Shown: piece after piece, positions 1 to 64,000 of the stretch
How positions within the stretch are numbered: position 1 is the first letter of the stretch
How the letters are laid out: each line of letters opens with the position of its first letter
Assembly: GCA_902595555.1 (NCBI GenBank)
Contig: CACJQM010000003.1
Coordinates: 222,579 to 286,578 of the forward strand
Source of the DNA: an uncultured Bacteroidota bacterium
Lineage (GTDB): Bacteria; Bacteroidota; Bacteroidia; Flavobacteriales; Flavobacteriaceae
Direction of reading: 5' to 3'
Length of the DNA stretch: 64,000 nucleotides
Notes under the pieces: model-generated
What the model was told of the DNA's origin: nothing
Databases searched by the model: none
Seen by the model: the letters and a program-made list of their open reading frames with translations, nothing else
Made by a program: the position numbers and the translations under genes

Positions 1-132
1 TGTTTTATTGCTACCTTTCCAAATAGTTGATGATGTTGTGTCACCTGGAACTTCTTCTTCGCCCGTAGAACAAGAATTCAAAGTGAAAATTAGAATTAAA
101 ATATATAAAAGCTTATTATATGTTTTTTTCAT
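1..132 (-). CDS. Lipoprotein, N-terminal fragment (cut by window edge)
   Basis: Reading the minus strand from the ATG at 132 gives 44 open codons that run off the left edge. The product starts with Lys residues, a hydrophobic stretch and the lipobox LNSC, followed by an acidic, Thr/Ser-rich tether (STGEEEVPGDTTSS). This is the layout of an exported Bacteroidota lipoprotein. The ORF track does not list it because it is incomplete. Function cannot be told from the visible part. Confidence 0.7.
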   Translation of the reverse strand, partial: MKKTYNKLLYILILIFTLNSCSTGEEEVPGDTTSSTIWKGSNKT

Positions 133-199
133 GTCTTTGTTATTAAAATTATTTAGAGTATTTAAATTGATTTCCTAGTTACACTTTGAATGTTGATTC

Positions 200-676
200 T
201 TGCTCAAATTTATTATTTTTATTTATCTGAAAAAATTAAAATTTATTACAATAATTATTTTAAGTCTATTTTACATTAATGTAGGTATAGCTCACTTCAC
301 TAATCCGGAATTCTTTAATGTTATAATGCCACCATATATCCCTTACCACAATCTGTTTGTTTATTTATCAGGATTTTTTGAGATGCTATTTGGATTGATG
401 ATTATTTTTAAAAAGACTAGATATTTCGGGGGGATAGGTTTATTATTTTTATTAATTGCAGTTTTTCCAGCCAATATTTATTTGTACCAATCAGCTGAAG
501 CACAAGAAATTTTAAATATATCTAAGTCAGGTGCATTTATTCGATTATTTTTTCAAGCACCCTTAATAATTTTAGCTTATTGGCATGCAAAAGAAGAAAC
601 ATCTTATAAATTTGATATTATAAGTTCTGTAATTTTTTTCCCAACCATTATTTATTTTTTAACATTATCTAATTAA
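200..676 (+). CDS. DoxX-like small membrane protein
   Basis: The 158-residue product has about four hydrophobic segments. It carries the DoxX-type pattern GIAHFTNPEFF after the first membrane helix, then a Gly-rich second helix (FEMLFGLMIIF) and a third helix ending in NIYLY. DoxX-family proteins are integral inner-membrane proteins, some linked to quinol or redox functions; the role of this one is unknown. The ORF opens with TTG, no ATG lies in frame before the first helix, and the exact start is uncertain. The next gene begins 8 nt downstream and may be co-transcribed. Confidence 0.7.
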   Translation: MLKFIIFIYLKKLKFITIIILSLFYINVGIAHFTNPEFFNVIMPPYIPYHNLFVYLSGFFEMLFGLMIIFKKTRYFGGIGLLFLLIAVFPANIYLYQSAEAQEILNISKSGAFIRLFFQAPLIILAYWHAKEETSYKFDIISSVIFFPTIIYFLTLSN

Positions 677-684
677 ATTTAAGT

Positions 685-1632
685 ATGCGTTTAAAACTAT
701 CTTGTATAATTATATTTCTTAACTCATTATTTTTATTAGCACAAAATAAAAATGTCAATGTTGATTCATTAATTAACATTAGTGAATTTCAAGTATTTAA
801 AGATGTCAAGTATGGAGATTATAAAAGAAATAGTTTAGATATTTGGCTAGCTGACTCTAAAGAAAAGACCCCTTTATTAATTTATATTCATGGTGGAGGT
901 TTTGTAGGTGGGAATAAAGATCACGCATATAGAAAAAACAATTTTAATAGATTAAAAAAGCTTCTAAACAATAATATTTCATTTGCTACAATAAATTACA
1001 GATTTATGAATAATGAGGATGGAATTTTATCCTCACTGAATGATGCAAAAAGAGCATTACAGTATATAAAATACAATCACGAAAAATTTAATATTGACAA
1101 AACGAAAATTGGTTTAATGGGTTCGTCAGCAGGCGCAACATCTTCCTTATGGATTGGATTTAATGATGATATGTCGGATAACAACAGTGATGATCCAATT
1201 GATAGAGAAAATACAACTGTAACTTGCCTAGTTGGTATTGCTGCTGCTCACTCTATGGATTTAAGAAGATGGAGAGATATGATTGACTTAGATCAAAATT
1301 ATTTTGATGAAATTACTAGAAAATATACAAAGGGTGCAGGTTTGGATGTAGATAGATGGGAGGAGAAAACATTTGAGGAAGAATACCTAAGCAAAATTGA
1401 TTTTTTTGAAAAAATGGATTCAGGAGATCCACCTTTTTTTATAGTTAATTTTGGTAAAAATAGGAAACCCAAAAATATCGCAGATTTTCATCATAATCCA
1501 ATGCATGCAAAGGTTTTAAAACAGAAAGGAGATGAATTAAAAATAAAGAATGTTGTTTATGCCACGGGAATAGGTATTATAGACCCATCAAACACTGGAA
1601 TGGTTGAGTTTATAATAGAACAGCTCAATTAA
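685..1632 (+). CDS. Exported alpha/beta hydrolase (esterase/lipase-like)
   Basis: The 315-residue protein begins with a signal peptide (MRLKLSCIIIFLNSLFLLAQ). It then shows the oxyanion-hole motif HGGGF near residue 70 and the nucleophile elbow GSSAG near residue 147, both typical of the BD-FAE/HSL esterase group. The Asp and His of the triad cannot be assigned with certainty, although His residues in the FHHNPMHA segment are candidates. It is probably periplasmic or surface-exposed and hydrolyses a carboxyl ester; the substrate is unknown. It is convergent with the DUF1295 gene with one base between the stop codons. Confidence 0.75.
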   Translation: MRLKLSCIIIFLNSLFLLAQNKNVNVDSLINISEFQVFKDVKYGDYKRNSLDIWLADSKEKTPLLIYIHGGGFVGGNKDHAYRKNNFNRLKKLLNNNISFATINYRFMNNEDGILSSLNDAKRALQYIKYNHEKFNIDKTKIGLMGSSAGATSSLWIGFNDDMSDNNSDDPIDRENTTVTCLVGIAAAHSMDLRRWRDMIDLDQNYFDEITRKYTKGAGLDVDRWEEKTFEEEYLSKIDFFEKMDSGDPPFFIVNFGKNRKPKNIADFHHNPMHAKVLKQKGDELKIKNVVYATGIGIIDPSNTGMVEFIIEQLN

Positions 1633-1633
1633 A

Positions 1634-2575
1634 TTATTTTTTCCAATCTGAATTCCAAAATCCTAAAAACATAGGAACACTTTTTTGATAAATTTTATAA
1701 TCAGGATATTTTGCCGAGCTTATTCCTTCACTAAATTGAGCACTATTATAAAATAAAATGACTAGAAGAATACAACCAATTATTGACCAGTTGAAAACAT
1801 TACCGGTAGCAGAAATACTAAAAAGGTAGAAAACAATCCAAATAAGTTGTTCAGATGTAAAGTTTGGATGTCTTGATATTGACCATAATCCAGTAGAAAC
1901 AAATCCTCTTTTGTAATCTCCAGTAAGCTTTTCACCTAAGTCTATTTTCGCATATTTTTTAGTTTGAAAATTATATTGCTGCTGGTCAGAAATAGTTTCT
2001 GTAATAATAAAAACCAACATTAATAATGCTATTATATAATCATAAATATTTATATCATTTGTTCCCTGCCAAGCAGCCAAAATTGGTAAAGTTGTAAGAA
2101 AAACTAGTCCCATTTGGTATAAACAAATGAAAAATAAATTAAATACAGCCCAATTTAATCTTGGTCTTAAAAATGGTGCTATTCTTTTTAATTCTTTCCA
2201 CCTATAATCTTCTTCTCCAACCCAAAAATAAATACTGTAACCACCTCTCCTTCCGAAGTTATAACTCAATCTAAGCCCCCAAATTGTGGCGACAATAGAC
2301 ATTAAAATCATTCTAGGATCATATCCTGATTCGGCTGTAAAATACCAAACGTAGAATATAGGTATTGTACTCCACAATTTATCTACTTGACTGTAATTCT
2401 GGAAGATCTCACTTACAACAAAAGCTAATAATGAGGCTCCAATGTAAACTTTGAATAAAAATATTAATGTTTCAAGTTGTTGATCATTAAAATTTAAATT
2501 GAAAGTATCTGCATAGAAAACCAAATACACTAAAAACAATAAAGAAAAAACTGTGATAATAATTTTTTTTGCCAT
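1634..2575 (-). CDS. DUF1295 / steroid 5-alpha-reductase-like membrane protein
   Basis: The 313-residue protein has many hydrophobic helices. Near residue 230 it carries the motif GLWSISRHPNFTSEQ, the signature shared by DUF1295, isoprenylcysteine methyltransferase and steroid 5-alpha-reductase C-terminal domains, where the Arg-His-Pro-Asn stretch binds a cofactor. Family members are inner-membrane enzymes acting on lipidic substrates, but the substrate here is unknown. It is a single-gene unit facing away from the DUF1800 gene. Confidence 0.8.
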   Translation of the reverse strand: MAKKIIITVFSLLFLVYLVFYADTFNLNFNDQQLETLIFLFKVYIGASLLAFVVSEIFQNYSQVDKLWSTIPIFYVWYFTAESGYDPRMILMSIVATIWGLRLSYNFGRRGGYSIYFWVGEEDYRWKELKRIAPFLRPRLNWAVFNLFFICLYQMGLVFLTTLPILAAWQGTNDINIYDYIIALLMLVFIITETISDQQQYNFQTKKYAKIDLGEKLTGDYKRGFVSTGLWSISRHPNFTSEQLIWIVFYLFSISATGNVFNWSIIGCILLVILFYNSAQFSEGISSAKYPDYKIYQKSVPMFLGFWNSDWKK

Positions 2576-2623
2576 AAATGATTTTCGAAAATAAGTAAAA
2601 TTTGTAATATGAGAGAGAATTCC

Positions 2624-2631
2624 GATATTTG
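2624..2631 (+). promoter_or_regulatory. Possible -7 box, DUF1800 gene
   Basis: GATATTTG differs at one base from the Bacteroidota -7 consensus TAnnTTTG. It ends exactly 4 nt before the ATG at 2636, which would give a nearly leaderless mRNA. No TTG -33 element is evident, so support is weak. Confidence 0.3.
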
Positions 2632-2635
2632 ATAC

Positions 2636-4090
2636 ATGGCTGTGAACTGTAATGAAGGTACTTTAAGTGTCTATATACCAGATCAATATAATCCATGGGA
2701 TATTTCAAAAATTTTATTCCTATTTAGAAGAATTGGATTTAGTATTAAGTTTAAAGAAGTTAAAAATTATTTAAACTTTAATCCAAGTGACTTAATTGAT
2801 CAAATATTTGAGGAAGCTCTAAACATGCCTGTATCACCTGATCCAGGCTGGGCAAATTTTGACAATGCAGACTTCACAGCATCTGGAAAAAACAGAGGAG
2901 CTTTTTTTAGAGATCATCAGAAAATAGTTTTTGAAGATTTTTTAAATAATGGCCTCAGAGAAAGATTAACTCTTTTTTGGAGTAATCATTTTGTAACGGA
3001 GTATTACATGTATAATCACCCTGCATACACATTCAGATATTATAATAATCTACAAAAAAATGCACTAGGCAACTTCAAAGAGTTTGTCAGAATAATTGGT
3101 TTGGATGATGCGATGCTAATGTATTTAAATGGATATGAAAACAAAAATAATGCTCCAAATGAAAATTACTCAAGGGAGCTTTATGAATTATTTACTTTGG
3201 GTGAGGGAAATGGTTATTCCCAAGATGATATAACTGAAACTGCTAGAGCATTAACTGGATACAATTCTAGACAAAACGGTGGTCCAATCACTTTTAATCC
3301 TAATAGATTTGATGATAATGATAAGACAATTTTTGGTAGAACAGGTAATTGGGATTATGATGATGTGATTGATATACTATTTGAAGAAAAAAGTGATTTG
3401 ATATCAAATTTTATCTGTACAAAGATTTATAAGCATTTTGTAAGCCCTAATGTCAATGATCAAATAATATCTGAGCTTTCATCTGATTTTATTCAAAATA
3501 ATTTTGAATTACTGCCAATATTTAAAAAGTTATTTAAAAGCGAACACTTTTTTAATTCTGATGCAAGTAATGTAATCATTAAAAGCCCGATAGATTTAAT
3601 GGTTTTTATTGAGAAAGAATTTGACTTTATAAAACCAAATAATTTTACTGCAAGTCTTACAAATTATCTGAGAGCCAGGACTATGGATATGGGTCAGCAA
3701 ATTCTTAATCCCATTGATGTAGCTGGTTGGCAAGAAAATCATGATTGGATATCAACAGGTACCCTTCCAATGAGATGGGAATTTGGAGATTATCTATTAA
3801 ATAGATATTACGCTGGTAATAAGGATCAATTTAGAACTTTATTAAAGGATATGATTGGAGATAAGCAAGATAATCCTGAAACTATTGTAAGAACTGTTAA
3901 AGAATATATGTTTTGTAATTATGAAATTTTAGAAGATGAATTAAATGATGCTGTTTCAATATTTAAAGGAGATATTCCTGATAATTATTTTGATGGTGGT
4001 GGCTGGACAATTGATGACAGTACTGTCCCAAAGCAATTTTATGATTTGCTAAGATTTTTTGTAACACTTCCTGAATTTCAATTAAAATGA
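2636..4090 (+). CDS. DUF1800 family protein
   Basis: The 484-residue product opens with MAVNCNEGTLSVYIPDQYNPW followed by FLFRRIGFS, the N-terminal pattern of flavobacterial DUF1800 proteins. It also carries the WSNHFVTEYYMYNHP and NENYSRELYELFTLG blocks characteristic of the family. No signal peptide is seen. DUF1800 genes nearly always sit next to DUF1501 genes, as here, where the stop overlaps the next start in ATGA. The biochemical role is unknown; export together with its DUF1501 partner is an inference from context. Confidence 0.85.
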   Translation: MAVNCNEGTLSVYIPDQYNPWDISKILFLFRRIGFSIKFKEVKNYLNFNPSDLIDQIFEEALNMPVSPDPGWANFDNADFTASGKNRGAFFRDHQKIVFEDFLNNGLRERLTLFWSNHFVTEYYMYNHPAYTFRYYNNLQKNALGNFKEFVRIIGLDDAMLMYLNGYENKNNAPNENYSRELYELFTLGEGNGYSQDDITETARALTGYNSRQNGGPITFNPNRFDDNDKTIFGRTGNWDYDDVIDILFEEKSDLISNFICTKIYKHFVSPNVNDQIISELSSDFIQNNFELLPIFKKLFKSEHFFNSDASNVIIKSPIDLMVFIEKEFDFIKPNNFTASLTNYLRARTMDMGQQILNPIDVAGWQENHDWISTGTLPMRWEFGDYLLNRYYAGNKDQFRTLLKDMIGDKQDNPETIVRTVKEYMFCNYEILEDELNDAVSIFKGDIPDNYFDGGGWTIDDSTVPKQFYDLLRFFVTLPEFQLK

Positions 4091-5694
4091 GCAAGAAATA
4101 TTTAAATTCTGAAAAGCATCATAAAGAACATTCTAAATGGGATAGAAGGGGTTTTATGAAAGTACTAGGATTAGCTGGAGCTGGATCTATATCCTTAGGC
4201 AGCACAAATCTTTCTGTCTTAAATTCAAATTTTATAACGAATGCGCTATCGGATTCATTATCAGATAGAGTTCTTGTTTTAGTTAGACTTAAGGGTGGTA
4301 ATGATGGATTGAATACAATTATACCATTATCACAATATGATACCTACGTATCAAAAAGGCCTACCCTTCACATCCCAAATAATAAAATAATTAAACTAGA
4401 TGATAATCATGGGATACCTGATTATATGTCTAATCTGATGCCCTTTTGGAATGATGGAAAGATGAAGGTAGTTAACGGAGTTGGATATGAAAGTCAAAAT
4501 TTATCTCATTTTACTTCATCTGATTATTGGGCAACTGGATCTACTAATAAAAGTGAAATGATTTCAACTGGATGGTTAGGAAGATATTATGACGAAAAAC
4601 ATTTTGATTTCAACATGAACCCCCCCGAAAAACCAATTGCAGTTCAAATTGGAAGTAATGCAAATTTAATTTTTAGCGGTGCCCAAAGGTCATATGCATT
4701 TGCTGTTGCTAATGAATCAAGACTTGAAAGGGTCGCTGAAAGAGGAGAATTTTTTGGTTTGGAAAATTTACCTGATTGTACTCATGGAGATCAATTAGAG
4801 TATTTGAGACGAGTTACTAATACAACTTATGATTATGCTAAAGTCATAAATGAAGCTTTTAAAAATTCATCAGACGCTGACACATATGATAATGAGATTG
4901 GGTTAGAAAAGCAGCTGAGATTAGTAGCTAGATTAATAAAAGGCGGACTTGGATCTAAAATATACATGGTTTCTATAGGTGGTTTTGATACTCACGGGAA
5001 TCAATCATTAACACATGAAGTTTTACTTACATATGTTGCAGATGCAATCAAGAAATTTTATGATGATTTGAATTATGAAGGACTAGATTCAAAAGTGCTT
5101 TCAATGACATTCTCAGAATTTGGAAGAAGAGTTAAGGAAAATGGATCTCAAGGAACAGATCATGGATCAGCGGCACCAACCTTACTTTTTGGCCCAGCTC
5201 TTAGGGGGAGTGGAATAATTGGAGATTGGCCAAGTCTTGACAACTTAAATCGAAGAGGTAATATGTATAATAGTATAGATTTCAGATCTATATACCAAGC
5301 AATTTTAAAAGATTGGTTATGTGGTGATTCTGAATATATAGACAAGGCAATGTTAGGAAACGAATATGATGCGCTGGGACTTGGTTTTGGATGCGATGAT
5401 CTGGATATTGTAGATTATAATGATTTATTCAACTATCATCACCCGATTTACACTAACTCTGCAAACACTGTTAATTTAAACTTAAGGATAAAACAAACTC
5501 ATAAAGTCAATATAAGAATATATGATATTTTGGGTAGACACATAAATACTGTCTTTGAAGGAGAATTAACTAATGGAGAACATTCATTCCCACTAAGCCA
5601 CAATCAAGGAGGAAAAATTTCTTCAGGACAATACTTTTATCGAATTGGTATTTCGGGTGGACAAACTTTAAGTAAATCCTTTGTAGTTAGATAG
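4087..5694 (+). CDS. DUF1501 protein with Tat signal and T9SS sorting tail
   Basis: The 535-residue protein starts with a twin-arginine-type signal (KWDRRGFMKVLGLAGAGSIS). It continues with the DUF1501 domain, which includes RLKGGNDGLNTIIPL, GGFDTHGNQ, FSEFGRRVKENGSQGTDHG and is related to the alkaline-phosphatase/sulfatase fold. The last 80 or so residues form a type IX secretion sorting domain: a beta-rich segment with VNIRIYDILGRHI and a final KSFVVR. The protein is therefore predicted to cross the inner membrane folded by Tat and the outer membrane by T9SS. Its 3' end overlaps the convergent gene by 8 bp. Confidence 0.88.
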   Translation: MSKKYLNSEKHHKEHSKWDRRGFMKVLGLAGAGSISLGSTNLSVLNSNFITNALSDSLSDRVLVLVRLKGGNDGLNTIIPLSQYDTYVSKRPTLHIPNNKIIKLDDNHGIPDYMSNLMPFWNDGKMKVVNGVGYESQNLSHFTSSDYWATGSTNKSEMISTGWLGRYYDEKHFDFNMNPPEKPIAVQIGSNANLIFSGAQRSYAFAVANESRLERVAERGEFFGLENLPDCTHGDQLEYLRRVTNTTYDYAKVINEAFKNSSDADTYDNEIGLEKQLRLVARLIKGGLGSKIYMVSIGGFDTHGNQSLTHEVLLTYVADAIKKFYDDLNYEGLDSKVLSMTFSEFGRRVKENGSQGTDHGSAAPTLLFGPALRGSGIIGDWPSLDNLNRRGNMYNSIDFRSIYQAILKDWLCGDSEYIDKAMLGNEYDALGLGFGCDDLDIVDYNDLFNYHHPIYTNSANTVNLNLRIKQTHKVNIRIYDILGRHINTVFEGELTNGEHSFPLSHNQGGKISSGQYFYRIGISGGQTLSKSFVVR

Positions 5695-6466
5695 AACTAA
5701 AAATTGATTCCATTTTCTTTTCTTCCTCCTCAGCTAGGTCTTTATCAACTAGAATTCTACCACTATGCTCATCAGTTATAAGCTTTTTTCTTGAAGCTAT
5801 ATCTAACTGAACTTGAGGAGGTATAACAAAAAAAGAACCTGCAGAAGCACCTCTTTCAACTGGAACTACAGCGAGACCATTTTTTACACTAGATCTAATT
5901 TTTTTGTATGAGTTCAAAAGAGATTCGTCAATTTTTGATTCAAATTCACTTGATTTTTTAATCAAGCCATTTTCTTCCTTTTCAGTTTCTTTCATTATTG
6001 CATCAAGCTCTCCTTTTTTATGTTTTAAATGAGTATTCCTATCATCCTTGAGCTGATTAGTCTCATCTAATTTTTCAGTTTTTTGTTCTATTTGAGCTTT
6101 TACTTCATTGATTTGTTTTTCACTGTACTCAATTTCTAATTCCTGATATTCAATTTCTTTACTAAGAGACTCAAAAGCTCTGTTATTTCTAACATTTTTT
6201 TGTTGATCGTTATATTTTTTGATCATCGCTTTTGATTCTTGAATCTTATTAAGTTTTTCTTTAATTAAATTTTCTAATTCTTCAATTTCAGCATTAACTT
6301 TGTCAACTCTAACCTCAAGACCAGCAACCTCATCTTCTAAATCTTCAACTTCAAGAGGTAGTTCACCTCTTACACTTCTTAATTTATCAATTCTTGAGTC
6401 AATTAATTGTAGATCATAAAGAGCTCTTAGCCTTTCTTCAACTGAGTATTCAACTTTTTTTGCCAT
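5687..6466 (-). CDS. Coiled-coil protein with Cys-less 'zinc ribbon' tail
   Basis: The 259-residue protein has a long charged coiled coil (about residues 10-185) rich in Glu and Lys. The C-terminal module aligns with the C4-type zinc-ribbon family, with the landmarks GSFFVIPPQVQ and SGRILVD. The positions normally held by the four zinc Cys residues are Ala, Ser and His (RGASAGSFF, ITDEHSGRI), so it should not bind zinc in the usual way. To my knowledge this is a common state in Bacteroidota members. It starts one base after the Nif3 stop and forms a two-gene operon with it. Function unknown. Confidence 0.82.
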   Translation of the reverse strand: MAKKVEYSVEERLRALYDLQLIDSRIDKLRSVRGELPLEVEDLEDEVAGLEVRVDKVNAEIEELENLIKEKLNKIQESKAMIKKYNDQQKNVRNNRAFESLSKEIEYQELEIEYSEKQINEVKAQIEQKTEKLDETNQLKDDRNTHLKHKKGELDAIMKETEKEENGLIKKSSEFESKIDESLLNSYKKIRSSVKNGLAVVPVERGASAGSFFVIPPQVQLDIASRKKLITDEHSGRILVDKDLAEEEEKKMESIFSSI

Positions 6467-6467
6467 A

Positions 6468-7250
6468 TTAATAATAATTTACAGGATTTGTCCTACTTTT
6501 TGCAATAACGCATGCAAACTTAGGAATTTTTTTATTAAGATAATTCAAAATCAACTCCTTTGTATATTTTTCACTTTCGTAGTGACCAATATCTACCAGC
6601 AACATTTTATTATTTGATTTAAAAAAATCGTGATATTTCAAATCTGCTGTTACATAGCAATCAATATTTTTGTTTAATGCTTCTTCAATAGCGAAGCTTC
6701 CAGAACCCCCTAAAACACCAATTCTTTTAATGTTATTTCCCAATAGATTACTATGACGAAGATTAGATATCTCCATTTTATCTTTTAAGAAATTTAAAAA
6801 ATCTGTCTCTGTTTTTTCGATCTCTAAATCACCAATCATACCCATTCCAATATTTTCTTTTTCATCCTTTTTAATCATAATTTCAAGATTTTTTAAACCT
6901 AATCTTTTTGCAATTTGAAAACTTACTCCCTTGGGATTATTATCAAGATTTGTGTGTATGGCATATATATTAATATTATGCTTTAGCGCTTTAATAATAA
7001 TTTCATCAACATATTCTTCACTTTTTAAACTTTCATCACCTTTATATAAAAAAGGATGAAATGTTATAATTAAATTGCAATTTTGATTGATAGCTTCATC
7101 TAAAATATTTTGAGTGGTATCTAATGTAATTAGAGCTTTTTCAATTGTTGCACTTGGATCACCTACTAAGAGACCAACATTATCAAAGTCTTCAGCATTA
7201 GAAATAGGAGACCAATCCTCCAAAACATATTGGATATCAATTAATTTCAT
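6468..7250 (-). CDS. Nif3-like dinuclear metal center protein (YbgI/YqfO family)
   Basis: The 260-residue protein has the Nif3 family markers WSPISNAEDFDNVGLLVGD near the start, TFHPFLY and AIHTNLDNN for metal-binding His/Asp residues, and DIGHYESEKYTKE near the end. The length matches the short form (E. coli YbgI type), without the inserted domain found in many longer Bacteroidota members. Family members form hexameric toroids with two metals per subunit and have been proposed as GTP cyclohydrolase-like or hydrolase proteins; the real substrate is unsettled. It is the first gene of an operon with the coiled-coil protein. Confidence 0.85.
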   Translation of the reverse strand: MKLIDIQYVLEDWSPISNAEDFDNVGLLVGDPSATIEKALITLDTTQNILDEAINQNCNLIITFHPFLYKGDESLKSEEYVDEIIIKALKHNINIYAIHTNLDNNPKGVSFQIAKRLGLKNLEIMIKKDEKENIGMGMIGDLEIEKTETDFLNFLKDKMEISNLRHSNLLGNNIKRIGVLGGSGSFAIEEALNKNIDCYVTADLKYHDFFKSNNKMLLVDIGHYESEKYTKELILNYLNKKIPKFACVIAKSRTNPVNYY

Positions 7251-7263
7251 TGAAATTTTATAT

Positions 7264-7271
7264 CAAATATA
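7264..7271 (-). promoter_or_regulatory. -7 promoter box, Nif3 gene
   Basis: On the minus strand the box reads TATATTTG, a perfect match to the Bacteroidota -7 element TAnnTTTG, ending 13 nt before the Nif3 ATG. It sits in the 40-bp divergent space shared with lpxK. No clear TTG -33 element is seen. Confidence 0.55.
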
Positions 7272-7290
7272 AAATTTATATTTTCGTCTA

Positions 7291-8301
7291 ATGTCTCTAT
7301 TGAGAATATTACTTTTCCCTATATCATTATTATACTTTTTGTATCAATTTATAAGAAATAAATTATATGATCTTAAATTGATAAAATATTATGAGTTTGA
7401 TATTCCAATAATTTCAGTAGGTAATTTATCTGTTGGTGGTACTGGAAAGACTCCACTTGTAAATTATATTATTTCAATTTTAAAAAATGATTATAAAATT
7501 GGGTTTTTAAGTAGGGGATATGGAAGAGATTCTTCTGGTTACATTTTAGCAAATGAAAGAAGTGATGTGATTGAAATTGGTGATGAACCTTACTTAATTA
7601 AAAGAAATCATAAGGGTGTAACAGTAGCTGTTGCTGAAAAAAGAGTAATTGGTATAAAAAACACCATAGAGAGGGTAGACAATATACAAATGTTTGTTCT
7701 CGATGATGCATTTCAGCACAGAAATTTAAAATGTAGTTTAAACATAGTTTTATCAAAATTTAGCAACCCATACTACAATGATTTTGTACTACCCACTGGA
7801 AATTTAAGAGAACCAAAATCAGGAATTAAAAGAGCTCAAATAATTATAATTTCAAAGTGTCCACCAGAATTAGAAATTAATAAGAGACAAGAAATAATTA
7901 AAAAAATTGCTCCCCTCTCACATCAAAAAGTATTTTTCACAACAATTGATTATAATCATTCTCTAAAAGGTAAAGATCAAATAAAAATTAAAGACTTAGT
8001 TGATTCACATATTCTTTTGGTAACTGGAATTGCTGATAGTTCAGAATTAGAAAAATTTTTAAAAAAGAACAGAATAAGTTTTGATCACCTTAAGTTTAAT
8101 GACCATCACAAATACTCTGACTTTGATATCAACACAATAAAATCGAAATCACTTGATAATAAGATAATTACTACAAAAAAAGACTATTATAAAATAATAA
8201 ATAATCAATCTCTTGATAATATTTATTACATCGATATAAAAGTTAAATTTTTAAATGATGAAAATAATTTTAAATCTGAGATTTTAAATACCTTTAAGTA
8301 A
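7291..8301 (+). CDS. lpxK: Tetraacyldisaccharide 4'-kinase
   Basis: The 336-residue protein starts with a hydrophobic helix. Around residue 50 it has the P-loop GNLSVGGTGKTP typical of LpxK, followed by SRGYGR and DDAFQHRNL, conserved active-site segments. LpxK phosphorylates the 4' position of the lipid A disaccharide at the inner membrane, so this organism makes lipid A. It is transcribed divergently from Nif3 and overlaps the convergent lipA by 8 bp. Confidence 0.95.
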   Translation: MSLLRILLFPISLLYFLYQFIRNKLYDLKLIKYYEFDIPIISVGNLSVGGTGKTPLVNYIISILKNDYKIGFLSRGYGRDSSGYILANERSDVIEIGDEPYLIKRNHKGVTVAVAEKRVIGIKNTIERVDNIQMFVLDDAFQHRNLKCSLNIVLSKFSNPYYNDFVLPTGNLREPKSGIKRAQIIIISKCPPELEINKRQEIIKKIAPLSHQKVFFTTIDYNHSLKGKDQIKIKDLVDSHILLVTGIADSSELEKFLKKNRISFDHLKFNDHHKYSDFDINTIKSKSLDNKIITTKKDYYKIINNQSLDNIYYIDIKVKFLNDENNFKSEILNTFK

Positions 8302-9247
8302 TGTGTTTTTGGGCTTTATAAGATGATCTAACAAGTGGTCCACTCTCAACATGAACAAATCCTAAATCTTCAGCAAATTTTTTATAGAATTTAAATTCTG
8401 TTGGGTCAACAAAGTTCTTAACCGGAAGATGTTTCTTTGAAGGCTGTAAATATTGACCAATGGTTACAACATCAACCTTAGCTTTTCTTAGGTCTTTTAT
8501 AGTTTGAACAACTTCTTCTTTTTTTTCACCAAAACCAAGCATAATACCAGACTTAGTTCTTTTTACGCCCTTTGATTTTAAATAACTTAAAACTTCTAAA
8601 CTTCTTTCGTATCTAGCTTGAATTCTAACCTCTCTTGTCAGTCTTTTTACGGTTTCGATATTGTGAGAAATTACTTCAGGCATCACTTCAACAATTCTAT
8701 CAAGGTGTTTATGAATACCTTGGAAATCTGGAATTAATGTTTCTAAAGTTATACCTGGGTTTAGCCTTCTTATACTTTTTACAGTTTCAGCCCAAATAAT
8801 TGAACCCATATCAGTCAGATCGTCCCTGTCTACAGACGTAATTACAGCATGCTTAATACCCATTACAGAAATGGATTTTGCAACCTTTTCAGGTTCTTCC
8901 CAATCTACTGAAAGTGGTCTACCGGTTTTAACACCACAAAATCCACATGATCTTGTACATATGTTACCTAAGATCATGAAAGTAGCAGTGCCTTCTCCCC
9001 AACATTCACCCATATTAGGACAGCTTCCTGATGAGCAGATTGTATTTAATTTATACTTATCTACTAGACCTCTTAAATTTGAATATTTTTTTCCTGTAGG
9101 TAGTTTTACCCTTATCCACTCAGGTTTTTTCTTAAACCCAAAATTATTTTTTGTGGAAATTTTTGATTCAGAATTTCTGTTTCTAATATCTAGTTTAACC
9201 CAGTTATTTGACTTACTTTTTTTATGTTCAATTAATTTAGTTTCCAA
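8294..9247 (-). CDS. lipA: Lipoyl synthase
   Basis: The 317-residue radical-SAM protein carries the auxiliary iron-sulfur motif CSSGSCPNMGEC near residue 71 and the SAM cluster motif CTRSCGFC just after it. The family-ending motif is RSSY near residue 308. LipA inserts two sulfurs into the octanoyl chain on lipoyl domains such as that of the E2 protein at 60.2 kb. The N-terminal 30 or so residues are variable, and a start further in is possible. A -7 box lies just upstream. Confidence 0.96.
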   Translation of the reverse strand: METKLIEHKKSKSNNWVKLDIRNRNSESKISTKNNFGFKKKPEWIRVKLPTGKKYSNLRGLVDKYKLNTICSSGSCPNMGECWGEGTATFMILGNICTRSCGFCGVKTGRPLSVDWEEPEKVAKSISVMGIKHAVITSVDRDDLTDMGSIIWAETVKSIRRLNPGITLETLIPDFQGIHKHLDRIVEVMPEVISHNIETVKRLTREVRIQARYERSLEVLSYLKSKGVKRTKSGIMLGFGEKKEEVVQTIKDLRKAKVDVVTIGQYLQPSKKHLPVKNFVDPTEFKFYKKFAEDLGFVHVESGPLVRSSYKAQKHIT

Positions 9248-9264
9248 CGCAATTTATTGACATA

Positions 9265-9272
9265 CAAATATA
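9265..9272 (-). promoter_or_regulatory. -7 promoter box, lipA
   Basis: The minus strand reads TATATTTG, a perfect TAnnTTTG match, ending 17 nt before the lipA ATG. This supports the annotated start at 9247. No well-spaced TTG -33 element is visible. Confidence 0.5.
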
Positions 9273-9280
9273 AATGAATT

Positions 9281-10492
9281 TTAAATCAATGTTAAATACC
9301 ATATTGAAAAAAATGTTAGAAAAATTATACCCATAATTGAATAAATTTTCATTGCAAAATTTAGTCTATTTTCCTTAGGCATATACTTACTAGTTACTAG
9401 AGTATAATTTAAGATAGCATATATTGGAGCCGTAACAAAGGATAAAATAGTTGCGACTCTAACTAAACTTCCCATTTCAGACATTAAAAAAACAAAAATC
9501 AAAAAAGTGCCAACAGATAGTAATATTAACCAGAGGGTGTATCCTCCCAATTTTTTGTAACCTAATAAGCTTAGTGATTTACCCATAGCTCTTGGTGAAG
9601 CATCAAGACAGGTAAGTGTTGTACTAAACATAGTTGTGAATGCAGCAATTGCTATAAGTAAAAACATATTTTCACCTAAACTGGATGTATATAAATTAAT
9701 AAGTTGACCTGCAAATTCACCACCATTATTCGAAAAACTTTCACCAGAATTGTACATAACAAAAGCACCAAGACCAATAAAGCAAATACCTAAAACTACA
9801 GTGGTTAGGTAACCAATATTGAAATCAAATAGAGCAGTTTTATAGTTCATGGTTTTATCTAGTGATATTTTCTCTTTTGTCCATATTGATTGCCATATGG
9901 AAACATCTAATGGTGCTGGCATCCAGCCCATAAAAGCTGCAAGAAAAATTATTCCTTCAAAATTAGATGGCATAATTTGTTTGATCTCCACAGTTGCATT
10001 CGAATTTAGGTTAGCATAGAATACTGCTATAACAGTTGAAATACCGAGGATTAGAATAATTACCTTAATTAAATTATCTAGCAAACGATATTTTCCTATG
10101 ATTAAAATTAACAAGCAAAAAACAATTATAATACCTGACCATAATGTAATGTTAGAGGTTATTCCAAATAGTTCTATTGCAAGGCCTGCAGTTACAATTG
10201 TGACTGCTGCTTGTATAGTAAAAATTGTTACGATAGATAAAGCCAAATATATAATTAAAACATAATTTCCAATTCTTTTATATCCGTCAAGTAATGTTTC
10301 ACCCGTAGCATGAGCATATTTTGTTCCAAATAGGAAAAATGGGTATTTAAAAAAATTACAAAGAAGAAGAGCCCAAATAAGACCAAATCCAAATTCTGCA
10401 CCAGCTTTTGTAGATTGTACAAGATGCGAAACACCTATGGCTGCTCCTGCAAATAAAAGACCTGGTCCTAATTTTTTTAAATATTCTATCAT
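9281..10492 (-). CDS. Nramp-related transporter with altered metal site
   Basis: The 403-residue protein has about eleven membrane helices and the Nramp fold order. The first helix reads GPGLLFAGAAIGVSHLVQST where classical Nramp/MntH proteins have the metal-binding DPGN. The sixth helix region reads AAFMGWMPAPLD, keeping Met-Pro but not the full MPH pattern. Substrate is therefore uncertain: Mn2+/Fe2+ transport should not be assumed. Its start overlaps the stop of the sigma-factor gene in ATGA, so the two are translationally coupled. Confidence 0.8.
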   Translation of the reverse strand: MIEYLKKLGPGLLFAGAAIGVSHLVQSTKAGAEFGFGLIWALLLCNFFKYPFFLFGTKYAHATGETLLDGYKRIGNYVLIIYLALSIVTIFTIQAAVTIVTAGLAIELFGITSNITLWSGIIIVFCLLILIIGKYRLLDNLIKVIILILGISTVIAVFYANLNSNATVEIKQIMPSNFEGIIFLAAFMGWMPAPLDVSIWQSIWTKEKISLDKTMNYKTALFDFNIGYLTTVVLGICFIGLGAFVMYNSGESFSNNGGEFAGQLINLYTSSLGENMFLLIAIAAFTTMFSTTLTCLDASPRAMGKSLSLLGYKKLGGYTLWLILLSVGTFLIFVFLMSEMGSLVRVATILSFVTAPIYAILNYTLVTSKYMPKENRLNFAMKIYSIMGIIFLTFFSIWYLTLI

Positions 10493-10995
10493 TCTGATTT
10501 TAATTTTTCACTTAAAAGTTTTTTTGCTCTAAAAATTTTAATTTTTATTGTATTAACTGGTTGATTTAATTTTTCTGAAATTTCTTGAATGGATAAATCT
10601 TCCAAATATCTAAATTTTATTATATCTCTATACATCGGTTTAAGCTCATCAATCTTCACATTTAGATTTTCATAACTCTGTTTATTAATTAGATCTTGTT
10701 CAGGATTTAATTCATAAACTATATTTTCTATTTTTTGTGAATTAACTTCCTTAAACAACAGCTTCTTTTTTTTTAAGTAGTCGGAATAATTGTTTTTAGC
10801 TATTGAAATTAGCCATGTTTTAAAATTATATTTTGGATCATACATTTTGATTTTTTCAAATGCTTTAGAAAATGACTTAATAGTAATTTCCTCTGAAATG
10901 TATTTGTTGGAAGTTTTCTTTAGAAGATAATTATAAACATAATCCCAATTGGAATTTAATAAATTGTCAAATGATGGCAATTCTTTTTTTGACAT
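10489..10995 (-). CDS. ECF-type RNA polymerase sigma factor
   Basis: The 168-residue protein shows sigma-70 region 2 (NYLLKKTSNKYISEEITIKSF, with KTWLISIAKN) and region 4 (YRDIIKFRYLEDLSIQEISEKL followed by TIKIKIFRAKKLL), the hallmark of extracytoplasmic-function sigma factors. No anti-sigma gene is adjacent; the downstream gene is the Nramp-like transporter, overlapped by 4 bp. The upstream neighbour is the small Cys-containing membrane protein. The regulon cannot be told from the sequence. Confidence 0.88.
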   Translation of the reverse strand: MSKKELPSFDNLLNSNWDYVYNYLLKKTSNKYISEEITIKSFSKAFEKIKMYDPKYNFKTWLISIAKNNYSDYLKKKKLLFKEVNSQKIENIVYELNPEQDLINKQSYENLNVKIDELKPMYRDIIKFRYLEDLSIQEISEKLNQPVNTIKIKIFRAKKLLSEKLKSE

Positions 10996-11012
10996 TAATA
11001 AATAAAATTCAA

Positions 11013-11222
11013 TTAATTGAAATTCATTGTTGGCTTTTTGCAGTCATTTTCTTCGGGAAGTTTTCCACAAATTCCACATGGTTTATCACTATCCTTATTA
11101 AGAAAAGGATTGTTACTTGCACAAGTACCAGAAAATTTACCATCTTTTTTAAAGATTATTTTAACAGATATTCCAGCAAATGCTAGGGCTAGTAACAATA
11201 TAGTTATTATATAGATTTCCAT
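11013..11222 (-). CDS. Small Cys-rich membrane-anchored protein
   Basis: The 69-residue product has one N-terminal membrane helix (IYIITILLLALAFAGISVKII). A short tail follows with GKFSGTCASNNPFLNK and CGICGKLPEENDC, giving four Cys residues that could form a small metal or iron-sulfur site or disulfides. Similar proteins, often labelled 'membrane or secreted protein', occur next to murB in Bacteroidota, as far as I recall. It starts 2 bases after the murB stop and precedes the sigma-factor gene. Function unknown. Confidence 0.7.
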   Translation of the reverse strand: MEIYIITILLLALAFAGISVKIIFKKDGKFSGTCASNNPFLNKDSDKPCGICGKLPEENDCKKPTMNFN

Positions 11223-11223
11223 A

Positions 11224-12228
11224 TCAAATAATATTCACCTCTTCTTCAAGCAAGATATCAAATTTTTCTCTAACAGTTTCTTTAATTTTTTGAGAAAAAG
11301 CATATATATCAATTCCTTTTGCATCTCCTAAATTTATAATAACTAATGCCTGTTTTTCATAAACTGAAACTTTTTTCTGTTTTATATCCTTAAAACCACA
11401 TTTTTCAATCAACCACCCAGCAGGTATTTTATAATTTGATTTTCCAATATTATAGCTAATGATGTCTGGATATAAAGATTTAATTTTTTTTAATTTGAAT
11501 TTATCAATTATTGGATTCTTAAAAAAACTACCTGCATTGCCGATTTTTTCATAATCAGGAAGTTTTTCTTTTCTAATATTGCTAACAGATTGAGCTATCC
11601 TCTTTATTGTTGGATTTTTTATTCCGTTTTCCTCTAAATCATTTTTTAAGGAATAATATTCGGAGTTTATTTTGTGGTTTTTTTTCGTTAGCCTAAGTGT
11701 AACATTAGTAATAATAAATTTATTTTTTAAATCTTCTTTGAAAATTGAACTCCGGTATGAAAAATTGCATTCTTCATTTTTAAATATTTTTAATGAACAA
11801 TTGTCTCTGAAAACACCTCTACAATTTTCTATTACTTCACTGATTTCTTTACCATAGGCTCCAATATTTTGAATTGGAGCACTTCCAACATTACCTGGAA
11901 TTGATACCAAATTTTCTATACCACCAAAATCATTTTCAATACACCACCATACAAGTTCATTCCAGTTTTCTCCGGCACCAACTGAAATTAAAACCTCATT
12001 ATCATCCTCATTTATTATTTCAATTCCCTTGATATCAATTTTAAGTACAGGGTAATCAACATCTTTTTTAAATAATATATTGGTACCTCCACCAAGAATT
12101 AATAAACTTTTACTTTTATTTTTTTCAAGAAATTCTACAATCTCCTTTTCAGATTCAACACTTACAAAATCTTTAGCATAAGCATCTACGCCAAATGAGT
12201 TGTACGGCCTTAAGGAGATTTTTTTCAA
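11224..12228 (-). CDS. murB: UDP-N-acetylenolpyruvoylglucosamine reductase
   Basis: The 334-residue protein shows the FAD-binding segment LLILGGGTNILF and the substrate loop GNVGSAPIQNIGAYG. The catalytic serine lies in GNAGSFFKNP, and a C-terminal Glu-containing segment is present. This is the type I MurB layout. It reduces UDP-GlcNAc-enolpyruvate to UDP-MurNAc in cytoplasmic peptidoglycan precursor synthesis. It lies between the DUF1573 gene and the small Cys-rich protein in one minus-strand operon. Confidence 0.95.
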   Translation of the reverse strand: MKKISLRPYNSFGVDAYAKDFVSVESEKEIVEFLEKNKSKSLLILGGGTNILFKKDVDYPVLKIDIKGIEIINEDDNEVLISVGAGENWNELVWWCIENDFGGIENLVSIPGNVGSAPIQNIGAYGKEISEVIENCRGVFRDNCSLKIFKNEECNFSYRSSIFKEDLKNKFIITNVTLRLTKKNHKINSEYYSLKNDLEENGIKNPTIKRIAQSVSNIRKEKLPDYEKIGNAGSFFKNPIIDKFKLKKIKSLYPDIISYNIGKSNYKIPAGWLIEKCGFKDIKQKKVSVYEKQALVIINLGDAKGIDIYAFSQKIKETVREKFDILLEEEVNII

Positions 12229-12245
12229 ATGCGTTATTGCAGAAT

Positions 12246-12659
12246 TTAAATATTATTTTTTTCTTCGTCCTCTTCCTCGTCTTCTTCCTCAAGGACCTCA
12301 CCTTTTATCCTAAGTACAATTGATGAGTTTTTAGAATTTGAAACAACAGAGATTGCTTTCATAAAAATACCAACTCTTTTGGTGTCGTATTCAACTTCAA
12401 TTTCGCCAGAATCACCAGGTTCGATTGGTTTTTCAGGTTTTTTAGGTATGGTACAACCACATGAGGATGAAATTCTTTTAAATATAAGTGGAGCAGTTCC
12501 AACATTTTTAAATTTAAAAACTCTTTTACCATCAGATTCAAATTCAACCTCACCATAATCTATAGTTGTAACTTCAAACTTAATTTCTGCTTGTTTTTCT
12601 TGAGAAAAAATAAAAAAAGAGATGAATAATGTTATAAATGTGAGAGCTGAATTTTTCAT
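12246..12659 (-). CDS. DUF1573 periplasmic protein
   Basis: The 137-residue protein has a signal peptide (FITLFISFFIFSQ). It then carries the DUF1573 domain with DYGEVEFESDG, FKNVGTAPLIFKRISSSCGCT and PGDSGEIEVEYDTKRVG. The C-terminus is a very acidic tail of Glu/Asp. The domain resembles an immunoglobulin-like ASPM/SPD-2 fold and is exported; its role is unknown. It is the promoter-proximal gene of the minus-strand cluster and diverges from valS. Confidence 0.85.
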   Translation of the reverse strand: MKNSALTFITLFISFFIFSQEKQAEIKFEVTTIDYGEVEFESDGKRVFKFKNVGTAPLIFKRISSSCGCTIPKKPEKPIEPGDSGEIEVEYDTKRVGIFMKAISVVSNSKNSSIVLRIKGEVLEEEDEEEDEEKNNI

Positions 12660-12740
12660 TTTTAATAATTTATTTAAAAATAATTCTTTTAAATCCTTTT
12701 ACAAAAATTATTTTCCCTTTTAAATCTTTAACTAGTTGGT

Positions 12741-12748
12741 TACTTTTG
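12741..12748 (+). promoter_or_regulatory. -7 promoter box, valS
   Basis: TACTTTTG is a perfect TAnnTTTG match ending 14 nt before the valS ATG. This is the usual distance for a short 5' untranslated region. No clearly spaced -33 TTG is visible. Confidence 0.5.
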
Positions 12749-12762
12749 TATAAATTAATGAA

Positions 12763-15375
12763 ATGGGAATTGAAAAAGTTTACAATGCTAGACAAGTAGA
12801 GGCTGAATGGTTGGAAAGATGGGGCGAAAAAGACTTGTTCAAGTCGGTTCCTGATCACAGAACACCTTACACAATAGTTATTCCTCCACCAAATGTCACA
12901 GGAATTTTACACATGGGTCACATGCTCAACAATACGATTCAAGATATTCTTATAAGAAGGGCAAGACTAAGGGATTTTAATGTTTGTTGGGTGCCAGGCA
13001 CAGATCATGCATCAATTGCCACAGAAGCAAAAGTTGTAAAAATGCTAAGAGATCAAGGAATTACTAAGAGTGATATAAGCAGAGAAAAATTTTTAGATCA
13101 TGCTTGGGAATGGACAAATAAACACGGAGGCTTAATACTAAATCAGTTGAAAAGAATTGGGTGCTCCTGTGATTGGACTAGAACTAAATTTACTTTAGAC
13201 GAAGACTTATCAGATTCTGTCATTGATACATTTATTAGACTATTTGATGAGGGATATCTTTATCGTGACAAAAAAATTGTTAACTGGGATCCAGAGGCAA
13301 AAACAACTCTATCAAATGAAGAGGTAATTTACAAGGAGGAAGAGACTGAACTTTATTATTTAAAATACAAAATAGTAGGTTCAAATGATTATTTGTCAAT
13401 TGCAACAACTAGGCCTGAGACTATTTTTGGGGATACAGCTGTAGCTGTAAATCCGAATGATAAAAGATATAAAAAGTTAAAAAATAAGAAACTAATAGTT
13501 CCGATAGTAAATCGTGAAATTCCAATTGTTTTTGATGATTCAGTTGAAATTGATTTTGGAACAGGATGTTTAAAAGTTACACCGGCCCATAGTGAAAAGG
13601 ATTTTTTAATTGGAAAAAAACACAATCTAGAAATAATTGATGTTTTTAATGATGATGCTAGCTTAAATGAACATGCCATGGACTTCGCAGGTAAAGACAG
13701 ATTTAAAGTTAAAAAGGAAATTATTGAGAAATTAAATGATGAAGGTTTAATATCTAAAATCGAGAATTATAATCATAATATAGCTCTTTCCGAAAGAACT
13801 AGTTGTGTTGTAGAGCCAAAGTTATCATTACAATGGTTTGTTAAGATGAAAGAATTAGCTAAACCTGCACTTGATGCAGTATTGTCTGGTGAAGTTAAAT
13901 TTCATCCAAAAAAATATATTAATGTTTATCGCAATTGGATGGAAAATATAAGGGATTGGAATATTTCAAGGCAGCTTTATTGGGGACACAGAATACCTGT
14001 TTTTTATCTAAAGACAGATAACTCAAAATTTGTTGTAGCTAAAAATATTAAAGAAGCATTAAAAAAGTTTAAATCAAAATTTGACAACCATGATATCACT
14101 ATAAAAGATCTTATTCAAGATGATGACGTTTTAGATACATGGTTTTCATCATGGCTATGGCCCATAAGCGTTTTTGATGGTGTTAGAGAACCTGAAAATG
14201 AAGATATTAATTATTACTATCCAACATCTGACATAGTTACTGGCCCTGATATTTTATTCTTTTGGATAGCTAGAATGATAATTAGTGGATATTATTTTAG
14301 AGGTAAAAAACCATTTAACAATGTATATTTTACAGGTCTTGTTAGGGATGAAAAAGGAAGAAAAATGTCAAAGCAGTTGGGTAATTCACCTGATCCAATT
14401 GAACTTATTGAAAATTATGGTGCTGATGGTGTAAGAATTGGTTTATTATTTTCTGCACCTGCAGGAAATGACTTATTGTTTGATACAAAACTGTGTGAAC
14501 AAGGGAAAAATTTTTCAAACAAAATATGGAATGCATTTAGGTTAATTAATGGTTTTGAAACTTCTAATGAAAAAGACCAGGAATTACATGAAATAGCAGC
14601 AATAAAATGGTTTAACGAGGAGCTAAATTTAAAAATTAATGCCATAAATAATGCCTTTGATAAGTTTAAAATTTCAGAGGCCCTGATGATTACTTACAAA
14701 TTGGTCTGGGATGACTTTTGTTCAACTTTTTTGGAAATAGTAAAACCAAAGTTTGGAGAAAAAATATCTCAAAAAACAATCACGGAAATTAACTTATTAT
14801 TTAATAAAATTTTATCCATTTTACATCCATTTATGCCTTTTATATCATCTGAGATTCAAAGTAAGTTTATTCATAAAGATCAAAATTTAGAGTGGCCAAA
14901 AAGTCGTAATGCTGATAATAAAATCATTGGAAACTTTGAACACGTTAATGAATTGATAACTAAGGTTAGAAATTTTAAGAAAACTAATAGTATAGGCTTT
15001 AAAGACTCTATCAAGATATATTATCAAAATAAAATTTTAGATGGTCAACTAAAAAGTGTTTTGGAAAAACTAACTAATTGTGAATTAATTCAATCCAAAA
15101 AAAATGAATCCTCAAAAATGAATTCTATATTGGTAGGAAAACATAATTATTTTATAGAATCAGACAAAAAGCTAAGTGAAGCTGATATTTTAAAAGTTAA
15201 AGAAGATTTAGATTATAATATTGGATTTAAAAATATTTTAGAAAAAAAATTGTCAAATAAAAAATTTGTAGATAATGCACCCAATCAAGTTATAGAAAAT
15301 GAAAAGAAAAAACTTGATGATATAAACTCCAAGATATCTAGCTTGGAAAACAAACTAAATAGTTTAAGTAATTAA
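12763..15375 (+). CDS. valS: Valyl-tRNA synthetase
   Basis: The 870-residue class I synthetase has the HIGH-type motif HMGHML in PPPNVTGILHMGHM near residue 45 and the KMSKQLGNS signature near residue 528. The editing (CP1) domain includes ATTRPETIFGDTAVAV. The C-terminal coiled-coil arm (about residues 800-870) is present and reads LDDINSKISSLENKL near the end. Length is normal for the family. It charges tRNA-Val. Its TAA shares the tetranucleotide TTAA with the stop of the convergent psd gene. Confidence 0.97.
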   Translation: MGIEKVYNARQVEAEWLERWGEKDLFKSVPDHRTPYTIVIPPPNVTGILHMGHMLNNTIQDILIRRARLRDFNVCWVPGTDHASIATEAKVVKMLRDQGITKSDISREKFLDHAWEWTNKHGGLILNQLKRIGCSCDWTRTKFTLDEDLSDSVIDTFIRLFDEGYLYRDKKIVNWDPEAKTTLSNEEVIYKEEETELYYLKYKIVGSNDYLSIATTRPETIFGDTAVAVNPNDKRYKKLKNKKLIVPIVNREIPIVFDDSVEIDFGTGCLKVTPAHSEKDFLIGKKHNLEIIDVFNDDASLNEHAMDFAGKDRFKVKKEIIEKLNDEGLISKIENYNHNIALSERTSCVVEPKLSLQWFVKMKELAKPALDAVLSGEVKFHPKKYINVYRNWMENIRDWNISRQLYWGHRIPVFYLKTDNSKFVVAKNIKEALKKFKSKFDNHDITIKDLIQDDDVLDTWFSSWLWPISVFDGVREPENEDINYYYPTSDIVTGPDILFFWIARMIISGYYFRGKKPFNNVYFTGLVRDEKGRKMSKQLGNSPDPIELIENYGADGVRIGLLFSAPAGNDLLFDTKLCEQGKNFSNKIWNAFRLINGFETSNEKDQELHEIAAIKWFNEELNLKINAINNAFDKFKISEALMITYKLVWDDFCSTFLEIVKPKFGEKISQKTITEINLLFNKILSILHPFMPFISSEIQSKFIHKDQNLEWPKSRNADNKIIGNFEHVNELITKVRNFKKTNSIGFKDSIKIYYQNKILDGQLKSVLEKLTNCELIQSKKNESSKMNSILVGKHNYFIESDKKLSEADILKVKEDLDYNIGFKNILEKKLSNKKFVDNAPNQVIENEKKKLDDINSKISSLENKLNSLSN

Positions 15376-16022
15376 AATTCGGAAATTATATCCTCGCCAC
15401 CTCTAACATGCTGATTGATTTCAATATTCAAAATTGAATCAACAGGTAGGAATAGGTCTACTCGCGAACCAAACTTAATGAAACCCGCATCTTTACCTTG
15501 TGTAACATTTTCACCAACTTCGGCATAGTTTACAATACGTCTAGCCAATGCACCTGCTATTTGTCTGTAAAGAATTTTTCCAACAACTTTATTCTCTAAT
15601 ACAATTGTTGTTCTTTCATTTTTTTCTGATGATTTTGGATGCCATGCTACCAAATATTCTCCTGGGTGATATTTACTAAATTTGACTTTACCTGATATTG
15701 GATATCTAGTAACATGAACATTAAATGGTGACATAAAAATAGAAACTTGGAGTCTCTCATCCTTAAAGTATTCCTTTTCATAAACTTTTTCAATATTAAC
15801 CACTTTTCCATCTACGGGAGAAATTATATGTTTCTCATTAATAATTGTATTGCGAACAGGGTTTCTAAAAAACTGTAGGATTAATAGAAGAATTAATATT
15901 GAGACTGATTGAAGTATTAATTTAATTAAGCCATCATCAAGGATATACTCAAGAAGTAATATATCAGCTATAACAGCAAATAAAAAAATTAAAATTATAG
16001 TATGACCTTCTTTGTGAAACAT
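15372..16022 (-). CDS. psd: Phosphatidylserine decarboxylase (short form)
   Basis: The 216-residue protein has two N-terminal membrane helices. It continues with SPVDGKVVNIEKV and SIFMSPFNVHVTRYPISG, conserved in the family, and the self-cleavage Gly-Ser in KFGSRVDLFLP, where the pyruvoyl cofactor forms. The short form is the usual one in Bacteroidota. It converts phosphatidylserine to phosphatidylethanolamine. It follows cdsA, which makes the CDP-diacylglycerol precursor, 3 bases apart in the same operon. Confidence 0.93.
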   Translation of the reverse strand: MFHKEGHTIILIFLFAVIADILLLEYILDDGLIKLILQSVSILILLLILQFFRNPVRNTIINEKHIISPVDGKVVNIEKVYEKEYFKDERLQVSIFMSPFNVHVTRYPISGKVKFSKYHPGEYLVAWHPKSSEKNERTTIVLENKVVGKILYRQIAGALARRIVNYAEVGENVTQGKDAGFIKFGSRVDLFLPVDSILNIEINQHVRGGEDIISEF

Positions 16023-16025
16023 TTG

Positions 16026-16904
16026 CTATAAAAACTGGAAGATAAAATATAGAATTGGAAATGAAAAAATTATACTATCTAATCTATCATATATACCTCC
16101 ATGACCAGGAAGTAATTTTCCAAAATCTTTGATTTTTAATTCACGTTTGATTTTGGATTGTACTAAATCCCCCAGAATTGCAAAAAAACATGTTAAAATA
16201 CAAAGTATTACTATCAATATTGTACCAAAATCGCTTATGTATGATGAAATTAAAAATCCATATAAAATTGAAAAAATCATTGAAGCTACTGCGCCTTCAA
16301 CAGTTTTTTTTGGAGATAGGGATTCAAATAGTTTTGTTTTTCCATAATTAACACCAATTAAATATCCTACGCTATCTATTCCCCATATCAAAAATAAATA
16401 TGCTAAAATTACTTTTTTAATATCAATAAAATCGAAAGACATAATCGAATAAATTATTACCAGGAATGAAAAAATAACTCCAAATAATGGCCATGCTTTA
16501 CTTATTTTCTTGTACTTAAAGAGTTTTTTATTAAGAAATAGACAATAAAGATGAATAATAGATAATAATATAGTTACAAAAAGAAAAAGAAAGATTAAGG
16601 GTCCAATATCTTCAATTGATATTTCACTACTCATAATTGGTAATAATCCAAAAGTAATGCTTAAAAATAATGGAAGAAATTCTGTATTCATAAAAAGTCC
16701 CGGAGCAAGCCCATATCTAGAACCATATTTAATAAACTCGAAATGCCCCTCATCTTTTCTTAAAACTTTTCCATATTCAATAATTATAATAACACAGAAT
16801 AATATCAATAGTATGATAAACGATTTGAAACCATAGTAAATCGATCCAAGAATGGCCAATACATAAAAAATTGATGAAATAATTCTGGGAAATAAGTCTT
16901 TCAT
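16026..16904 (-). CDS. cdsA: Phosphatidate cytidylyltransferase
   Basis: The 292-residue integral membrane protein has about eight helices. It carries the CdsA signature near the C-terminus: [28 protein letters not shown] and [13 protein letters not shown]. It makes CDP-diacylglycerol from phosphatidate and CTP, feeding phospholipid synthesis including the downstream psd step. It overlaps the LUD-protein stop by one base. Confidence 0.95.
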
Positions 16905-17521
16905 TACAAATCTTCCAGTAGAATCAAATATAAATTTTTAGCACTAGATCCATAGGTTAGAAAATTTAGATCCTCACCATCTCCTTTATTAAAGTTTTTG
17001 ATGGATGTTATGTTTGAGGGTAAGTTATTTGAGTATTTTATTCTTATACCCTCAAGTCCTTTACTTAAAGTTTCTGATAATTGACTTGTTCTAGCCATAA
17101 CAATTATATTGTTTGGTAAATCATTTGACTTATATGACTGAATTTGTTTCGCACTAACTAGTATACTACCATCCTTCGCAACAAGAAATTCACAATCAGT
17201 AATGAACAAATTAGAGTTCAGGTTAGATTTGTTAAATTTTAGTTGATTATTGGGTATAAAATTATTTGTAAAGCCATCGTTGAAACACAAAATACTTTTT
17301 TCGGCCCAATCGTTTTCCTCAATAATTTTGTTAAAATAGTCTTCACATTCAGATGAATCCGTAGCATACAAAAATTTGCCTCCATTTGAGCTAAAATTTA
17401 ATGTGAATTTATCCTCTACTAACTCATCTTTCTTTGGGAGGTACTTGTATTCATCTTCACTTAAATCCTTTTCTTGATTAGATTTTTTGGAACCAAAAAA
17501 TGATTGAAAAATTTTCTTCAA
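16904..17521 (-). CDS. LUD-domain protein (LutC/YkgG family)
   Basis: The 205-residue protein has a charged N-terminus, then the LUD domain with [15 protein letters not shown] and [17 protein letters not shown]. LutC/YkgG proteins are linked to lactate utilisation in some bacteria, but here no lutA or lutB genes are adjacent. It lies between ftsH and cdsA, an order I recall as common in flavobacteria. A role in membrane-linked metabolism is only an inference. Confidence 0.75.
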
Positions 17522-17571
17522 TTGTGTTATTTACTATAAAGATAGTAATTAAAGAAAGTTATTGAAAAAAG

Positions 17572-19503
17572 TTATTTTTTTTCTGCGAGCTTTTTATCTT
17601 CAAAAGGCCGATCTCCAAAAATTCTCACTAAGTCCTCTTTGAAAATAACTTCTTTTTCCAAGAGATAATTAGCCAACTCTTCAAGTTTCTTTTTATGTTT
17701 TTTCAATAAACTAATTGCTCTTTTAAATTGGGTTTCAATTATGTTAGAAATTTCTTTATCTATGATTTGAGCAGTTGTATCGCTATATGGTTTTGTAAAT
17801 CCATAATCATTTTGACCAGATGAATCATAATAAGTTAAATTTCCAATTTTATCATTAAGTCCATAAACTGTTACCATAGACCTAGCTTGTTTTGTTACTT
17901 TTTCAAGATCGCTTAATGCTCCTGTCGAAATTTTATTAAAAATAACTTTCTCCGCAGCTCTTCCACCCAATGCGGCACACATTTCATCGAGAATTTGTTC
18001 AGTGCTAACAATTTGTCTTTCTTCAGGGAGGTACCAAGCAGCTCCAAGAGATCTTCCCCTTGGAACAATTGTTACTTTTACTAATGGAGCAGCATGCTCC
18101 AACATCCAGCTTACTGTTGCGTGACCTGCCTCATGGTATGCTATGGTTTTCTTTTCTTTTGGTGAAATTATTTTATTTTTCTTTTCAAGTCCTCCAACAA
18201 TTCTATCAACCGCATCTAAGAAATCTTGTTTACCAACAGATTTTTTGGACTTTCTTGCAGCTATTAATGCAGCTTCATTACAAACATTAGCTATATCAGC
18301 TCCAGAAAATCCAGGTGTTTGTTTAGATAAAAAATCTACATCTAAGTCTTTTGATTTTTTCAGTGGCTTTAAATGCACTTCAAAAATTTCTTTTCTTTCT
18401 CTAACATCAGGGAGGTCAACATAAATTTGTCTATCAAATCTACCAGCTCTCATTAGTGCTTTATCTAATACATCAGCACGGTTAGTAGCTGCCATAACTA
18501 TGACATTTGTATTCGTTCCAAATCCATCCATTTCAGTCAATAGCTGATTCAAAGTGTTTTCTCTTTCATCATTAGAACCAGTTATACTGTTTTTACCTCT
18601 TGCTCTTCCTATGGCATCAATTTCATCAATAAAAATGATTGAAGGAGATTTTTCTTTAGCTTGTTTAAACAAGTCACGTACTCTAGATGCACCCACACCA
18701 ACAAACATTTCGACGAAATCAGAACCTGAAAGAGAAAAGAAGGGAACTTTAGCTTCACCAGCCACTGCTTTAGCCAATAATGTTTTTCCTGTTCCTGGTA
18801 AACCAACTAGCAAAGCTCCTTTTGGAATTTTTCCACCTAATTTTGTATACTTAGAAGGACTTTTCAAGAAATCAACTATTTCTTTGACCTCTTCCTTTGC
18901 TCCTTCTAAACCAGCAACATCTTTAAAAGTTACTTTTGTATCCTTACTTCCATCAAAGAGTTTGGCTTTTGATTTACCAATACTAAAAATTTGAGATCCG
19001 CCAGCACCAGCTCCACCAGACATTCTTCTCATAAAAAAGATCCAAAGCCCTATTAAAATAATAAGTGGAAGAAAACCAATAAGTACATCAAACCATTTAT
19101 TTTCAATTGTTCTAAATTCATAATTAAAAACAATGCCGTTGTTTTCAGCATTTTCCAATTTTCTTTGAAATAATTCAAGGTCTCCAACCTCAAAGTTATA
19201 GTGTGGACCGACTAGATTTCTTTGACCAAGAAAGTTGTCTTTAGCAACATCACGATGGATGTCATTCATCAGTGCATTTTCAGTTAGAGTTACTTCGGCT
19301 AGAGTTTTATTTATTATTGTAATTTTTGAAACCTCACCTGTGTTTAAATACTTTTCGAACGTTGAAATATTTATTTTTTTTGTTCCAGAGAAATTACTGC
19401 TATTCCCTAGGTATGAAAAAATTATAAATACAGAGATTATTAATCCATATATCCAGTATGTAGAATTTTTTTGTTGATTTAAATTGTTTTTCTTTTTGTT
19501 CAT
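17572..19503 (-). CDS. ftsH: ATP-dependent zinc metalloprotease FtsH
   Basis: The 643-residue protein has an N-terminal membrane helix, a periplasmic domain and a second helix ([19 protein letters not shown]). The AAA+ domain shows Walker A GLPGTGKT, Walker [10 protein letters not shown] and the second-region-of-homology [20 protein letters not shown]. The zinc protease motif HEAGH lies near residue 435. Walker A has Leu where Pro is usual, a mild variant. It degrades membrane and short-lived cytosolic proteins. Its start overlaps the rsfS stop by 4 bp. Confidence 0.97.
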
Positions 19504-19859
19504 AAATTCTTGTCTAATCTAATTATTTTTGCTTCTCCCCACAACTCTTCTAAATCATAAATTTCTCTAAATTCTTTCTTAAAAATGTGAACAACTATAT
19601 CAACATAATCTAGTAGAACCCAATTTTTATTTTCTAAACCTTCAATATTTAAAGGTTTTTCTTTGATGTTTTTGCTCACGACTCTTTTTATTGAACTAGA
19701 AATTGCATTTACTTGTGTATTTGATTGACAATCGCAAATAACAAAATATTTACATATCGTGTTTTCTATTTCCGTAAAGTCGATAATACTAATATTTTCA
19801 CCTTTGACATTTTCGATTCCTTTTACAATATTAGTTAACGTTTTATCCTTAATTTGCAT
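19500..19859 (-). CDS. rsfS: Ribosomal silencing factor RsfS
   Basis: The 119-residue protein matches the RsfS/Iojap family, with the segments IENTICKYFVICDCQSNTQV, WVLLDYVDIVVHIFKKEFREIYDLEELWG and a basic C-terminus. It binds bL14 on the large subunit and blocks subunit joining when nutrients are short. It is first in the rsfS-ftsH-LUD-cdsA-psd operon and diverges from birA with 15 bp between start codons. Confidence 0.93.
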   Translation of the reverse strand: MQIKDKTLTNIVKGIENVKGENISIIDFTEIENTICKYFVICDCQSNTQVNAISSSIKRVVSKNIKEKPLNIEGLENKNWVLLDYVDIVVHIFKKEFREIYDLEELWGEAKIIRLDKNL

Positions 19860-19874
19860 TAATAATCAGTTCAG

Positions 19875-20600
19875 ATGAAATTAATCAAACTTAATGCCAT
19901 TGATTCCACTAATGAATATATTAAAAAAATTAAATCAAATGTATCTGATAAATTTTTTTGTGTATATACTTACAGTCAGACAAACGGTAAGGGACAAAGA
20001 GGTAATATTTGGGAATCTGAACCCAACAAAAATATATGTATTTCACTCTGTTATAAACCTTTAACTTGCGAACCGAACTATACTAGTTTTAAATTAAATA
20101 TGCTAGTAAGTTTGATTATTTTAGAATTTTTTGAAGAATTAAAAATACCTAAACTTAAGGTCAAATGGCCGAACGACATTTTGTCAGATGGAAAAAAAAT
20201 TTCAGGAATTTTAATTGAAACCGCACTAAGGTCAAATAATAGTAATGATTATATAATAGGAATAGGGCTAAATATTAATCAAAATAATTTTGACAATATC
20301 AATAATGCAAGCTCAATTAAAAATATCACTGGAATCGATTATGATTTAAATCATTTGACAATTAGATTAATAAATTTTTTTGAAGACCTAGATAATCGCT
20401 TTAATCAGAATTCAATTGATGACATCAAATCTGAGTATGTTAATAATCTTTATGGAAATAATTCTGTTATGAAATTTGCCAATGATCAAAAACAGTTGCA
20501 TGGTAAAATCATAGATGTAATTTCTGAAAATAAGATAAAATTACTTGTAAATGATAAGGAAATAGTTTTTAGTAGTGGAGATTTAAAACTGATTTTTTAA
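19875..20600 (+). CDS. birA: Biotin--[acetyl-CoA-carboxylase] ligase
   Basis: The 241-residue protein begins with the substrate loop DSTNEYIKKI. It continues with TNGKGQRGNIWESE (the biotinyl-AMP loop, GRGRRGR-type) and KWPNDILSDGKKISGILIE. It lacks the N-terminal DNA-binding helix-turn-helix, so it is a ligase only and not a repressor. It attaches biotin to acetyl-CoA carboxylase. Its stop shares TTAA with the convergent SRPBCC gene. Confidence 0.94.
   Translation: MKLIKLNAIDSTNEYIKKIKSNVSDKFFCVYTYSQTNGKGQRGNIWESEPNKNICISLCYKPLTCEPNYTSFKLNMLVSLIILEFFEELKIPKLKVKWPNDILSDGKKISGILIETALRSNNSNDYIIGIGLNINQNNFDNINNASSIKNITGIDYDLNHLTIRLINFFEDLDNRFNQNSIDDIKSEYVNNLYGNNSVMKFANDQKQLHGKIIDVISENKIKLLVNDKEIVFSSGDLKLIF
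19886..19893 (-). promoter_or_regulatory. -7 promoter box, rsfS-ftsH operon
   Basis: The minus strand reads TAAGTTTG, matching TAnnTTTG, ending 26 nt before the rsfS ATG. It lies inside the 5' end of the divergent birA coding sequence because the gap is only 15 bp. Moderate to weak support. Confidence 0.4.
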
Positions 20601-20995
20601 AATTTTAAATCTTCAATTTTATTTCTTAGCGAGTCTATAAATTTCTCCAAAGGATTTTTTATCATCATTTCAATCATAGACGAAAATTTTCCATCAAATT
20701 TGACATTTACTACTGAGGAATTTTCATCAATTGAATTTATTGATATTAAAATTTTAAAATTTAGATTACTATCATTTGAAATTAATTTTACACAGGAATT
20801 AATATTATCTTCAACTAATTCTAGATAAATGTTAGGCATACTACCAATTTTAATTTTGAATTGATTTTCGTTAAGCTTTTCAAAATTTCTAATTTCATTA
20901 CCAAGAATTGCTTCATAATTATCAATTTTAATTACGAAGTCATAAATCTCATTACTAGAATACAATAAAGGTTTTGTTTCTCGAATTATTTCCAT
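20597..20995 (-). CDS. SRPBCC-like small protein downstream of pyrE
   Basis: The 132-residue product has the length and alternating beta pattern of an SRPBCC/START-like fold (for example SSVVNVKFDGKFSSMIEMMIKNPLEKFIDSL near the end, a typical long C-terminal helix). It has no signal peptide. It overlaps the pyrE stop by one base, so the two are one transcription unit. Such proteins bind hydrophobic ligands; no specific function can be given. Confidence 0.7.
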   Translation of the reverse strand: MEIIRETKPLLYSSNEIYDFVIKIDNYEAILGNEIRNFEKLNENQFKIKIGSMPNIYLELVEDNINSCVKLISNDSNLNFKILISINSIDENSSVVNVKFDGKFSSMIEMMIKNPLEKFIDSLRNKIEDLKF

Positions 20996-21636
20996 TATTT
21001 ATTCCAATTTTCAGGGTCAGACCTCCATTTTTTTAATTCATCAATTTCCTTACTAGAAATATAATTTTGCTGAGCTGCATATTCAATTAAAAAATTATAT
21101 GAGCAAAGGGAATAATAATTTATTCTTTTAGATTCAAAATTAGCTTTTGATATGTCAAAATTATAATTAAAAATACTCACTAAACCTTGAACATTTAAGT
21201 TTTCTTCAATTAGTGAATCGCATGCTTCTAAGCTACTTTTTCCAGTACTAATCAGATCCTCAATAACTATCACTCTTTGATTTTTTTGAAAATAACCTTC
21301 GACACTATTTTTTCGACCATGTTTTTTTCTACCCGATCTTACATATATGAAAGGTTTATTTAACTTGTTAGCTACCAACATTCCAATGCCAATTGCACCA
21401 GTCGCAACTCCAGCAATTACATCAAAATTGGAAAAATTCTCCTCAATTTGAGAAGATAAGTATTCACATATTAAATCTCTAACTTTTGGATAAGACAGAA
21501 TTGTTCTATTATCGCAATAGATAGGAGATTTCCATCCAGAAGCCCATGTAAATGGATTTTTGGGATTCAATTTAATTGCATTAATTTGTAAGAGAAGTTT
21601 AGAGGTTTCCTTGGCGATAAATTCGTCTTTGACCAT
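20995..21636 (-). CDS. pyrE: Orotate phosphoribosyltransferase
   Basis: The protein contains the PRPP-binding motif VIVIEDLISTGKSSLEA and the WASGWKSPIYCDNR segment typical of PyrE. It converts orotate and PRPP to OMP in pyrimidine synthesis. The ORF track starts at 21684, but homologues begin near MVKDEFIAKETSKLL, which places the start at 21636 (213 aa). A TACATTTG box 4 nt upstream supports this and predicts an almost leaderless mRNA. It is followed by the SRPBCC gene. Confidence 0.94.
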   Translation of the reverse strand: MVKDEFIAKETSKLLLQINAIKLNPKNPFTWASGWKSPIYCDNRTILSYPKVRDLICEYLSSQIEENFSNFDVIAGVATGAIGIGMLVANKLNKPFIYVRSGRKKHGRKNSVEGYFQKNQRVIVIEDLISTGKSSLEACDSLIEENLNVQGLVSIFNYNFDISKANFESKRINYYSLCSYNFLIEYAAQQNYISSKEIDELKKWRSDPENWNK

Positions 21637-21640
21637 CACA

Positions 21641-21648
21641 CAAATGTA
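21641..21648 (-). promoter_or_regulatory. -7 box, pyrE, overlapping NUDIX start
   Basis: The minus strand reads TACATTTG, a perfect TAnnTTTG match, with 4 nt (TGTG) before the pyrE ATG. On the other strand the box contains the NUDIX start codon at 21644. No TTG at the usual 19-21 nt distance is seen; a TTG lies 12 nt from the box. Confidence 0.5.
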
Positions 21649-22240
21649 TAAAGTTTTTGTCAATAGATTATCAATTGTTCTCACATCAGATAAAAATTAT
21701 CTAGATCATCCTAGAGCTTTTTTATTATCAAGTATCACTATTAAAGAAATTATAAAAAAACTAAAACTGAATGATGAAATTTTTTTATATCATCCTAATA
21801 AAAAAAAGCTATTAAAAGAGTTCAAAAAAAAATTAAAAACAATTGTAGCAGCAGGTGGAATAGTAAAGAATGATGAAAACCAAATCCTATTCATTTTTAG
21901 GAAAGGAAAATGGGATCTTCCAAAAGGAAAAATTGAAAAGAATGAAAAAATTGATGATGGGGCATTGAGGGAAGTTATTGAGGAAACTGGGGTTAAGAAA
22001 ATAAAAATAGATAGATTTTTTGATACAACATACCATATAATTAAAACTCAGAAACAGTACTTTTTGAAAGAGACTCATTGGTATAAAATGAAATCAAATT
22101 ATAAGGGTAAACTCAAACCTCAAAAAAGTGAGGGAATCAGAAGTGTTAGATGGAAAAAAATTAAGGAGGCTAAAGAAATAAAGAAAAAAACCTTCAGAAA
22201 TATTTCGGTAATTTTAACTACCTATTTAAAAGAATTTTAG
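21644..22240 (+). CDS. NUDIX hydrolase
   Basis: The protein has the NUDIX box GKIEKNEKIDDGALREVIEETG near residue 98, matching GX5EX7REUXEEXGU. It has an N-terminal extension of about 70 residues that is usual for the flavobacterial version next to pyrE. NUDIX enzymes hydrolyse nucleoside diphosphate derivatives; the substrate is unknown. The track start at 21560 lies inside pyrE; the likely start is MYKVFVNRL at 21644, giving 198 aa and 7 bp between the two divergent starts. It overlaps coaD by 23 bp. Confidence 0.88.
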   Translation: MYKVFVNRLSIVLTSDKNYLDHPRAFLLSSITIKEIIKKLKLNDEIFLYHPNKKKLLKEFKKKLKTIVAAGGIVKNDENQILFIFRKGKWDLPKGKIEKNEKIDDGALREVIEETGVKKIKIDRFFDTTYHIIKTQKQYFLKETHWYKMKSNYKGKLKPQKSEGIRSVRWKKIKEAKEIKKKTFRNISVILTTYLKEF

Positions 22241-22685
22241 AAATGTTTTTAGGGATGAGTTCTTTATAATCACCTTTGTTTTCAATTAATTCTCTTACAA
22301 TAGAGCTACTTATGAATGAGGTTTGAGCAGATGTCAGAAGGAAAACAGTTTCAATTTTTGATAAAAGTCTATTTGTTCTTGCTATAGCTTTCTCAAATTC
22401 AAAATCACCGTTATTACGTACACCCCTAACAATAAAATTTGCATTAACATTTTTACAAAAATCAATTGTTAGACCCTCATAACTCATAACTTTTACATTA
22501 TCTGATTCTCCAACTACGCTTTGGATAAAGCTTATTCTATCCTCAACACTGAACATAGATTTTTTATCACTGTTTTTGCCAATTCCAATAATGACCTCAT
22601 CAAAAATTAATTTGCTCCTGTTCAGAATATCAAGATGTCCAAGGGTAAAGGGATCAAAAGTCCCTGGAAAAATAGCCTTTCTCAT
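22218..22685 (-). CDS. coaD: Phosphopantetheine adenylyltransferase
   Basis: The 155-residue protein has the nucleotidyltransferase motif GTFDPFTLGHLDIL at the N-terminus and SSSIVRELI for the ISSTxxR signature near the C-terminus. It makes dephospho-CoA in coenzyme A synthesis. Its start overlaps the ddl stop in ATGA, so it is the second gene of a ddl-coaD operon. Confidence 0.96.
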   Translation of the reverse strand: MRKAIFPGTFDPFTLGHLDILNRSKLIFDEVIIGIGKNSDKKSMFSVEDRISFIQSVVGESDNVKVMSYEGLTIDFCKNVNANFIVRGVRNNGDFEFEKAIARTNRLLSKIETVFLLTSAQTSFISSSIVRELIENKGDYKELIPKNISKILLNR

Positions 22686-23668
22686 TTTTTAAAATTTTTT
22701 AAAGTATCCTCAATCATGTATGTAAAAAGTTTTCTCAAAGATATATTATTCATCTTAACTTGTTTTGGGAAGATACTTTGTTCAGTCATTCCGGGAATTG
22801 AATTAACTTCTAATAGGAATGGAGTATCTCCTATAAATATAAAGTCTGACCTTGAAAACCCTCTCATATTCAACTTTACATAAATTTCTTTTGCAGCTTT
22901 TTCAACATTTTCTTTTTGAATTTCATTTATTCTTGCAGGACTGATCTCTTCATGCTTTCCCTCATATTTCGCCTCATAATCAAAAAAATCATTGGTTGTA
23001 GCTATTTCTGTAATTCCAAATACTTTAATTTCATTCTCATAATTCATAACCCCAACTGAAACTTCTTTACCATCAAGAAATTGTTCAACTAAAACCTCAC
23101 TATCAAATTCAAAGGAATTTTCAATTGCAATTTCAAGTTCTTTAACATTATAAACTTTTGAAATACCATAGCTGCTTCCTGAATTATTTGCCTTTACAAA
23201 AAGTGGAAATTTTAATTCTTCTCCAATTTTTTCATATGAAAAGTCTGTGTTCTCTTTTATCAAAATAGAATTTGCAGTTCTGATATTATTTTTTCTTGCA
23301 AACTCAACACAACTTTTTTTATTAAAAGTCAATAGAGCAACATCTGATGAAGGACCAGTATATGGTATATTAAGATTATCAAAATATTTTTGAATTACTC
23401 CATCTTCACCAGGGGTTCCATGTATCATGACAAAAACAAGTTCAAAGTTTATTTCAACATCATTAACAGTACAATTGAAATGTTCCCTATCGATTGGATA
23501 ATTTACACCATCTGAGGTTGCCAAATTCCAATTGTCTTTATCAATAATTACCTTGTATGGATTATAAAGATTTGAGTCAATATGATTAAATACAGTAGTT
23601 CCACTCTTTACTGATATATCATGCTCACTTGAGTATCCACCCATTATAACAGCGATATTTTTTTTCAT
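22682..23668 (-). CDS. ddl: D-alanine--D-alanine ligase
   Basis: The ATP-grasp protein starts with KNIAVIMGGYSSEHDIS and has the conserved HGTPGEDGVIQ, KANNSGSSYGISKV and LEVNSIPGMTEQS segments. It makes the D-Ala-D-Ala dipeptide for peptidoglycan. The track start at 23692 adds eight residues. The second Met (23668, MKKNIAVIMGG) fits homologues better, giving 328 aa. Confidence 0.95.
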   Translation of the reverse strand: MKKNIAVIMGGYSSEHDISVKSGTTVFNHIDSNLYNPYKVIIDKDNWNLATSDGVNYPIDREHFNCTVNDVEINFELVFVMIHGTPGEDGVIQKYFDNLNIPYTGPSSDVALLTFNKKSCVEFARKNNIRTANSILIKENTDFSYEKIGEELKFPLFVKANNSGSSYGISKVYNVKELEIAIENSFEFDSEVLVEQFLDGKEVSVGVMNYENEIKVFGITEIATTNDFFDYEAKYEGKHEEISPARINEIQKENVEKAAKEIYVKLNMRGFSRSDFIFIGDTPFLLEVNSIPGMTEQSIFPKQVKMNNISLRKLFTYMIEDTLKNFKK

Positions 23669-23712
23669 CAAAAAATATGTTTTATTAAACATTTTAAAGA
23701 TACTTATTTATA

Positions 23713-23720
23713 TATATTTG
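23713..23720 (+). promoter_or_regulatory. -7 promoter box, PASTA-rluD-yaaA operon
   Basis: TATATTTG, a perfect TAnnTTTG match, ends 15 nt before the ATG at 23736 in the divergent space between ddl and the PASTA gene. No TTG -33 element is apparent. Confidence 0.5.
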
Positions 23721-23735
23721 TTTTTAAAGTTTTGA

Positions 23736-24281
23736 ATGAAGTTTTTTTACAGTAAAGTATTTATAAAGCAACTTTTTTTAGCTACTATTATTTTCTCATT
23801 AATAGTATTAGCCTCAATAGTTTTTTTATTTTTTTATACTAATCAAACAAGCAGGGTTGTGGTCCCTGACTTAGTGGGTGTAAGTATTAATGAAATTGAT
23901 GAATTAATAATCGAAAGTAATCTGAGATACGAAATAATTGATTCCTCTTTTTACAATGAGGAATTTGATAAAAATACTGTAATCGAACAAATTCCAATTG
24001 CAAATAAAGAGGTTAAAAAAAATAGAAAAATTTATCTAACAACTAATCCATCCTCATACGGTGATGTAATCTTACCAGAAATAATACAATTGACAAAGAG
24101 AAATGCCGTTACAACACTTATGGCATTAGATCTTGAGATAGGTGAATTTATTTATGAGAATAATATTGGAAAGGATATGGTATTAGATGCCCAATTTGAT
24201 GGGGAATCGATTCCGCCTGGTTCAATAATCCCCAAAAAATCCAAAATAGATTTAATTTTAGGTAACGGTAAAAAAGAATAG
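23736..24281 (+). CDS. PASTA-domain membrane protein
   Basis: The 181-residue protein has one N-terminal membrane helix (LFLATIIFSLIVLASIVFLFFY). Two PASTA modules follow: VVVPDLVGVSINEIDELI...VIEQIPIANKEVKKN and VILPEIIQLTKRNAVTTL...IPPGSIIPKKSKI. PASTA domains bind peptidoglycan fragments or beta-lactams in other proteins. There is no kinase domain. Position next to ddl suggests a cell-wall role, which is an inference. Confidence 0.88.
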   Translation: MKFFYSKVFIKQLFLATIIFSLIVLASIVFLFFYTNQTSRVVVPDLVGVSINEIDELIIESNLRYEIIDSSFYNEEFDKNTVIEQIPIANKEVKKNRKIYLTTNPSSYGDVILPEIIQLTKRNAVTTLMALDLEIGEFIYENNIGKDMVLDAQFDGESIPPGSIIPKKSKIDLILGNGKKE

Positions 24282-24283
24282 TC

Positions 24284-25294
24284 TTGGAAATTGATGAAAA
24301 TAATGAAGAGCTTTTTGAGCATTTTTCATTCTCGGCTGATAAAGGCCAGGAACCTATCAGAGTAGATAAGTTCTTAATGAATAGAATAGAAAATGCTACC
24401 AGAAATAAAATTCAAAAAGCCGCAAAAAGTGGTTATATTTTTTCAAACAATATTCCAATCAAACAAAACTACAGGGTTAAACCAGGTGATAATGTAAAAG
24501 TCATGTTTCACCATCCTCCTCATGAACATTTGATTGTTGGTGAGAAGATGGATATTGATATAGTTTATGAGGATAGTGATTTAATGGTAGTTAATAAACC
24601 ACCAAACCAAGTTGTTCATCCAGGCCATGGGAATTATTCAGGAACACTCTTAAACGGATTAATTTATCATAACGAAAATCTTCCTGAAAACAGTGATGGA
24701 AGACCAGGGCTTGTTCACAGAATAGATAAAGACACAAGCGGATTATTAGTTGTTGCAAAATCAGAGATAGCGTTAACAAAATTAGCAGAGCAATTTTTTC
24801 ATAAAAAAATTGAAAGAAAATATTTGGCAATTGTTTGGGGTGTTCCAAACCCCTCAAAAGACACAATTAATAAAAATTTGTCGAGGGATAAAAAAAACAG
24901 AATGATTATGTCAGTGCCTGATGAAGATAAAATTGGAAAAAGAGCTGTAACTCATTACAAAGTTGTTGAGGATTATGGATATGTTTCTCTTATTGAATGT
25001 CAATTAGAAACAGGAAGAACACACCAAATAAGAGCACATATGAAATATATTGGTCACCCTATTTTTAATGACATAAGATATGGCGGTGATAAAATATTAA
25101 AAGGAACAATTTTTAATAAGTACAAGCAATTTGTTGAAAATTGTTTTAAAGTATTACCTAGGCAAGCATTACATGCTAAAACATTAGGTTTTGTACATCC
25201 AATAAAAAATAAAAAAATGGTATTCGAAATTGAAGTTCCTGATGACTTTAATTCGTGTTTGGAAAAGTGGAAAAAATATTCAAAAAATATTTAA
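24284..25294 (+). CDS. RluA/RluD-family 23S rRNA pseudouridine synthase
   Basis: The 336-residue protein has an N-terminal S4 RNA-binding domain (RVDKFLMNRIENATRNKIQK). The catalytic motif HRIDKDTSGLLVVAK contains the active Asp, and QLETGRTHQIRAHM follows. It isomerises uridines in 23S rRNA, most likely like RluD. The start is a TTG two bases after the PASTA stop, and homologues share the EELFEH start region, supporting this choice. It lies in the operon PASTA - this gene - yaaA. Confidence 0.93.
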   Translation: MEIDENNEELFEHFSFSADKGQEPIRVDKFLMNRIENATRNKIQKAAKSGYIFSNNIPIKQNYRVKPGDNVKVMFHHPPHEHLIVGEKMDIDIVYEDSDLMVVNKPPNQVVHPGHGNYSGTLLNGLIYHNENLPENSDGRPGLVHRIDKDTSGLLVVAKSEIALTKLAEQFFHKKIERKYLAIVWGVPNPSKDTINKNLSRDKKNRMIMSVPDEDKIGKRAVTHYKVVEDYGYVSLIECQLETGRTHQIRAHMKYIGHPIFNDIRYGGDKILKGTIFNKYKQFVENCFKVLPRQALHAKTLGFVHPIKNKKMVFEIEVPDDFNSCLEKWKKYSKNI

Positions 25295-25303
25295 TTTTAC
25301 AGT

Positions 25304-26065
25304 ATGAAAATTCTTATTTCACCTGCTAAATCTCTAGATTTTGAATCTAAAATAGATAGTCTCAATTACACTAAGCCTGTTTTTTTGAATAACACTTCAG
25401 AGATAAATTCAGTTTTAAAACAGAAAACACCAAGTGATCTAATGAAGCTACAAGGAATTTCTCAAAAGCTTTCTGATTTAAATTGGAAAAGAAATAATGA
25501 CTTTAATGAGAATCATAATGATTCAAATTCTCGACCTGCTATCTTTGCCTTTAATGGTGATGTCTACAGCGGTATTGATATTAAAACATTATCAAAGGAT
25601 AAGATTTATGATCTTCAAAAATCATTAAGAATTTTATCAGGATATTACGGTGTATTAAAACCATTAGATTTAATTCAACCTTATAGACTGGAGATGGGAA
25701 CTAAATTACCTGTCAATGGCTCTGAAAATTTATATAAGTTTTGGTCAGAAAAGATAACCAAATCAATTATTGAAGAAATGTCATCGGACGAACTGTTAAT
25801 TAATCTTGCCAGTAATGAATATTTTAATGCTTTTGACAAGAAAAAGTTTTATGGTAGGATTATCTCACCTGTTTTTAAGGATTTTAAAAATGGAAAACTT
25901 AAAATTATATCTTTCTATGCAAAAAAAGCCAGAGGTTTAATGGTTAGATATATAGTTGACAATAATGTTAAAGATTATGATAATTTACTTGGATTCAATT
26001 TAGGAAGTTATTCTTTTAACGAGTCAGAAACTGTTGATATCAACTCACCAGTTTTTACAAGATAA
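25304..26065 (+). CDS. yaaA: YaaA family peroxide stress protein
   Basis: The 253-residue protein begins MKILISPAKSLDFES and contains PAIFAFNGDVYSGIDIKTL and SGYYGVLKPLDLIQPYRLEMG, all hallmarks of YaaA/DUF328. The E. coli protein lowers intracellular iron and limits DNA damage under hydrogen peroxide. It is the last gene of its operon, 9 bases after the pseudouridine synthase. Its stop abuts the trpA stop on the other strand. Confidence 0.94.
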   Translation: MKILISPAKSLDFESKIDSLNYTKPVFLNNTSEINSVLKQKTPSDLMKLQGISQKLSDLNWKRNNDFNENHNDSNSRPAIFAFNGDVYSGIDIKTLSKDKIYDLQKSLRILSGYYGVLKPLDLIQPYRLEMGTKLPVNGSENLYKFWSEKITKSIIEEMSSDELLINLASNEYFNAFDKKKFYGRIISPVFKDFKNGKLKIISFYAKKARGLMVRYIVDNNVKDYDNLLGFNLGSYSFNESETVDINSPVFTR

Positions 26066-26830
26066 TCATTCAGTTATTTCGCTTATAAAATCTTTAGTGC
26101 TTTTGACACCATTTCTCTTAATATGTTTTATAAATGCAGAACCGATTATCGCCCCACTGCTATATTTACATGCAGTCTTGTAAGTATTGTTATTTCCAAT
26201 ACCAAAACCTATTAAAAGTGGGTTAGATAATTTCATTTTATTTATTCTCTTGAAATAATCAATTTGATATTCATCAAAGGAGTTTTTGGCACCAGTTACA
26301 CTGTAACTGCTTACCATGTAAATAAATCCATTAGAAAATTTATCAATTTTATAAATTCTTTCATTTGATGTTTGTGGAGTGATTAAAAACATCATATTTA
26401 AGCCAAATTTTTCAGTGATTTTAATGTAATCTTTTTGGTATATTTCAACAGGAAGGTCAGGAACAATTAGTCCATCTATACCAACATTTTTACATCTTCT
26501 ACAAAACTTTTCAAACCCATATTGTAGAATTGGGTTGAAGTAACCCATAATAACAACTGGAATATCGGTTATTGCACGAAGACCATTTAATTGTTTAAAA
26601 AGTAAATCAGTAGTCATACCATTTTTAAGAGCTATTTCAGAGCTTTTTTGAATCGTTGGTCCATCAGCAAGAGGATCACTAAAAGGCAAACCAATCTCAA
26701 TCATTTGAACATTGGAATTATCAAGTTCTTTAATTATTTCAAGGGTATCATCTAATTTCGGAAAACCGGATGTGAAATATATAGACAGAATATCTTTTGA
26801 GTTTTTAAATACTTGATTAATTCTATTCAT
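26066..26830 (-). CDS. trpA: Tryptophan synthase alpha chain
   Basis: The 254-residue TIM barrel has the catalytic Glu in MIEIGLPFSDPLADGP near residue 40 and the Asp in GLIVPDLPVE. GIGNNNTYKT forms the phosphate-binding region. It cleaves indole-3-glycerol phosphate to indole, passed to TrpB. It is the last gene of the trp operon. It is separated from trpB by the sulfatase gene, which it overlaps by 8 bp. Confidence 0.96.
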   Translation of the reverse strand: MNRINQVFKNSKDILSIYFTSGFPKLDDTLEIIKELDNSNVQMIEIGLPFSDPLADGPTIQKSSEIALKNGMTTDLLFKQLNGLRAITDIPVVIMGYFNPILQYGFEKFCRRCKNVGIDGLIVPDLPVEIYQKDYIKITEKFGLNMMFLITPQTSNERIYKIDKFSNGFIYMVSSYSVTGAKNSFDEYQIDYFKRINKMKLSNPLLIGFGIGNNNTYKTACKYSSGAIIGSAFIKHIKRNGVKSTKDFISEITE

Positions 26831-28388
26831 CAGCAGGTTTTAAATAGACTCGTTTACTATTAACATCATATAAATCCCCAGGTGTATATGTAAAACGCTT
26901 GTAAGGTTTTTCTTCAAGTTGTCTACCAAGGCCTTTGGGTTTTTTTCTAGCTTCAGAAATTCTAAAATCAATTTCAATCTTCATAGAATCAATTATCGAT
27001 TTATAACTTTCATCCTTAGCTAAATTTTTATTTTCTTTTTTATCATACTTATGATCATATAATTCATAGCCATATTCTCCTTTCTCTCCCCATTTAACAA
27101 AACGATATCTTTCGGTTTTAATTGAATAACCCTCAACATTATTAAACCTAGTAGCAATCCACCTTGTAAGTGCACTATTCCTAATTTTATAGCTACTATC
27201 ATTGAAAATAGGAACTAGGCTTTTTCCTACAACATGATCAGGAGCTTTTATGCCTGTTAGTTCCATGAGAGTTGGGTACATATCAATAAGTTCAACAGGG
27301 GAATTACTTCTTGTTCCCTTTTTTATTCCTGGACCAGAAAAAATTAGAGGCACTCGAGTTGTTTTTTCGTATAAAGTTTGTTTTTGCCAGTGTCCTTGTT
27401 CCCCTAAATGATAACCATGGTCACTTGAAAATACAATTATAGTATTTTTGTCTAGCCCTGTTTTTTTAAGTTTTTTAATAATTCTTCCAACTTGGGCATC
27501 TAAAAAAGTAATAGTTGCGTAGTATGCTCTTTTGATTTCTTGAGCTTCAGTTTTCTTTAGATCATACTGATTTCCTTTTCCATCTGCTTTGTGCCGTAAT
27601 GAAACAGCAGCAGGCTCGGGTATTGTGTTCAAAAATTCATTATTCATTTGTGGGATATCAATTTCGCTAATGTCATACATATCAAAATATTTTTTTGGAG
27701 CAACATACGGTGTATGAGGTTTAAAAAAACCAACAGCTAAAAAAAAGTTTTGATCTGATTTAGAAAATTTTTCAAGTTGTTCAATTGCTTCAGTAGCTAC
27801 AATTCCATCAGTTTGTTCTTCGTCTGTACCATCTGCTTCTAACCAACTTAAAGTTCCACCATATGCTCTAGTCTTAAGTGTCTTCACTTTGTATTCTTCT
27901 TCCTTATCTCTTCCATATGGATTTATAGTATAATCCCAGGTGTGTATGTCGTCAGCGCTAGATGTTCCAATTGACCCCGGATTGTCATAATGATATATTT
28001 TTCCAATCCGAACTGATTTATAACCCCTTTGTCTAAATCTTTGGCCAAGCGTCACTACATCTGGTATTGTAGTTCGAATATCAACATTCAACTTTGTGTG
28101 TTTCGTTTGATCAGAGTACATTCCAGTCATAAATGAAGCTCTAGATTGTCCACATTGAGGCCATTGAACATGAGCATTTGAAAATAGAGAACCATTGCTA
28201 GCAAGATTGTCAATATTGGGACTTATTACCAGATTATGGTTGTAAGAACCTAAATCACAATTTAAATCGTCAGTCATGATAAATAAGACGTTTTTTTTAT
28301 CAGAGTCTGCACCATCATAATTCTCACTATTACATGAGATAAGATTGATACAAAAAATAGCAGTGTAAATAATAATAAGTTTTCTCAT
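26823..28388 (-). CDS. Lipoprotein sulfatase inside trp operon, atypical FGly motif
   Basis: The 521-residue protein has a lipobox (INLISC) and a sulfatase S1 domain of the iduronate-2-sulfatase-like group. It shows TDDLNCDLGSYNH for metal-binding Asp residues, and VGFFKPHTPYVAPKKYF and SSDHGYHLGEQGHW in the alkaline-phosphatase-like core. The residue to become formylglycine sits in CGQSRASFMTG, where Gln replaces the Pro/Ala of the usual (C/S)x(P/A)xR motif. It overlaps trpA by 8 bp and trpB by 4 bp, so it is translated with them. No SusC/D, sulfatase-maturation or other glycan gene is nearby. Activity is uncertain. Confidence 0.9.
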   Translation of the reverse strand: MRKLIIIYTAIFCINLISCNSENYDGADSDKKNVLFIMTDDLNCDLGSYNHNLVISPNIDNLASNGSLFSNAHVQWPQCGQSRASFMTGMYSDQTKHTKLNVDIRTTIPDVVTLGQRFRQRGYKSVRIGKIYHYDNPGSIGTSSADDIHTWDYTINPYGRDKEEEYKVKTLKTRAYGGTLSWLEADGTDEEQTDGIVATEAIEQLEKFSKSDQNFFLAVGFFKPHTPYVAPKKYFDMYDISEIDIPQMNNEFLNTIPEPAAVSLRHKADGKGNQYDLKKTEAQEIKRAYYATITFLDAQVGRIIKKLKKTGLDKNTIIVFSSDHGYHLGEQGHWQKQTLYEKTTRVPLIFSGPGIKKGTRSNSPVELIDMYPTLMELTGIKAPDHVVGKSLVPIFNDSSYKIRNSALTRWIATRFNNVEGYSIKTERYRFVKWGEKGEYGYELYDHKYDKKENKNLAKDESYKSIIDSMKIEIDFRISEARKKPKGLGRQLEEKPYKRFTYTPGDLYDVNSKRVYLKPADE

Positions 28389-29572
28389 AATTTAAAATAA
28401 TTAATGTAAGTATCTAAGTCTTTATCACCTCTTCCTGAGCAATTAAATATAATAATATCATCTCTATTAAAATCCATTTTCTCTAAAACAGCAAATGCAT
28501 GTGAAGTCTCAATTGCTGGTATTATCCCTTCAATTTGTGAAAGCATAAGCCCCCATTTCATGGCATCATCATCATCAATAGAAATAAATTTTCCTCTATT
28601 TGATTTAAATAAATTTGCATGCATTGGTCCGATTCCAGGATAATCAAGACCTGCTGAAATTGAATAAGGTTCAGTAATTTGACCATCTTGGGTTTGCATT
28701 AGAAGTGTTTTTGAACCATGAATAATTCCTTCTGTACCAAGAATTGATGTTGCTGCACTTTCTCCGCTATTAACTCCTTTTCCAGCAGCTTCTACACATA
28801 CAATTTCAACATCTAAATCATTCAAAAACGGATAGAATAAACCTGCTGCATTACTTCCTCCTCCAACACAAGCAATAACATGAGTAGGTTTGTCCGTTTG
28901 TTCCATTTCAAGTAATTGTTTTTTAGTTTCATATCCAATGACGGATTGAAATCTTGCCACCATGTCAGGGTAGGGATGCGGACCAACTACTGATCCAATG
29001 ATATAGTGTGTATCGATTGGATTTGCAATCCAGTCTCTTATTGCTTCATTTGTTGCATCTTTTAAAGTTCTGCTTCCAGATGTTGCAGATCTGACTTTGG
29101 CACCAAGCATTTTCATTCGTGCTACATTTGGAGCTTGCCTAGAAATATCAATTTCACCCATATAAACAACACACTCAATTCCCATCAAAGCACAAACTGT
29201 AGCAGTAGCAACGCCATGTTGTCCTGCACCAGTTTCAGCAATAATTCTTTTTTTACCTAGCTTTTTTGCCAGTATAATTTGACCAATTGTATTATTTATT
29301 TTGTGAGCTCCTGTATGGCATAGATCTTCTCTTTTTAAATAAATTTTTGTTTTGTATTTGTTGGAGAGTCTCTTAGCAAAATAAAGAGGGGTTGGTCTAC
29401 CGACATAATCAGTTAGTAGTTTATTAAATTCCTTTTTAAAATCAGTTGACTCAGTGATTTTTAAATAGTTTTTTTGTAATTCATCAATATTGGGTTGTAG
29501 CATTTCTGGAATAAATGCACCACCAAAATCACCATAAAACCCATCTTTATTAATATTAAAATTTTCCATCAT
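28385..29572 (-). CDS. trpB: Tryptophan synthase beta chain
   Basis: The 395-residue PLP enzyme has the substrate segment EDLCHTGAHKINNTIGQ with the PLP-binding Lys, and CVGGGSNAAGLFYPF for phosphate binding. It also has the GSVVGPHPYPDMVARFQ block of TrpB type 1. It joins indole and serine to make tryptophan. Its start overlaps trpF by 17 bp and its stop overlaps the sulfatase start by 4 bp. Confidence 0.97.
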   Translation of the reverse strand: MMENFNINKDGFYGDFGGAFIPEMLQPNIDELQKNYLKITESTDFKKEFNKLLTDYVGRPTPLYFAKRLSNKYKTKIYLKREDLCHTGAHKINNTIGQIILAKKLGKKRIIAETGAGQHGVATATVCALMGIECVVYMGEIDISRQAPNVARMKMLGAKVRSATSGSRTLKDATNEAIRDWIANPIDTHYIIGSVVGPHPYPDMVARFQSVIGYETKKQLLEMEQTDKPTHVIACVGGGSNAAGLFYPFLNDLDVEIVCVEAAGKGVNSGESAATSILGTEGIIHGSKTLLMQTQDGQITEPYSISAGLDYPGIGPMHANLFKSNRGKFISIDDDDAMKWGLMLSQIEGIIPAIETSHAFAVLEKMDFNRDDIIIFNCSGRGDKDLDTYINYFKL

Positions 29573-30173
29573 TTAACTTTTTTAAAAATCTTTTAATTTT
29601 TTTTATGTCTTTAATTCCGGGACTAAATTCAAATTTACTATTAATGTCAACAGCAAATAAGTATTCATTTTCTTTTTTAATTTTTTGAATTTTATCAACG
29701 CTTTCCAAATCAATACCACCACTTAGAAAAAACTTCTTTTTTGTAAAATTTTTAATTATGTCCCAATTAAATTTTTTTCCAGATCCTCCATAACTATCTG
29801 AATCAGTATCAAACAAAAAATAATCACAACTTTCCAAATATTCATGTGTTTTATCTATATCAAAATATTGTGAAATTCTGAAAGCTTTTATAACTCTAAC
29901 TAACGTCATCAATTTCTTACACAAGGAGGGACTTTCATCCCCGTGAAGCTGAACGTGAGTAAGATTTTGTTTTAAAATCTTATCCCTTATCGATCCAAAA
30001 TCTTCATTGACAAATACTCCAACCTTGTATTTTGAAATATTTGATAAAATCAGACTTTTATTTTGATATCGGGGTGATTTTTGATAAAAAATAAATCCCA
30101 TAAAATCAATTCCTATTTTATTTAAAAGTTCTATATCTGACTGATTATTTAAACCACAAACTTTAACTTTCAT
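29556..30173 (-). CDS. trpF: Phosphoribosylanthranilate isomerase
   Basis: The 205-residue TIM barrel begins MKVKVCGLNNQSDI (catalytic Cys in KVCG). It contains FMGFIFYQKSPRY, VQLHGDESP, FLFDTDSDSYGGSGKKFNW with the catalytic Asp, and FFLSGGI. It catalyses the third step of tryptophan synthesis. The start overlaps trpC by 11 bp. Confidence 0.96.
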   Translation of the reverse strand: MKVKVCGLNNQSDIELLNKIGIDFMGFIFYQKSPRYQNKSLILSNISKYKVGVFVNEDFGSIRDKILKQNLTHVQLHGDESPSLCKKLMTLVRVIKAFRISQYFDIDKTHEYLESCDYFLFDTDSDSYGGSGKKFNWDIIKNFTKKKFFLSGGIDLESVDKIQKIKKENEYLFAVDINSKFEFSPGIKDIKKIKRFLKKLNDGKF

Positions 30174-30954
30174 CTTTAATTTTTGATATAAAATTTGATA
30201 ATTCCTTGCCCGGATATTGACTTTTCATAAACCTTTCACCAATAAGAAACCCATCAAATCCATGATTTTTTAATTTATTTATTTCAACTGAGCTATTCAG
30301 ACCACTTTCTGATATTTTTGTAAAACTTGATGGTATTTTATTGATTAAATTTAAACTTGTCTCTATGTTTACATCAAAAGTTTTTAAATCTCTGTTATTA
30401 ATACCAATTATATCTATGGTTGAAATTGAAGACTTTTTTAACTCTTCAATTTCATGAATCTCAATTAATACTTCGAGTCCAATACTTTTTGCAAGATTTG
30501 ATAGCTTTAAAATATCAGTATCATTTAGACATGCTGCAATAAGTAAAATAGCATCGGCACCAATAGATTTTGATTCTATTATTTGGTATTCATCAATAAT
30601 AAAATCTTTCCTAAGAAGGGGTAATTTTGTTATTTTTCTTGCCTCTTTGAAATCCTCGACCGATCCATCAAAAAAGTTTTTTTCTGTTAAAAATGAAATT
30701 CCTACTGCTCCACCATATTCATATCCATGAACTATATCTTTAGTGGAGGTCAGATGGTTAATATTGGATTTTGAAGGAGATTTTCTTTTATGTTCAGCAA
30801 TGATTGATATATCCCTATTATTTATACTGTTCACCAAAGAATTGGTCTTGGTATTGAAGTAAATGGATTTTTCTAATTTAGAAATTGAAACATTCTTTTT
30901 TAAGTATTCTAATTCCTCCTTTTTTTTCTTAATAATTTTAGATAAAATATCCAT
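30163..30954 (-). CDS. trpC: Indole-3-glycerol phosphate synthase
   Basis: The 263-residue TIM barrel shows IIAEHKRKSPSKSNIN near residue 50. PLLRKDFIIDEYQI, GINNRDLKTFDVNIE and ISESGLNSS follow, the conserved active-site strands of TrpC. It is a stand-alone enzyme, not fused to TrpF. It starts immediately after trpD with no gap. Confidence 0.96.
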   Translation of the reverse strand: MDILSKIIKKKKEELEYLKKNVSISKLEKSIYFNTKTNSLVNSINNRDISIIAEHKRKSPSKSNINHLTSTKDIVHGYEYGGAVGISFLTEKNFFDGSVEDFKEARKITKLPLLRKDFIIDEYQIIESKSIGADAILLIAACLNDTDILKLSNLAKSIGLEVLIEIHEIEELKKSSISTIDIIGINNRDLKTFDVNIETSLNLINKIPSSFTKISESGLNSSVEINKLKNHGFDGFLIGERFMKSQYPGKELSNFISKIKDES

Positions 30955-31941
30955 TTAAGCATCAATTAAGTTTATTAATGATTTATATGCCTTTCCGCTC
31001 TCAATTGATTCATTAGCAATTGAGATACACTCATCGATTTTTTTGCCAGTAATTGTTTGTATTGCTAGAGAAGAATTAGCAACAACTACATTTTGTTGAC
31101 TTTTAGTTCCCTTTCCAGATAAGATATTCTTAAAAATATTTGCGGATTCTTTGATTGTTTTGCCACCAGAGATTTCTTCACTTGATGTTCTTTGAAAATT
31201 GAAGAATTTTGAGTCTGAAATGATCTCATGATTATTCGTTATTAATTTAAAATCATTAGTTAAAGAGATTTCATCATAACCATCAAGGGCATATACAATT
31301 GAAAAATTAATTTGAGTATTTTTAAAAATGTAACCATAAATCCTTGCTATTTCTAAATTATAAACACCTGTTAGCTGATTATTTGGGCGTGAAGGATTTA
31401 CCAATGGACCTAAAAGATTAAAAAATGTCTTGAATCCTAGCTCTCTTCTTATGGGTGCAACATTTTTCATTGAAGGATGGAATAATGGAGCATGTAAATA
31501 ACATATATTGAATTTGTCTAAACATTTTTTTAAATGAGATTCATTATTAGTGAATTTTACACCTAAATATTCCAAAACATTACTAGATCCACAATTAGAC
31601 GACACACCATAATTTCCATGCTTTGTAACCTTGAATCCTGCGCCAGCTACTACAAAAGATGAAATTGTTGATATATTGAAAGTATCCTTACCATCCCCTC
31701 CAGTACCACAAAGATCTACAGTGTTAAATTGATCAAAATTAATTTTTACACAAAGTTCTAAAAGAGCATCTCTAAATCCTTCCATTTCCTCAATTGATGG
31801 ATTTCTCATTTTAAAAACTGTAATGAATGATGAAATTTCTGAATTTGAATACTTATCGGAGTTAATCTCAATAAGTATTTTTTTTGCCTGATCATAATCA
31901 AGTTTATTGTACTCAAATAAATATTCTAAAATATCTTTCAT
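30955..31941 (-). CDS. trpD: Anthranilate phosphoribosyltransferase
   Basis: The protein has the PRPP/anthranilate site VDLCGTGGDGKDTFNIST, KHGNYGVSSNCGSSNVLE and GPLVNPSRPNNQLTGVY. The track ORF starts at 32019, but that stretch overlaps trpG in another frame. The ATG at 31941 (MKDILEYLFEYNKL) overlaps the trpG stop in ATGA and gives a normal-length TrpD of 328 aa. It catalyses the second step of the pathway. Confidence 0.95.
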   Translation of the reverse strand: MKDILEYLFEYNKLDYDQAKKILIEINSDKYSNSEISSFITVFKMRNPSIEEMEGFRDALLELCVKINFDQFNTVDLCGTGGDGKDTFNISTISSFVVAGAGFKVTKHGNYGVSSNCGSSNVLEYLGVKFTNNESHLKKCLDKFNICYLHAPLFHPSMKNVAPIRRELGFKTFFNLLGPLVNPSRPNNQLTGVYNLEIARIYGYIFKNTQINFSIVYALDGYDEISLTNDFKLITNNHEIISDSKFFNFQRTSSEEISGGKTIKESANIFKNILSGKGTKSQQNVVVANSSLAIQTITGKKIDECISIANESIESGKAYKSLINLIDA

Positions 31942-32498
31942 TTTGCGTCTATCCAGTTTTTTAAAATTTCTTTCCCATATTCTGTTAATATGGATTCCGG
32001 ATGAAATTGTAACCCCCAAACTTTATACTTTTTATGTTTTAATGCCATAACGTTTTTATTTTTATCAAACGCTAGCGGAATCAAAGAATTAGTTAAGTCT
32101 TTTACTATCCAAGAGTGATATCGCCCAACTTTAAATTTCATTGGAATTTTTTTAAATAATTGATCATCAGAAATAACTTGAATTTCAGTTGAAACACCAT
32201 GAAATACATCTTTTAAATTAAATAATTTTGCACCAAAAACTTCACCTATAGCTTGATGTCCAAGGCAAACACCCAAAATACTTTTCTTATTATAAAATCT
32301 TTCAATAATTTCTTTTGTCATACCAGCCTCATTTGGAATTCCTGGGCCAGGAGATATAAGAATCTTGTCAAATTTTTCTACAAATTCAAATGATAGGTTA
32401 TCATTTCTTCTCACAGTAACCTCGCAGTCTAAGTCCTCAAGATAGTGGACTAAATTATATGTGAATGAATCATAATTATCTATAACTATTATTTTCAT
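31938..32498 (-). CDS. trpG: Anthranilate synthase component II (glutaminase)
   Basis: The 186-residue class I glutamine amidotransferase begins MKIIVIDNYDSFTYNLVHYL. It shows LISPGPGIP, the nucleophile Cys in GVCLGHQAIGE, and the catalytic His-Glu in FHPESILT. It supplies ammonia to TrpE. Its start overlaps the trpE stop by 4 bp and its stop overlaps the trpD start by 4 bp. A role in folate synthesis (PabA) is possible for this family, but the operon position favours Trp. Confidence 0.95.
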   Translation of the reverse strand: MKIIVIDNYDSFTYNLVHYLEDLDCEVTVRRNDNLSFEFVEKFDKILISPGPGIPNEAGMTKEIIERFYNKKSILGVCLGHQAIGEVFGAKLFNLKDVFHGVSTEIQVISDDQLFKKIPMKFKVGRYHSWIVKDLTNSLIPLAFDKNKNVMALKHKKYKVWGLQFHPESILTEYGKEILKNWIDAK

Positions 32499-33889
32499 AT
32501 TTCTTCAGCTTTTTCAAGTGCTTTTAAAAGAGCACCAACTTTATTATAAACTTCATTTAATTCATCATTAGGATTGGATTTTGAAACTATGCCAGCCCCT
32601 GCCTGAAAAAACAGATTTTGATTTTTACTTAAAAAGGATCTTATAAGAATTGCATGATTAAAATTATTTTCAAAATCAATAAAACCTATTGCACCACCAT
32701 AAAATGATCTATTGTGTTGTTCATACTTTTCAATGAGTTTCATTGCCATATGTTTAGGGGCTCCAGATAATGTGCCGGCTGGAAATGTACTGCCAATTAT
32801 ATCCTTTGAATGTGACTTTAGTTTACCAGTTACCTTTGAAACAAGATGAATTACATGTGAATAAAATTGAATTTCACGATCTTTTTCAACTTTTACGTCT
32901 GAGCAAGCCCTGCTCAAATCATTTCTAGCCAAATCTACAAGCATCATGTGTTCGCTATTTTCCTTATCATCTTTAAAAAGCTTAAGGGCCTTTTTTGAAT
33001 CCAATAGATCATCTCCTGTCCTTTTGAATGTACCGGCTATAGGATGAATTTCAGCTTTTTGATTATTAATTACTAACTGAGCTTCTGGTGAACTTCCAAA
33101 TATTTTAAAGTTTCCATAGTCAAAATAGAATAAATAAGGTGAGGGGTTTATTGATCTTAATTGTCTATATACACAAAATTCATCTCCAGAAAATTTTTGA
33201 GAAAACTTTCTTGATAATACAATTTGAAACACATCGCCTCTGTAACAATGTTTGATTCCTTTTTTAACAACATCAATAAATTTGTTATCATTTAAATTTG
33301 ATTTTAACTTCCCCTCAAGCTTAATACCATACTCATTTATACTTTTCCTTTTAATTATTTTTTCAATATTATCCAATTGATTTAAGTCTCCTGTTTGACT
33401 TATAAGAGTAGCTTCATTGTTAAATGTATTAATGACAATAATTTCACTGTATAGTGAATAAAATATGTCAGGTATATCATCTCCAAATGATTTATTTTCA
33501 ATTTCAATTTTTTCAAAAAATTTTACAGAGTCATATGTCATGTATCCAAACAAACCTTTTGTCATGAATTTTTTATTTTTTTCTTCTTTTTCAGTTATGA
33601 CAAACTTCTCCATGAAACTTGTAAGCTCTGAAAAAACATTAGAATTTGCATTCAATTTTTTTTCATAATGGCTTTTATCTGGAAATTCAGTGTAAAGAGT
33701 ATTTTTTTTAATGTAAAACTTTGAAATTGGATTGCAGCATATGTATGCATAGCTATTATCCTTTGCTATGTAATCACTACTTTCCAGTAATATTGTGTTT
33801 GAAAATTGATCTCTCAATTTCAAATAAATACTTACTGGTGTCATTGTATCAACAATAATTTTTTTATGTATTGATTTATATTTGTACAT
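32495..33889 (-). CDS. trpE: Anthranilate synthase component I
   Basis: The protein has the LLESSDYIAKDNSYAYICCNP region that holds the Trp feedback site (the Ser of LLESS). The chorismate domain shows KHCYRGDVFQIVLSRKF, IAGTFKRTGDD and GGAIGFIDF. The track start (33937) would translate straight through the intrinsic terminator of the leader (residues 1-16, MNLIKACQCDKPFFFS). The real start is most likely ATG 33889 (MYKYKSIHKK), just after the terminator, giving 464 aa. It is the first structural gene of the operon, under attenuation control. Confidence 0.94.
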   Translation of the reverse strand: MYKYKSIHKKIIVDTMTPVSIYLKLRDQFSNTILLESSDYIAKDNSYAYICCNPISKFYIKKNTLYTEFPDKSHYEKKLNANSNVFSELTSFMEKFVITEKEEKNKKFMTKGLFGYMTYDSVKFFEKIEIENKSFGDDIPDIFYSLYSEIIVINTFNNEATLISQTGDLNQLDNIEKIIKRKSINEYGIKLEGKLKSNLNDNKFIDVVKKGIKHCYRGDVFQIVLSRKFSQKFSGDEFCVYRQLRSINPSPYLFYFDYGNFKIFGSSPEAQLVINNQKAEIHPIAGTFKRTGDDLLDSKKALKLFKDDKENSEHMMLVDLARNDLSRACSDVKVEKDREIQFYSHVIHLVSKVTGKLKSHSKDIIGSTFPAGTLSGAPKHMAMKLIEKYEQHNRSFYGGAIGFIDFENNFNHAILIRSFLSKNQNLFFQAGAGIVSKSNPNDELNEVYNKVGALLKALEKAEEI

Positions 33890-33892
33890 ACT

Positions 33893-33925
33893 AAAAAAAA
33901 AAGGCTTGTCACATTGACAAGCCTT
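33893..33925 (-). terminator. trp attenuator: intrinsic terminator before trpE
   Basis: Read on the minus strand: AAGGCTTGTC - loop AATGT - GACAAGCCTT, a perfect 10-bp stem, followed directly by a run of eight T residues (33900-33893). This is a classical Rho-independent terminator, ending 3 nt before the trpE ATG. Placed between the Trp-rich leader peptide and trpE, it is the transcription stop of the attenuator. Confidence 0.9.
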
Positions 33926-33960
33926 AATTAAATTCATTTAAAACAAAATCAATGTAACAA
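33906..33960 (-). promoter_or_regulatory. trp antiterminator (12-bp alternative duplex)
   Basis: On the transcript, TTGTTACATTGA (33960-33949) pairs with TCAATGTGACAA (33917-33906) over 12 contiguous bases with a single G-U pair. The second strand spans the loop and part of both arms of the terminator, so the two structures exclude each other. The first strand is codons 17-20 of the leader peptide including its stop. A ribosome stalled at the Trp codons leaves it free; one that reaches the stop covers it. Confidence 0.82.
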
Positions 33961-34008
33961 TTTATTAGAATTGATCCACCAACAAAGATTTTGATTTTTT
34001 AATTTCAT
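33949..34008 (-). CDS. trpL: trp operon leader peptide (tandem Trp codons)
   Basis: A 20-codon ORF, too short for the track, encodes MKLKNQNLCWWINSNKLLH and then TGA. Codons 10 and 11 are both TGG (33981-33976). Fifteen bases separate the second Trp codon from the antiterminator arm, about what a stalled ribosome would leave exposed. Lying between a -7 box and the terminator in front of trpE, this is the Trp-sensing element. Low charged tRNA-Trp should stall the ribosome and let transcription continue. Confidence 0.88.
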   Translation of the reverse strand: MKLKNQNLCWWINSNKLLH

Positions 34009-34012
34009 GTCC

Positions 34013-34020
34013 CAAATATA
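34013..34020 (-). promoter_or_regulatory. -7 promoter box of the trp operon
   Basis: The minus strand reads TATATTTG, a perfect TAnnTTTG match and the only such box between the rhodanese gene and the leader. Only 4 nt (GGAC) lie between it and the trpL ATG, so transcription should begin at or next to the A of the start codon. The -33 element is poor: TG rather than TTG at about 20 nt. Confidence 0.55.
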
Positions 34021-34094
34021 ATTTTTTTTCAATAAAAATCATATTAATGATATTTTTTTGATATTGTTTTTTAATTTGCATTTTAAATTCAAAA

Positions 34095-34412
34095 ATGAAT
34101 CTTAATTCTACCGATTGGAAAAAAAAGAAAGATGCTGATTCCAGCTCTGTGTGTATTGATGTTAGAACAACCGAAGAATTTAATAATGGGCATATTAAAT
34201 CATCAATAAATGTTGACTTTTACGATGCTGCAAAATTTGTTAGCTTTCTTAATGAGTTAGATAAAAAAAAATCATATTATGTCTATTGCAGATCTGGAAA
34301 AAGGAGTTATTCTGCTTGTGAAATCATGAAAGAATTAGGATTTACAAATTTATACAATTTAGAATCTGGATACTTGAATTGGGTTGAATGTAATTATGAA
34401 ACGGTTAGATAA
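34095..34412 (+). CDS. Rhodanese-domain protein (single domain)
   Basis: The 105-residue protein has CIDVRTTEEFNNGHIKSSINVDF and the active-site loop YVYCRSGKRSYSAC, where Cys is the sulfur carrier. Single-domain cytoplasmic rhodaneses transfer sulfane sulfur; the acceptor is unknown. It is transcribed divergently from trp and overlaps the PspC gene by 17 bp. Confidence 0.88.
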   Translation: MNLNSTDWKKKKDADSSSVCIDVRTTEEFNNGHIKSSINVDFYDAAKFVSFLNELDKKKSYYVYCRSGKRSYSACEIMKELGFTNLYNLESGYLNWVECNYETVR

Positions 34413-34623
34413 AGTAAGATATTTTTTCGAAAAATATGGCTTTAAGGTTTGCTCAAGACTTGCTGATTTTTTGGGTATTAGATCTAAACACGTGAGGTTA
34501 TTCTTTATTTACAGCAGTTTTTTTAGTCTTGGTTTTGGATTCCTCGTATATCTTGTACTAGCTTTTTGGATGAAAATTAAAGATATAGTATATTCGAAAA
34601 GATCTTCTGTTTTTGATCTTTAA
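34396..34623 (+). CDS. PspC-domain membrane protein
   Basis: The small protein carries a PspC-type domain: KYGFKVCSRLADFLGIRSKHVRLFFIY followed by one membrane helix (SLGFGFLVYLVLAFWMKI) and a KRSSVFDL tail. PspC in proteobacteria helps the phage-shock response to membrane stress; the role of this short Bacteroidota form is unknown. The track start (TTG 34384) is less likely than ATG 34396 (MKRLDKVRYFF), which gives 75 aa. Confidence 0.85.
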   Translation: MKRLDKVRYFFEKYGFKVCSRLADFLGIRSKHVRLFFIYSSFFSLGFGFLVYLVLAFWMKIKDIVYSKRSSVFDL

Positions 34624-34657
34624 AAATTTTGAAATACAAATAATTCAAATAACTTTT

Positions 34658-36178
34658 ATGAAAAAAATATTCCTTTTAACTTTTTTTACCCTATTTACTT
34701 TACCAATTTCATCACAAGAAAAAGGTTTAGATCAAAAAATAGATGAAGCGTTTCAGCCAGTGTCTGATTTTTTTAATAATGTAATTTTCTTCTCTGTTGG
34801 AGAAAATCCCTTCGTGATATATCTATTGGTTGGTAGCGCCATATTTTTCACCTTATACTTTGGATTTCCAAATATTAAATACTTCATGACCTCAATAAGA
34901 GTAGTTAGTGGTAAATATGATGAAGTTGAAAAAGATGAATCTTCATCAAAAGATGGTGAAGTATCACATTTTCAGGCTTTAACAACTGCTGTGTCTGGAA
35001 CAGTTGGAAATGGTAACATTGCTGGGGTTGCTTTAGCAATTGCACTTGGCGGTCCTGGTGCAACTTTTTGGATGATAGTATGTGGCTTGATGGGTATGTC
35101 ATTGAAATTTGTTGAATGTACATTAGGTGTACACTACAGAGATGTTGATGAAAATGGTGTGGTTTATGGTGGACCTATGTATTATTTAACTAAGGGATTA
35201 AAAGAAAAGGGCTTTGCAACACTTGGAAAAATTTCTGCAGTTTTCTTTGCAATTTTTTGTATTGGTGGATCCTTTGGTGGAGGGAATGCAGCTCAGGCAA
35301 ATCAAGCTGCATTAGTTTTAAAAGATTTGCTAGGTTTTGAATCTACCTTTGCAGGAGCGGTTATTGGTATAATTTTAGCTATGGTTGTAGGAGTTATAAT
35401 TATTGGTGGTATCAAAAGGATTGCCTCCGTGACAGAAAAAATCGTCCCATTTATGGCCTTACTTTACATCGTTGCTTGCTTATATATACTTCTTGTAAAC
35501 TTTAGTTTTTTAGATGATGCAATTGCCTTAATTGTGAAAGAAGCATTTAATCCAACTGCCATTGGCGTAGGTGGAATTATTGGTGTTTTGATGGTTGGTT
35601 TCAGAAGAGCAGCTTTTTCAAACGAAGCTGGTGTTGGTTCAGCATCAATAGCTCACTCAGCTGTAAAAACAAAATATGCTGCTTCTGAAGGTCTTGTGGC
35701 ACTACTAGAACCTTTTATTGATACTGTAGTTATTTGTACATTAACCGCATTAGTTATAATAACTTTTAATTCATCTGGAGTATTTGCATATGGTGGAGAA
35801 GGTGGGGTAATGATTGATGGTGTAATGTATGAGGGTGCAGGAATTACATCAAAAGCATTTGCAGAATACATCCCTTATTCAGATGTGTTTTTAACTGTTG
35901 CAGTAGTTTTATTTGCAGTATCAACAATGATTTCATGGTCATATTATGGTTTACAATCATGGAAATTTTTATTTGGTCGAGGAGAAAAGTCAGATTTAAC
36001 TTACAAGTTATTATTTTTGTCTTTTGTTATTATTGGTTCTGCAGCAAGCATGAACTCAATATGGGCATTTTCGGATGCTATGATTTTTGCAATGGTATTT
36101 CCAAACATGGTAGGATTATATATATTATTCCCTGTGGTTAAAGAACAATTAACAAAATATTTAGATGCAATAAAATAA
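34658..36178 (+). CDS. AGCS family sodium:alanine/glycine symporter
   Basis: The protein has about eleven membrane helices with the AGCS signature segments FQALTTAVSGTVGNGNIAGVALAIALGGPGA and RAAFSNEAGVGSASIAHSAVKT. It moves small neutral amino acids with Na+. The N-terminus resembles a signal peptide (MKKIFLLTFFTLFTLPISSQ), and a start at 34658 (506 aa) fits better than the track start at 34613. It stands alone in a plus-strand run before the acyl-CoA dehydrogenase. Confidence 0.93.
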   Translation: MKKIFLLTFFTLFTLPISSQEKGLDQKIDEAFQPVSDFFNNVIFFSVGENPFVIYLLVGSAIFFTLYFGFPNIKYFMTSIRVVSGKYDEVEKDESSSKDGEVSHFQALTTAVSGTVGNGNIAGVALAIALGGPGATFWMIVCGLMGMSLKFVECTLGVHYRDVDENGVVYGGPMYYLTKGLKEKGFATLGKISAVFFAIFCIGGSFGGGNAAQANQAALVLKDLLGFESTFAGAVIGIILAMVVGVIIIGGIKRIASVTEKIVPFMALLYIVACLYILLVNFSFLDDAIALIVKEAFNPTAIGVGGIIGVLMVGFRRAAFSNEAGVGSASIAHSAVKTKYAASEGLVALLEPFIDTVVICTLTALVIITFNSSGVFAYGGEGGVMIDGVMYEGAGITSKAFAEYIPYSDVFLTVAVVLFAVSTMISWSYYGLQSWKFLFGRGEKSDLTYKLLFLSFVIIGSAASMNSIWAFSDAMIFAMVFPNMVGLYILFPVVKEQLTKYLDAIK

Positions 36179-36185
36179 ATTATAT

Positions 36186-37352
36186 ATGAAGATTAAAAGT
36201 GAAATAGAAAATATATTTGACGTTAAAGATTCTCTAAAGATTATTCGTGAGAGTGCAAGAGATTTTGCCCTTCAATACATCAAGCCTTATGTCCTAGATT
36301 GGGATGAGAATCAACATTTTCCAAAGGAAGTTTTGAATAAAGCTGGAGAATTTGGTTTTATGGGGATGATTGTTCCTGAAGAATATGGTGGATCTGGTTT
36401 AGGCTATCACGAATATGTAGCTGTAATAGAAGAAATATCTAAAATTGATCCATCTATTGGATTATCATTAGCTGCACATAACTCATTGTGTACTAACCAC
36501 CTTTTGAAATTTGGTAATAAAGATCAAATTAAAAAGTGGTTGCCTGGACTTGCATCTGGAAAACTAGTAGGAGCATGGGGTTTAACCGAACCAAACACAG
36601 GATCTGATGCTAGTAAAATGGCTTCAACTGCTTGTAAAAAAGGAAATAAATGGATCCTTAATGGCACAAAGAACTTCATAACACATGGAAAATCTGGTGA
36701 TTTAGCTATTGTAATATTTAGAACAGGTCCGGTTGGAGAAAAAAATAATGCAACTGCATTTATGATTGAGAAGGGTACTAGAGGACTTTCAGCGGGAAAA
36801 AAAGAGAATAAACTCGGAATGCGAGCTTCTGAAACAGCCGAAATGATTTTTGATGAATGTATCGTTGATGATTCAAATAGAATTGGAGAAGTTGGAGATG
36901 GTTTCAAGCAATCAATGAAGATATTAGATGGTGGTAGAATTTCAATTGCAGCTTTATCATTAGGAATTGCGAAAGGTGCTTATGAAGCTGCACTCAAGTA
37001 TTCAAATGAAAGAGTACAGTTTGGCAAGCCTATCAGTTCATTTCAAGCTATATCATTTAAACTTGCAGAGATTGCTACCGAAATTGAAGCTTCAGAGTTG
37101 TTGATTCATAAAGCTTCACATATGATAAATAATTCTAAACCTGTGACTGAGATTAGTGCTATGTGTAAGTTGTATGCATCTGAAGTATGTGTCAAAGTAT
37201 CAAGTGAAGCAGTTCAAATTTTTGGCGGGTATGGATACATTAAAGATTTTCCTGTAGAAAAATTCTACAGAGATTCAAAACTTTGTACAATAGGAGAGGG
37301 TACAAGTGAAATTCAAAAACTTGTGATTTCAAGAAAAATTTTATCAAAATAA
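36186..37352 (+). CDS. Acyl-CoA dehydrogenase
   Basis: The 388-residue flavoprotein shows GLTEPNTGSDASKMAS and ERVQFGKPISSFQAI. QIFGGYGYIKDFPVEKFYRDSKLCTIGEGTSEIQ holds the catalytic Glu region. It oxidises acyl-CoA to enoyl-CoA, passing electrons to ETF. Chain-length preference (short, glutaryl or branched) cannot be read reliably from the sequence. The gene starts 7 bases after the symporter stop. Confidence 0.92.
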   Translation: MKIKSEIENIFDVKDSLKIIRESARDFALQYIKPYVLDWDENQHFPKEVLNKAGEFGFMGMIVPEEYGGSGLGYHEYVAVIEEISKIDPSIGLSLAAHNSLCTNHLLKFGNKDQIKKWLPGLASGKLVGAWGLTEPNTGSDASKMASTACKKGNKWILNGTKNFITHGKSGDLAIVIFRTGPVGEKNNATAFMIEKGTRGLSAGKKENKLGMRASETAEMIFDECIVDDSNRIGEVGDGFKQSMKILDGGRISIAALSLGIAKGAYEAALKYSNERVQFGKPISSFQAISFKLAEIATEIEASELLIHKASHMINNSKPVTEISAMCKLYASEVCVKVSSEAVQIFGGYGYIKDFPVEKFYRDSKLCTIGEGTSEIQKLVISRKILSK

Positions 37353-37374
37353 ATTCTTTTTTCCATTTAAATAT

Positions 37375-37382
37375 TATATTTG
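37375..37382 (+). promoter_or_regulatory. -7 promoter box, rpsU
   Basis: TATATTTG, a perfect TAnnTTTG match, ends 19 nt before the rpsU ATG in the 49-bp gap after the acyl-CoA dehydrogenase. No clear TTG -33 element. Confidence 0.5.
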
Positions 37383-37401
37383 CTCCGCTTAAATAATTTA
37401 T

Positions 37402-37599
37402 ATGTTAATAATTCCAGTAAAAGAAGGAGAAAGTATTGATAAGGCTATCAAAAGATTCAAAAGAAAGTTTGATAAAACTGGTAAGTTAAAGTCTCTTAGA
37501 GAAAGACAAGCTTTTACTAAGCCGTCTGTAAAACATAGAAACAAAATAATTAAAGCCTCTTACATTCAGAAATTAAGAGACAAAGAAGCAAATCTTTAA
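37402..37599 (+). CDS. rpsU: 30S ribosomal protein bS21
   Basis: The 65-residue protein begins MLIIPVKEGESIDKAIKRFKRKF and is very basic, as in bS21 of Bacteroidota. It binds the platform of the small subunit near the 3' end of 16S rRNA. In Flavobacterium ribosomes bS21 has been reported to help hide the anti-Shine-Dalgarno sequence (from memory). It precedes xerC, the usual Bacteroidota order. Confidence 0.95.
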   Translation: MLIIPVKEGESIDKAIKRFKRKFDKTGKLKSLRERQAFTKPSVKHRNKIIKASYIQKLRDKEANL

Positions 37600-37616
37600 T
37601 CCATAATTTTTTACAT

Positions 37617-37624
37617 TATTTTTG
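37617..37624 (+). promoter_or_regulatory. -7 promoter box, xerC
   Basis: TATTTTTG, matching TAnnTTTG, ends 15 nt before the xerC ATG at 37640. It lies in the 40-bp gap after rpsU. No -33 TTG is evident. Confidence 0.45.
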
Positions 37625-37639
37625 TGTTAAACACCAATT

Positions 37640-38503
37640 ATGCTGTTTAATAAGTTCAAAGATTACCTGAGTTTTGAAAAAAAATTTGCTGCTAATACAA
37701 TTGCTGCATATCTAAGAGATATTAATGATTTTCAAAAATTCTTAAACGATAATGGAACAAAAATTTCAAAAGAAATTAATTATTCTTTTATAAGACAGTG
37801 GATTGTTGTTTTATCTGAAAAAAAATATTCAATGATTTCAATAAACAGAAAAATAGCTTCTTTAAAATCATATTTTGACTACTTAGTTAACATTGAAATA
37901 ATTAATTCATCCCCATTGAAAGGTCACAAAAATTTAAAGAGTTCATCAAAAATTGTGATACCATTTTCAGAAAAAGAAATCGATCAGGTCTTCGAAAACT
38001 TTGAATCTTCTGACATGAATAATCGTGATAAACTTATGATTGAAATTTTTTATTCGACTGGCATTAGACGTGATGAGTTAATCAACATTAAGTTAGTTGA
38101 TATATTATTTGATAGTAGAGTAATTAAAGTTACAGGCAAGAGAAATAAGCAAAGGATGATTCCAATGTTACCAAATTTGTCATCTAATATCAATGATTAT
38201 ATTAATAATAGTGACCCCAAAATTTATCTTTTTGAATCTAAAAAGTCAAAAAAATTGAGTACATCAACAATCTACAGGGTAATTAATAAATACTTTAGGA
38301 GTGTATCATCCAAAGTAAAGATTAGCCCACACGTTCTAAGACATACATTTGCAACTCACATGCTAAATAATGGTGCAGACATTAATACAATTAAAGAAAT
38401 ATTAGGTCATGCTTCATTATCATCAACTCAGATCTATACAAAAATAAAACTACCAAAAATTGTGAGTGATTACAATAAAAGCCATCCAAGAGAAATTGAT
38501 TAA
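37640..38503 (+). CDS. xerC: Tyrosine recombinase XerC/XerD type
   Basis: The 287-residue protein has a SAM-like N-terminal DNA-binding domain (KKFAANTIAAYLRDINDFQKF). The catalytic domain shows the first Arg in YSTGIRRDELINI, HVLRHTFATHMLNNGAD with the His-x-x-Arg pair, and LGHASLSSTQIYTKI with the nucleophile Tyr. It resolves chromosome dimers at dif. Position next to rpsU and the tRNA cluster is the conserved housekeeping site, not a mobile element. Whether it is XerC or XerD cannot be settled here. Confidence 0.9.
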   Translation: MLFNKFKDYLSFEKKFAANTIAAYLRDINDFQKFLNDNGTKISKEINYSFIRQWIVVLSEKKYSMISINRKIASLKSYFDYLVNIEIINSSPLKGHKNLKSSSKIVIPFSEKEIDQVFENFESSDMNNRDKLMIEIFYSTGIRRDELINIKLVDILFDSRVIKVTGKRNKQRMIPMLPNLSSNINDYINNSDPKIYLFESKKSKKLSTSTIYRVINKYFRSVSSKVKISPHVLRHTFATHMLNNGADINTIKEILGHASLSSTQIYTKIKLPKIVSDYNKSHPREID

Positions 38504-38566
38504 AATAAAAATCCAATATTATTGATTTAAAAAAAATATTTAAATACATTTGCCAACGCTGAAATC

Positions 38567-38640
38567 GCCGATGTAGCTCAGCTGGCTAGAGCAGCTGATT
38601 TGTAATCAGCAGGTCGTGGGTTCGAGTCCCTCCATCGGCT
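38567..38640 (+). tRNA. tRNA-Thr (TGT)
   Basis: A 74-nt cloverleaf. The acceptor stem GCCGATG pairs with CATCGGC. The anticodon arm GCTGA-TTTGTAA-TCAGC gives anticodon TGT, and GGTTCGAGTCC forms the T arm. CCA is not encoded. First of four clustered tRNAs. Confidence 0.95.
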
Positions 38641-38647
38641 CAGTTTT

Positions 38648-38729
38648 GGGGAGATACTCAAGCGGCCAACGAGGACAGACTGTAAATCTGTTGGTTTTAC
38701 CTTCGCAGGTTCGAATCCTGCTCTCCCCA
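38648..38729 (+). tRNA. tRNA-Tyr (GTA)
   Basis: An 82-nt type II tRNA with a long variable arm. The acceptor GGGGAGA pairs with TCTCCCC. The anticodon arm ACAGA-CTGTAAA-TCTGT gives anticodon GTA. The T arm is GCAGGTTCGAATCCTGC. It follows tRNA-Thr by 7 nt. Confidence 0.95.
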
Positions 38730-38740
38730 CTAAACCAATT

Positions 38741-38813
38741 GCGGGAGTAGCTCAGTTGGTAGAGCGTCAGCCTTCCAAGCTGAATGTCGCCGGTTCGAAC
38801 CCGGTCTCCCGCT
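38741..38813 (+). tRNA. tRNA-Gly (TCC)
   Basis: A 73-nt cloverleaf. The acceptor GCGGGAG pairs with CTCCCGC. The anticodon arm TCAGC-CTTCCAA-GCTGA gives anticodon TCC. The T arm is CCGGTTCGAACCCGG. Confidence 0.95.
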
Positions 38814-38823
38814 CAACCTTTAA

Positions 38824-38895
38824 GCCGATGTAGCTCAGGGGTAGAGCGTTTCCTTGGTAAGGAAGAGGTCCCGAGTTCAAATCTCGGCATTGGCT
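38824..38895 (+). tRNA. tRNA-Thr (GGT)
   Basis: A 72-nt cloverleaf. The acceptor GCCGATG pairs with CATTGGC with one G-T pair. The anticodon loop TTGGTAA gives anticodon GGT. The T arm is CGAGTTCAAATCTCG. With the first tRNA, this serves the Thr codons ending in A/G and C/T. Confidence 0.94.
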
Positions 38896-38911
38896 CACAA
38901 AATTTTTTCAA

Positions 38912-39028
38912 TTGAATCCATTAGAAGAATTATTTAGAAATGTTTTTGGTAACTGTTCTGAATTAATAATTCTTTTAGTTATTGTTTTTTCATTTATTAT
39001 TTTAATTAAAAAAATTAGAAATAAATAA
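38912..39028 (+). CDS. Possible 38-residue membrane micropeptide
   Basis: A TTG-started ORF, too short for the track, encodes 38 residues: MNPLEELFRNVFGNCSE, then a hydrophobic helix (LIILLVIVFSFIILI) and a basic end KKIRNK. The positive-inside layout suits a single-pass membrane peptide. It fills the gap between tRNA-Thr(GGT) and csp. No ATG or convincing ribosome site supports it, so it may not be translated. Confidence 0.4.
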   Translation: MNPLEELFRNVFGNCSELIILLVIVFSFIILIKKIRNK

Positions 39029-39038
39029 AATTAAAGTA

Positions 39039-39046
39039 TAGATTTG
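39039..39046 (+). promoter_or_regulatory. -7 promoter box, csp
   Basis: TAGATTTG, matching TAnnTTTG, ends 17 nt before the cold-shock gene ATG. It lies just after the micropeptide ORF. No TTG -33 element. Confidence 0.45.
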
Positions 39047-39063
39047 CTGAAAATTAATTCAAA

Positions 39064-39255
39064 ATGACAGGAACAGTAAAATTTTTCAACGTATCCAAAG
39101 GTTTTGGTTTTATTACTAACGACGAAACTGGCGAGGATATTTTTGTTCATGCTACAGCTTTAGAAGGAGTAACAATCAAAGACGGTGATAAAGTAAATTT
39201 CGAGGAAGGTGAAGGTAGAAAAGGAAAAGCCGCTATCAACGTTACCCTAGCTTAA
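39064..39255 (+). CDS. Cold-shock domain protein
   Basis: The 63-residue protein has RNP1 (KGFGFIT) and RNP2 (DIFVHAT) motifs of the CspA family, starting MTGTVKFFNVSKGFGF. It binds single-stranded RNA and DNA and can act as an RNA chaperone. It sits between the tRNA cluster and tuf, an unusual insertion in a conserved translation locus. Confidence 0.95.
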   Translation: MTGTVKFFNVSKGFGFITNDETGEDIFVHATALEGVTIKDGDKVNFEEGEGRKGKAAINVTLA

Positions 39256-39287
39256 ATCTACTTGCACATATAATATTTTATTTATTT

Positions 39288-39305
39288 GACTACATTAATG
39301 TAGTC
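39288..39305 (+). repeat. 18-bp perfect palindrome after csp
   Basis: GACTACATTAATGTAGTC is a perfect inverted repeat with no spacer. It is not followed by a T run, so it is not a clear intrinsic terminator. It could be a dimeric-protein operator or a Rho-independent-like stop without U tract for csp. Confidence 0.5.
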
Positions 39306-39345
39306 GATAGGAACTCCCTGGCCTAATTTTTGTAGTTTTACAGAT

Positions 39346-40680
39346 ATGCGATTACTCTATTTAATAATTCTTCTTGGTTTATTTTCATGTAAATATGAAA
39401 AATATGAGCCAGCCGCTAGTTTAAGTCCTTTAGCTGAATGTATAGACGGACATGCTAAATTTACTTTGGATGGTAAGGAATATGAATATGAGTGTGATGG
39501 TTATGACCTAATGGGATATGTTTCACTTGATGAAATGAATGCTGAGTCTGGTAATGATTGTTGGGGATGGACAGATTCTGCCACGGGTAAAGAATACGCA
39601 CTAATGGGTCTTGACAATGGTACTGCTTTTATAGATATAAGTATACCTACTTCACCACTCTATCTAGGTAAATTACCAACAGCAACTGAACCAAGCTCAT
39701 GGCGAGATTTAAAAGTGTATAATGATCATGTTTTTATAGTTAGTGAGGCGGCGGGTCATGGAATGCAAGTTTTCGATCTTAGCCAGTTAAGAGGCTTAGA
39801 CTCAAAACAAAATTTCACTGCAGACTATACCTACAGCGGATATGGTCAAGCCCACAACATTGCAATAAATACTGAAACTGGATATGCCTACACTGCAGGG
39901 GCTGGTGTTGCAGGCAATGGCAGACCTGGTTTTGGAATTCATGCTTTGAATATAGCTGATCCAACATCCCCAGTTCTTGAATTACAATTACCTGATTATG
40001 GATACACCCATGATGCTCAAATTGTTAATTACAAAGGTCCTGATAGTGATCATTTTGGTAAGGAAATTTACATTGGAAGTAATGAAACAAAAGTTGTTAT
40101 TGTTGATGTTACTGATAAAAATAATCCTCAGTTAATTAGTCAGTTTTATTATGATGATGAGTACACTCACCAATCATGGTTAACCGAAGATCACAGGTAT
40201 GCTCTTTTAGGTGATGAGTTAGATGAGCTAGATCAATCAACCCAACCATGGACTCTAAAGGATAATGTAGAAACCAGAACAATAGTAATTGATATTTCAG
40301 ACCTCGATAATCCTATTTTACATTTTAATTACTTGTCTGATACAGAAGCAATTGATCATAATGGATATGTAGTTGGTAGTAAATTTTACTTAGCAAGTTA
40401 TACATCAGGGATGAGGGTTATTGATATAATTAATATTGAACAAAAAAGTTTTACCGAAGTTGGATTTTTTGACACACACATTGATGATGATCATCATCAC
40501 AATAATGTAGATGAAAGTTCCCCACCATATGGAGATCCAGGTGATCATACAGGAAAAAAAGGTCAAGAAATTGAAGCATTCAATGGTGCTTGGAGTGTAT
40601 ATCCATATTTTAATAGTGAAAATATAATTATTAGTGATATTAATTCTGGCTTGTTCATTGTCAAGAAAAAGGCCAATTAG
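39346..40680 (+). CDS. Choice-of-anchor B / LVIVD-type lipoprotein
   Basis: The 444-residue protein has a lipobox (LLGLFSCKYEKYEP). Repeated beta-propeller-like LVIVD units follow, for example TAFIDISIPTSPLYLGKLP, HALNIADPTSPVLELQLP and VVIVDVTDKNNPQLISQF. This fits the choice-of-anchor B family of surface proteins. Near the C-terminus a His/Asp-rich stretch (DTHIDDDHHHNN) could bind metal. It is exported and lipid-anchored; function unknown. It separates csp from tuf. Confidence 0.85.
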   Translation: MRLLYLIILLGLFSCKYEKYEPAASLSPLAECIDGHAKFTLDGKEYEYECDGYDLMGYVSLDEMNAESGNDCWGWTDSATGKEYALMGLDNGTAFIDISIPTSPLYLGKLPTATEPSSWRDLKVYNDHVFIVSEAAGHGMQVFDLSQLRGLDSKQNFTADYTYSGYGQAHNIAINTETGYAYTAGAGVAGNGRPGFGIHALNIADPTSPVLELQLPDYGYTHDAQIVNYKGPDSDHFGKEIYIGSNETKVVIVDVTDKNNPQLISQFYYDDEYTHQSWLTEDHRYALLGDELDELDQSTQPWTLKDNVETRTIVIDISDLDNPILHFNYLSDTEAIDHNGYVVGSKFYLASYTSGMRVIDIINIEQKSFTEVGFFDTHIDDDHHHNNVDESSPPYGDPGDHTGKKGQEIEAFNGAWSVYPYFNSENIIISDINSGLFIVKKKAN

Positions 40681-40743
40681 TTTTCCCAAAAGATACTCTG
40701 TAAAAAAAATCCAAATAAAATGAGTTTATTAGCATAAAATCAT

Positions 40744-40751
40744 TATATTTG
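40744..40751 (+). promoter_or_regulatory. -7 promoter box, tuf
   Basis: TATATTTG, a perfect match to TAnnTTTG, ends 32 nt before the tuf ATG. It leaves a 5' untranslated region of roughly 28 nt rich in A, typical for highly expressed Bacteroidota genes. No perfect TTG -33; the region reads GTTTATT. Confidence 0.6.
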
Positions 40752-40783
40752 CGCGCATTTATAAACAAAAAAAATCTAAAATT

Positions 40784-41971
40784 ATGGCTAAGGAAACTTT
40801 TGATCGTTCCAAACCGCACCTAAATATTGGTACAATTGGACACGTTGATCACGGTAAAACTACCCTAACAGCAGCTATCACTAAAGTATTAGCTGAACAA
40901 GGGCTTTCTGAGCTTAAGAGTTTTGATCAAATTGACAACGCTCCTGAGGAAAAAGAAAGAGGTATAACAATTAACACATCTCACGTAGAATACCAAACAG
41001 CATCTAGACACTACGCCCACGTAGATTGTCCAGGACACGCTGACTATGTTAAAAACATGGTAACTGGTGCTGCTCAAATGGATGGTGCTATTCTAGTTGT
41101 TGCTGCAACTGATGGCCCAATGCCACAAACAAGAGAGCACATTTTATTAGGAAGACAGGTTGGTATTCCAAGAATTGTTGTTTTCTTAAACAAAGCAGAT
41201 CAAGTTGATGATGCTGAGTTATTAGAATTAGTTGAGATGGAAGTAAGAGATTTATTAAACTTCTACAAGTATGACGGTGATAATACACCTGTTGTTCTTG
41301 GTTCTGCACTTGGTGCTTTAAATGGTGAAGCTAAATGGGTTGAAACTGTTTCTAAATTGATGGAATCAGTTGATTCATGGATTGAGCTTCCAACAAGAGA
41401 AGTAGATAAGGATTTCTTAATGCCAATTGAAGATGTTTTTTCAATTACAGGTAGAGGAACTGTAGCAACTGGTAGAATTGAAACTGGTGTTGCAAATACT
41501 GGTGATGCTGTTGATATCATTGGTATGGGTGCTGAAAAGCTAGCCTCCACTGTAACTGGTGTTGAAATGTTTAGAAAAATATTAGATAGAGGAGAAGCAG
41601 GTGATAATGTTGGAATTCTTTTAAGAGGTATCGAAAAAACAGATATCAGTAGAGGAATGGTAATATGTAAGCCTGGTTCAGTTAAACCTCATAAAAAGTT
41701 CAAAGCTGAGGTATATATTTTGAAGAAGGAAGAGGGTGGTAGACACACTCCTTTCCACAATAACTATAGACCACAGTTTTATGTAAGAACTACTGATGTT
41801 ACTGGAAATATTGAGCTTCCAAGCGGAGTTGAAATGGTAATGCCTGGTGATAACCTAACAATAACTGTTGATTTAATTCAACCTATCGCGTGTAGCGTTG
41901 GATTAAGATTTGCGATAAGAGAAGGTGGTAGAACAGTAGGTGCTGGTCAGGTAACTGAAATTTTAGATTAA
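40784..41971 (+). CDS. tuf: Elongation factor Tu
   Basis: The 395-residue GTPase has G1 GHVDHGKT, G3 [12 protein letters not shown]4 NKAD and the EF-Tu domains II and III ending [15 protein letters not shown]. It delivers aminoacyl-tRNA to the ribosome. The sequence is less AT-rich than its neighbours, as expected for a very highly expressed gene. Only one tuf is in this window. Confidence 0.98.
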
Positions 41972-41986
41972 ATTTTATTAAAAATG

Positions 41987-42011
41987 AAGGCTACTTTAAG
42001 CCTTGATTTTT
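41987..42011 (+). terminator. Weak intrinsic terminator after tuf
   Basis: AAGGCT - ACTTTA - AGCCTT forms a 6-bp stem followed by GATTTTT. It starts 15 bp after the tuf stop and before tRNA-Trp. The short stem suggests partial termination, so that tRNA-Trp and secE can be read through or use their own promoter. Confidence 0.4.
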
Positions 42012-42044
42012 AATTGGGTTTGATTGATAAGACTCTCAACACAA

Positions 42045-42117
42045 ACGGGTTTAGCTCAGTTGGTAGAGCACTGGTCTCCAAAACCAGGTGTCGGGAGTTC
42101 GAGTCTCTCAACCCGTG
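42045..42117 (+). tRNA. tRNA-Trp (CCA)
   Basis: A 73-nt cloverleaf. The acceptor ACGGGTT pairs with AACCCGT. The anticodon arm CTGGT-CTCCAAA-ACCAG gives anticodon CCA. The T arm is GGGAGTTCGAGTCTCTC. It ends 12 nt before secE. Its charging level is what the trp attenuator in this window would read. Confidence 0.95.
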
Positions 42118-42129
42118 CTAGAAAAAGAT

Positions 42130-42321
42130 ATGGGTGAAATTATTAACTACATTAAAGATTCTTTTGACGAATTAAGGGACCATGTATCGTGGACACCTTT
42201 AATGGAGCTTCAAAGAATGACCGTTGTAGTTTTTGTTTTCTCTGTAATTTTTGCTTTAATTATTTGGCTAGCTGATACTATTTTATCAGAAGTCTTTGAA
42301 TTATATTTTGATTTGTTGTAG
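42130..42321 (+). CDS. secE: Protein translocase subunit SecE
   Basis: The 63-residue protein has an amphipathic segment (YIKDSFDELRDHVSWTPLMELQRMT) and a single membrane helix, the SecE minimal form. It clamps SecY in the protein-export channel. The track start at 42088 lies within tRNA-Trp; the correct start is ATG 42130 (MGEIINYIKDSF). It is followed by nusG. Confidence 0.93.
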   Translation: MGEIINYIKDSFDELRDHVSWTPLMELQRMTVVVFVFSVIFALIIWLADTILSEVFELYFDLL

Positions 42322-42323
42322 TG

Positions 42324-42875
42324 ATGACTGAAGTACAAGAAAAAAAATGGTATGTTATTCGCGCCATAAGTGGCCAAGAGAATAAGATTAAGACCTATAT
42401 TGAAGGAGAAATCAAAAGACTTAAGATTGATTCTTTTGTTGAGGACATAGTTGTTCCTACTCAAAAAGTTATTCAAATTAGAAATGGCAAAAAAGTTAGT
42501 AAAGAGAAAGTTTATTTCCCAGGCTATATCATGATAAAAGCTAATCTTACAGGTGAAATTCCTCACACCATAAGATCATTTCCTAATATATTAGGATTCC
42601 TTGGTGAAACTAAAGGTGGTGATCCAATCCCACTTAGGAATAATGAAGTAAGTAGAATGCTAGGAAAGGTTGACGAATTGTCAATGGAAGGCGAAAATAT
42701 TGCTATACCTTTCACTGTTGGTGAAAGTATAAAAGTTATTGATGGTCCATTTAATGGATTTAATGGGAACATTGAAAAAGTTAATGAGGATAAAAGAAAA
42801 TTAGAGGTTATGGTAAAAATATTTGGACGTAAAACTCCTTTAGAGTTATCATATATGCAAGTTGAGAAAATATAA
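42324..42875 (+). CDS. nusG: Transcription termination/antitermination factor NusG
   Basis: The protein has the NGN domain (KKWYVIRAISGQENKIKTYIEGEI, VYFPGYIMIKANL, GFLGETKGGDPIPL). The KOW domain follows (VGESIKVIDGPFNGFNGNIEKVNEDKRKLEV). It binds RNA polymerase and can link it to the ribosome. Start ATG 42324 (MTEVQEKKW, 183 aa) is preferred over the GTG at 42321. Confidence 0.95.
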   Translation: MTEVQEKKWYVIRAISGQENKIKTYIEGEIKRLKIDSFVEDIVVPTQKVIQIRNGKKVSKEKVYFPGYIMIKANLTGEIPHTIRSFPNILGFLGETKGGDPIPLRNNEVSRMLGKVDELSMEGENIAIPFTVGESIKVIDGPFNGFNGNIEKVNEDKRKLEVMVKIFGRKTPLELSYMQVEKI

Positions 42876-42933
42876 TTGTTACGAGTAAATCATTTTTAGG
42901 TGGCTTCCACACTTAAGAATTAAATTTATACTG

Positions 42934-43371
42934 ATGGCAAAAGAAGTACAAAAAGTTTTAAAACTGCAGATCAGAGGCGGAGCTGCTAATCCATCTCCAC
43001 CTGTCGGTCCAGCACTTGGTGCAGCAGGAGTTAATATTATGGAGTTCTGTAAACAATTTAATGCAAGAACTCAAGATAAACCTGGAAAAGTTGTTCCAGT
43101 TGTAATTTCTGTTTTTGCAGATAAATCATTTGAATTTGTTATTAAAACTCCACCAGCAGCTGCTCAATTACTTGAGGCAGCTAAAGTTAAAAAAGGCTCT
43201 GGTGAACCAAATAGAATGAAAGTTGCTTCTGTCTCATGGGATCAAATAAGAAAGATTGCGGAGGATAAAATGGTAGATTTAAATGCTTTTACTGTTGAAT
43301 CTGCTATGAAAATGGTTGCTGGTACAGCAAGATCAATGGGGCTTAATGTTAAAGGTCCATCACCATTTTAA
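42934..43371 (+). CDS. rplK: 50S ribosomal protein uL11
   Basis: The 145-residue protein matches uL11: [34 protein letters not shown] and the C-terminal [12 protein letters not shown]. It forms the GTPase-associated centre with 23S rRNA. It heads the rplK-rplA-rplJ-rplL group, 58 bp after nusG. Confidence 0.97.
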
Positions 43372-43378
43372 TATAATT

Positions 43379-44065
43379 ATGGCTAAATTAACTAAGAACA
43401 GGAAAGGGTCATTAGAGAAATATGACAGAGAAAAGCTTTATTCATTAAAGGAAGCTTCTGACTTAATCAAAGGTTTTTCAAAATTAAAATTTGATTCATC
43501 TATCGATTTGGCAATTAATCTAAGTGTTGATCCAAAGAAAGCCGATCAAAATGTAAGAGGAGTTGTAAGCCTCCCGAATGGAACAGGAAAAGATGTTAAG
43601 GTTTTAGCATTAGTTACACCAGACAAGGAAGATGAAGCAAAAAAAGCTGGAGCTGATCTGGTAGGTCTTGATGATTACATTGCTAAAATAAAAGGAGGAT
43701 GGACTGACATAGATGTTATTATTACAATGCCGAGTGTTATGGGGAAGTTAGGTCCATTAGGAAAGGTTTTAGGTCCTAGAGGACTTATGCCAAATCCAAA
43801 GACTGGCACTGTTACTATGAATGTAGGTAAAGCTGTTGAAGAAGTAAAAGCTGGAAAAATTGATTTTAAGGTTGATAAAAATGGAATAGTTCATGTTTCT
43901 ATTGGTAAGGTTTCGTTTGATTCTGACAAAATATATGAGAATGCAAAGGAAGTTATTCAGCATATTATAAAAATTAAGCCATCCTCATCTAAAGGAAATT
44001 ATCTACAGAGCATCTCTATGTCAAGTACGATGAGCCCTGGTATTAAAGTGGATACTAATATTTAA
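43379..44065 (+). CDS. rplA: 50S ribosomal protein uL1
   Basis: The protein has [31 protein letters not shown] and [24 protein letters not shown], the uL1 signature. It builds the L1 stalk and in many bacteria represses its own operon. Start ATG 43379 ([10 protein letters not shown], 228 aa); the track start overlaps rplK in another frame. Confidence 0.97.
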
Positions 44066-44069
44066 TATT

Positions 44070-44597
44070 ATGACCAGAGAAGAAAAAATAAATATGATTA
44101 ATTCTATCAAGTCCGAACTTGATAGTAATTCTAACATATACCTAACTGACTGTTCAGGCTTGAATGCAGACTCTACCTCAAAACTTAGAAGGGCATGCTT
44201 TAAGTCTAATATTAAAATGTCAGTTGTTAAAAATACTTTGCTTGAAAAAGCAATGGATGAAGTGGAGAAAGATTTCGGTGATCTTAAGTCGGTATTAAAA
44301 GGAAATACAGCATTAATGTATTCAGAAGTTGGTAATGCTCCTGCCAAGGTTATTAAAAATTTCAGAAAAAAATCTGAAAAACCAATCCTTAAAGGTGCTT
44401 TCATTGAAGAATCAATTTACTTGGGAGATGATATGTTAGATTCTCTAGTAGAAATAAAATCTAAAGAGGAATTGATTGGTGAAATTGTAACACTTCTTCA
44501 GTCACCCGCTAAAAACTTAATATCCGCTTTAAAATCAAGTGGAAGTAAAATCAGTGGTGTTTTAAAAACACTTTCTGAAAAAAATGATGATAATTAA
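44070..44597 (+). CDS. rplJ: 50S ribosomal protein uL10
   Basis: The 175-residue protein begins MTREEKINMINSIKSELDSNSNIYLTDCSGLNA and holds the C-terminal helix that binds bL12 dimers. The gap to rplA is only 4 nt, so there is no room for a separate L10 leader here. It forms the stalk base with rplL. Confidence 0.95.
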   Translation: MTREEKINMINSIKSELDSNSNIYLTDCSGLNADSTSKLRRACFKSNIKMSVVKNTLLEKAMDEVEKDFGDLKSVLKGNTALMYSEVGNAPAKVIKNFRKKSEKPILKGAFIEESIYLGDDMLDSLVEIKSKEELIGEIVTLLQSPAKNLISALKSSGSKISGVLKTLSEKNDDN

Positions 44598-44617
44598 CAT
44601 AATTTAAATTTTATAAA

Positions 44618-44998
44618 ATGGCAGATTTAAAAGATTTTGCAGAAAAATTAGTAAACTTAACAGTAAAAGAAGTTAGTGAATTAGCTGATATTCTTAAAGA
44701 AGAGTATGGTATCGAACCTGCTGCTTCAGCACCAGTTGCTGTAGCAGGTGCTGCAGCTGCAGCTGGAGGTGATGCTGCTGATGAAAAAACTGAATTTACT
44801 GTAGTTTTAAAAGCAGCAGGTGGTTCAAAACTAGCTGTTGTCAAATTAGTTAAAGAACTTACAGGTCTTGGTCTTAAAGAGGCAAAGGAACTTGTAGATA
44901 ATGCGCCTAGCAATATTAAAGAAGATGTTGCTAAAGATGAAGCCGAGGGCTTTAAAGCTTCTTTGGAAGAAGCTGGTGCTGAGGTTGAATTAAAATAA
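44618..44998 (+). CDS. rplL: 50S ribosomal protein bL12 (L7/L12)
   Basis: The 126-residue protein has the dimerisation domain, an Ala-rich hinge ([20 protein letters not shown]) and the C-terminal factor-binding domain with [24 protein letters not shown]. It forms the flexible stalk that recruits translation factors. Confidence 0.97.
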
Positions 44999-45010
44999 TT
45001 CCATAACCTC

Positions 45011-45033
45011 ATTCTAAACATGGTGTTTAGAAT
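45011..45033 (+). promoter_or_regulatory. Hairpin between rplL and rpoB
   Basis: ATTCTAAACA - TGG - TGTTTAGAAT is a perfect 10-bp stem with a 3-nt loop, followed by a T-rich but interrupted stretch. It sits in the 64-bp space between rplL and rpoB. In E. coli this gap holds a partial terminator and a processing site; the same role is likely but unproven here. Confidence 0.5.
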
Positions 45034-45062
45034 TTAATTGTTCTTTAACTAAATATATTTTT

Positions 45063-48000
45063 ATGAGTTTATCTAATAGAGTAAATTTTGCCACATCGGC
45101 TGATATTCCAAATTATCCGGATTTTCTGGATATTCAAGTTAAATCATTTAAAGATTTTTTTCAATTAGAAACAAAATCTAACGAGAGAAGTGATGAAGGC
45201 TTGTACAAAACTTTTTTGGAAAATTTTCCAATTTCAGATGCAAGAAATCAATTTGTTTTAGAGTTTCTTGACTATTTTGTTGATCCCCCAAGATATTCTA
45301 CACAGGAATGTATTGAGAGAGGATTAACTTACAGTGTCCCACTAAAAGCAAGGTTGAAGCTTTATTGTACTGACCCTGAACATGAAGATTTTGAAACAAT
45401 TGTTCAGGATGTATACTTAGGGGTAATTCCTTACATGACAAAGAGTGGAACTTTTATTATTAATGGTGCTGAAAGAGTTGTTGTTTCACAACTTCACAGA
45501 TCACCTGGTGTGTTTTTTGGACAATCATTCCATGCTAACGGGACTAAACTATATTCTGCCAGAGTTATCCCTTTTAAAGGATCATGGATTGAGTTCTCCT
45601 CTGATATTAATGGTGTAATGTATGCCTATATTGATAGAAAGAAAAAATTACCTGTAACAACTCTTTTGAGAACAATTGGTTATGAGAGAGATAAAGATAT
45701 CTTAGAAATATTTGATTTAGCAGAGGAAGTTAAAGTCTCAAAAGCAGCGCTCAAAAAAATTATTGGAAGAAAACTTGCTGCCAGAGTTTTAAATTCATGG
45801 TATGAGGATTTTGTTGATGAAGATACAGGTGAGGTTATTTCAATTGAAAGAAATGAGGTTATTCTTGATCGTGATACCACAATAGATAAAGAAAATATTG
45901 AACTTATTTTAGAATCCAACACAAAATCTGTATTAATTAATAAAGAAGTTGATGATAAGTCTGAATATGCTATTATTCATAACACTTTACAAAAGGATCC
46001 AACAAATTCAGAGAAAGAGGCTGTTGAACATGTATACCGTCAATTAAGAAATGCTGAACCACCTGATGAGGAAACTGCTAGGGGTATCATAGACAAATTA
46101 TTCTTTTCTGAACAAAGATATAATCTAGGTGAAGTAGGCCGATATAGAATGAATAAGAAACTTGGACTAGATATTGACATGGAAAACTTAGTCCTAACAA
46201 AGCAAGATATCATTACAATAATTAAGTTTTTAATTGAGCTAATCAACTCAAAATCTGAAATTGATGATATTGATCACCTTTCAAATAGAAGAGTAAGAAC
46301 TGTTGGAGAGCAATTGTCAGGACAATTTGGTGTAGGATTATCAAGAATGGCAAGAACAATTAGAGAAAGAATGAATGTTAGAGATAATGAAGTATTCACA
46401 CCAATTGATTTGATAAATGCTAAAACTTTATCATCTGTTATTAATACATTCTTTGGTACAAACCAGTTATCTCAATTTATGGATCAAACCAATCCATTGG
46501 CTGAACTTACTCACAAAAGAAGACTATCAGCTCTCGGTCCAGGTGGATTATCTAGAGAAAGAGCAGGATTTGAGGTTAGAGATGTTCATTACACTCACTA
46601 TGGAAGATTGTGCCCTATTGAAACACCTGAAGGACCTAATATTGGTTTAATATCATCTTTAAGTGTATTTGCTAAAGTAAATAACCTTGGTTTTATTGAG
46701 ACACCCTACAGAGAGGTTAATAAAGGTAAAATAGATCTTAATAATGTTAAGTATTTATCTGCTGAGGAAGAAGAAGGTAAATTTATTACCCAAGCCAATA
46801 TTAACAGAGACAAGAATGGTAAAATCTTAGATAAAAAAGTAATTGCAAGGTTGGAAGCTGATTATCCTGTAGTTGATCCTAATGATGTTAACTATATTGA
46901 TGTTGCGCCGAACCAAATTGCTTCAATTTCTGCTTCATTAATTCCTTTTTTAGAGCATGATGATGCTAACAGAGCACTTATGGGCTCAAATATGATGAGA
47001 CAATCTGTTCCATTAATGAGACCAGAGTCTCCTATTGTAGGAACTGGACTTGAAAAACAAGTTGCTTCAGATTCTAGAGTGCTTTTAAATGCAGATATGG
47101 ATGGAAAAGTAACATATGTAGATTCTCAAAAAATCACTATAAAATATGAGATGACAAAGGAGGAAAAACTTACAAGTTTTGATTCTGATGAAAAAACATA
47201 TTCTCTCATCAAATTTAGAAAAACTAATCAAGGGACTTGTATAAACCTAAAACCAATTGTAAAAAAAGGGGATAAGGTTTTCAAAGGGCAAGTTCTTTGT
47301 GAAGGATATGCTACAAAAGAAGGTGAGTTGGCCTTGGGAAGGAATTTAAAAGTTGCATTTATGCCTTGGAAGGGATATAACTTTGAGGATGCAATTGTAA
47401 TTTCAGAAAAAGTTGTCAGAGATGATTACTTCACTTCAGTCCACATTGATGAATATTCTCTTGAAGTAAGAGATACTAAATTAGGAATGGAAGAGTTGAC
47501 AAGTGATATCCCTAATATTAGCGAAGAAGCAACAAGTGAGCTTGATGAAAATGGTATGATTAGAATTGGAGCCGAAGTAAAGTCAGGAGATATTTTAATT
47601 GGTAAAATAACACCAAAAGGTGAGTCTGATCCTACCCCTGAAGAGAAACTATTAAGAGCCATTTTTGGTGATAAAGCCGGAGATGTAAAGGATGCTTCCC
47701 TTAAAGCACCCCCATCTTTAAATGGTATAGTTATAGATAAAAAATTATTTACTAGAACTATAAAAGATAAGAGAAAAAGAGCCGAGGATAAAGACGCATT
47801 AAAAAAACTTGAAGTCGAATACGACCTTTTATTTAAAAATCTTAAGTCAAAAATGATTGAAAAACTTTATTCAATTGTAAGTGGAAAAACTTGTCAAGGT
47901 ATTTTCAATGACTTAGGTGAAGAATTGATTCCAAAAGGAAAAAAATATACTTTAAAATTATTGAATGAAATTGATGATTATACTCACCTTATGGATTCTT

Positions 48001-48866
48001 CATGGAGTGTAGATAAAAAAGTTAATTCTTTAGCATCAACTCTTTTGCATAATTATAAAATAAAAGAAAATGATCTTCAAGGGATGCTTCGTAGAGAAAA
48101 ATTTACCATTTCTGTCGGTGATGAATTACCAGCTGGAATAATGAAATTAGCTAAAGTTTATGTAGCTAAAAAAAGAAAGTTAAAGGTCGGTGATAAAATG
48201 GCCGGAAGACATGGAAACAAGGGAATTGTAGCTAGAATTGTAAGACAAGAAGATATGCCGTTTCTTGAGGATGGAACGCCGGTAGATATAGTTTTAAATC
48301 CACTTGGTGTACCATCAAGGATGAATATTGGACAAATTTACGAAACTGTTCTTGGCTGGGCTGGAATGAATTTAGGCAAGAAGTTTTCTACTCCTATATT
48401 CGACGGTGCAACAATTGATGAAATAAACTCTTTTACCGATGAAGCTGGTGTCCCTAAATATGGCAACACATACTTATACGACGGTGGAACTGGTGAAAAA
48501 TTTGATCAGCCTGCAACTGTTGGTGTAATCTACATGCTTAAACTTGGACACATGGTTGAGGATAAAATGCACTCTAGATCAATCGGACCATACTCATTAA
48601 TTACTCAACAACCATTGGGTGGTAAAGCTCAATTTGGTGGTCAGAGATTTGGAGAAATGGAAGTATGGGCTCTTGAAGCATACGGAGCATCAAGTACTTT
48701 ACAAGAGATATTGACAATTAAATCTGATGATGTAATTGGAAGAGCTAAAGCTTACGAGTCAATAGTTAAAGGTGAAAAAATGCCAGATGCTGGTTTACCA
48801 GAATCATTCAATGTATTAATGCATGAACTTAAAGGTTTAGGCTTAGATATTAGATTAGAAGAATAA
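45063..48866 (+). CDS. rpoB: RNA polymerase beta subunit
   Basis: The 1267-residue protein has the full RpoB set: the rifampicin-region [32 protein letters not shown] and [38 protein letters not shown] and [25 protein letters not shown] near the end complete it. The rifampicin cluster has the wild-type-like residues. Length is normal for Bacteroidota. rpoC follows after 12 bp. Confidence 0.98.
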
Positions 48867-48878
48867 ATAAAATTAATT

Positions 48879-51800
48879 ATGGAGTTAAATAAAACTAAAA
48901 AATTTAATAAAATATCAATAGGATTAGCTTCACCAGAAACAATCCTTGCTTCATCTAGAGGTGAAGTCCTTAAGCCTGAAACTATCAACTACAGAACTCA
49001 TAAACCTGAAAGAGATGGTTTGTTTTGTGAAAGAATATTCGGACCTGTTAAGGATTACGAATGTGCATGTGGTAAATATAAAAGAATAAGATATAAGGGT
49101 ATTGTTTGTGATAGATGTGGGGTTGAGGTTACTGAAAAGAAAGTTAGAAGAGATAGAGTTGGTCATATTAATTTGGTTGTACCTGTTGCTCATATTTGGT
49201 ATTTCAGATCACTTCCAAACAAGATCGGATACTTATTAGGTTTACCAACAAAAAAACTTGATATGATTATATATTATGAAAGATATGTAGTTGTTCAACC
49301 AGGTGCTGCTTTGGATGCTGAAGGAAATACATATAACAAAATGGACTTTCTTACGGAAGAAGAGTATTTAAATGTTTTAGAAAAACTTCCACCTGAGAAT
49401 CAGTTTCTTGAGGATAGCGATCCTGAAAAATTTATTGCTAAAATGGGAGCTGAATGCTTAATCGAGCTATTATCCAGGATTGATTTGGATGAGCTTTCAT
49501 ATGAGCTCAGACACAAAGCTAATAATGAAACTTCCAAACAAAGAAAAACTGAATCATTAAAAAGATTACAAGTTGTAGAATCATTAAGAGAGGCAAATAT
49601 TAATAAAGAAAATAAGCCTGAATGGATGATTTTAAAAGCTATTCCTGTGATTCCCCCTGAATTAAGACCGCTTGTTCCACTTGATGGTGGTAGGTTTGCT
49701 ACATCTGATTTAAATGATTTGTACAGAAGAGTAATTATAAGAAATAACAGATTAAAAAGACTTGTTGAAATTAAAGCACCGGAAGTTATTTTAAGAAATG
49801 AAAAAAGGATGCTTCAAGAATCAGTTGATTCATTATTTGATAACACAAGAAAATCATCAGCTGTTAAAACTGAAGCTAATAGACCCTTGAAATCTCTTTC
49901 AGATTCGCTTAAAGGCAAGCAAGGTAGGTTCAGACAAAATCTGCTTGGTAAACGTGTAGATTATTCTGCTAGGTCAGTAATTGTTGGTGGCCCCACTCTT
50001 AAACTTTACGAGTGTGGTTTGCCTAAAGATATGGCAGCTGAGCTATACAAACCTTTTATAGTAAAGAAGTTAATAGAAAGAGGAATTGTAAAAACTGTAA
50101 AGTCTGCAAAAAAAATTATTGATAAAAGAGAACCACTTGTTTGGGATATTCTCGAAAATGTTTTGAAAGGTCACCCAGTTCTGTTAAACAGAGCACCGAC
50201 TCTACACAGACTTGGTATTCAAGCTTTTCAACCCATACTTATTGAAGGTAAAGCAATACAGGTACATCCTTTAGTTTGTACTGCATTTAATGCGGATTTT
50301 GATGGAGATCAAATGGCTGTCCATTTACCTTTAGGACCTGAGGCTATTCTAGAATCTCAATTATTGATGTTAGCATCTCACAATATTTTAAATCCTGCTA
50401 ATGGTTCACCTATCACTGTTCCATCTCAAGATATGGTTCTTGGACTGTATTACATGACTAAAGAAAAAAAGTCTACAAAAGATGAAGTAGTAAAAGGAGA
50501 AGGCTTAACTTTTTATTCTTTCGAAGAGGTAAAAATTGCTCACAATGAAGGAAAAGCTGATTTGAATGCTTCGATTAAGGTAAGGGCGAATGATTTAAAT
50601 GAGAATGATGAGTTAGAAAGTAAATTAATCGAGACTACTGTAGGTAGAGTTTTATTTAATGAAGTTGTTCCTGAAAGTGCAGGATATATTAACCAAGTTC
50701 TTACAAAAAAATCATTAAGGGATATAATTGGAAGAATCTTAAAGATGACTAGTGTTCCTGAAACGGCTGATTTTCTTGATAAAATAAAGGAAATGGGATT
50801 CACTTTTGCATTTAAAGGAGGATTATCGTTCAGTCTAGGTGATATTATTATCCCAGATGAAAAGCATAAAATGATTGATTCAGCAAATCAAGAAGTTGAT
50901 TCAATTATGTCGAACTACAATATGGGATTAATTACCAATAATGAAAGATATAATCAGGTTATCGATGTTTGGACATCGTCTAATGCATCTCTAACAGAGC
51001 TTGCAATGAAAAGGATAAGTGAAGATCAACAAGGCTTTAATTCTGTATATATGATGCTTGATTCAGGCGCAAGAGGTTCGAAGGAACAAATTAGACAGCT
51101 AACAGGAATGAGAGGTTTAATGGCAAAACCTAAAAAAGCTAGCGCAGGAGGTGGAGAAATCATTGAAAATCCAATTCTTTCAAACTTTAAAGAAGGTCTA
51201 TCAATTTTGGAATATTTTATTTCTACTCACGGAGCAAGAAAAGGTCTTGCCGATACAGCTTTAAAAACAGCCGATGCTGGTTATTTAACAAGAAGACTTG
51301 TAGATGTAGCCCAAGATGTAATTATTAATGAAGAAGATTGCGGCACCTTGAGAGGAATAACAGTTGAAGCTTTGAAGAAAAATGAAGAGGTTGTTGAAAC
51401 ACTAGGTGAAAGAATTTTAGGAAGAGTATCATTACACGATGTTTATAACCCTCTAAACAACGAAATTATTATTAATGCAGGAGAAGAAATAAATGAAGAG
51501 CTTGTTGAAATCGTTGAAAAATTACCAATAGAGAAGATCGACGTTCGATCTCCGTTAACATGTGAAGCAAAAAGAGGATTATGTGTTAAGTGTTATGGTA
51601 GAAACCTAGCTACAGGTAAGATGGTACAAATTGGTGAAGCTGTAGGAGTAGTTGCAGCGCAATCAATTGGAGAACCAGGTACTCAGCTGACTCTAAGAAC
51701 ATTCCATGTTGGTGGTATTGCTGGTAATATTTCTGAGGAGAATGAACTTAGCGCAAAGTTCGATGGAATTGCTGAAATTGAAGATTTAAAAATTGTTAAA

Positions 51801-53174
51801 TCTAAGGATAGTGATGGTAAAGCCATTGATTTAGTTATTTCAAGGACTTGTGAAATAAAAATTCTCGATGAAAAATCAGGCATTGTATTGAGCTCTAATA
51901 TCATACCTTATGGTTCTTCAATTTTCATTAAAAATGGTAAGAAAATTAAAAAAGATGATGTTGTATGTAAGTGGGATCCTTACAATGGTGTTATTATTTC
52001 TGAATTTGGTGGTGTTGTTCAATATGAAAATATTGAACAAGGAATAACATACCAAGTTGAAATTGATGAGCAGACAGGATTCAAAGAAAAAGTTATTTCT
52101 GAAAGTAGAAATAAAAAACTGATTCCTACTTTGCTTATTAATGATAAAAAAGGCAATAATCTCAGAACTTATAATTTACCTGTGGGAGCTCACCTGATGG
52201 TAGATGATGGTGAGAAAGTAGATACTGGTAAAATCCTTGTTAAGATTCCAAGAAAATCTGCAAAATCAGGTGATATCACTGGTGGTCTGCCAAGAGTTAC
52301 TGAATTGTTTGAAGCTAGAAATCCATCAAATCCAGCTGTTGTAAGTGAGATCGATGGTGTTATCAGTTTTGGCAAAATTAAAAGAGGTAACAGAGAGATA
52401 ATTGTTGAATCAAAAACTGGAGAGATAAAGAAATATTTAGTTAAATTATCAAATCAAATACTCGTACAAGAAAATGATTTTGTGAAAGCTGGTATGCCTC
52501 TTTCAGATGGTTCAATTACACCTAATGATATTCTTAATATTAAAGGTCCATCAGCTGTTCAACAGTATTTAGTTAATGAAGTTCAAGAAGTTTATAGATT
52601 ACAAGGAGTAAAAATAAATGATAAACATTTTGAGGTTCTAATTAGACAAATGATGCAGAAAGTTCAAATTCAAGATTCTGGAGATACAATTTTCTTAGAA
52701 AATCAGATAGTTCACAAGAATGAGTTTATAAGTGAAAATGATAATCTATTTGGAAAGAAAGTAATTGAGTCTGAAGGAAATTCTGAAAATCTTAAAGTTG
52801 GGCAAATTATTACTGCTAGAGAACTTAGAGATGAAAATTCTCTGCTTAAAAGAGAAGATAAAGAATTAGTAGTTGCTAGAGATGCTGTTAATGCTACGGG
52901 ATTCCCAATTTTACAAGGTATCACCAGAGCATCATTACAAACAAAATCCTTTATTTCAGCTGCCTCATTCCAAGAAACAACAAAAGTGTTGAATGAAGCT
53001 GCGGTTAACGGTAGAGTTGATCATCTTGAAGGACTGAAAGAGAATGTTATTGTTGGGCATAAAATTCCAGCCGGTACTGGAAATCGAGAATATGATGATA
53101 TAATAGTTGGTTACGTTGACGAATATGAAGAATTGCTGGAGAGTAAAAGAATTAGATTTAATGAAGAAGGATAA
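48879..53174 (+). CDS. rpoC: RNA polymerase beta' subunit
   Basis: The 1431-residue protein has the N-terminal zinc finger [20 protein letters not shown] and the active site [15 protein letters not shown] with the three Asp residues for Mg2+. The trigger-loop/bridge-helix region GLMAKP and the second zinc site C[10 protein letters not shown] are also present. Its end overlaps the DUF3467 gene by 14 bp. Confidence 0.98.
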
Positions 53175-53478
53175 GACACCTGATAAGAATAATATTAATA
53201 TTGAGCTTGATGAAAACACTGCTCAAGGTTCCTATTCTAACCTTGTTATTGTTAATCACTCACCAACTGAGTTCGTTTTAGATTTTATAAATGTTATGCC
53301 AGGTTCACCAAAGGCTAAAGTTAGATCTAGAATAATACTGACTCCACAACATGCTAAAAGATTTCTAAGTGCTCTTGAAGATAATTTAAGTAAGTATGAA
53401 TCTTCATTTGGAGAAATTAAAAGCTTACAAAGAGATATTTTACCATTAAATTTTGGTGCTCCCAAGGGAGAAGCCTAA
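53161..53478 (+). CDS. DUF3467 protein downstream of rpoC
   Basis: The 105-residue protein shows [43 protein letters not shown], the DUF3467 core. It is short, soluble and in Bacteroidota is commonly found right after rpoC, suggesting a link to transcription, although no function is known to me. Start ATG 53161 overlaps rpoC by 14 bp; the track start at 53107 is out of frame with real homology. Confidence 0.87.
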
Positions 53479-53488
53479 TTTCAATTAT

Positions 53489-54022
53489 ATGGCTGATCAT
53501 GTTATTTTAGTCGATAAAAATGATAATGAAATCGGTACCGAGGAAAAGATTTTAGCACATCAAAAAAAATTACTCCATAGAGCTTTTTCAATCTTTCTTT
53601 TTAATGATAATTTAGAAATTTTACTCCAAAAGAGAGCACCTAACAAGTATCACTCTGGTAATTTATGGACTAATACTTGTTGTAGTCATCCTGTAAAAAA
53701 CCTTTCACTCGAAGAATCAGCTCAAAGTAGACTTGTTGTGGAAATGGGTATTGAGGCTAAACTAAAAAAGATTTTTTCTTTTGTATATGAAACTGAATTT
53801 GAAAACGGATTGCATGAATATGAGTATGATCATGTTTTATTTGGAAAATTTAATGGAATACCTATTTTAAATCCTGATGAAGCAGTTGATTTTAGATGGA
53901 TTTCAATTTATCAATTAAAAAATGAAATTGATAATAACCCTGAAAAATTTACTATTTGGTTAAGAATTATGTTTAATGATTATTTTAAATACTTCAAAAA
54001 TTATGAAAATAACAGTTTGTAG
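53489..54022 (+). CDS. idi: Isopentenyl-diphosphate delta-isomerase (type I)
   Basis: The protein has the NUDIX-like IPP isomerase fold with the active Cys in NTCCSHP and the Glu in EYEYDHVLFG. The conserved HRAFSIFLFN is near the N-terminus. It interconverts IPP and DMAPP for isoprenoid, quinone or carotenoid synthesis. Start ATG 53489 (MADHVILVDKND, 177 aa) is preferred. It overlaps queD by 20 bp. Confidence 0.94.
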   Translation: MADHVILVDKNDNEIGTEEKILAHQKKLLHRAFSIFLFNDNLEILLQKRAPNKYHSGNLWTNTCCSHPVKNLSLEESAQSRLVVEMGIEAKLKKIFSFVYETEFENGLHEYEYDHVLFGKFNGIPILNPDEAVDFRWISIYQLKNEIDNNPEKFTIWLRIMFNDYFKYFKNYENNSL

Positions 54023-54410
54023 AAAGGCTCATTTTAATTCTGCCCACAGATTAGCTAATCTTAGTTGGACAAAAGAAAAAAATCTAAAAGTTTTTGGTAA
54101 ATGCTCATATGATAATTATCATGGTCATAACTATGAACTTATTGTAAAGTTAACAGGTGAAATTGATCCTGAGACAGGAATGTTGATGGATCTATCTATA
54201 TTAAAGAAAATTATTAAAACTGAAGTTGAGGATGTTTTAGATCATAAAAATTTAAATCTAGATATTCCTTATTTTAAAAACTTAATACCTTCAACAGAGA
54301 ACTTAGCAATATTCATATGGAATAAATTAAGAGATGCTATTAAAATAAATTGCGATTTATCCGTTGTGCTTTACGAAACTCCTCGAAATTTTGTTGAATA
54401 TTCTGGTTAA
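54003..54410 (+). CDS. queD: 6-carboxytetrahydropterin synthase family
   Basis: The 135-residue protein has zinc His residues in FNSAHRL and DNYHGHNYEL, and the catalytic Cys in FGKCSYDN. LMDLSILKKI lies at the dimer interface, as in QueD/PTPS-I. It makes the precursor of queuosine from dihydroneopterin triphosphate. A tetrahydrobiopterin-type role cannot be excluded. Start ATG 54003 fits (MKITVCRKAHF). Its stop shares TTAA with the convergent gene. Confidence 0.9.
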   Translation: MKITVCRKAHFNSAHRLANLSWTKEKNLKVFGKCSYDNYHGHNYELIVKLTGEIDPETGMLMDLSILKKIIKTEVEDVLDHKNLNLDIPYFKNLIPSTENLAIFIWNKLRDAIKINCDLSVVLYETPRNFVEYSG

Positions 54411-55081
54411 TCAATTAAGCTTTTAAGTTGTAAAGCATACTTTGAATTTTTAATATCAGCTTTTAACGACTTGTATACAGTATCAAGTATTTTTTTAGAT
54501 TCAAATAAATCTGTCACTGCTATGTATGGTGCTATCTCATAATTAGCGTTCCTAACAGCATAGTTTGCGTTGTGTAGAAATTGTCTAGTATTTATATTGA
54601 TAATTGAATTTTCAATAATTTTTAAACTGTCAGTATTATTTGTTTTTGAATTTGCAAAAGATCTTTCAAAAAGATCTAATTTTTCATCGTTAAATTTTTT
54701 ATTGATTGATATGTAATCTCTTAAAATAGAATCATTTATTGATCCTTTAACTAATACATTATATCCATAGTTATCAAGTGATGTAATTACATCCATTTTA
54801 TTATTTTCTGCAAAAAAACTTAAACTTTTAGTTTCAGATCCATCAGCAAAATCAAGATCTAAAAAGAGCATTTCAGGTTCTTTTAAACCGTAAGTAAAAT
54901 TAATAATTTCATTCCCTTTTACAGTGAAGGAATCGATTTTGAAATAAGATGAATCATTCAATTTTTTTAGAGTAATCTTCCCTTTTTTTAAGCCTTTGAC
55001 TTGAAAATTTAAATCAAATTTATTTTTATTTGATTGGCAACCAAATAAGAAAAATAATATTAATAAAAATCTTAGGTTCAT
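54407..55081 (-). CDS. DUF4369-domain lipoprotein
   Basis: The 224-residue protein has a lipobox (ILFFLFGC). An N-terminal DUF4369 domain follows (NLNFQVKGLKKGKITLKKLNDSSYFKIDSFTVKG), then a helical region. DUF4369 is usually the front part of thioredoxin-like lipoproteins, but the C-terminal thioredoxin domain is missing here, so this is a short form. Located downstream of htpG, 14 bp away, probably in one transcript. Function unknown. Confidence 0.8.
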   Translation of the reverse strand: MNLRFLLILFFLFGCQSNKNKFDLNFQVKGLKKGKITLKKLNDSSYFKIDSFTVKGNEIINFTYGLKEPEMLFLDLDFADGSETKSLSFFAENNKMDVITSLDNYGYNVLVKGSINDSILRDYISINKKFNDEKLDLFERSFANSKTNNTDSLKIIENSIININTRQFLHNANYAVRNANYEIAPYIAVTDLFESKKILDTVYKSLKADIKNSKYALQLKSLID

Positions 55082-55095
55082 ATAATAAAAATAAT

Positions 55096-56970
55096 TTATT
55101 TAATTAGATCAAAACTTCTTTTAATAAATTCAGTTAAGTCATTTCCCTTAAGTAAATTCTGAGAAAGCCTAGCTAAATCTAATGATTGTTTAATTAGCCT
55201 ATCTCTTTTGTTTTTTGTCTTAGTCTTAAATATTTCACTAATAAGTTTATTGTTGGTATTGACTACGAGATTATACATTTCAGGCATATTACCAAACATT
55301 GAGTTACCTCCAGTATTTTGCATATCTTTCATCCTTCTCATAAATTCAGGCTGTGTTATCATAAATGGCAATGAATCACTATCCATGGCCTCTAGCTGAA
55401 TAGAATATTTATCTTTTGGAACAACCTCTTCGATTTGTTCTTTTAATTTTTGTTGTTCTTTTTCACTCAATTTAGAAACACTTTTTTCATCTTTTTTAAT
55501 AAGATTATCAATTGCATCTGAATCAACTCTTGCGAATGAAATTTTTTCTTTAGAGGTTTCTAATTTCTGAATTAAATGACTTACAATTGGAGAATCAAGC
55601 AAAAGAACAGAGTAACCTTTTTTATTTGCTTCTTTTATGTAAGAGTCTTGTTCCTCTATATTTGAAGCGTATAAAATTATTGTCTTCCCATCTTTATCTG
55701 TTTGATTTTTCTTGATTTTTTTTAATAATTCATCGTATGTAAAAAATTTATTGTCAGTTGAAGGATATAAAGCAAAAGCATCAGATTTTTCATAAAACTT
55801 ATCTTCACTCAACATACCATATTCAATAATTACCTTGATGTCATTCCACTTTTCCTCGAACTTTTTTCTATCTTCTTTAAATAATGAATTTAGCTTGTCT
55901 GCAACTTTTCTAGTAATATAATTTGAAATTTTTTTGACTGCTGAATCAACTTGAAGATAGCTTCTTGATACATTAAGTGGAATATCAGGTGAATCTATTA
56001 CACCTCTAAGAAGTGTCAAAAATTCAGGAACGATTCCTTCAACATTATCTGTGACAAAAACTTGATTTTGATAAAGCTGAATTTTATCCTTTTGTAAATT
56101 GATGTCATTTGTAATTTTAGGAAAATATAAAATACCAGTTAAATTAAATGGATAATCAACATTTAAATGAATATTGAATAATGGGTCTTCAAAATTCATT
56201 GGATATAGATCTTTGTAGAATGTTTTGTAGTCATCCTCTTTCAGATCTTTAGGTTTTTTGGTCCAAGCAGGTTCAGTAATATTTATAATGTTATCTACAG
56301 TTTCCTTAACCTCTTTTTCTTTTTCACCTTCACCTGTTTTTTTAGTTATTTCTTTAGTTCCAAATTTGATTGGAATTGGCATGAATCTATTATACTTTTT
56401 TAGTAACTCTGTAATTGTATTATCATCTAGAAAACTTTTTGAATCTTTTGAAATATTTAGAATTATTTCTGTTCCTCTATCTTTTTTATCAGATTTGACT
56501 AAGGTAAATTCAGGCGAACCATCACATGACCAATGAACAGCGGGTGATTTTTTAAATGATTTACTGATAATCTCTACCGAGTCAGAAACCATAAAAGCTG
56601 AATAAAAACCAAGTCCAAAATGACCAATTATTCCACTATCTTTTGCTGTATCTTTGTATTTCTCAATAAATTCTTCTGCACCAGAGAAAGCAACTTCATT
56701 TATATATTTTTTAACTTCATTTTCCGTCATACCAACGCCCTGGTCGATTATATGAATTTTAGAATTTTTTTTGTCAATCTTTACTTCAATTATTGGACTT
56801 CCAAAATCTTGTTTGAATTCACCGATATTGGACATATGTTTGAGTTTCAATGTAGCGTCAGTGGCATTAGAAATCAATTCTCGAAGAAAAATTTCTTGAT
56901 CACTATATAAAAATTTCTTAATTAATGGAAATATATTTTCTACTGAAACATTTATTTTACCTTTGGCCAT
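55096..56970 (-). CDS. htpG: Chaperone HtpG (Hsp90)
   Basis: The 624-residue protein has the Bergerat ATP fold: RELISNATDATLKL, DQGVGMTENEV, GHFGLGFYSAFMVS and GTEIILNI. The middle domain includes DSPDIPLNVSRSYLQ, and a dimerisation domain follows. It is an ATP-dependent chaperone. It has one of the clearest two-part promoters in the window. The DUF4369 gene follows. Confidence 0.97.
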   Translation of the reverse strand: MAKGKINVSVENIFPLIKKFLYSDQEIFLRELISNATDATLKLKHMSNIGEFKQDFGSPIIEVKIDKKNSKIHIIDQGVGMTENEVKKYINEVAFSGAEEFIEKYKDTAKDSGIIGHFGLGFYSAFMVSDSVEIISKSFKKSPAVHWSCDGSPEFTLVKSDKKDRGTEIILNISKDSKSFLDDNTITELLKKYNRFMPIPIKFGTKEITKKTGEGEKEKEVKETVDNIINITEPAWTKKPKDLKEDDYKTFYKDLYPMNFEDPLFNIHLNVDYPFNLTGILYFPKITNDINLQKDKIQLYQNQVFVTDNVEGIVPEFLTLLRGVIDSPDIPLNVSRSYLQVDSAVKKISNYITRKVADKLNSLFKEDRKKFEEKWNDIKVIIEYGMLSEDKFYEKSDAFALYPSTDNKFFTYDELLKKIKKNQTDKDGKTIILYASNIEEQDSYIKEANKKGYSVLLLDSPIVSHLIQKLETSKEKISFARVDSDAIDNLIKKDEKSVSKLSEKEQQKLKEQIEEVVPKDKYSIQLEAMDSDSLPFMITQPEFMRRMKDMQNTGGNSMFGNMPEMYNLVVNTNNKLISEIFKTKTKNKRDRLIKQSLDLARLSQNLLKGNDLTEFIKRSFDLIK

Positions 56971-56984
56971 GTCTTTATTTTTTG

Positions 56985-57015
56985 CAAATATATTTTCAAA
57001 TCATATACCAAACAA
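56985..57015 (-). promoter_or_regulatory. Full -33/-7 promoter, htpG
   Basis: The minus strand has TTG (57015-57013), a 20-nt spacer and TATATTTG (56992-56985). It matches the Bacteroidota housekeeping consensus TTG-N19-21-TAnnTTTG in both parts. The -7 box ends 14 nt before the htpG ATG. Confidence 0.65.
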
Positions 57016-57065
57016 AATATGATGACAAAATGACATTTTTATTTAAATTGCGATAAACTTATTCT

Positions 57066-58067
57066 ATGCAAAAATCTATTATTAAAGGGTTAGGGTATTA
57101 TGTCCCTGAAAACGTGGTAACAAATGAAGACTTGACAAAAATGATGGATACATCTGATGAATGGATTAGAGAAAGGACAGGAATAGAAGAAAGAAGATGG
57201 GTAAATGATAATAAGTTATCTACTTCTTTAATGGGAACATTCGCTGCTGAAAAGGCAATTAAGAACGCTAATATTGACAAAAATGATATAGATTTCATAA
57301 TTTTTGCCACTTTAAGTCCTGACTATTATTTTCCTGGATCAGGTGTATTATTACAAAGAAACTTAGAAATTAAGGAGGTAGGAGCATTAGATGTTAGAAA
57401 TCAATGTTCAGGATTTGTTTATGCTTTATCAATTGCAGACCAATACATAAAATCTGGTATGTATAAAAATATTTTAGTTGTTGGAAGTGAAATTCATTCT
57501 GGAGCATTAGATAAAACCTCAAGAGGTCGTTCAGTGTCAGTTATATTTGGAGATGGCGCAGGAGCAGCAGTAATTTCTGCAAGTAATGATGATAGTGGAA
57601 TATTATCAACCCATCTTCATTCTGAAGGTAAATTTGCCGAAGAATTAGCAGTAATAAAGCCTGCTACAACATTCTGGATTGATAAAATAAAAAATGATGA
57701 TAATGAAGATGGATCTGGTTACTCTCCTTATATGAATGGTAATTTTGTTTTTAAAAATGCAGTTGTCAGATTTGAGCAAGTAATTTTTGAAGCATTAAAT
57801 CACTCAAATCTAAAAAAAGAGGACATATCATTGCTAATTACTCATCAAGCAAACCTTCGAATCAGTCAATATATTCAAAAAAGATTAAATCTTTCAGACT
57901 CCCAGGTATTTAATAATATCATGAAATATGGTAATACTACTGCTGCTTCAATTCCAATAGCTTTGTCTGAGGCATATCAATCTAATCTAATAAAAAAAGG
58001 AGATATAATAGTTCTTGCAGCTTTTGGAAGTGGTTTTACCTGGGGTAGTGCATTAATTAAGTGGTAG
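57066..58067 (+). CDS. fabH: 3-oxoacyl-ACP synthase III family
   Basis: The 333-residue thiolase-fold enzyme shows TSDEWIRERTGIEERRW, the active Cys in ALDVRNQCSGFVYAL, His in LITHQANLRI and Asn in KYGNTTAASIPIAL, completing the Cys-His-Asn triad. It starts fatty acid synthesis by joining acetyl-CoA and malonyl-ACP. A role in another lipid pathway is possible because plsX, often adjacent to fabH, is not present. It overlaps the SSS symporter by 11 bp. Confidence 0.9.
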   Translation: MQKSIIKGLGYYVPENVVTNEDLTKMMDTSDEWIRERTGIEERRWVNDNKLSTSLMGTFAAEKAIKNANIDKNDIDFIIFATLSPDYYFPGSGVLLQRNLEIKEVGALDVRNQCSGFVYALSIADQYIKSGMYKNILVVGSEIHSGALDKTSRGRSVSVIFGDGAGAAVISASNDDSGILSTHLHSEGKFAEELAVIKPATTFWIDKIKNDDNEDGSGYSPYMNGNFVFKNAVVRFEQVIFEALNHSNLKKEDISLLITHQANLRISQYIQKRLNLSDSQVFNNIMKYGNTTAASIPIALSEAYQSNLIKKGDIIVLAAFGSGFTWGSALIKW

Positions 58068-59520
58068 ATTTCCTAATAATATAAAGCCCAAAAAATGTTA
58101 TTAGACCATTAATTGGCAGAAGTTCATAACCAATCTTGTATCCACCCAAATATCCATCCGGTAGATAGAAAATAATTGTAACTATTATTACTGAAATTAT
58201 ACAAACAAAAAATGATAAATTATCATTGATATTGTGTTTAGTAAAAATACCAAAAGCAAATAAACCTAATAGTGGACCATATGTAAATCCGGCAATAATT
58301 AATAAGCTATCAATTACACTTGTACTTAAATAATTTTCGTAAATCAAGATTACAACTATTAAAAAAATACTCATTAAAATATGAGTATAAAATCTTAATT
58401 TTTTTTGGTTTTTTTCATCTTTCTTTTCAATATCTAGGAAATCTATACAGAATGATGTTGTTAATGAGGTCAAAGCACTGTCAGCACTACTGTAAGCAGC
58501 AGCTATGAGCCCCAATAAAAATGTAATCGATAATATTATATTTAAATCACTATTTAATGCAATTTGTGGAAAAAGAAGATCTGTGCTTTCTCTTCCATTA
58601 AGAATTGGGATTAACACATCATTTTTTTCAGCAAAAGTGAACAATAGTGTTCCTAATATTAAAAAAACTAAGGTTACAGCAACTAAAATGAGACTGAAAA
58701 CAATCATGTTTTTTTGAGCATCACGCAATGACTTACATGTAAGATTTTTTTGCATCATATCTTGATCCAAACCTGTCATACAAATAGTGATAAATATTCC
58801 ACCTATGAATGATTTTAAGAAATGATTTTTTTCCAAAATACTATCAGTCACAAAAATTTCACTTTTTGTATTAAAATCATCAGAATTTAAAAACTCAATA
58901 AATCCAATATCTAGACTTGTTGTTATGTAATATATAGAGAGAAAAACTGAAAGAATCATTAAAAATGTTTGAAGAGTATCAGTCCAGACTACTGTTTTTA
59001 TTCCACCCCTAAAAGTGTATATCCAAATTAATAATATTGAGATAGTAACAGTAAATTCAAATGGTATTCCCCAGGAATTAAATACAAACTCCTGTAAGAC
59101 AATTGCAACTAAAAATAGTCTAAAAGCTGCTCCTAAAACTCTTGATACAAAGAAAAAAAATGCTCCAGTCATATGGGATTTTCTACCAAATCTATCTCCA
59201 AGGTATTCATAAATTGAGGTTAAATTTTGTTTGTAATAGATGGGAAGTAAAACATAAGCTACTACAAAATATCCAAATAAATATCCAAGTACAACCTGAA
59301 AGTAAGTTAAACTTGTTGACCCAACATCACCTGGTACTGAAATGAACGTAATACCAGATAAGGATGCTCCAACCATTCCAAATGCAACTATGTACCATGG
59401 AGACTCCTTATTTCCAGAGAAAAATGTTTTATTATCACTGTTGCCTTTTGTTAAACTAGAAACAACGAATAGCAATGAAAAGTACGATAATACAACAATA
59501 ACGATTAAAGATTCAGACAT
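58057..59520 (-). CDS. Sodium:solute symporter (SSS family)
   Basis: The 487-residue protein has about thirteen membrane helices. Motifs include GMVGASLSGITFISVPGDVG in the second helix, TFRGGIKTVVWTDTLQTFLM and GLIAAAYSSADSALTSLTTSF (the Na+-site Ser pair of SSS transporters). It moves a small solute with Na+; the substrate is unknown. It stands between fabH and recR and is transcribed away from recR. Confidence 0.88.
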   Translation of the reverse strand: MSESLIVIVVLSYFSLLFVVSSLTKGNSDNKTFFSGNKESPWYIVAFGMVGASLSGITFISVPGDVGSTSLTYFQVVLGYLFGYFVVAYVLLPIYYKQNLTSIYEYLGDRFGRKSHMTGAFFFFVSRVLGAAFRLFLVAIVLQEFVFNSWGIPFEFTVTISILLIWIYTFRGGIKTVVWTDTLQTFLMILSVFLSIYYITTSLDIGFIEFLNSDDFNTKSEIFVTDSILEKNHFLKSFIGGIFITICMTGLDQDMMQKNLTCKSLRDAQKNMIVFSLILVAVTLVFLILGTLLFTFAEKNDVLIPILNGRESTDLLFPQIALNSDLNIILSITFLLGLIAAAYSSADSALTSLTTSFCIDFLDIEKKDEKNQKKLRFYTHILMSIFLIVVILIYENYLSTSVIDSLLIIAGFTYGPLLGLFAFGIFTKHNINDNLSFFVCIISVIIVTIIFYLPDGYLGGYKIGYELLPINGLITFFGLYIIRKSTT

Positions 59521-59569
59521 GTTATTTATATAACCATAAATATAGTTAATTCTACATCTCTTAATATCT

Positions 59570-59577
59570 TATATTTA
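59570..59577 (+). promoter_or_regulatory. -7-like box, recR
   Basis: TATATTTA matches TAnnTTTG except the last base. It is followed by 4 nt (CACA) and the recR ATG, again predicting an almost leaderless mRNA. Weak support. Confidence 0.35.
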
Positions 59578-59581
59578 CACA

Positions 59582-60196
59582 ATGGATCTTTCCTCAAAAT
59601 TATTATCAAACGCTGTGGATGAAATATCGAAGCTTCCAGGAATTGGAAAGAGTACAGCACTTAGATTAGCCTTACATTTAGTTAACAAAGAGGAGGGAGA
59701 CATAGATAATTTATTAAAATCAATTAAACAACTTAAAGAAAGTGTATTATTTTGTGAAAGATGTAATAGTCTTTCTGATAATAAAATATGTAACATTTGC
59801 GCAAGTTCAAATAGAAACCCTAAAATTTTATGTGTAGTTGAAGACATCAGAGATGTGATGGCAATTGAAAACACAGGTCAGTTTCAAGGTTTATACCATG
59901 TATTAGGTGGAAAAATTTCACCTGTTGACGGTATTGGACCAAATCAACTAAATATTAATTCCTTACTAGATAGAGTGATTAATGAGGATATTAAGGAGAT
60001 AATATTTGCATTGAGCGCAACAATGGAAGGTGATACAACTAACTATTACATTTACAGAAAAATAAAAAAAGAAGGAATTAAATTTAGCACAATTGCAAGG
60101 GGAGTCTCCGTAGGTGATAATCTTGAATACACAGATGAGATAACTTTAGGAAGGAGTATTATTAAAAGGATTCCTTTTGAGCAATCCTCAACATAG
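59582..60196 (+). CDS. recR: Recombination mediator RecR
   Basis: The 204-residue protein has the helix-hairpin-helix [18 protein letters not shown], the zinc finger [16 protein letters not shown], and the Toprim domain [28 protein letters not shown]. It acts with RecO/RecF to load RecA on gaps. It has its own short promoter region and is followed by the E2 gene. Confidence 0.97.
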
Positions 60197-60208
60197 GTTT
60201 AATTTTGG

Positions 60209-60216
60209 TATTTTTG
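60209..60216 (+). promoter_or_regulatory. -7 promoter box, E2 gene
   Basis: TATTTTTG, matching TAnnTTTG, ends 15 nt before the E2 ATG in the 35-bp gap after recR. No -33 TTG is obvious. Confidence 0.45.
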
Positions 60217-60231
60217 TAACCAATTTATTTT

Positions 60232-61467
60232 ATGACCAAGTATAATTTAACATTACCAAAAATGGGCGAGAGCGTCGAAGAAGCTACTATTGTTAATTGG
60301 CTTAAAAATGTTGGTGATAAAATTAAAGCTGATGATTTTGTAGTTGAAGTAGCAACTGATAAGGTTGATTCTGAAGTTCCCAGTGATGTCGAAGGAGTAT
60401 TGGTTGAAAAATGTTTTGAAATAAATGATGTTGTGAAAGTCGGCGAGACACTTTGTGTAATTGAAACCTCAAAAGAAAATCAAGAAAAAATAATCGAAGC
60501 TATTCCAAATCTTGAATTATTGGATTCCGAGGAAAATAAAGAAGAAATTATTGAGGTTAATGCCAATCAAGATGAAAAATCAAAGCATTCTTTCCTATCT
60601 CCCCTAGTTAGAAGTATAATTGAAAAAGAAGGAATAACGAATGATGATTTAAATAAGATTGAGGGATCAGGTAAAAAGGGAAGACTAACTAAAAAAGATT
60701 TATTGGAATTTTTAGGTAATAAAAAAACTCAAGAAACTGCAACAAAAACTGATCCTGATTTTGAATATAAACCTAAATTAACAATTAGCGAATCAGATAC
60801 TATTAGAGAGCTTACCAGATTTGAAAAAATGACATCTGATCATATGATATCCAGTAAGAACACCTCTGTTCATGCTCAAATGTTTATAGAGGCTGATATA
60901 ACAAATTTATTTGATTGGAGAGAAAACTTAAAAGATGAATTCTTTGGAAATGAAAAGTTCAAATTAACCATAACATATCCACTAATAAAGATTTTGTCGC
61001 AAGCTCTAAGAGAATTTCCAATATTGAACGCTACTTTATCTGATAATAACTTAATACTTAAGAAAGATGTAAATATAGGTGTAGCAACAGCTTTAGGAAA
61101 TGGAAATTTAATTGTACCAGTTGTAAAGAATGCTGATCAACTTAGTTTATTAGGAATCTGTAAATCAGCCAATAACCTAATTGTGAAAGCCAGAGATAAT
61201 GAACTAAGTCCTGATGATGTTTTAGATGGAACATTTACAATGACCAATATTGGAATTTTTGAAAGTTTAACCGGAACTGCAATACTTAATCAACCACAAT
61301 TAGGTATAATAGCTTTTGGATCAGTTAGAAAAATGCCTAGGGTAATTGAAACCAATAAAGGTGATTTTATAGGTATTAGAAAAGTTATAATGATTTCTTT
61401 AAGTTTTGATCATAGAATAATTAACGGAGCAACTGGTGGCTTATTTTTAAAAGAATTAAAAATTTAA
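60232..61467 (+). CDS. 2-oxoacid dehydrogenase E2 (lipoyl acyltransferase), 3' frameshift
   Basis: The 411-residue protein has an N-terminal lipoyl domain with the modified Lys in EVATDKVDSEVPS and a peripheral-subunit-binding domain (LSPLVRSIIEKEGITNDDLNKIEGSGKKGRLTKKDL). The catalytic domain ends LSFDHRIINGATGG. It belongs to pyruvate/branched-chain type complexes; which one is unclear because no E1 or E3 genes are adjacent. The ORF stops early after FLKELKI. Adding one A to the A5 run at 61458-61462 restores KNLIQEWDINQEV and a stop at 61499, the expected E2 tail. The true gene probably ends at 61499. Confidence 0.88.
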   Translation: MTKYNLTLPKMGESVEEATIVNWLKNVGDKIKADDFVVEVATDKVDSEVPSDVEGVLVEKCFEINDVVKVGETLCVIETSKENQEKIIEAIPNLELLDSEENKEEIIEVNANQDEKSKHSFLSPLVRSIIEKEGITNDDLNKIEGSGKKGRLTKKDLLEFLGNKKTQETATKTDPDFEYKPKLTISESDTIRELTRFEKMTSDHMISSKNTSVHAQMFIEADITNLFDWRENLKDEFFGNEKFKLTITYPLIKILSQALREFPILNATLSDNNLILKKDVNIGVATALGNGNLIVPVVKNADQLSLLGICKSANNLIVKARDNELSPDDVLDGTFTMTNIGIFESLTGTAILNQPQLGIIAFGSVRKMPRVIETNKGDFIGIRKVIMISLSFDHRIINGATGGLFLKELKI

Positions 61468-61506
61468 TTCAAGAATGGGATATCAACCAAGAAGTTTAAT
61501 TCTATT

Positions 61507-62284
61507 ATGAAAATTAATTTAAATCGTCCAATTTGTTTTTTTTTGATCTTGAGACAACCGGTGTAAATGTGGTAAAAGACAGGATTGTTGAAATTTCTAT
61601 AATTAAAATAAATACTGATAATTCTGAGATTCAAAAACATGGCTAATTAACCCTGGAATACCAATTCCAAAAGTTGTTAGTGCAATTCATGGTATTGATG
61701 ATGATATGGTAAAAGATGAGCCAACCTTCAAGGATTATGCGTTAGAAATATTCCAATTCATAAAGGATTGTGACCTTGCTGGCTTCAACTCAAATAAGTT
61801 TGATATTCCACTACTTGCAGAAGAGTTATTACGTTCAGAAATTGATTTTGATTTATCTAAAATTAAAACTGTTGATGTACAGAATATTTTCCACAAAATG
61901 GAAAAAAGAACTCTTTCAGCCGCTTATAAATTCTATTGTGGTAAAGATCACGAAGATGCCCATTCATCAATGAGTGATACGAGAGTTACATATGAAGTTT
62001 TTTTAGCCCAATTAGAAAAATATGAGGAGCTAGAAAATAACATTGACTATTTATCTAATTTTTCAACAATGAGAAAGTCGATTGATTTAGCTGGTTTTAT
62101 TTATGAAAATGATAATAGAAAAGCTGTATTTTCATTTGGAAAATATAAAAATCAAGAAATTGATGATGTTTTAGAAAATGATCCAGGTTATTTTAGTTGG
62201 ATTATGAAATCAGACTTTCCTAATTACACAAAGAAAATCCTTAGTCAACTTAGATTAAATAAATTGAATAATAAATTACAATGA
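61507..62284 (+). pseudogene. DEDD 3'-5' exonuclease (DnaQ/ExoX-like), two frameshifts
   Basis: From ATG 61507 the reading frame gives MKINLNRPICFF and then breaks at the T9 run 61536-61544. The next frame gives DLETTGVNVVKDRIVEISII and breaks again at the A5 run 61633-61637. The third frame continues TWLINPGIPIPKVVSAIHGIDDDM to the stop at 62284. Together they form a complete exonuclease with ExoI DLETTG, ExoII AGFNSNKFDIPLL and ExoIII HSSMSDTRVT, plus an ExoX-type C-terminal module (KYKNQEIDDVLENDPGYFSWI). The track lists only the last part (61706). Either a recent pseudogene or, given three homopolymer losses nearby, sequence errors. Confidence 0.85.
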
Positions 62285-62892
62285 AACTAATTTGTATTGG
62301 AAAAAATTACTTGAAGCACATTCATGAATTAAATTCAAAAAAAGAGGATGACCCGGTAATATTTTTGAAACCCGATACCTCAGTAATACAAAAAAAACAG
62401 CCCTTTTTTATACCTGAATTTTCTAGTGATATACACTATGAGGTTGAGATTATTTTAAAATTTAACCGAGTTGGCAAACATATTGAGCCCAAATTTTCAA
62501 AAAAATATTTTGATAAGATAAGCCTAGGAATTGACTTTACCGCAAGAGATTTGCAAAGAAAATTTAAAGAAAATGGTTTGCCATGGGATATTGCTAAGGG
62601 TTTTGATAATTCTGCTATGATAGGAGATTGGTTAAGTGTAGATTTATTTGATGATATAGATAACATTAATTTTAGATTAGAGAAAAATGGTGAAATAGTT
62701 CAAAAGAGTAATTCATCTAATATGATTTGGAAAATCGATCAGTTAATATCTAAAGCATCAACCTTTTTTACTATTAAGATTGGTGATATTATGTTTACTG
62801 GTACTCCGGAGGGTGTTGGTAAGGTAGTAGAAAATGATCTTCTTGAGGGTTACATTGATGATAAAAAGGTTTTCAGCGTTAGAGTGAAATAA
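62281..62892 (+). CDS. Fumarylacetoacetate hydrolase family protein
   Basis: The 203-residue single-domain protein begins MKLICIGKNYLKHIHELN. It contains DPVIFLKPDTSVI, the metal-binding Glu residues in HYEVEIILKF, LGIDFTARDLQRKFKENGLPWDIAKGFDNSA and MFTGTPEGVGKV. Members act on acylpyruvates, oxaloacetate or similar 1,3-dicarbonyl compounds; the substrate here is unclear. It overlaps the exonuclease stop by 4 bp. Confidence 0.9.
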   Translation: MKLICIGKNYLKHIHELNSKKEDDPVIFLKPDTSVIQKKQPFFIPEFSSDIHYEVEIILKFNRVGKHIEPKFSKKYFDKISLGIDFTARDLQRKFKENGLPWDIAKGFDNSAMIGDWLSVDLFDDIDNINFRLEKNGEIVQKSNSSNMIWKIDQLISKASTFFTIKIGDIMFTGTPEGVGKVVENDLLEGYIDDKKVFSVRVK

Positions 62893-62894
62893 AT

Positions 62895-63356
62895 ATGATT
62901 AGCGATATCCACAAATTTTTAATTGATAATAAAAAAACTATCTCAACCTGTGAGAGTATCACAGCAGGTGCAATTTCCTCCAGGCTAATAACAGAGTCTG
63001 GTTCTTCAAGATTTTTTAAGGGTTCAATTGTAGTTTATAATGATGATGTTAAAAGTAAAATTTTAGGTATTGATATAAATAAAATTAGAAAATTGTCTGC
63101 TGTAAGTAAAGAGATATCTCATGAAATGGCCCTATCGGCAAAAAAAATTTTTAATTCAGATTACTGCATTTCAGCTACTGGAAATGCCGGTCCTAATAAT
63201 TATGATGAAATTTCACAAACTGGACAAGTTTATGTGACTGTCATAACTCCCGAAAAGGCAATTACCCAGGAGTTTAAATTGTCTAACAACAGATCAAAAA
63301 ATATTGAAAATACAGTAGATTTTGCTTTAAGTTTACTTTCTAAAAATCTGAGGTAA
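62895..63356 (+). CDS. CinA C-terminal (PncC-type) amidohydrolase, short form
   Basis: The 153-residue protein consists only of the CinA C-terminal domain: TCESITAGAISSRLITESGSSRFFKGSIVVYNDDVKSKILG and CISATGNAGPNNYDEI. PncC enzymes deamidate nicotinamide mononucleotide for NAD salvage. In many Bacteroidota the gene before rpmB encodes full CinA with an N-terminal MoCF-like domain, which is missing here. The start follows the FAH gene by 2 bases. Confidence 0.9.
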   Translation: MISDIHKFLIDNKKTISTCESITAGAISSRLITESGSSRFFKGSIVVYNDDVKSKILGIDINKIRKLSAVSKEISHEMALSAKKIFNSDYCISATGNAGPNNYDEISQTGQVYVTVITPEKAITQEFKLSNNRSKNIENTVDFALSLLSKNLR

Positions 63357-63410
63357 TAAATTTGTCAAAACTGCAAAAAAGTTGTTTATTTGCAAGCCTA
63401 AGAGATAATT

Positions 63411-63647
63411 ATGTCAAAAGTTTGTCAAATTTCTGGAAAAAAAGTTCAGTTTGGAAACAATGTTTCCAAGGCAATCAATAAAACCAAAAGGAGGTTTAAT
63501 GCTAACATTATAACTAAGAGGTTTTACATTCCAGAGGAAGACAGATGGATTAAACTAAAAGTTTCAACAACAGTTTTAAAGACAATAAATAAAAAAGGTA
63601 TCTCCGCTGTTTTAAAAGATGCTAAATCCAAGGGTATTAAATTATAA
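63411..63647 (+). CDS. rpmB: 50S ribosomal protein bL28
   Basis: The 78-residue basic protein begins [32 protein letters not shown], matching bL28. It has a single Cys, so it is the zinc-free form. It heads the rpmB-rpmG-DUF4295 cluster. Confidence 0.96.
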
Positions 63648-63649
63648 AC

Positions 63650-63832
63650 ATGGCAAAGAAAGGTAACAGAGTTCAGGTGATTTTAGAGTGTACAGAACAT
63701 AAAGATTCTGGGAAACCAGGTACATCAAGGTATATTTCCACTAAGAATAAAAAGAATTCACCTGATAGATTAGAGTTAAAAAAATTTAATCCCATTCTAA
63801 AAAAATATACAATTCATAAAGAAATTAAGTAA
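63650..63832 (+). CDS. rpmG: 50S ribosomal protein bL33
   Basis: The 60-residue protein begins [21 protein letters not shown] and contains [23 protein letters not shown], typical of bL33. Only one Cys is present, so it is the zinc-free type. It begins 2 bases after rpmB and its stop overlaps the next ATG in TAATG. Confidence 0.96.
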
Positions 63833-63984
63833 TGGCAAAGAAGACAGTAGCAACATTGCAAACAGGATCTAAGAAGCTTAGCAAAGCAATTAAAATGGTT
63901 AAAAGTCCTAAAACTGGAGCATATATTTTTCAAGAAAAGATTCTCCCATCTGATTTAGTTAATGATTGGCTTTCAAAAAAATAG
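63832..63984 (+). CDS. DUF4295 small basic protein (Bacteroidota ribosomal, bL38-like)
   Basis: A 50-residue ORF, too short for the track, starts [20 protein letters not shown] and ends LPSDLVNDWLSKK. It overlaps the rpmG stop by one base and matches the DUF4295 family found only in Bacteroidota after rpmG. From memory, a protein of this kind was seen in the Flavobacterium ribosome structure and named bL38; the assignment should be treated as likely, not certain. ftsY would normally follow. Confidence 0.88.
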   Translation: MAKKTVATLQTGSKKLSKAIKMVKSPKTGAYIFQEKILPSDLVNDWLSKK

Positions 63985-64000
63985 ATAATAGCCTACATAA

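Follow-up and report, generated by a model that had tools for sequence, protein, structure and literature searches.

A putative tandem-Trp transcription attenuator upstream of trpE and its conservation across Bacteroidota

The leader preceding the trp operon in the 64,000-nucleotide stretch of DNA analyzed here (the window) is very probably a ribosome-mediated transcription attenuator that would place the operon under the control of charged tRNA-Trp. All features described in the original prediction were confirmed on the minus strand, and the tandem-Trp attenuator that it proposed is strongly supported by comparison of trpE loci.

Results

The trp operon and its leader

The source genome is a 1.4 Mb AT-rich assembly (83% complete) whose closest named relatives found are Flavobacteriaceae. 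Its trp genes are arranged in the order trpE-G-D-C-F-B-(sulfatase)-A, all on the minus strand, with a divergent gene located upstream of the leader:

34095-34412: rhodanese-like gene, upstream of the leader and divergent
32495..33889, minus strand: trpE, anthranilate synthase component I (TIGR00564 trpE_most is the best model with 397.7 bits, below its own cut-off; full-length orthologues)
31938..32498, minus strand: trpG, anthranilate synthase component II (TIGR00566, 175.6 bits)
30955..31938, minus strand: trpD, anthranilate phosphoribosyltransferase (TIGR01245, 303 bits)
30163..30954, minus strand: ORF, probable trpC (indole-3-glycerol-phosphate synthase), named from sequence and operon position only
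29556..30173, minus strand: ORF, probable trpF, named from sequence and operon position only
28385..29572, minus strand: trpB (PF00291 and position)
26823-28388, minus strand: sulfatase gene between trpB and trpA (PF00884 and PF16347)
26066..26830, minus strand: trpA (PF00290, 242 bits)

The sulfatase gene inside the operon displays short overlaps on its trpB and trpA sides and, by its position, would fall under the Trp attenuator. In genomes G014, G017, G001, G021, G010 and G007, a homologue is present on the contig that carries trpE, some 4-6 kb downstream of it, whereas in G016 and G022 the homologue and trpE are on separate contigs.

Since the rhodanese-like gene is divergent, the leader must have its own promoter. 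The following elements were mapped ahead of trpE:

34013..34020, minus strand: -7 promoter box TATATTTG (TAnnTTTG), separated from the leader ATG by 4 nt; the predicted start is the A of this ATG
33949..34008, minus strand: leader ORF MKLKNQNLCWWINSNKLLH*, 19 aa (ATG 34008-34006, stop TGA 33951-33949)
33987..33993, minus strand: region 1, CAAAATC, 5' strand of the protector helix (codons 6-8), from the minimum free energy fold of the ribosome-free leader
33976..33981, minus strand: tandem Trp codons 10-11 (UGGUGG), the putative sensor
33948..33960, minus strand: region 2, antiterminator strand TTGTTACATTGAT, made of the last three sense codons, the stop codon and one more base
33944..33950, minus strand: region 1', GATTTTG, the 3' partner in the protector helix, which overlaps the leader stop and extends past it
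33906..33918, minus strand: region 3 GTCAATGTGACAA, terminator loop and inner portions of both arms, the stretch targeted by region 2
33901..33925, minus strand: intrinsic terminator hairpin AAGGCTTGTC-AATGT-GACAAGCCTT, -15.1 kcal/mol
33893..33900, minus strand: terminator T8 tract, 3 nt (AGT) before the trpE ATG at 33889

The 19-residue ORF with adjacent Trp codons and the hairpin with its T8 tract 3 nt before trpE were thus found where they had been predicted, as was the distance of 15 nt between the end of Trp codon 11 and the duplex arm. The leader end including its stop codon does serve as the antiterminator strand: the alternative duplex between TTGTTACATTGA (33960-33949) and TCAATGTGACAA (33917-33906) comprises the proposed 12 bp with one G-U, or 13 bp with an additional G-U, and a helix as stable was obtained in only 2 of 10,000 dinucleotide shuffles of the upstream strand (-19.1 kcal/mol as compared to a mean of -8.3 kcal/mol).

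A predicted leaderless start

The -7 box had been missed in the original prediction. Its distance to the leader start codon is exactly 4 nt in all ten genus loci carrying the box (L001-L010), and in L011-L014 a degenerate box can be read by eye at the same place, followed by a GTG start. In Flavobacterium johnsoniae, the last G of the -7 element is located at -5 (PMC6847099), which combined with a 4-nt gap sets +1 on the first base of the leader start codon. Other genera also show gaps of 4-5 nt at some loci (e.g. L016, L021, L035, L041, L049, L059, L060 and L100), other gaps being longer, and such short gaps are a minority elsewhere in the genome: in a control sample consisting of 20 stretches of 20 kb plus the window (395 ORFs, 464 kb), they account for 5 of the 67 boxes found within 60 nt of a first ATG. 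Leaderless mRNAs were measured at 5.5% in F. psychrophilum (PMC9723704), and Sinorhizobium provides an earlier case of a leaderless trp leader (PMC7298713). The constant gap in the ten genus loci suggests that the leader mRNA is probably leaderless, its transcript start being predicted from the consensus box; the missing Shine-Dalgarno site would then probably be answered by the leaderless start. GTG replaces ATG at the leader start position in seven genus members (L003, L004, L005 and L011-L014), and, should transcription begin where predicted, GTG starts situated 4 nt after the box imply that leaderless mRNAs are initiated at GUG.

Conservation upstream of trpE

A search for WW codons in relatives had been suggested together with the original prediction. 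Using TrpE, we gathered 22 loci from the window genome and related genomes (the genus sample comprising 23 genomes) plus 80 named loci drawn from Flavobacteriales, Cytophagales, Chitinophagales, Sphingobacteriales and Bacteroidales, the latter being the best-scoring loci and not a random choice. A leader with at least two adjacent Trp codons is kept upstream of trpE in 97 of these 102 loci, or in 97 of the 100 with enough upstream DNA. In the two short loci, L015 and L066, the sequence upstream of trpE extends for no more than 53 and 43 nt, two loci from Pedobacter (L084 and L088) carry a W-L-W leader followed by a strong terminator, and L046 is the sole locus of the 102 to lack a Trp leader despite enough upstream DNA. 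Two loci carry more than one such unit: L018 exhibits two WWW leader-terminator units in tandem, from about -307 to -93 relative to the aligned trpE start, and L097 also displays an apparent tandem pair (WLWW, then W-S-W-R-W).

A terminator core was detected in 95 of the 97 WW loci, and in L033 and L049 the hairpin is evident by eye. In the window genus this hairpin lies 5-19 nt from the trpE ATG, a proximity that would also suit translational control, in which the hairpin beside the trpE start gates ribosome loading on trpE and not the end of transcription. We consider this reading very unlikely: among the scored loci the stem is succeeded by a T-rich run, and the distance between hairpin and trpE ranges from 5 to more than 200 nt across the phylum, so variable that start sequestration cannot be the shared mechanism.

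Co-variation of the antiterminator

The other check put forward with the original prediction concerned co-variation of the alternative duplex. For each locus, we took the best uninterrupted helix between the segment following the Trp codons and the terminator. The cores of these helices change wholly between groups while complementarity is kept:

ACATTGA/TCAATGT: the clade of the window
TGTCGC/GCGACA: L006-L010
TCGTGA/TCACGA: most Flavobacteriaceae
GAGAAGC/GCTTCTC: L019 and L022
GTGAACAGC/GCTGTTCAC: L074 and L078

In a set holding a single representative of each distinct loop (n=66), region 2 paired better with its own loop than with the loops of others (mean -11.7 against -8.2 kcal/mol after permutation, z -12), and none of 5000 permutations went below -9.4 kcal/mol. 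When compared to shuffles across loci, region 2 gave a Fisher value of 1e-28. The centre of the target coincides with that of the hairpin (median offset 0.25 nt), and the target therefore corresponds to the loop and the inner parts of the arms, a feature on which the original prediction had not remarked. In some Chitinophagales loci (e.g. L095, L102, L103 and L105) it is the upstream arm that is paired instead, in an E. coli-like manner. Column-based pair counting on the genus alignment A2 was dropped in favor of this whole-strand permutation, since region 2 is shifted by three nt relative to region 3 between sub-clades and the columns are not homologous pairs.

In an AT-rich region where short ORFs and hairpins are common, a chance ORF could also stand ahead of an ordinary terminator belonging to the upstream gene. 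The upstream rhodanese-like gene is however divergent, leaving no upstream transcript for this terminator to end, and both the conservation and the co-variation extend phylum-wide; we assign this reading a virtually negligible probability.

The protector helix

The window leader displays, in its own ribosome-free fold, a weak, AU-rich protector pairing that the original prediction had overlooked. Taken alone, the helix of the window does not stand out from shuffles (p 0.24); over a set of 83 representatives, pairing between the leader portion that runs through the Trp codons and the spacer following region 2 gave a z of -12.8, a value reached in 0 of 2000 permutations. This protector stem is the consensus stem of Rfam RF01692. 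It encloses region 2, which is not used as one of its strands. The claim that there is no separate region 2, in the sense of an upstream hairpin competing with the antiterminator, was consequently wrong, the protector helix being present in the window fold and co-varying phylum-wide. What is absent is only the direct 1:2 pairing known from E. coli: when looked for across loci, no such pairing with the antiterminator core emerged (Fisher p 0.31).

Switching and proposed mechanism

Equilibrium folding of full-length leaders produced no switch in most loci, the terminator being favored in nearly all of them even with a stalled ribosome (mean P 0.92; 0.68 for the window). When transcripts of 95 loci were folded in truncated form, at lengths where the 3' arm is just emerging, and the leading edge of the ribosome was assumed to lie 13 nt away from the first base of the A-site codon, the mean antiterminator probability peaked at 0.89 with the ribosome stalled at the first Trp codon, as compared to 0.41 for ribosome-free transcripts and 0.07 with the ribosome at the stop codon. 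That the terminator wins at equilibrium while truncated transcripts switch indicates, in these folding models, that antitermination is likely kinetic.

The anatomy and its conservation can be read directly from the loci; the three states and the response to Trp that these sequences suggest would be as follows. Transcription would start at, or within about 1 nt of, the leader AUG, and the ribosome would load straight onto the 5' end without a Shine-Dalgarno site. With no ribosome, region 1 would pair with region 1', region 2 would be held inside the hairpin and the terminator would mostly form. When Trp is scarce, a ribosome pausing at Trp codon 10 or 11 would cover region 1, leaving region 2 (transcript nt 49-61) beyond its edge and free to pair with the emerging terminator loop; were this pairing to occur before the 3' arm is fully out, the polymerase would read into trpE. 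When Trp is plentiful, the ribosome at the stop codon would cover region 2, the terminator would fold and transcription would stop 3 nt before trpE. Neither TrpR (PF01371) nor the T-box (RF00230) was detected in any of 40 genomes, and the control genomes did respond to both.

A histidine counterpart

The same layout, with His codons, was found before hisG in relatives (14 loci, L131-L144, Fisher 6e-11). These leaders are His-rich, and the terminators behind them show complementarity of their 5' arm and loop to the end of the leader, the antiterminator target leaning towards the upstream arm in contrast to the trpE leaders. We could not detect hisG in the window genome (G000, 83% complete) or in most genus members, whose assemblies are incomplete, which suggests histidine auxotrophy in part of the genus.

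The hisG leaders bear on a further explanation of the trpE leaders. A short Trp-containing leader peptide is present, and could in principle arrest its own ribosome upon sensing free Trp, as does TnaC, in place of codon stalling at uncharged tRNA. Over the 97 loci, however, it is the W run that is conserved phylum-wide, the remainder of the peptide varying freely, while the C-terminus of the peptide tracks RNA pairing: in many Flavobacteriaceae, the antiterminator strand consists of the last Ser codon and the stop (TCG TGA), and as this strand pairs with the terminator the C-terminal residues are explained by RNA pairing. Before hisG, moreover, His runs take the place of Trp runs. Peptide arrest is accordingly regarded as extremely unlikely, and codon stalling at uncharged tRNA as the preferred reading.

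Discussion

An Rfam element that has received little study, and whose model reaches its cut-off in 15 of 198 phylum genomes (all in the family of the window among the matches listed), is here extended to nearly all sampled Bacteroidota trpE loci, with an anatomy now resolved and co-varying across the phylum. We lean slightly towards a broader proposal, namely that Bacteroidota share for both Trp and His an attenuator layout unlike that of E. coli, in which a leader-end strand within a protector hairpin would act by kinetic capture of the terminator loop, and that in streamlined marine flavobacteria the leader mRNA would begin at its own AUG or GUG, allowing initiation without a ribosome-binding site that is timed by the start of transcription. 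Because ribosome-mediated attenuation needs a ribosome close behind the polymerase, its wide occurrence speaks for a coupling of transcription and translation at these leaders, in a phylum largely devoid of Shine-Dalgarno sites, and the leaders would be ready reporters for a test of this coupling.

Comparison with known systems

The trp attenuator of E. coli shares with the window element the tandem Trp codons and the logic of protector, antiterminator and terminator. In E. coli, region 2 is located downstream of the stop codon, pairs directly with region 1 and targets the upstream arm of the terminator, whereas in the window it straddles the stop codon, lies inside the protector hairpin and targets the loop. 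The Rfam model RF00513 Trp_leader scores 23.4 bits in the window against a gathering score of 41.

In an unrelated phylum, the leader RNA of Sinorhizobium meliloti trpL (rnTrpL/peTrpL, PMC7298713) has its 5' end at the ATG of the leader ORF, as predicted for the window, the end being measured there and predicted here; the terminated trpL RNA also acts in trans (PMC7298713). Among flavobacteria, the transcriptome of F. psychrophilum yielded clues to leader-peptide attenuation and structured 5' regions before amino-acid operons (PMC9723704). The conserved elements named in the main text of that article include hisG and pheA, trp not being named there, and the leaders are reported in it as clues, with no resolved anatomy. 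The leaders of this sort known to Naville and Gautheret (2010) were still confined to Proteobacteria, Actinobacteria and a new case of their own in Firmicutes, and an earlier description in Bacteroidetes may exist in Lopatovskaya et al. 2010 (cited in PMC4833913).

The window element is not new as a kind, being a diverged member of the kind represented by RF01692 Bacteroid-trp, listed by Weinberg et al. 2010 (PMC2864571). Both share the gene, the position, the Trp codons in the leader and the protector stem across these codons. RF01692 gave no match on the correct strand of the window (19.8 bits on the plus strand against a gathering score of 49 bits); its threshold is passed by L032, L056 and L016, the last belonging to the family of the window and matching upstream of trpE with 64.5 bits. 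The structure modelled in RF01692 stops at the 5' arm of the terminator and is devoid of the loop antiterminator. What our sequence comparison adds to it is the breadth of the element, an antiterminator directed at the loop, a protector helix enclosing region 2 and a probable leaderless start.
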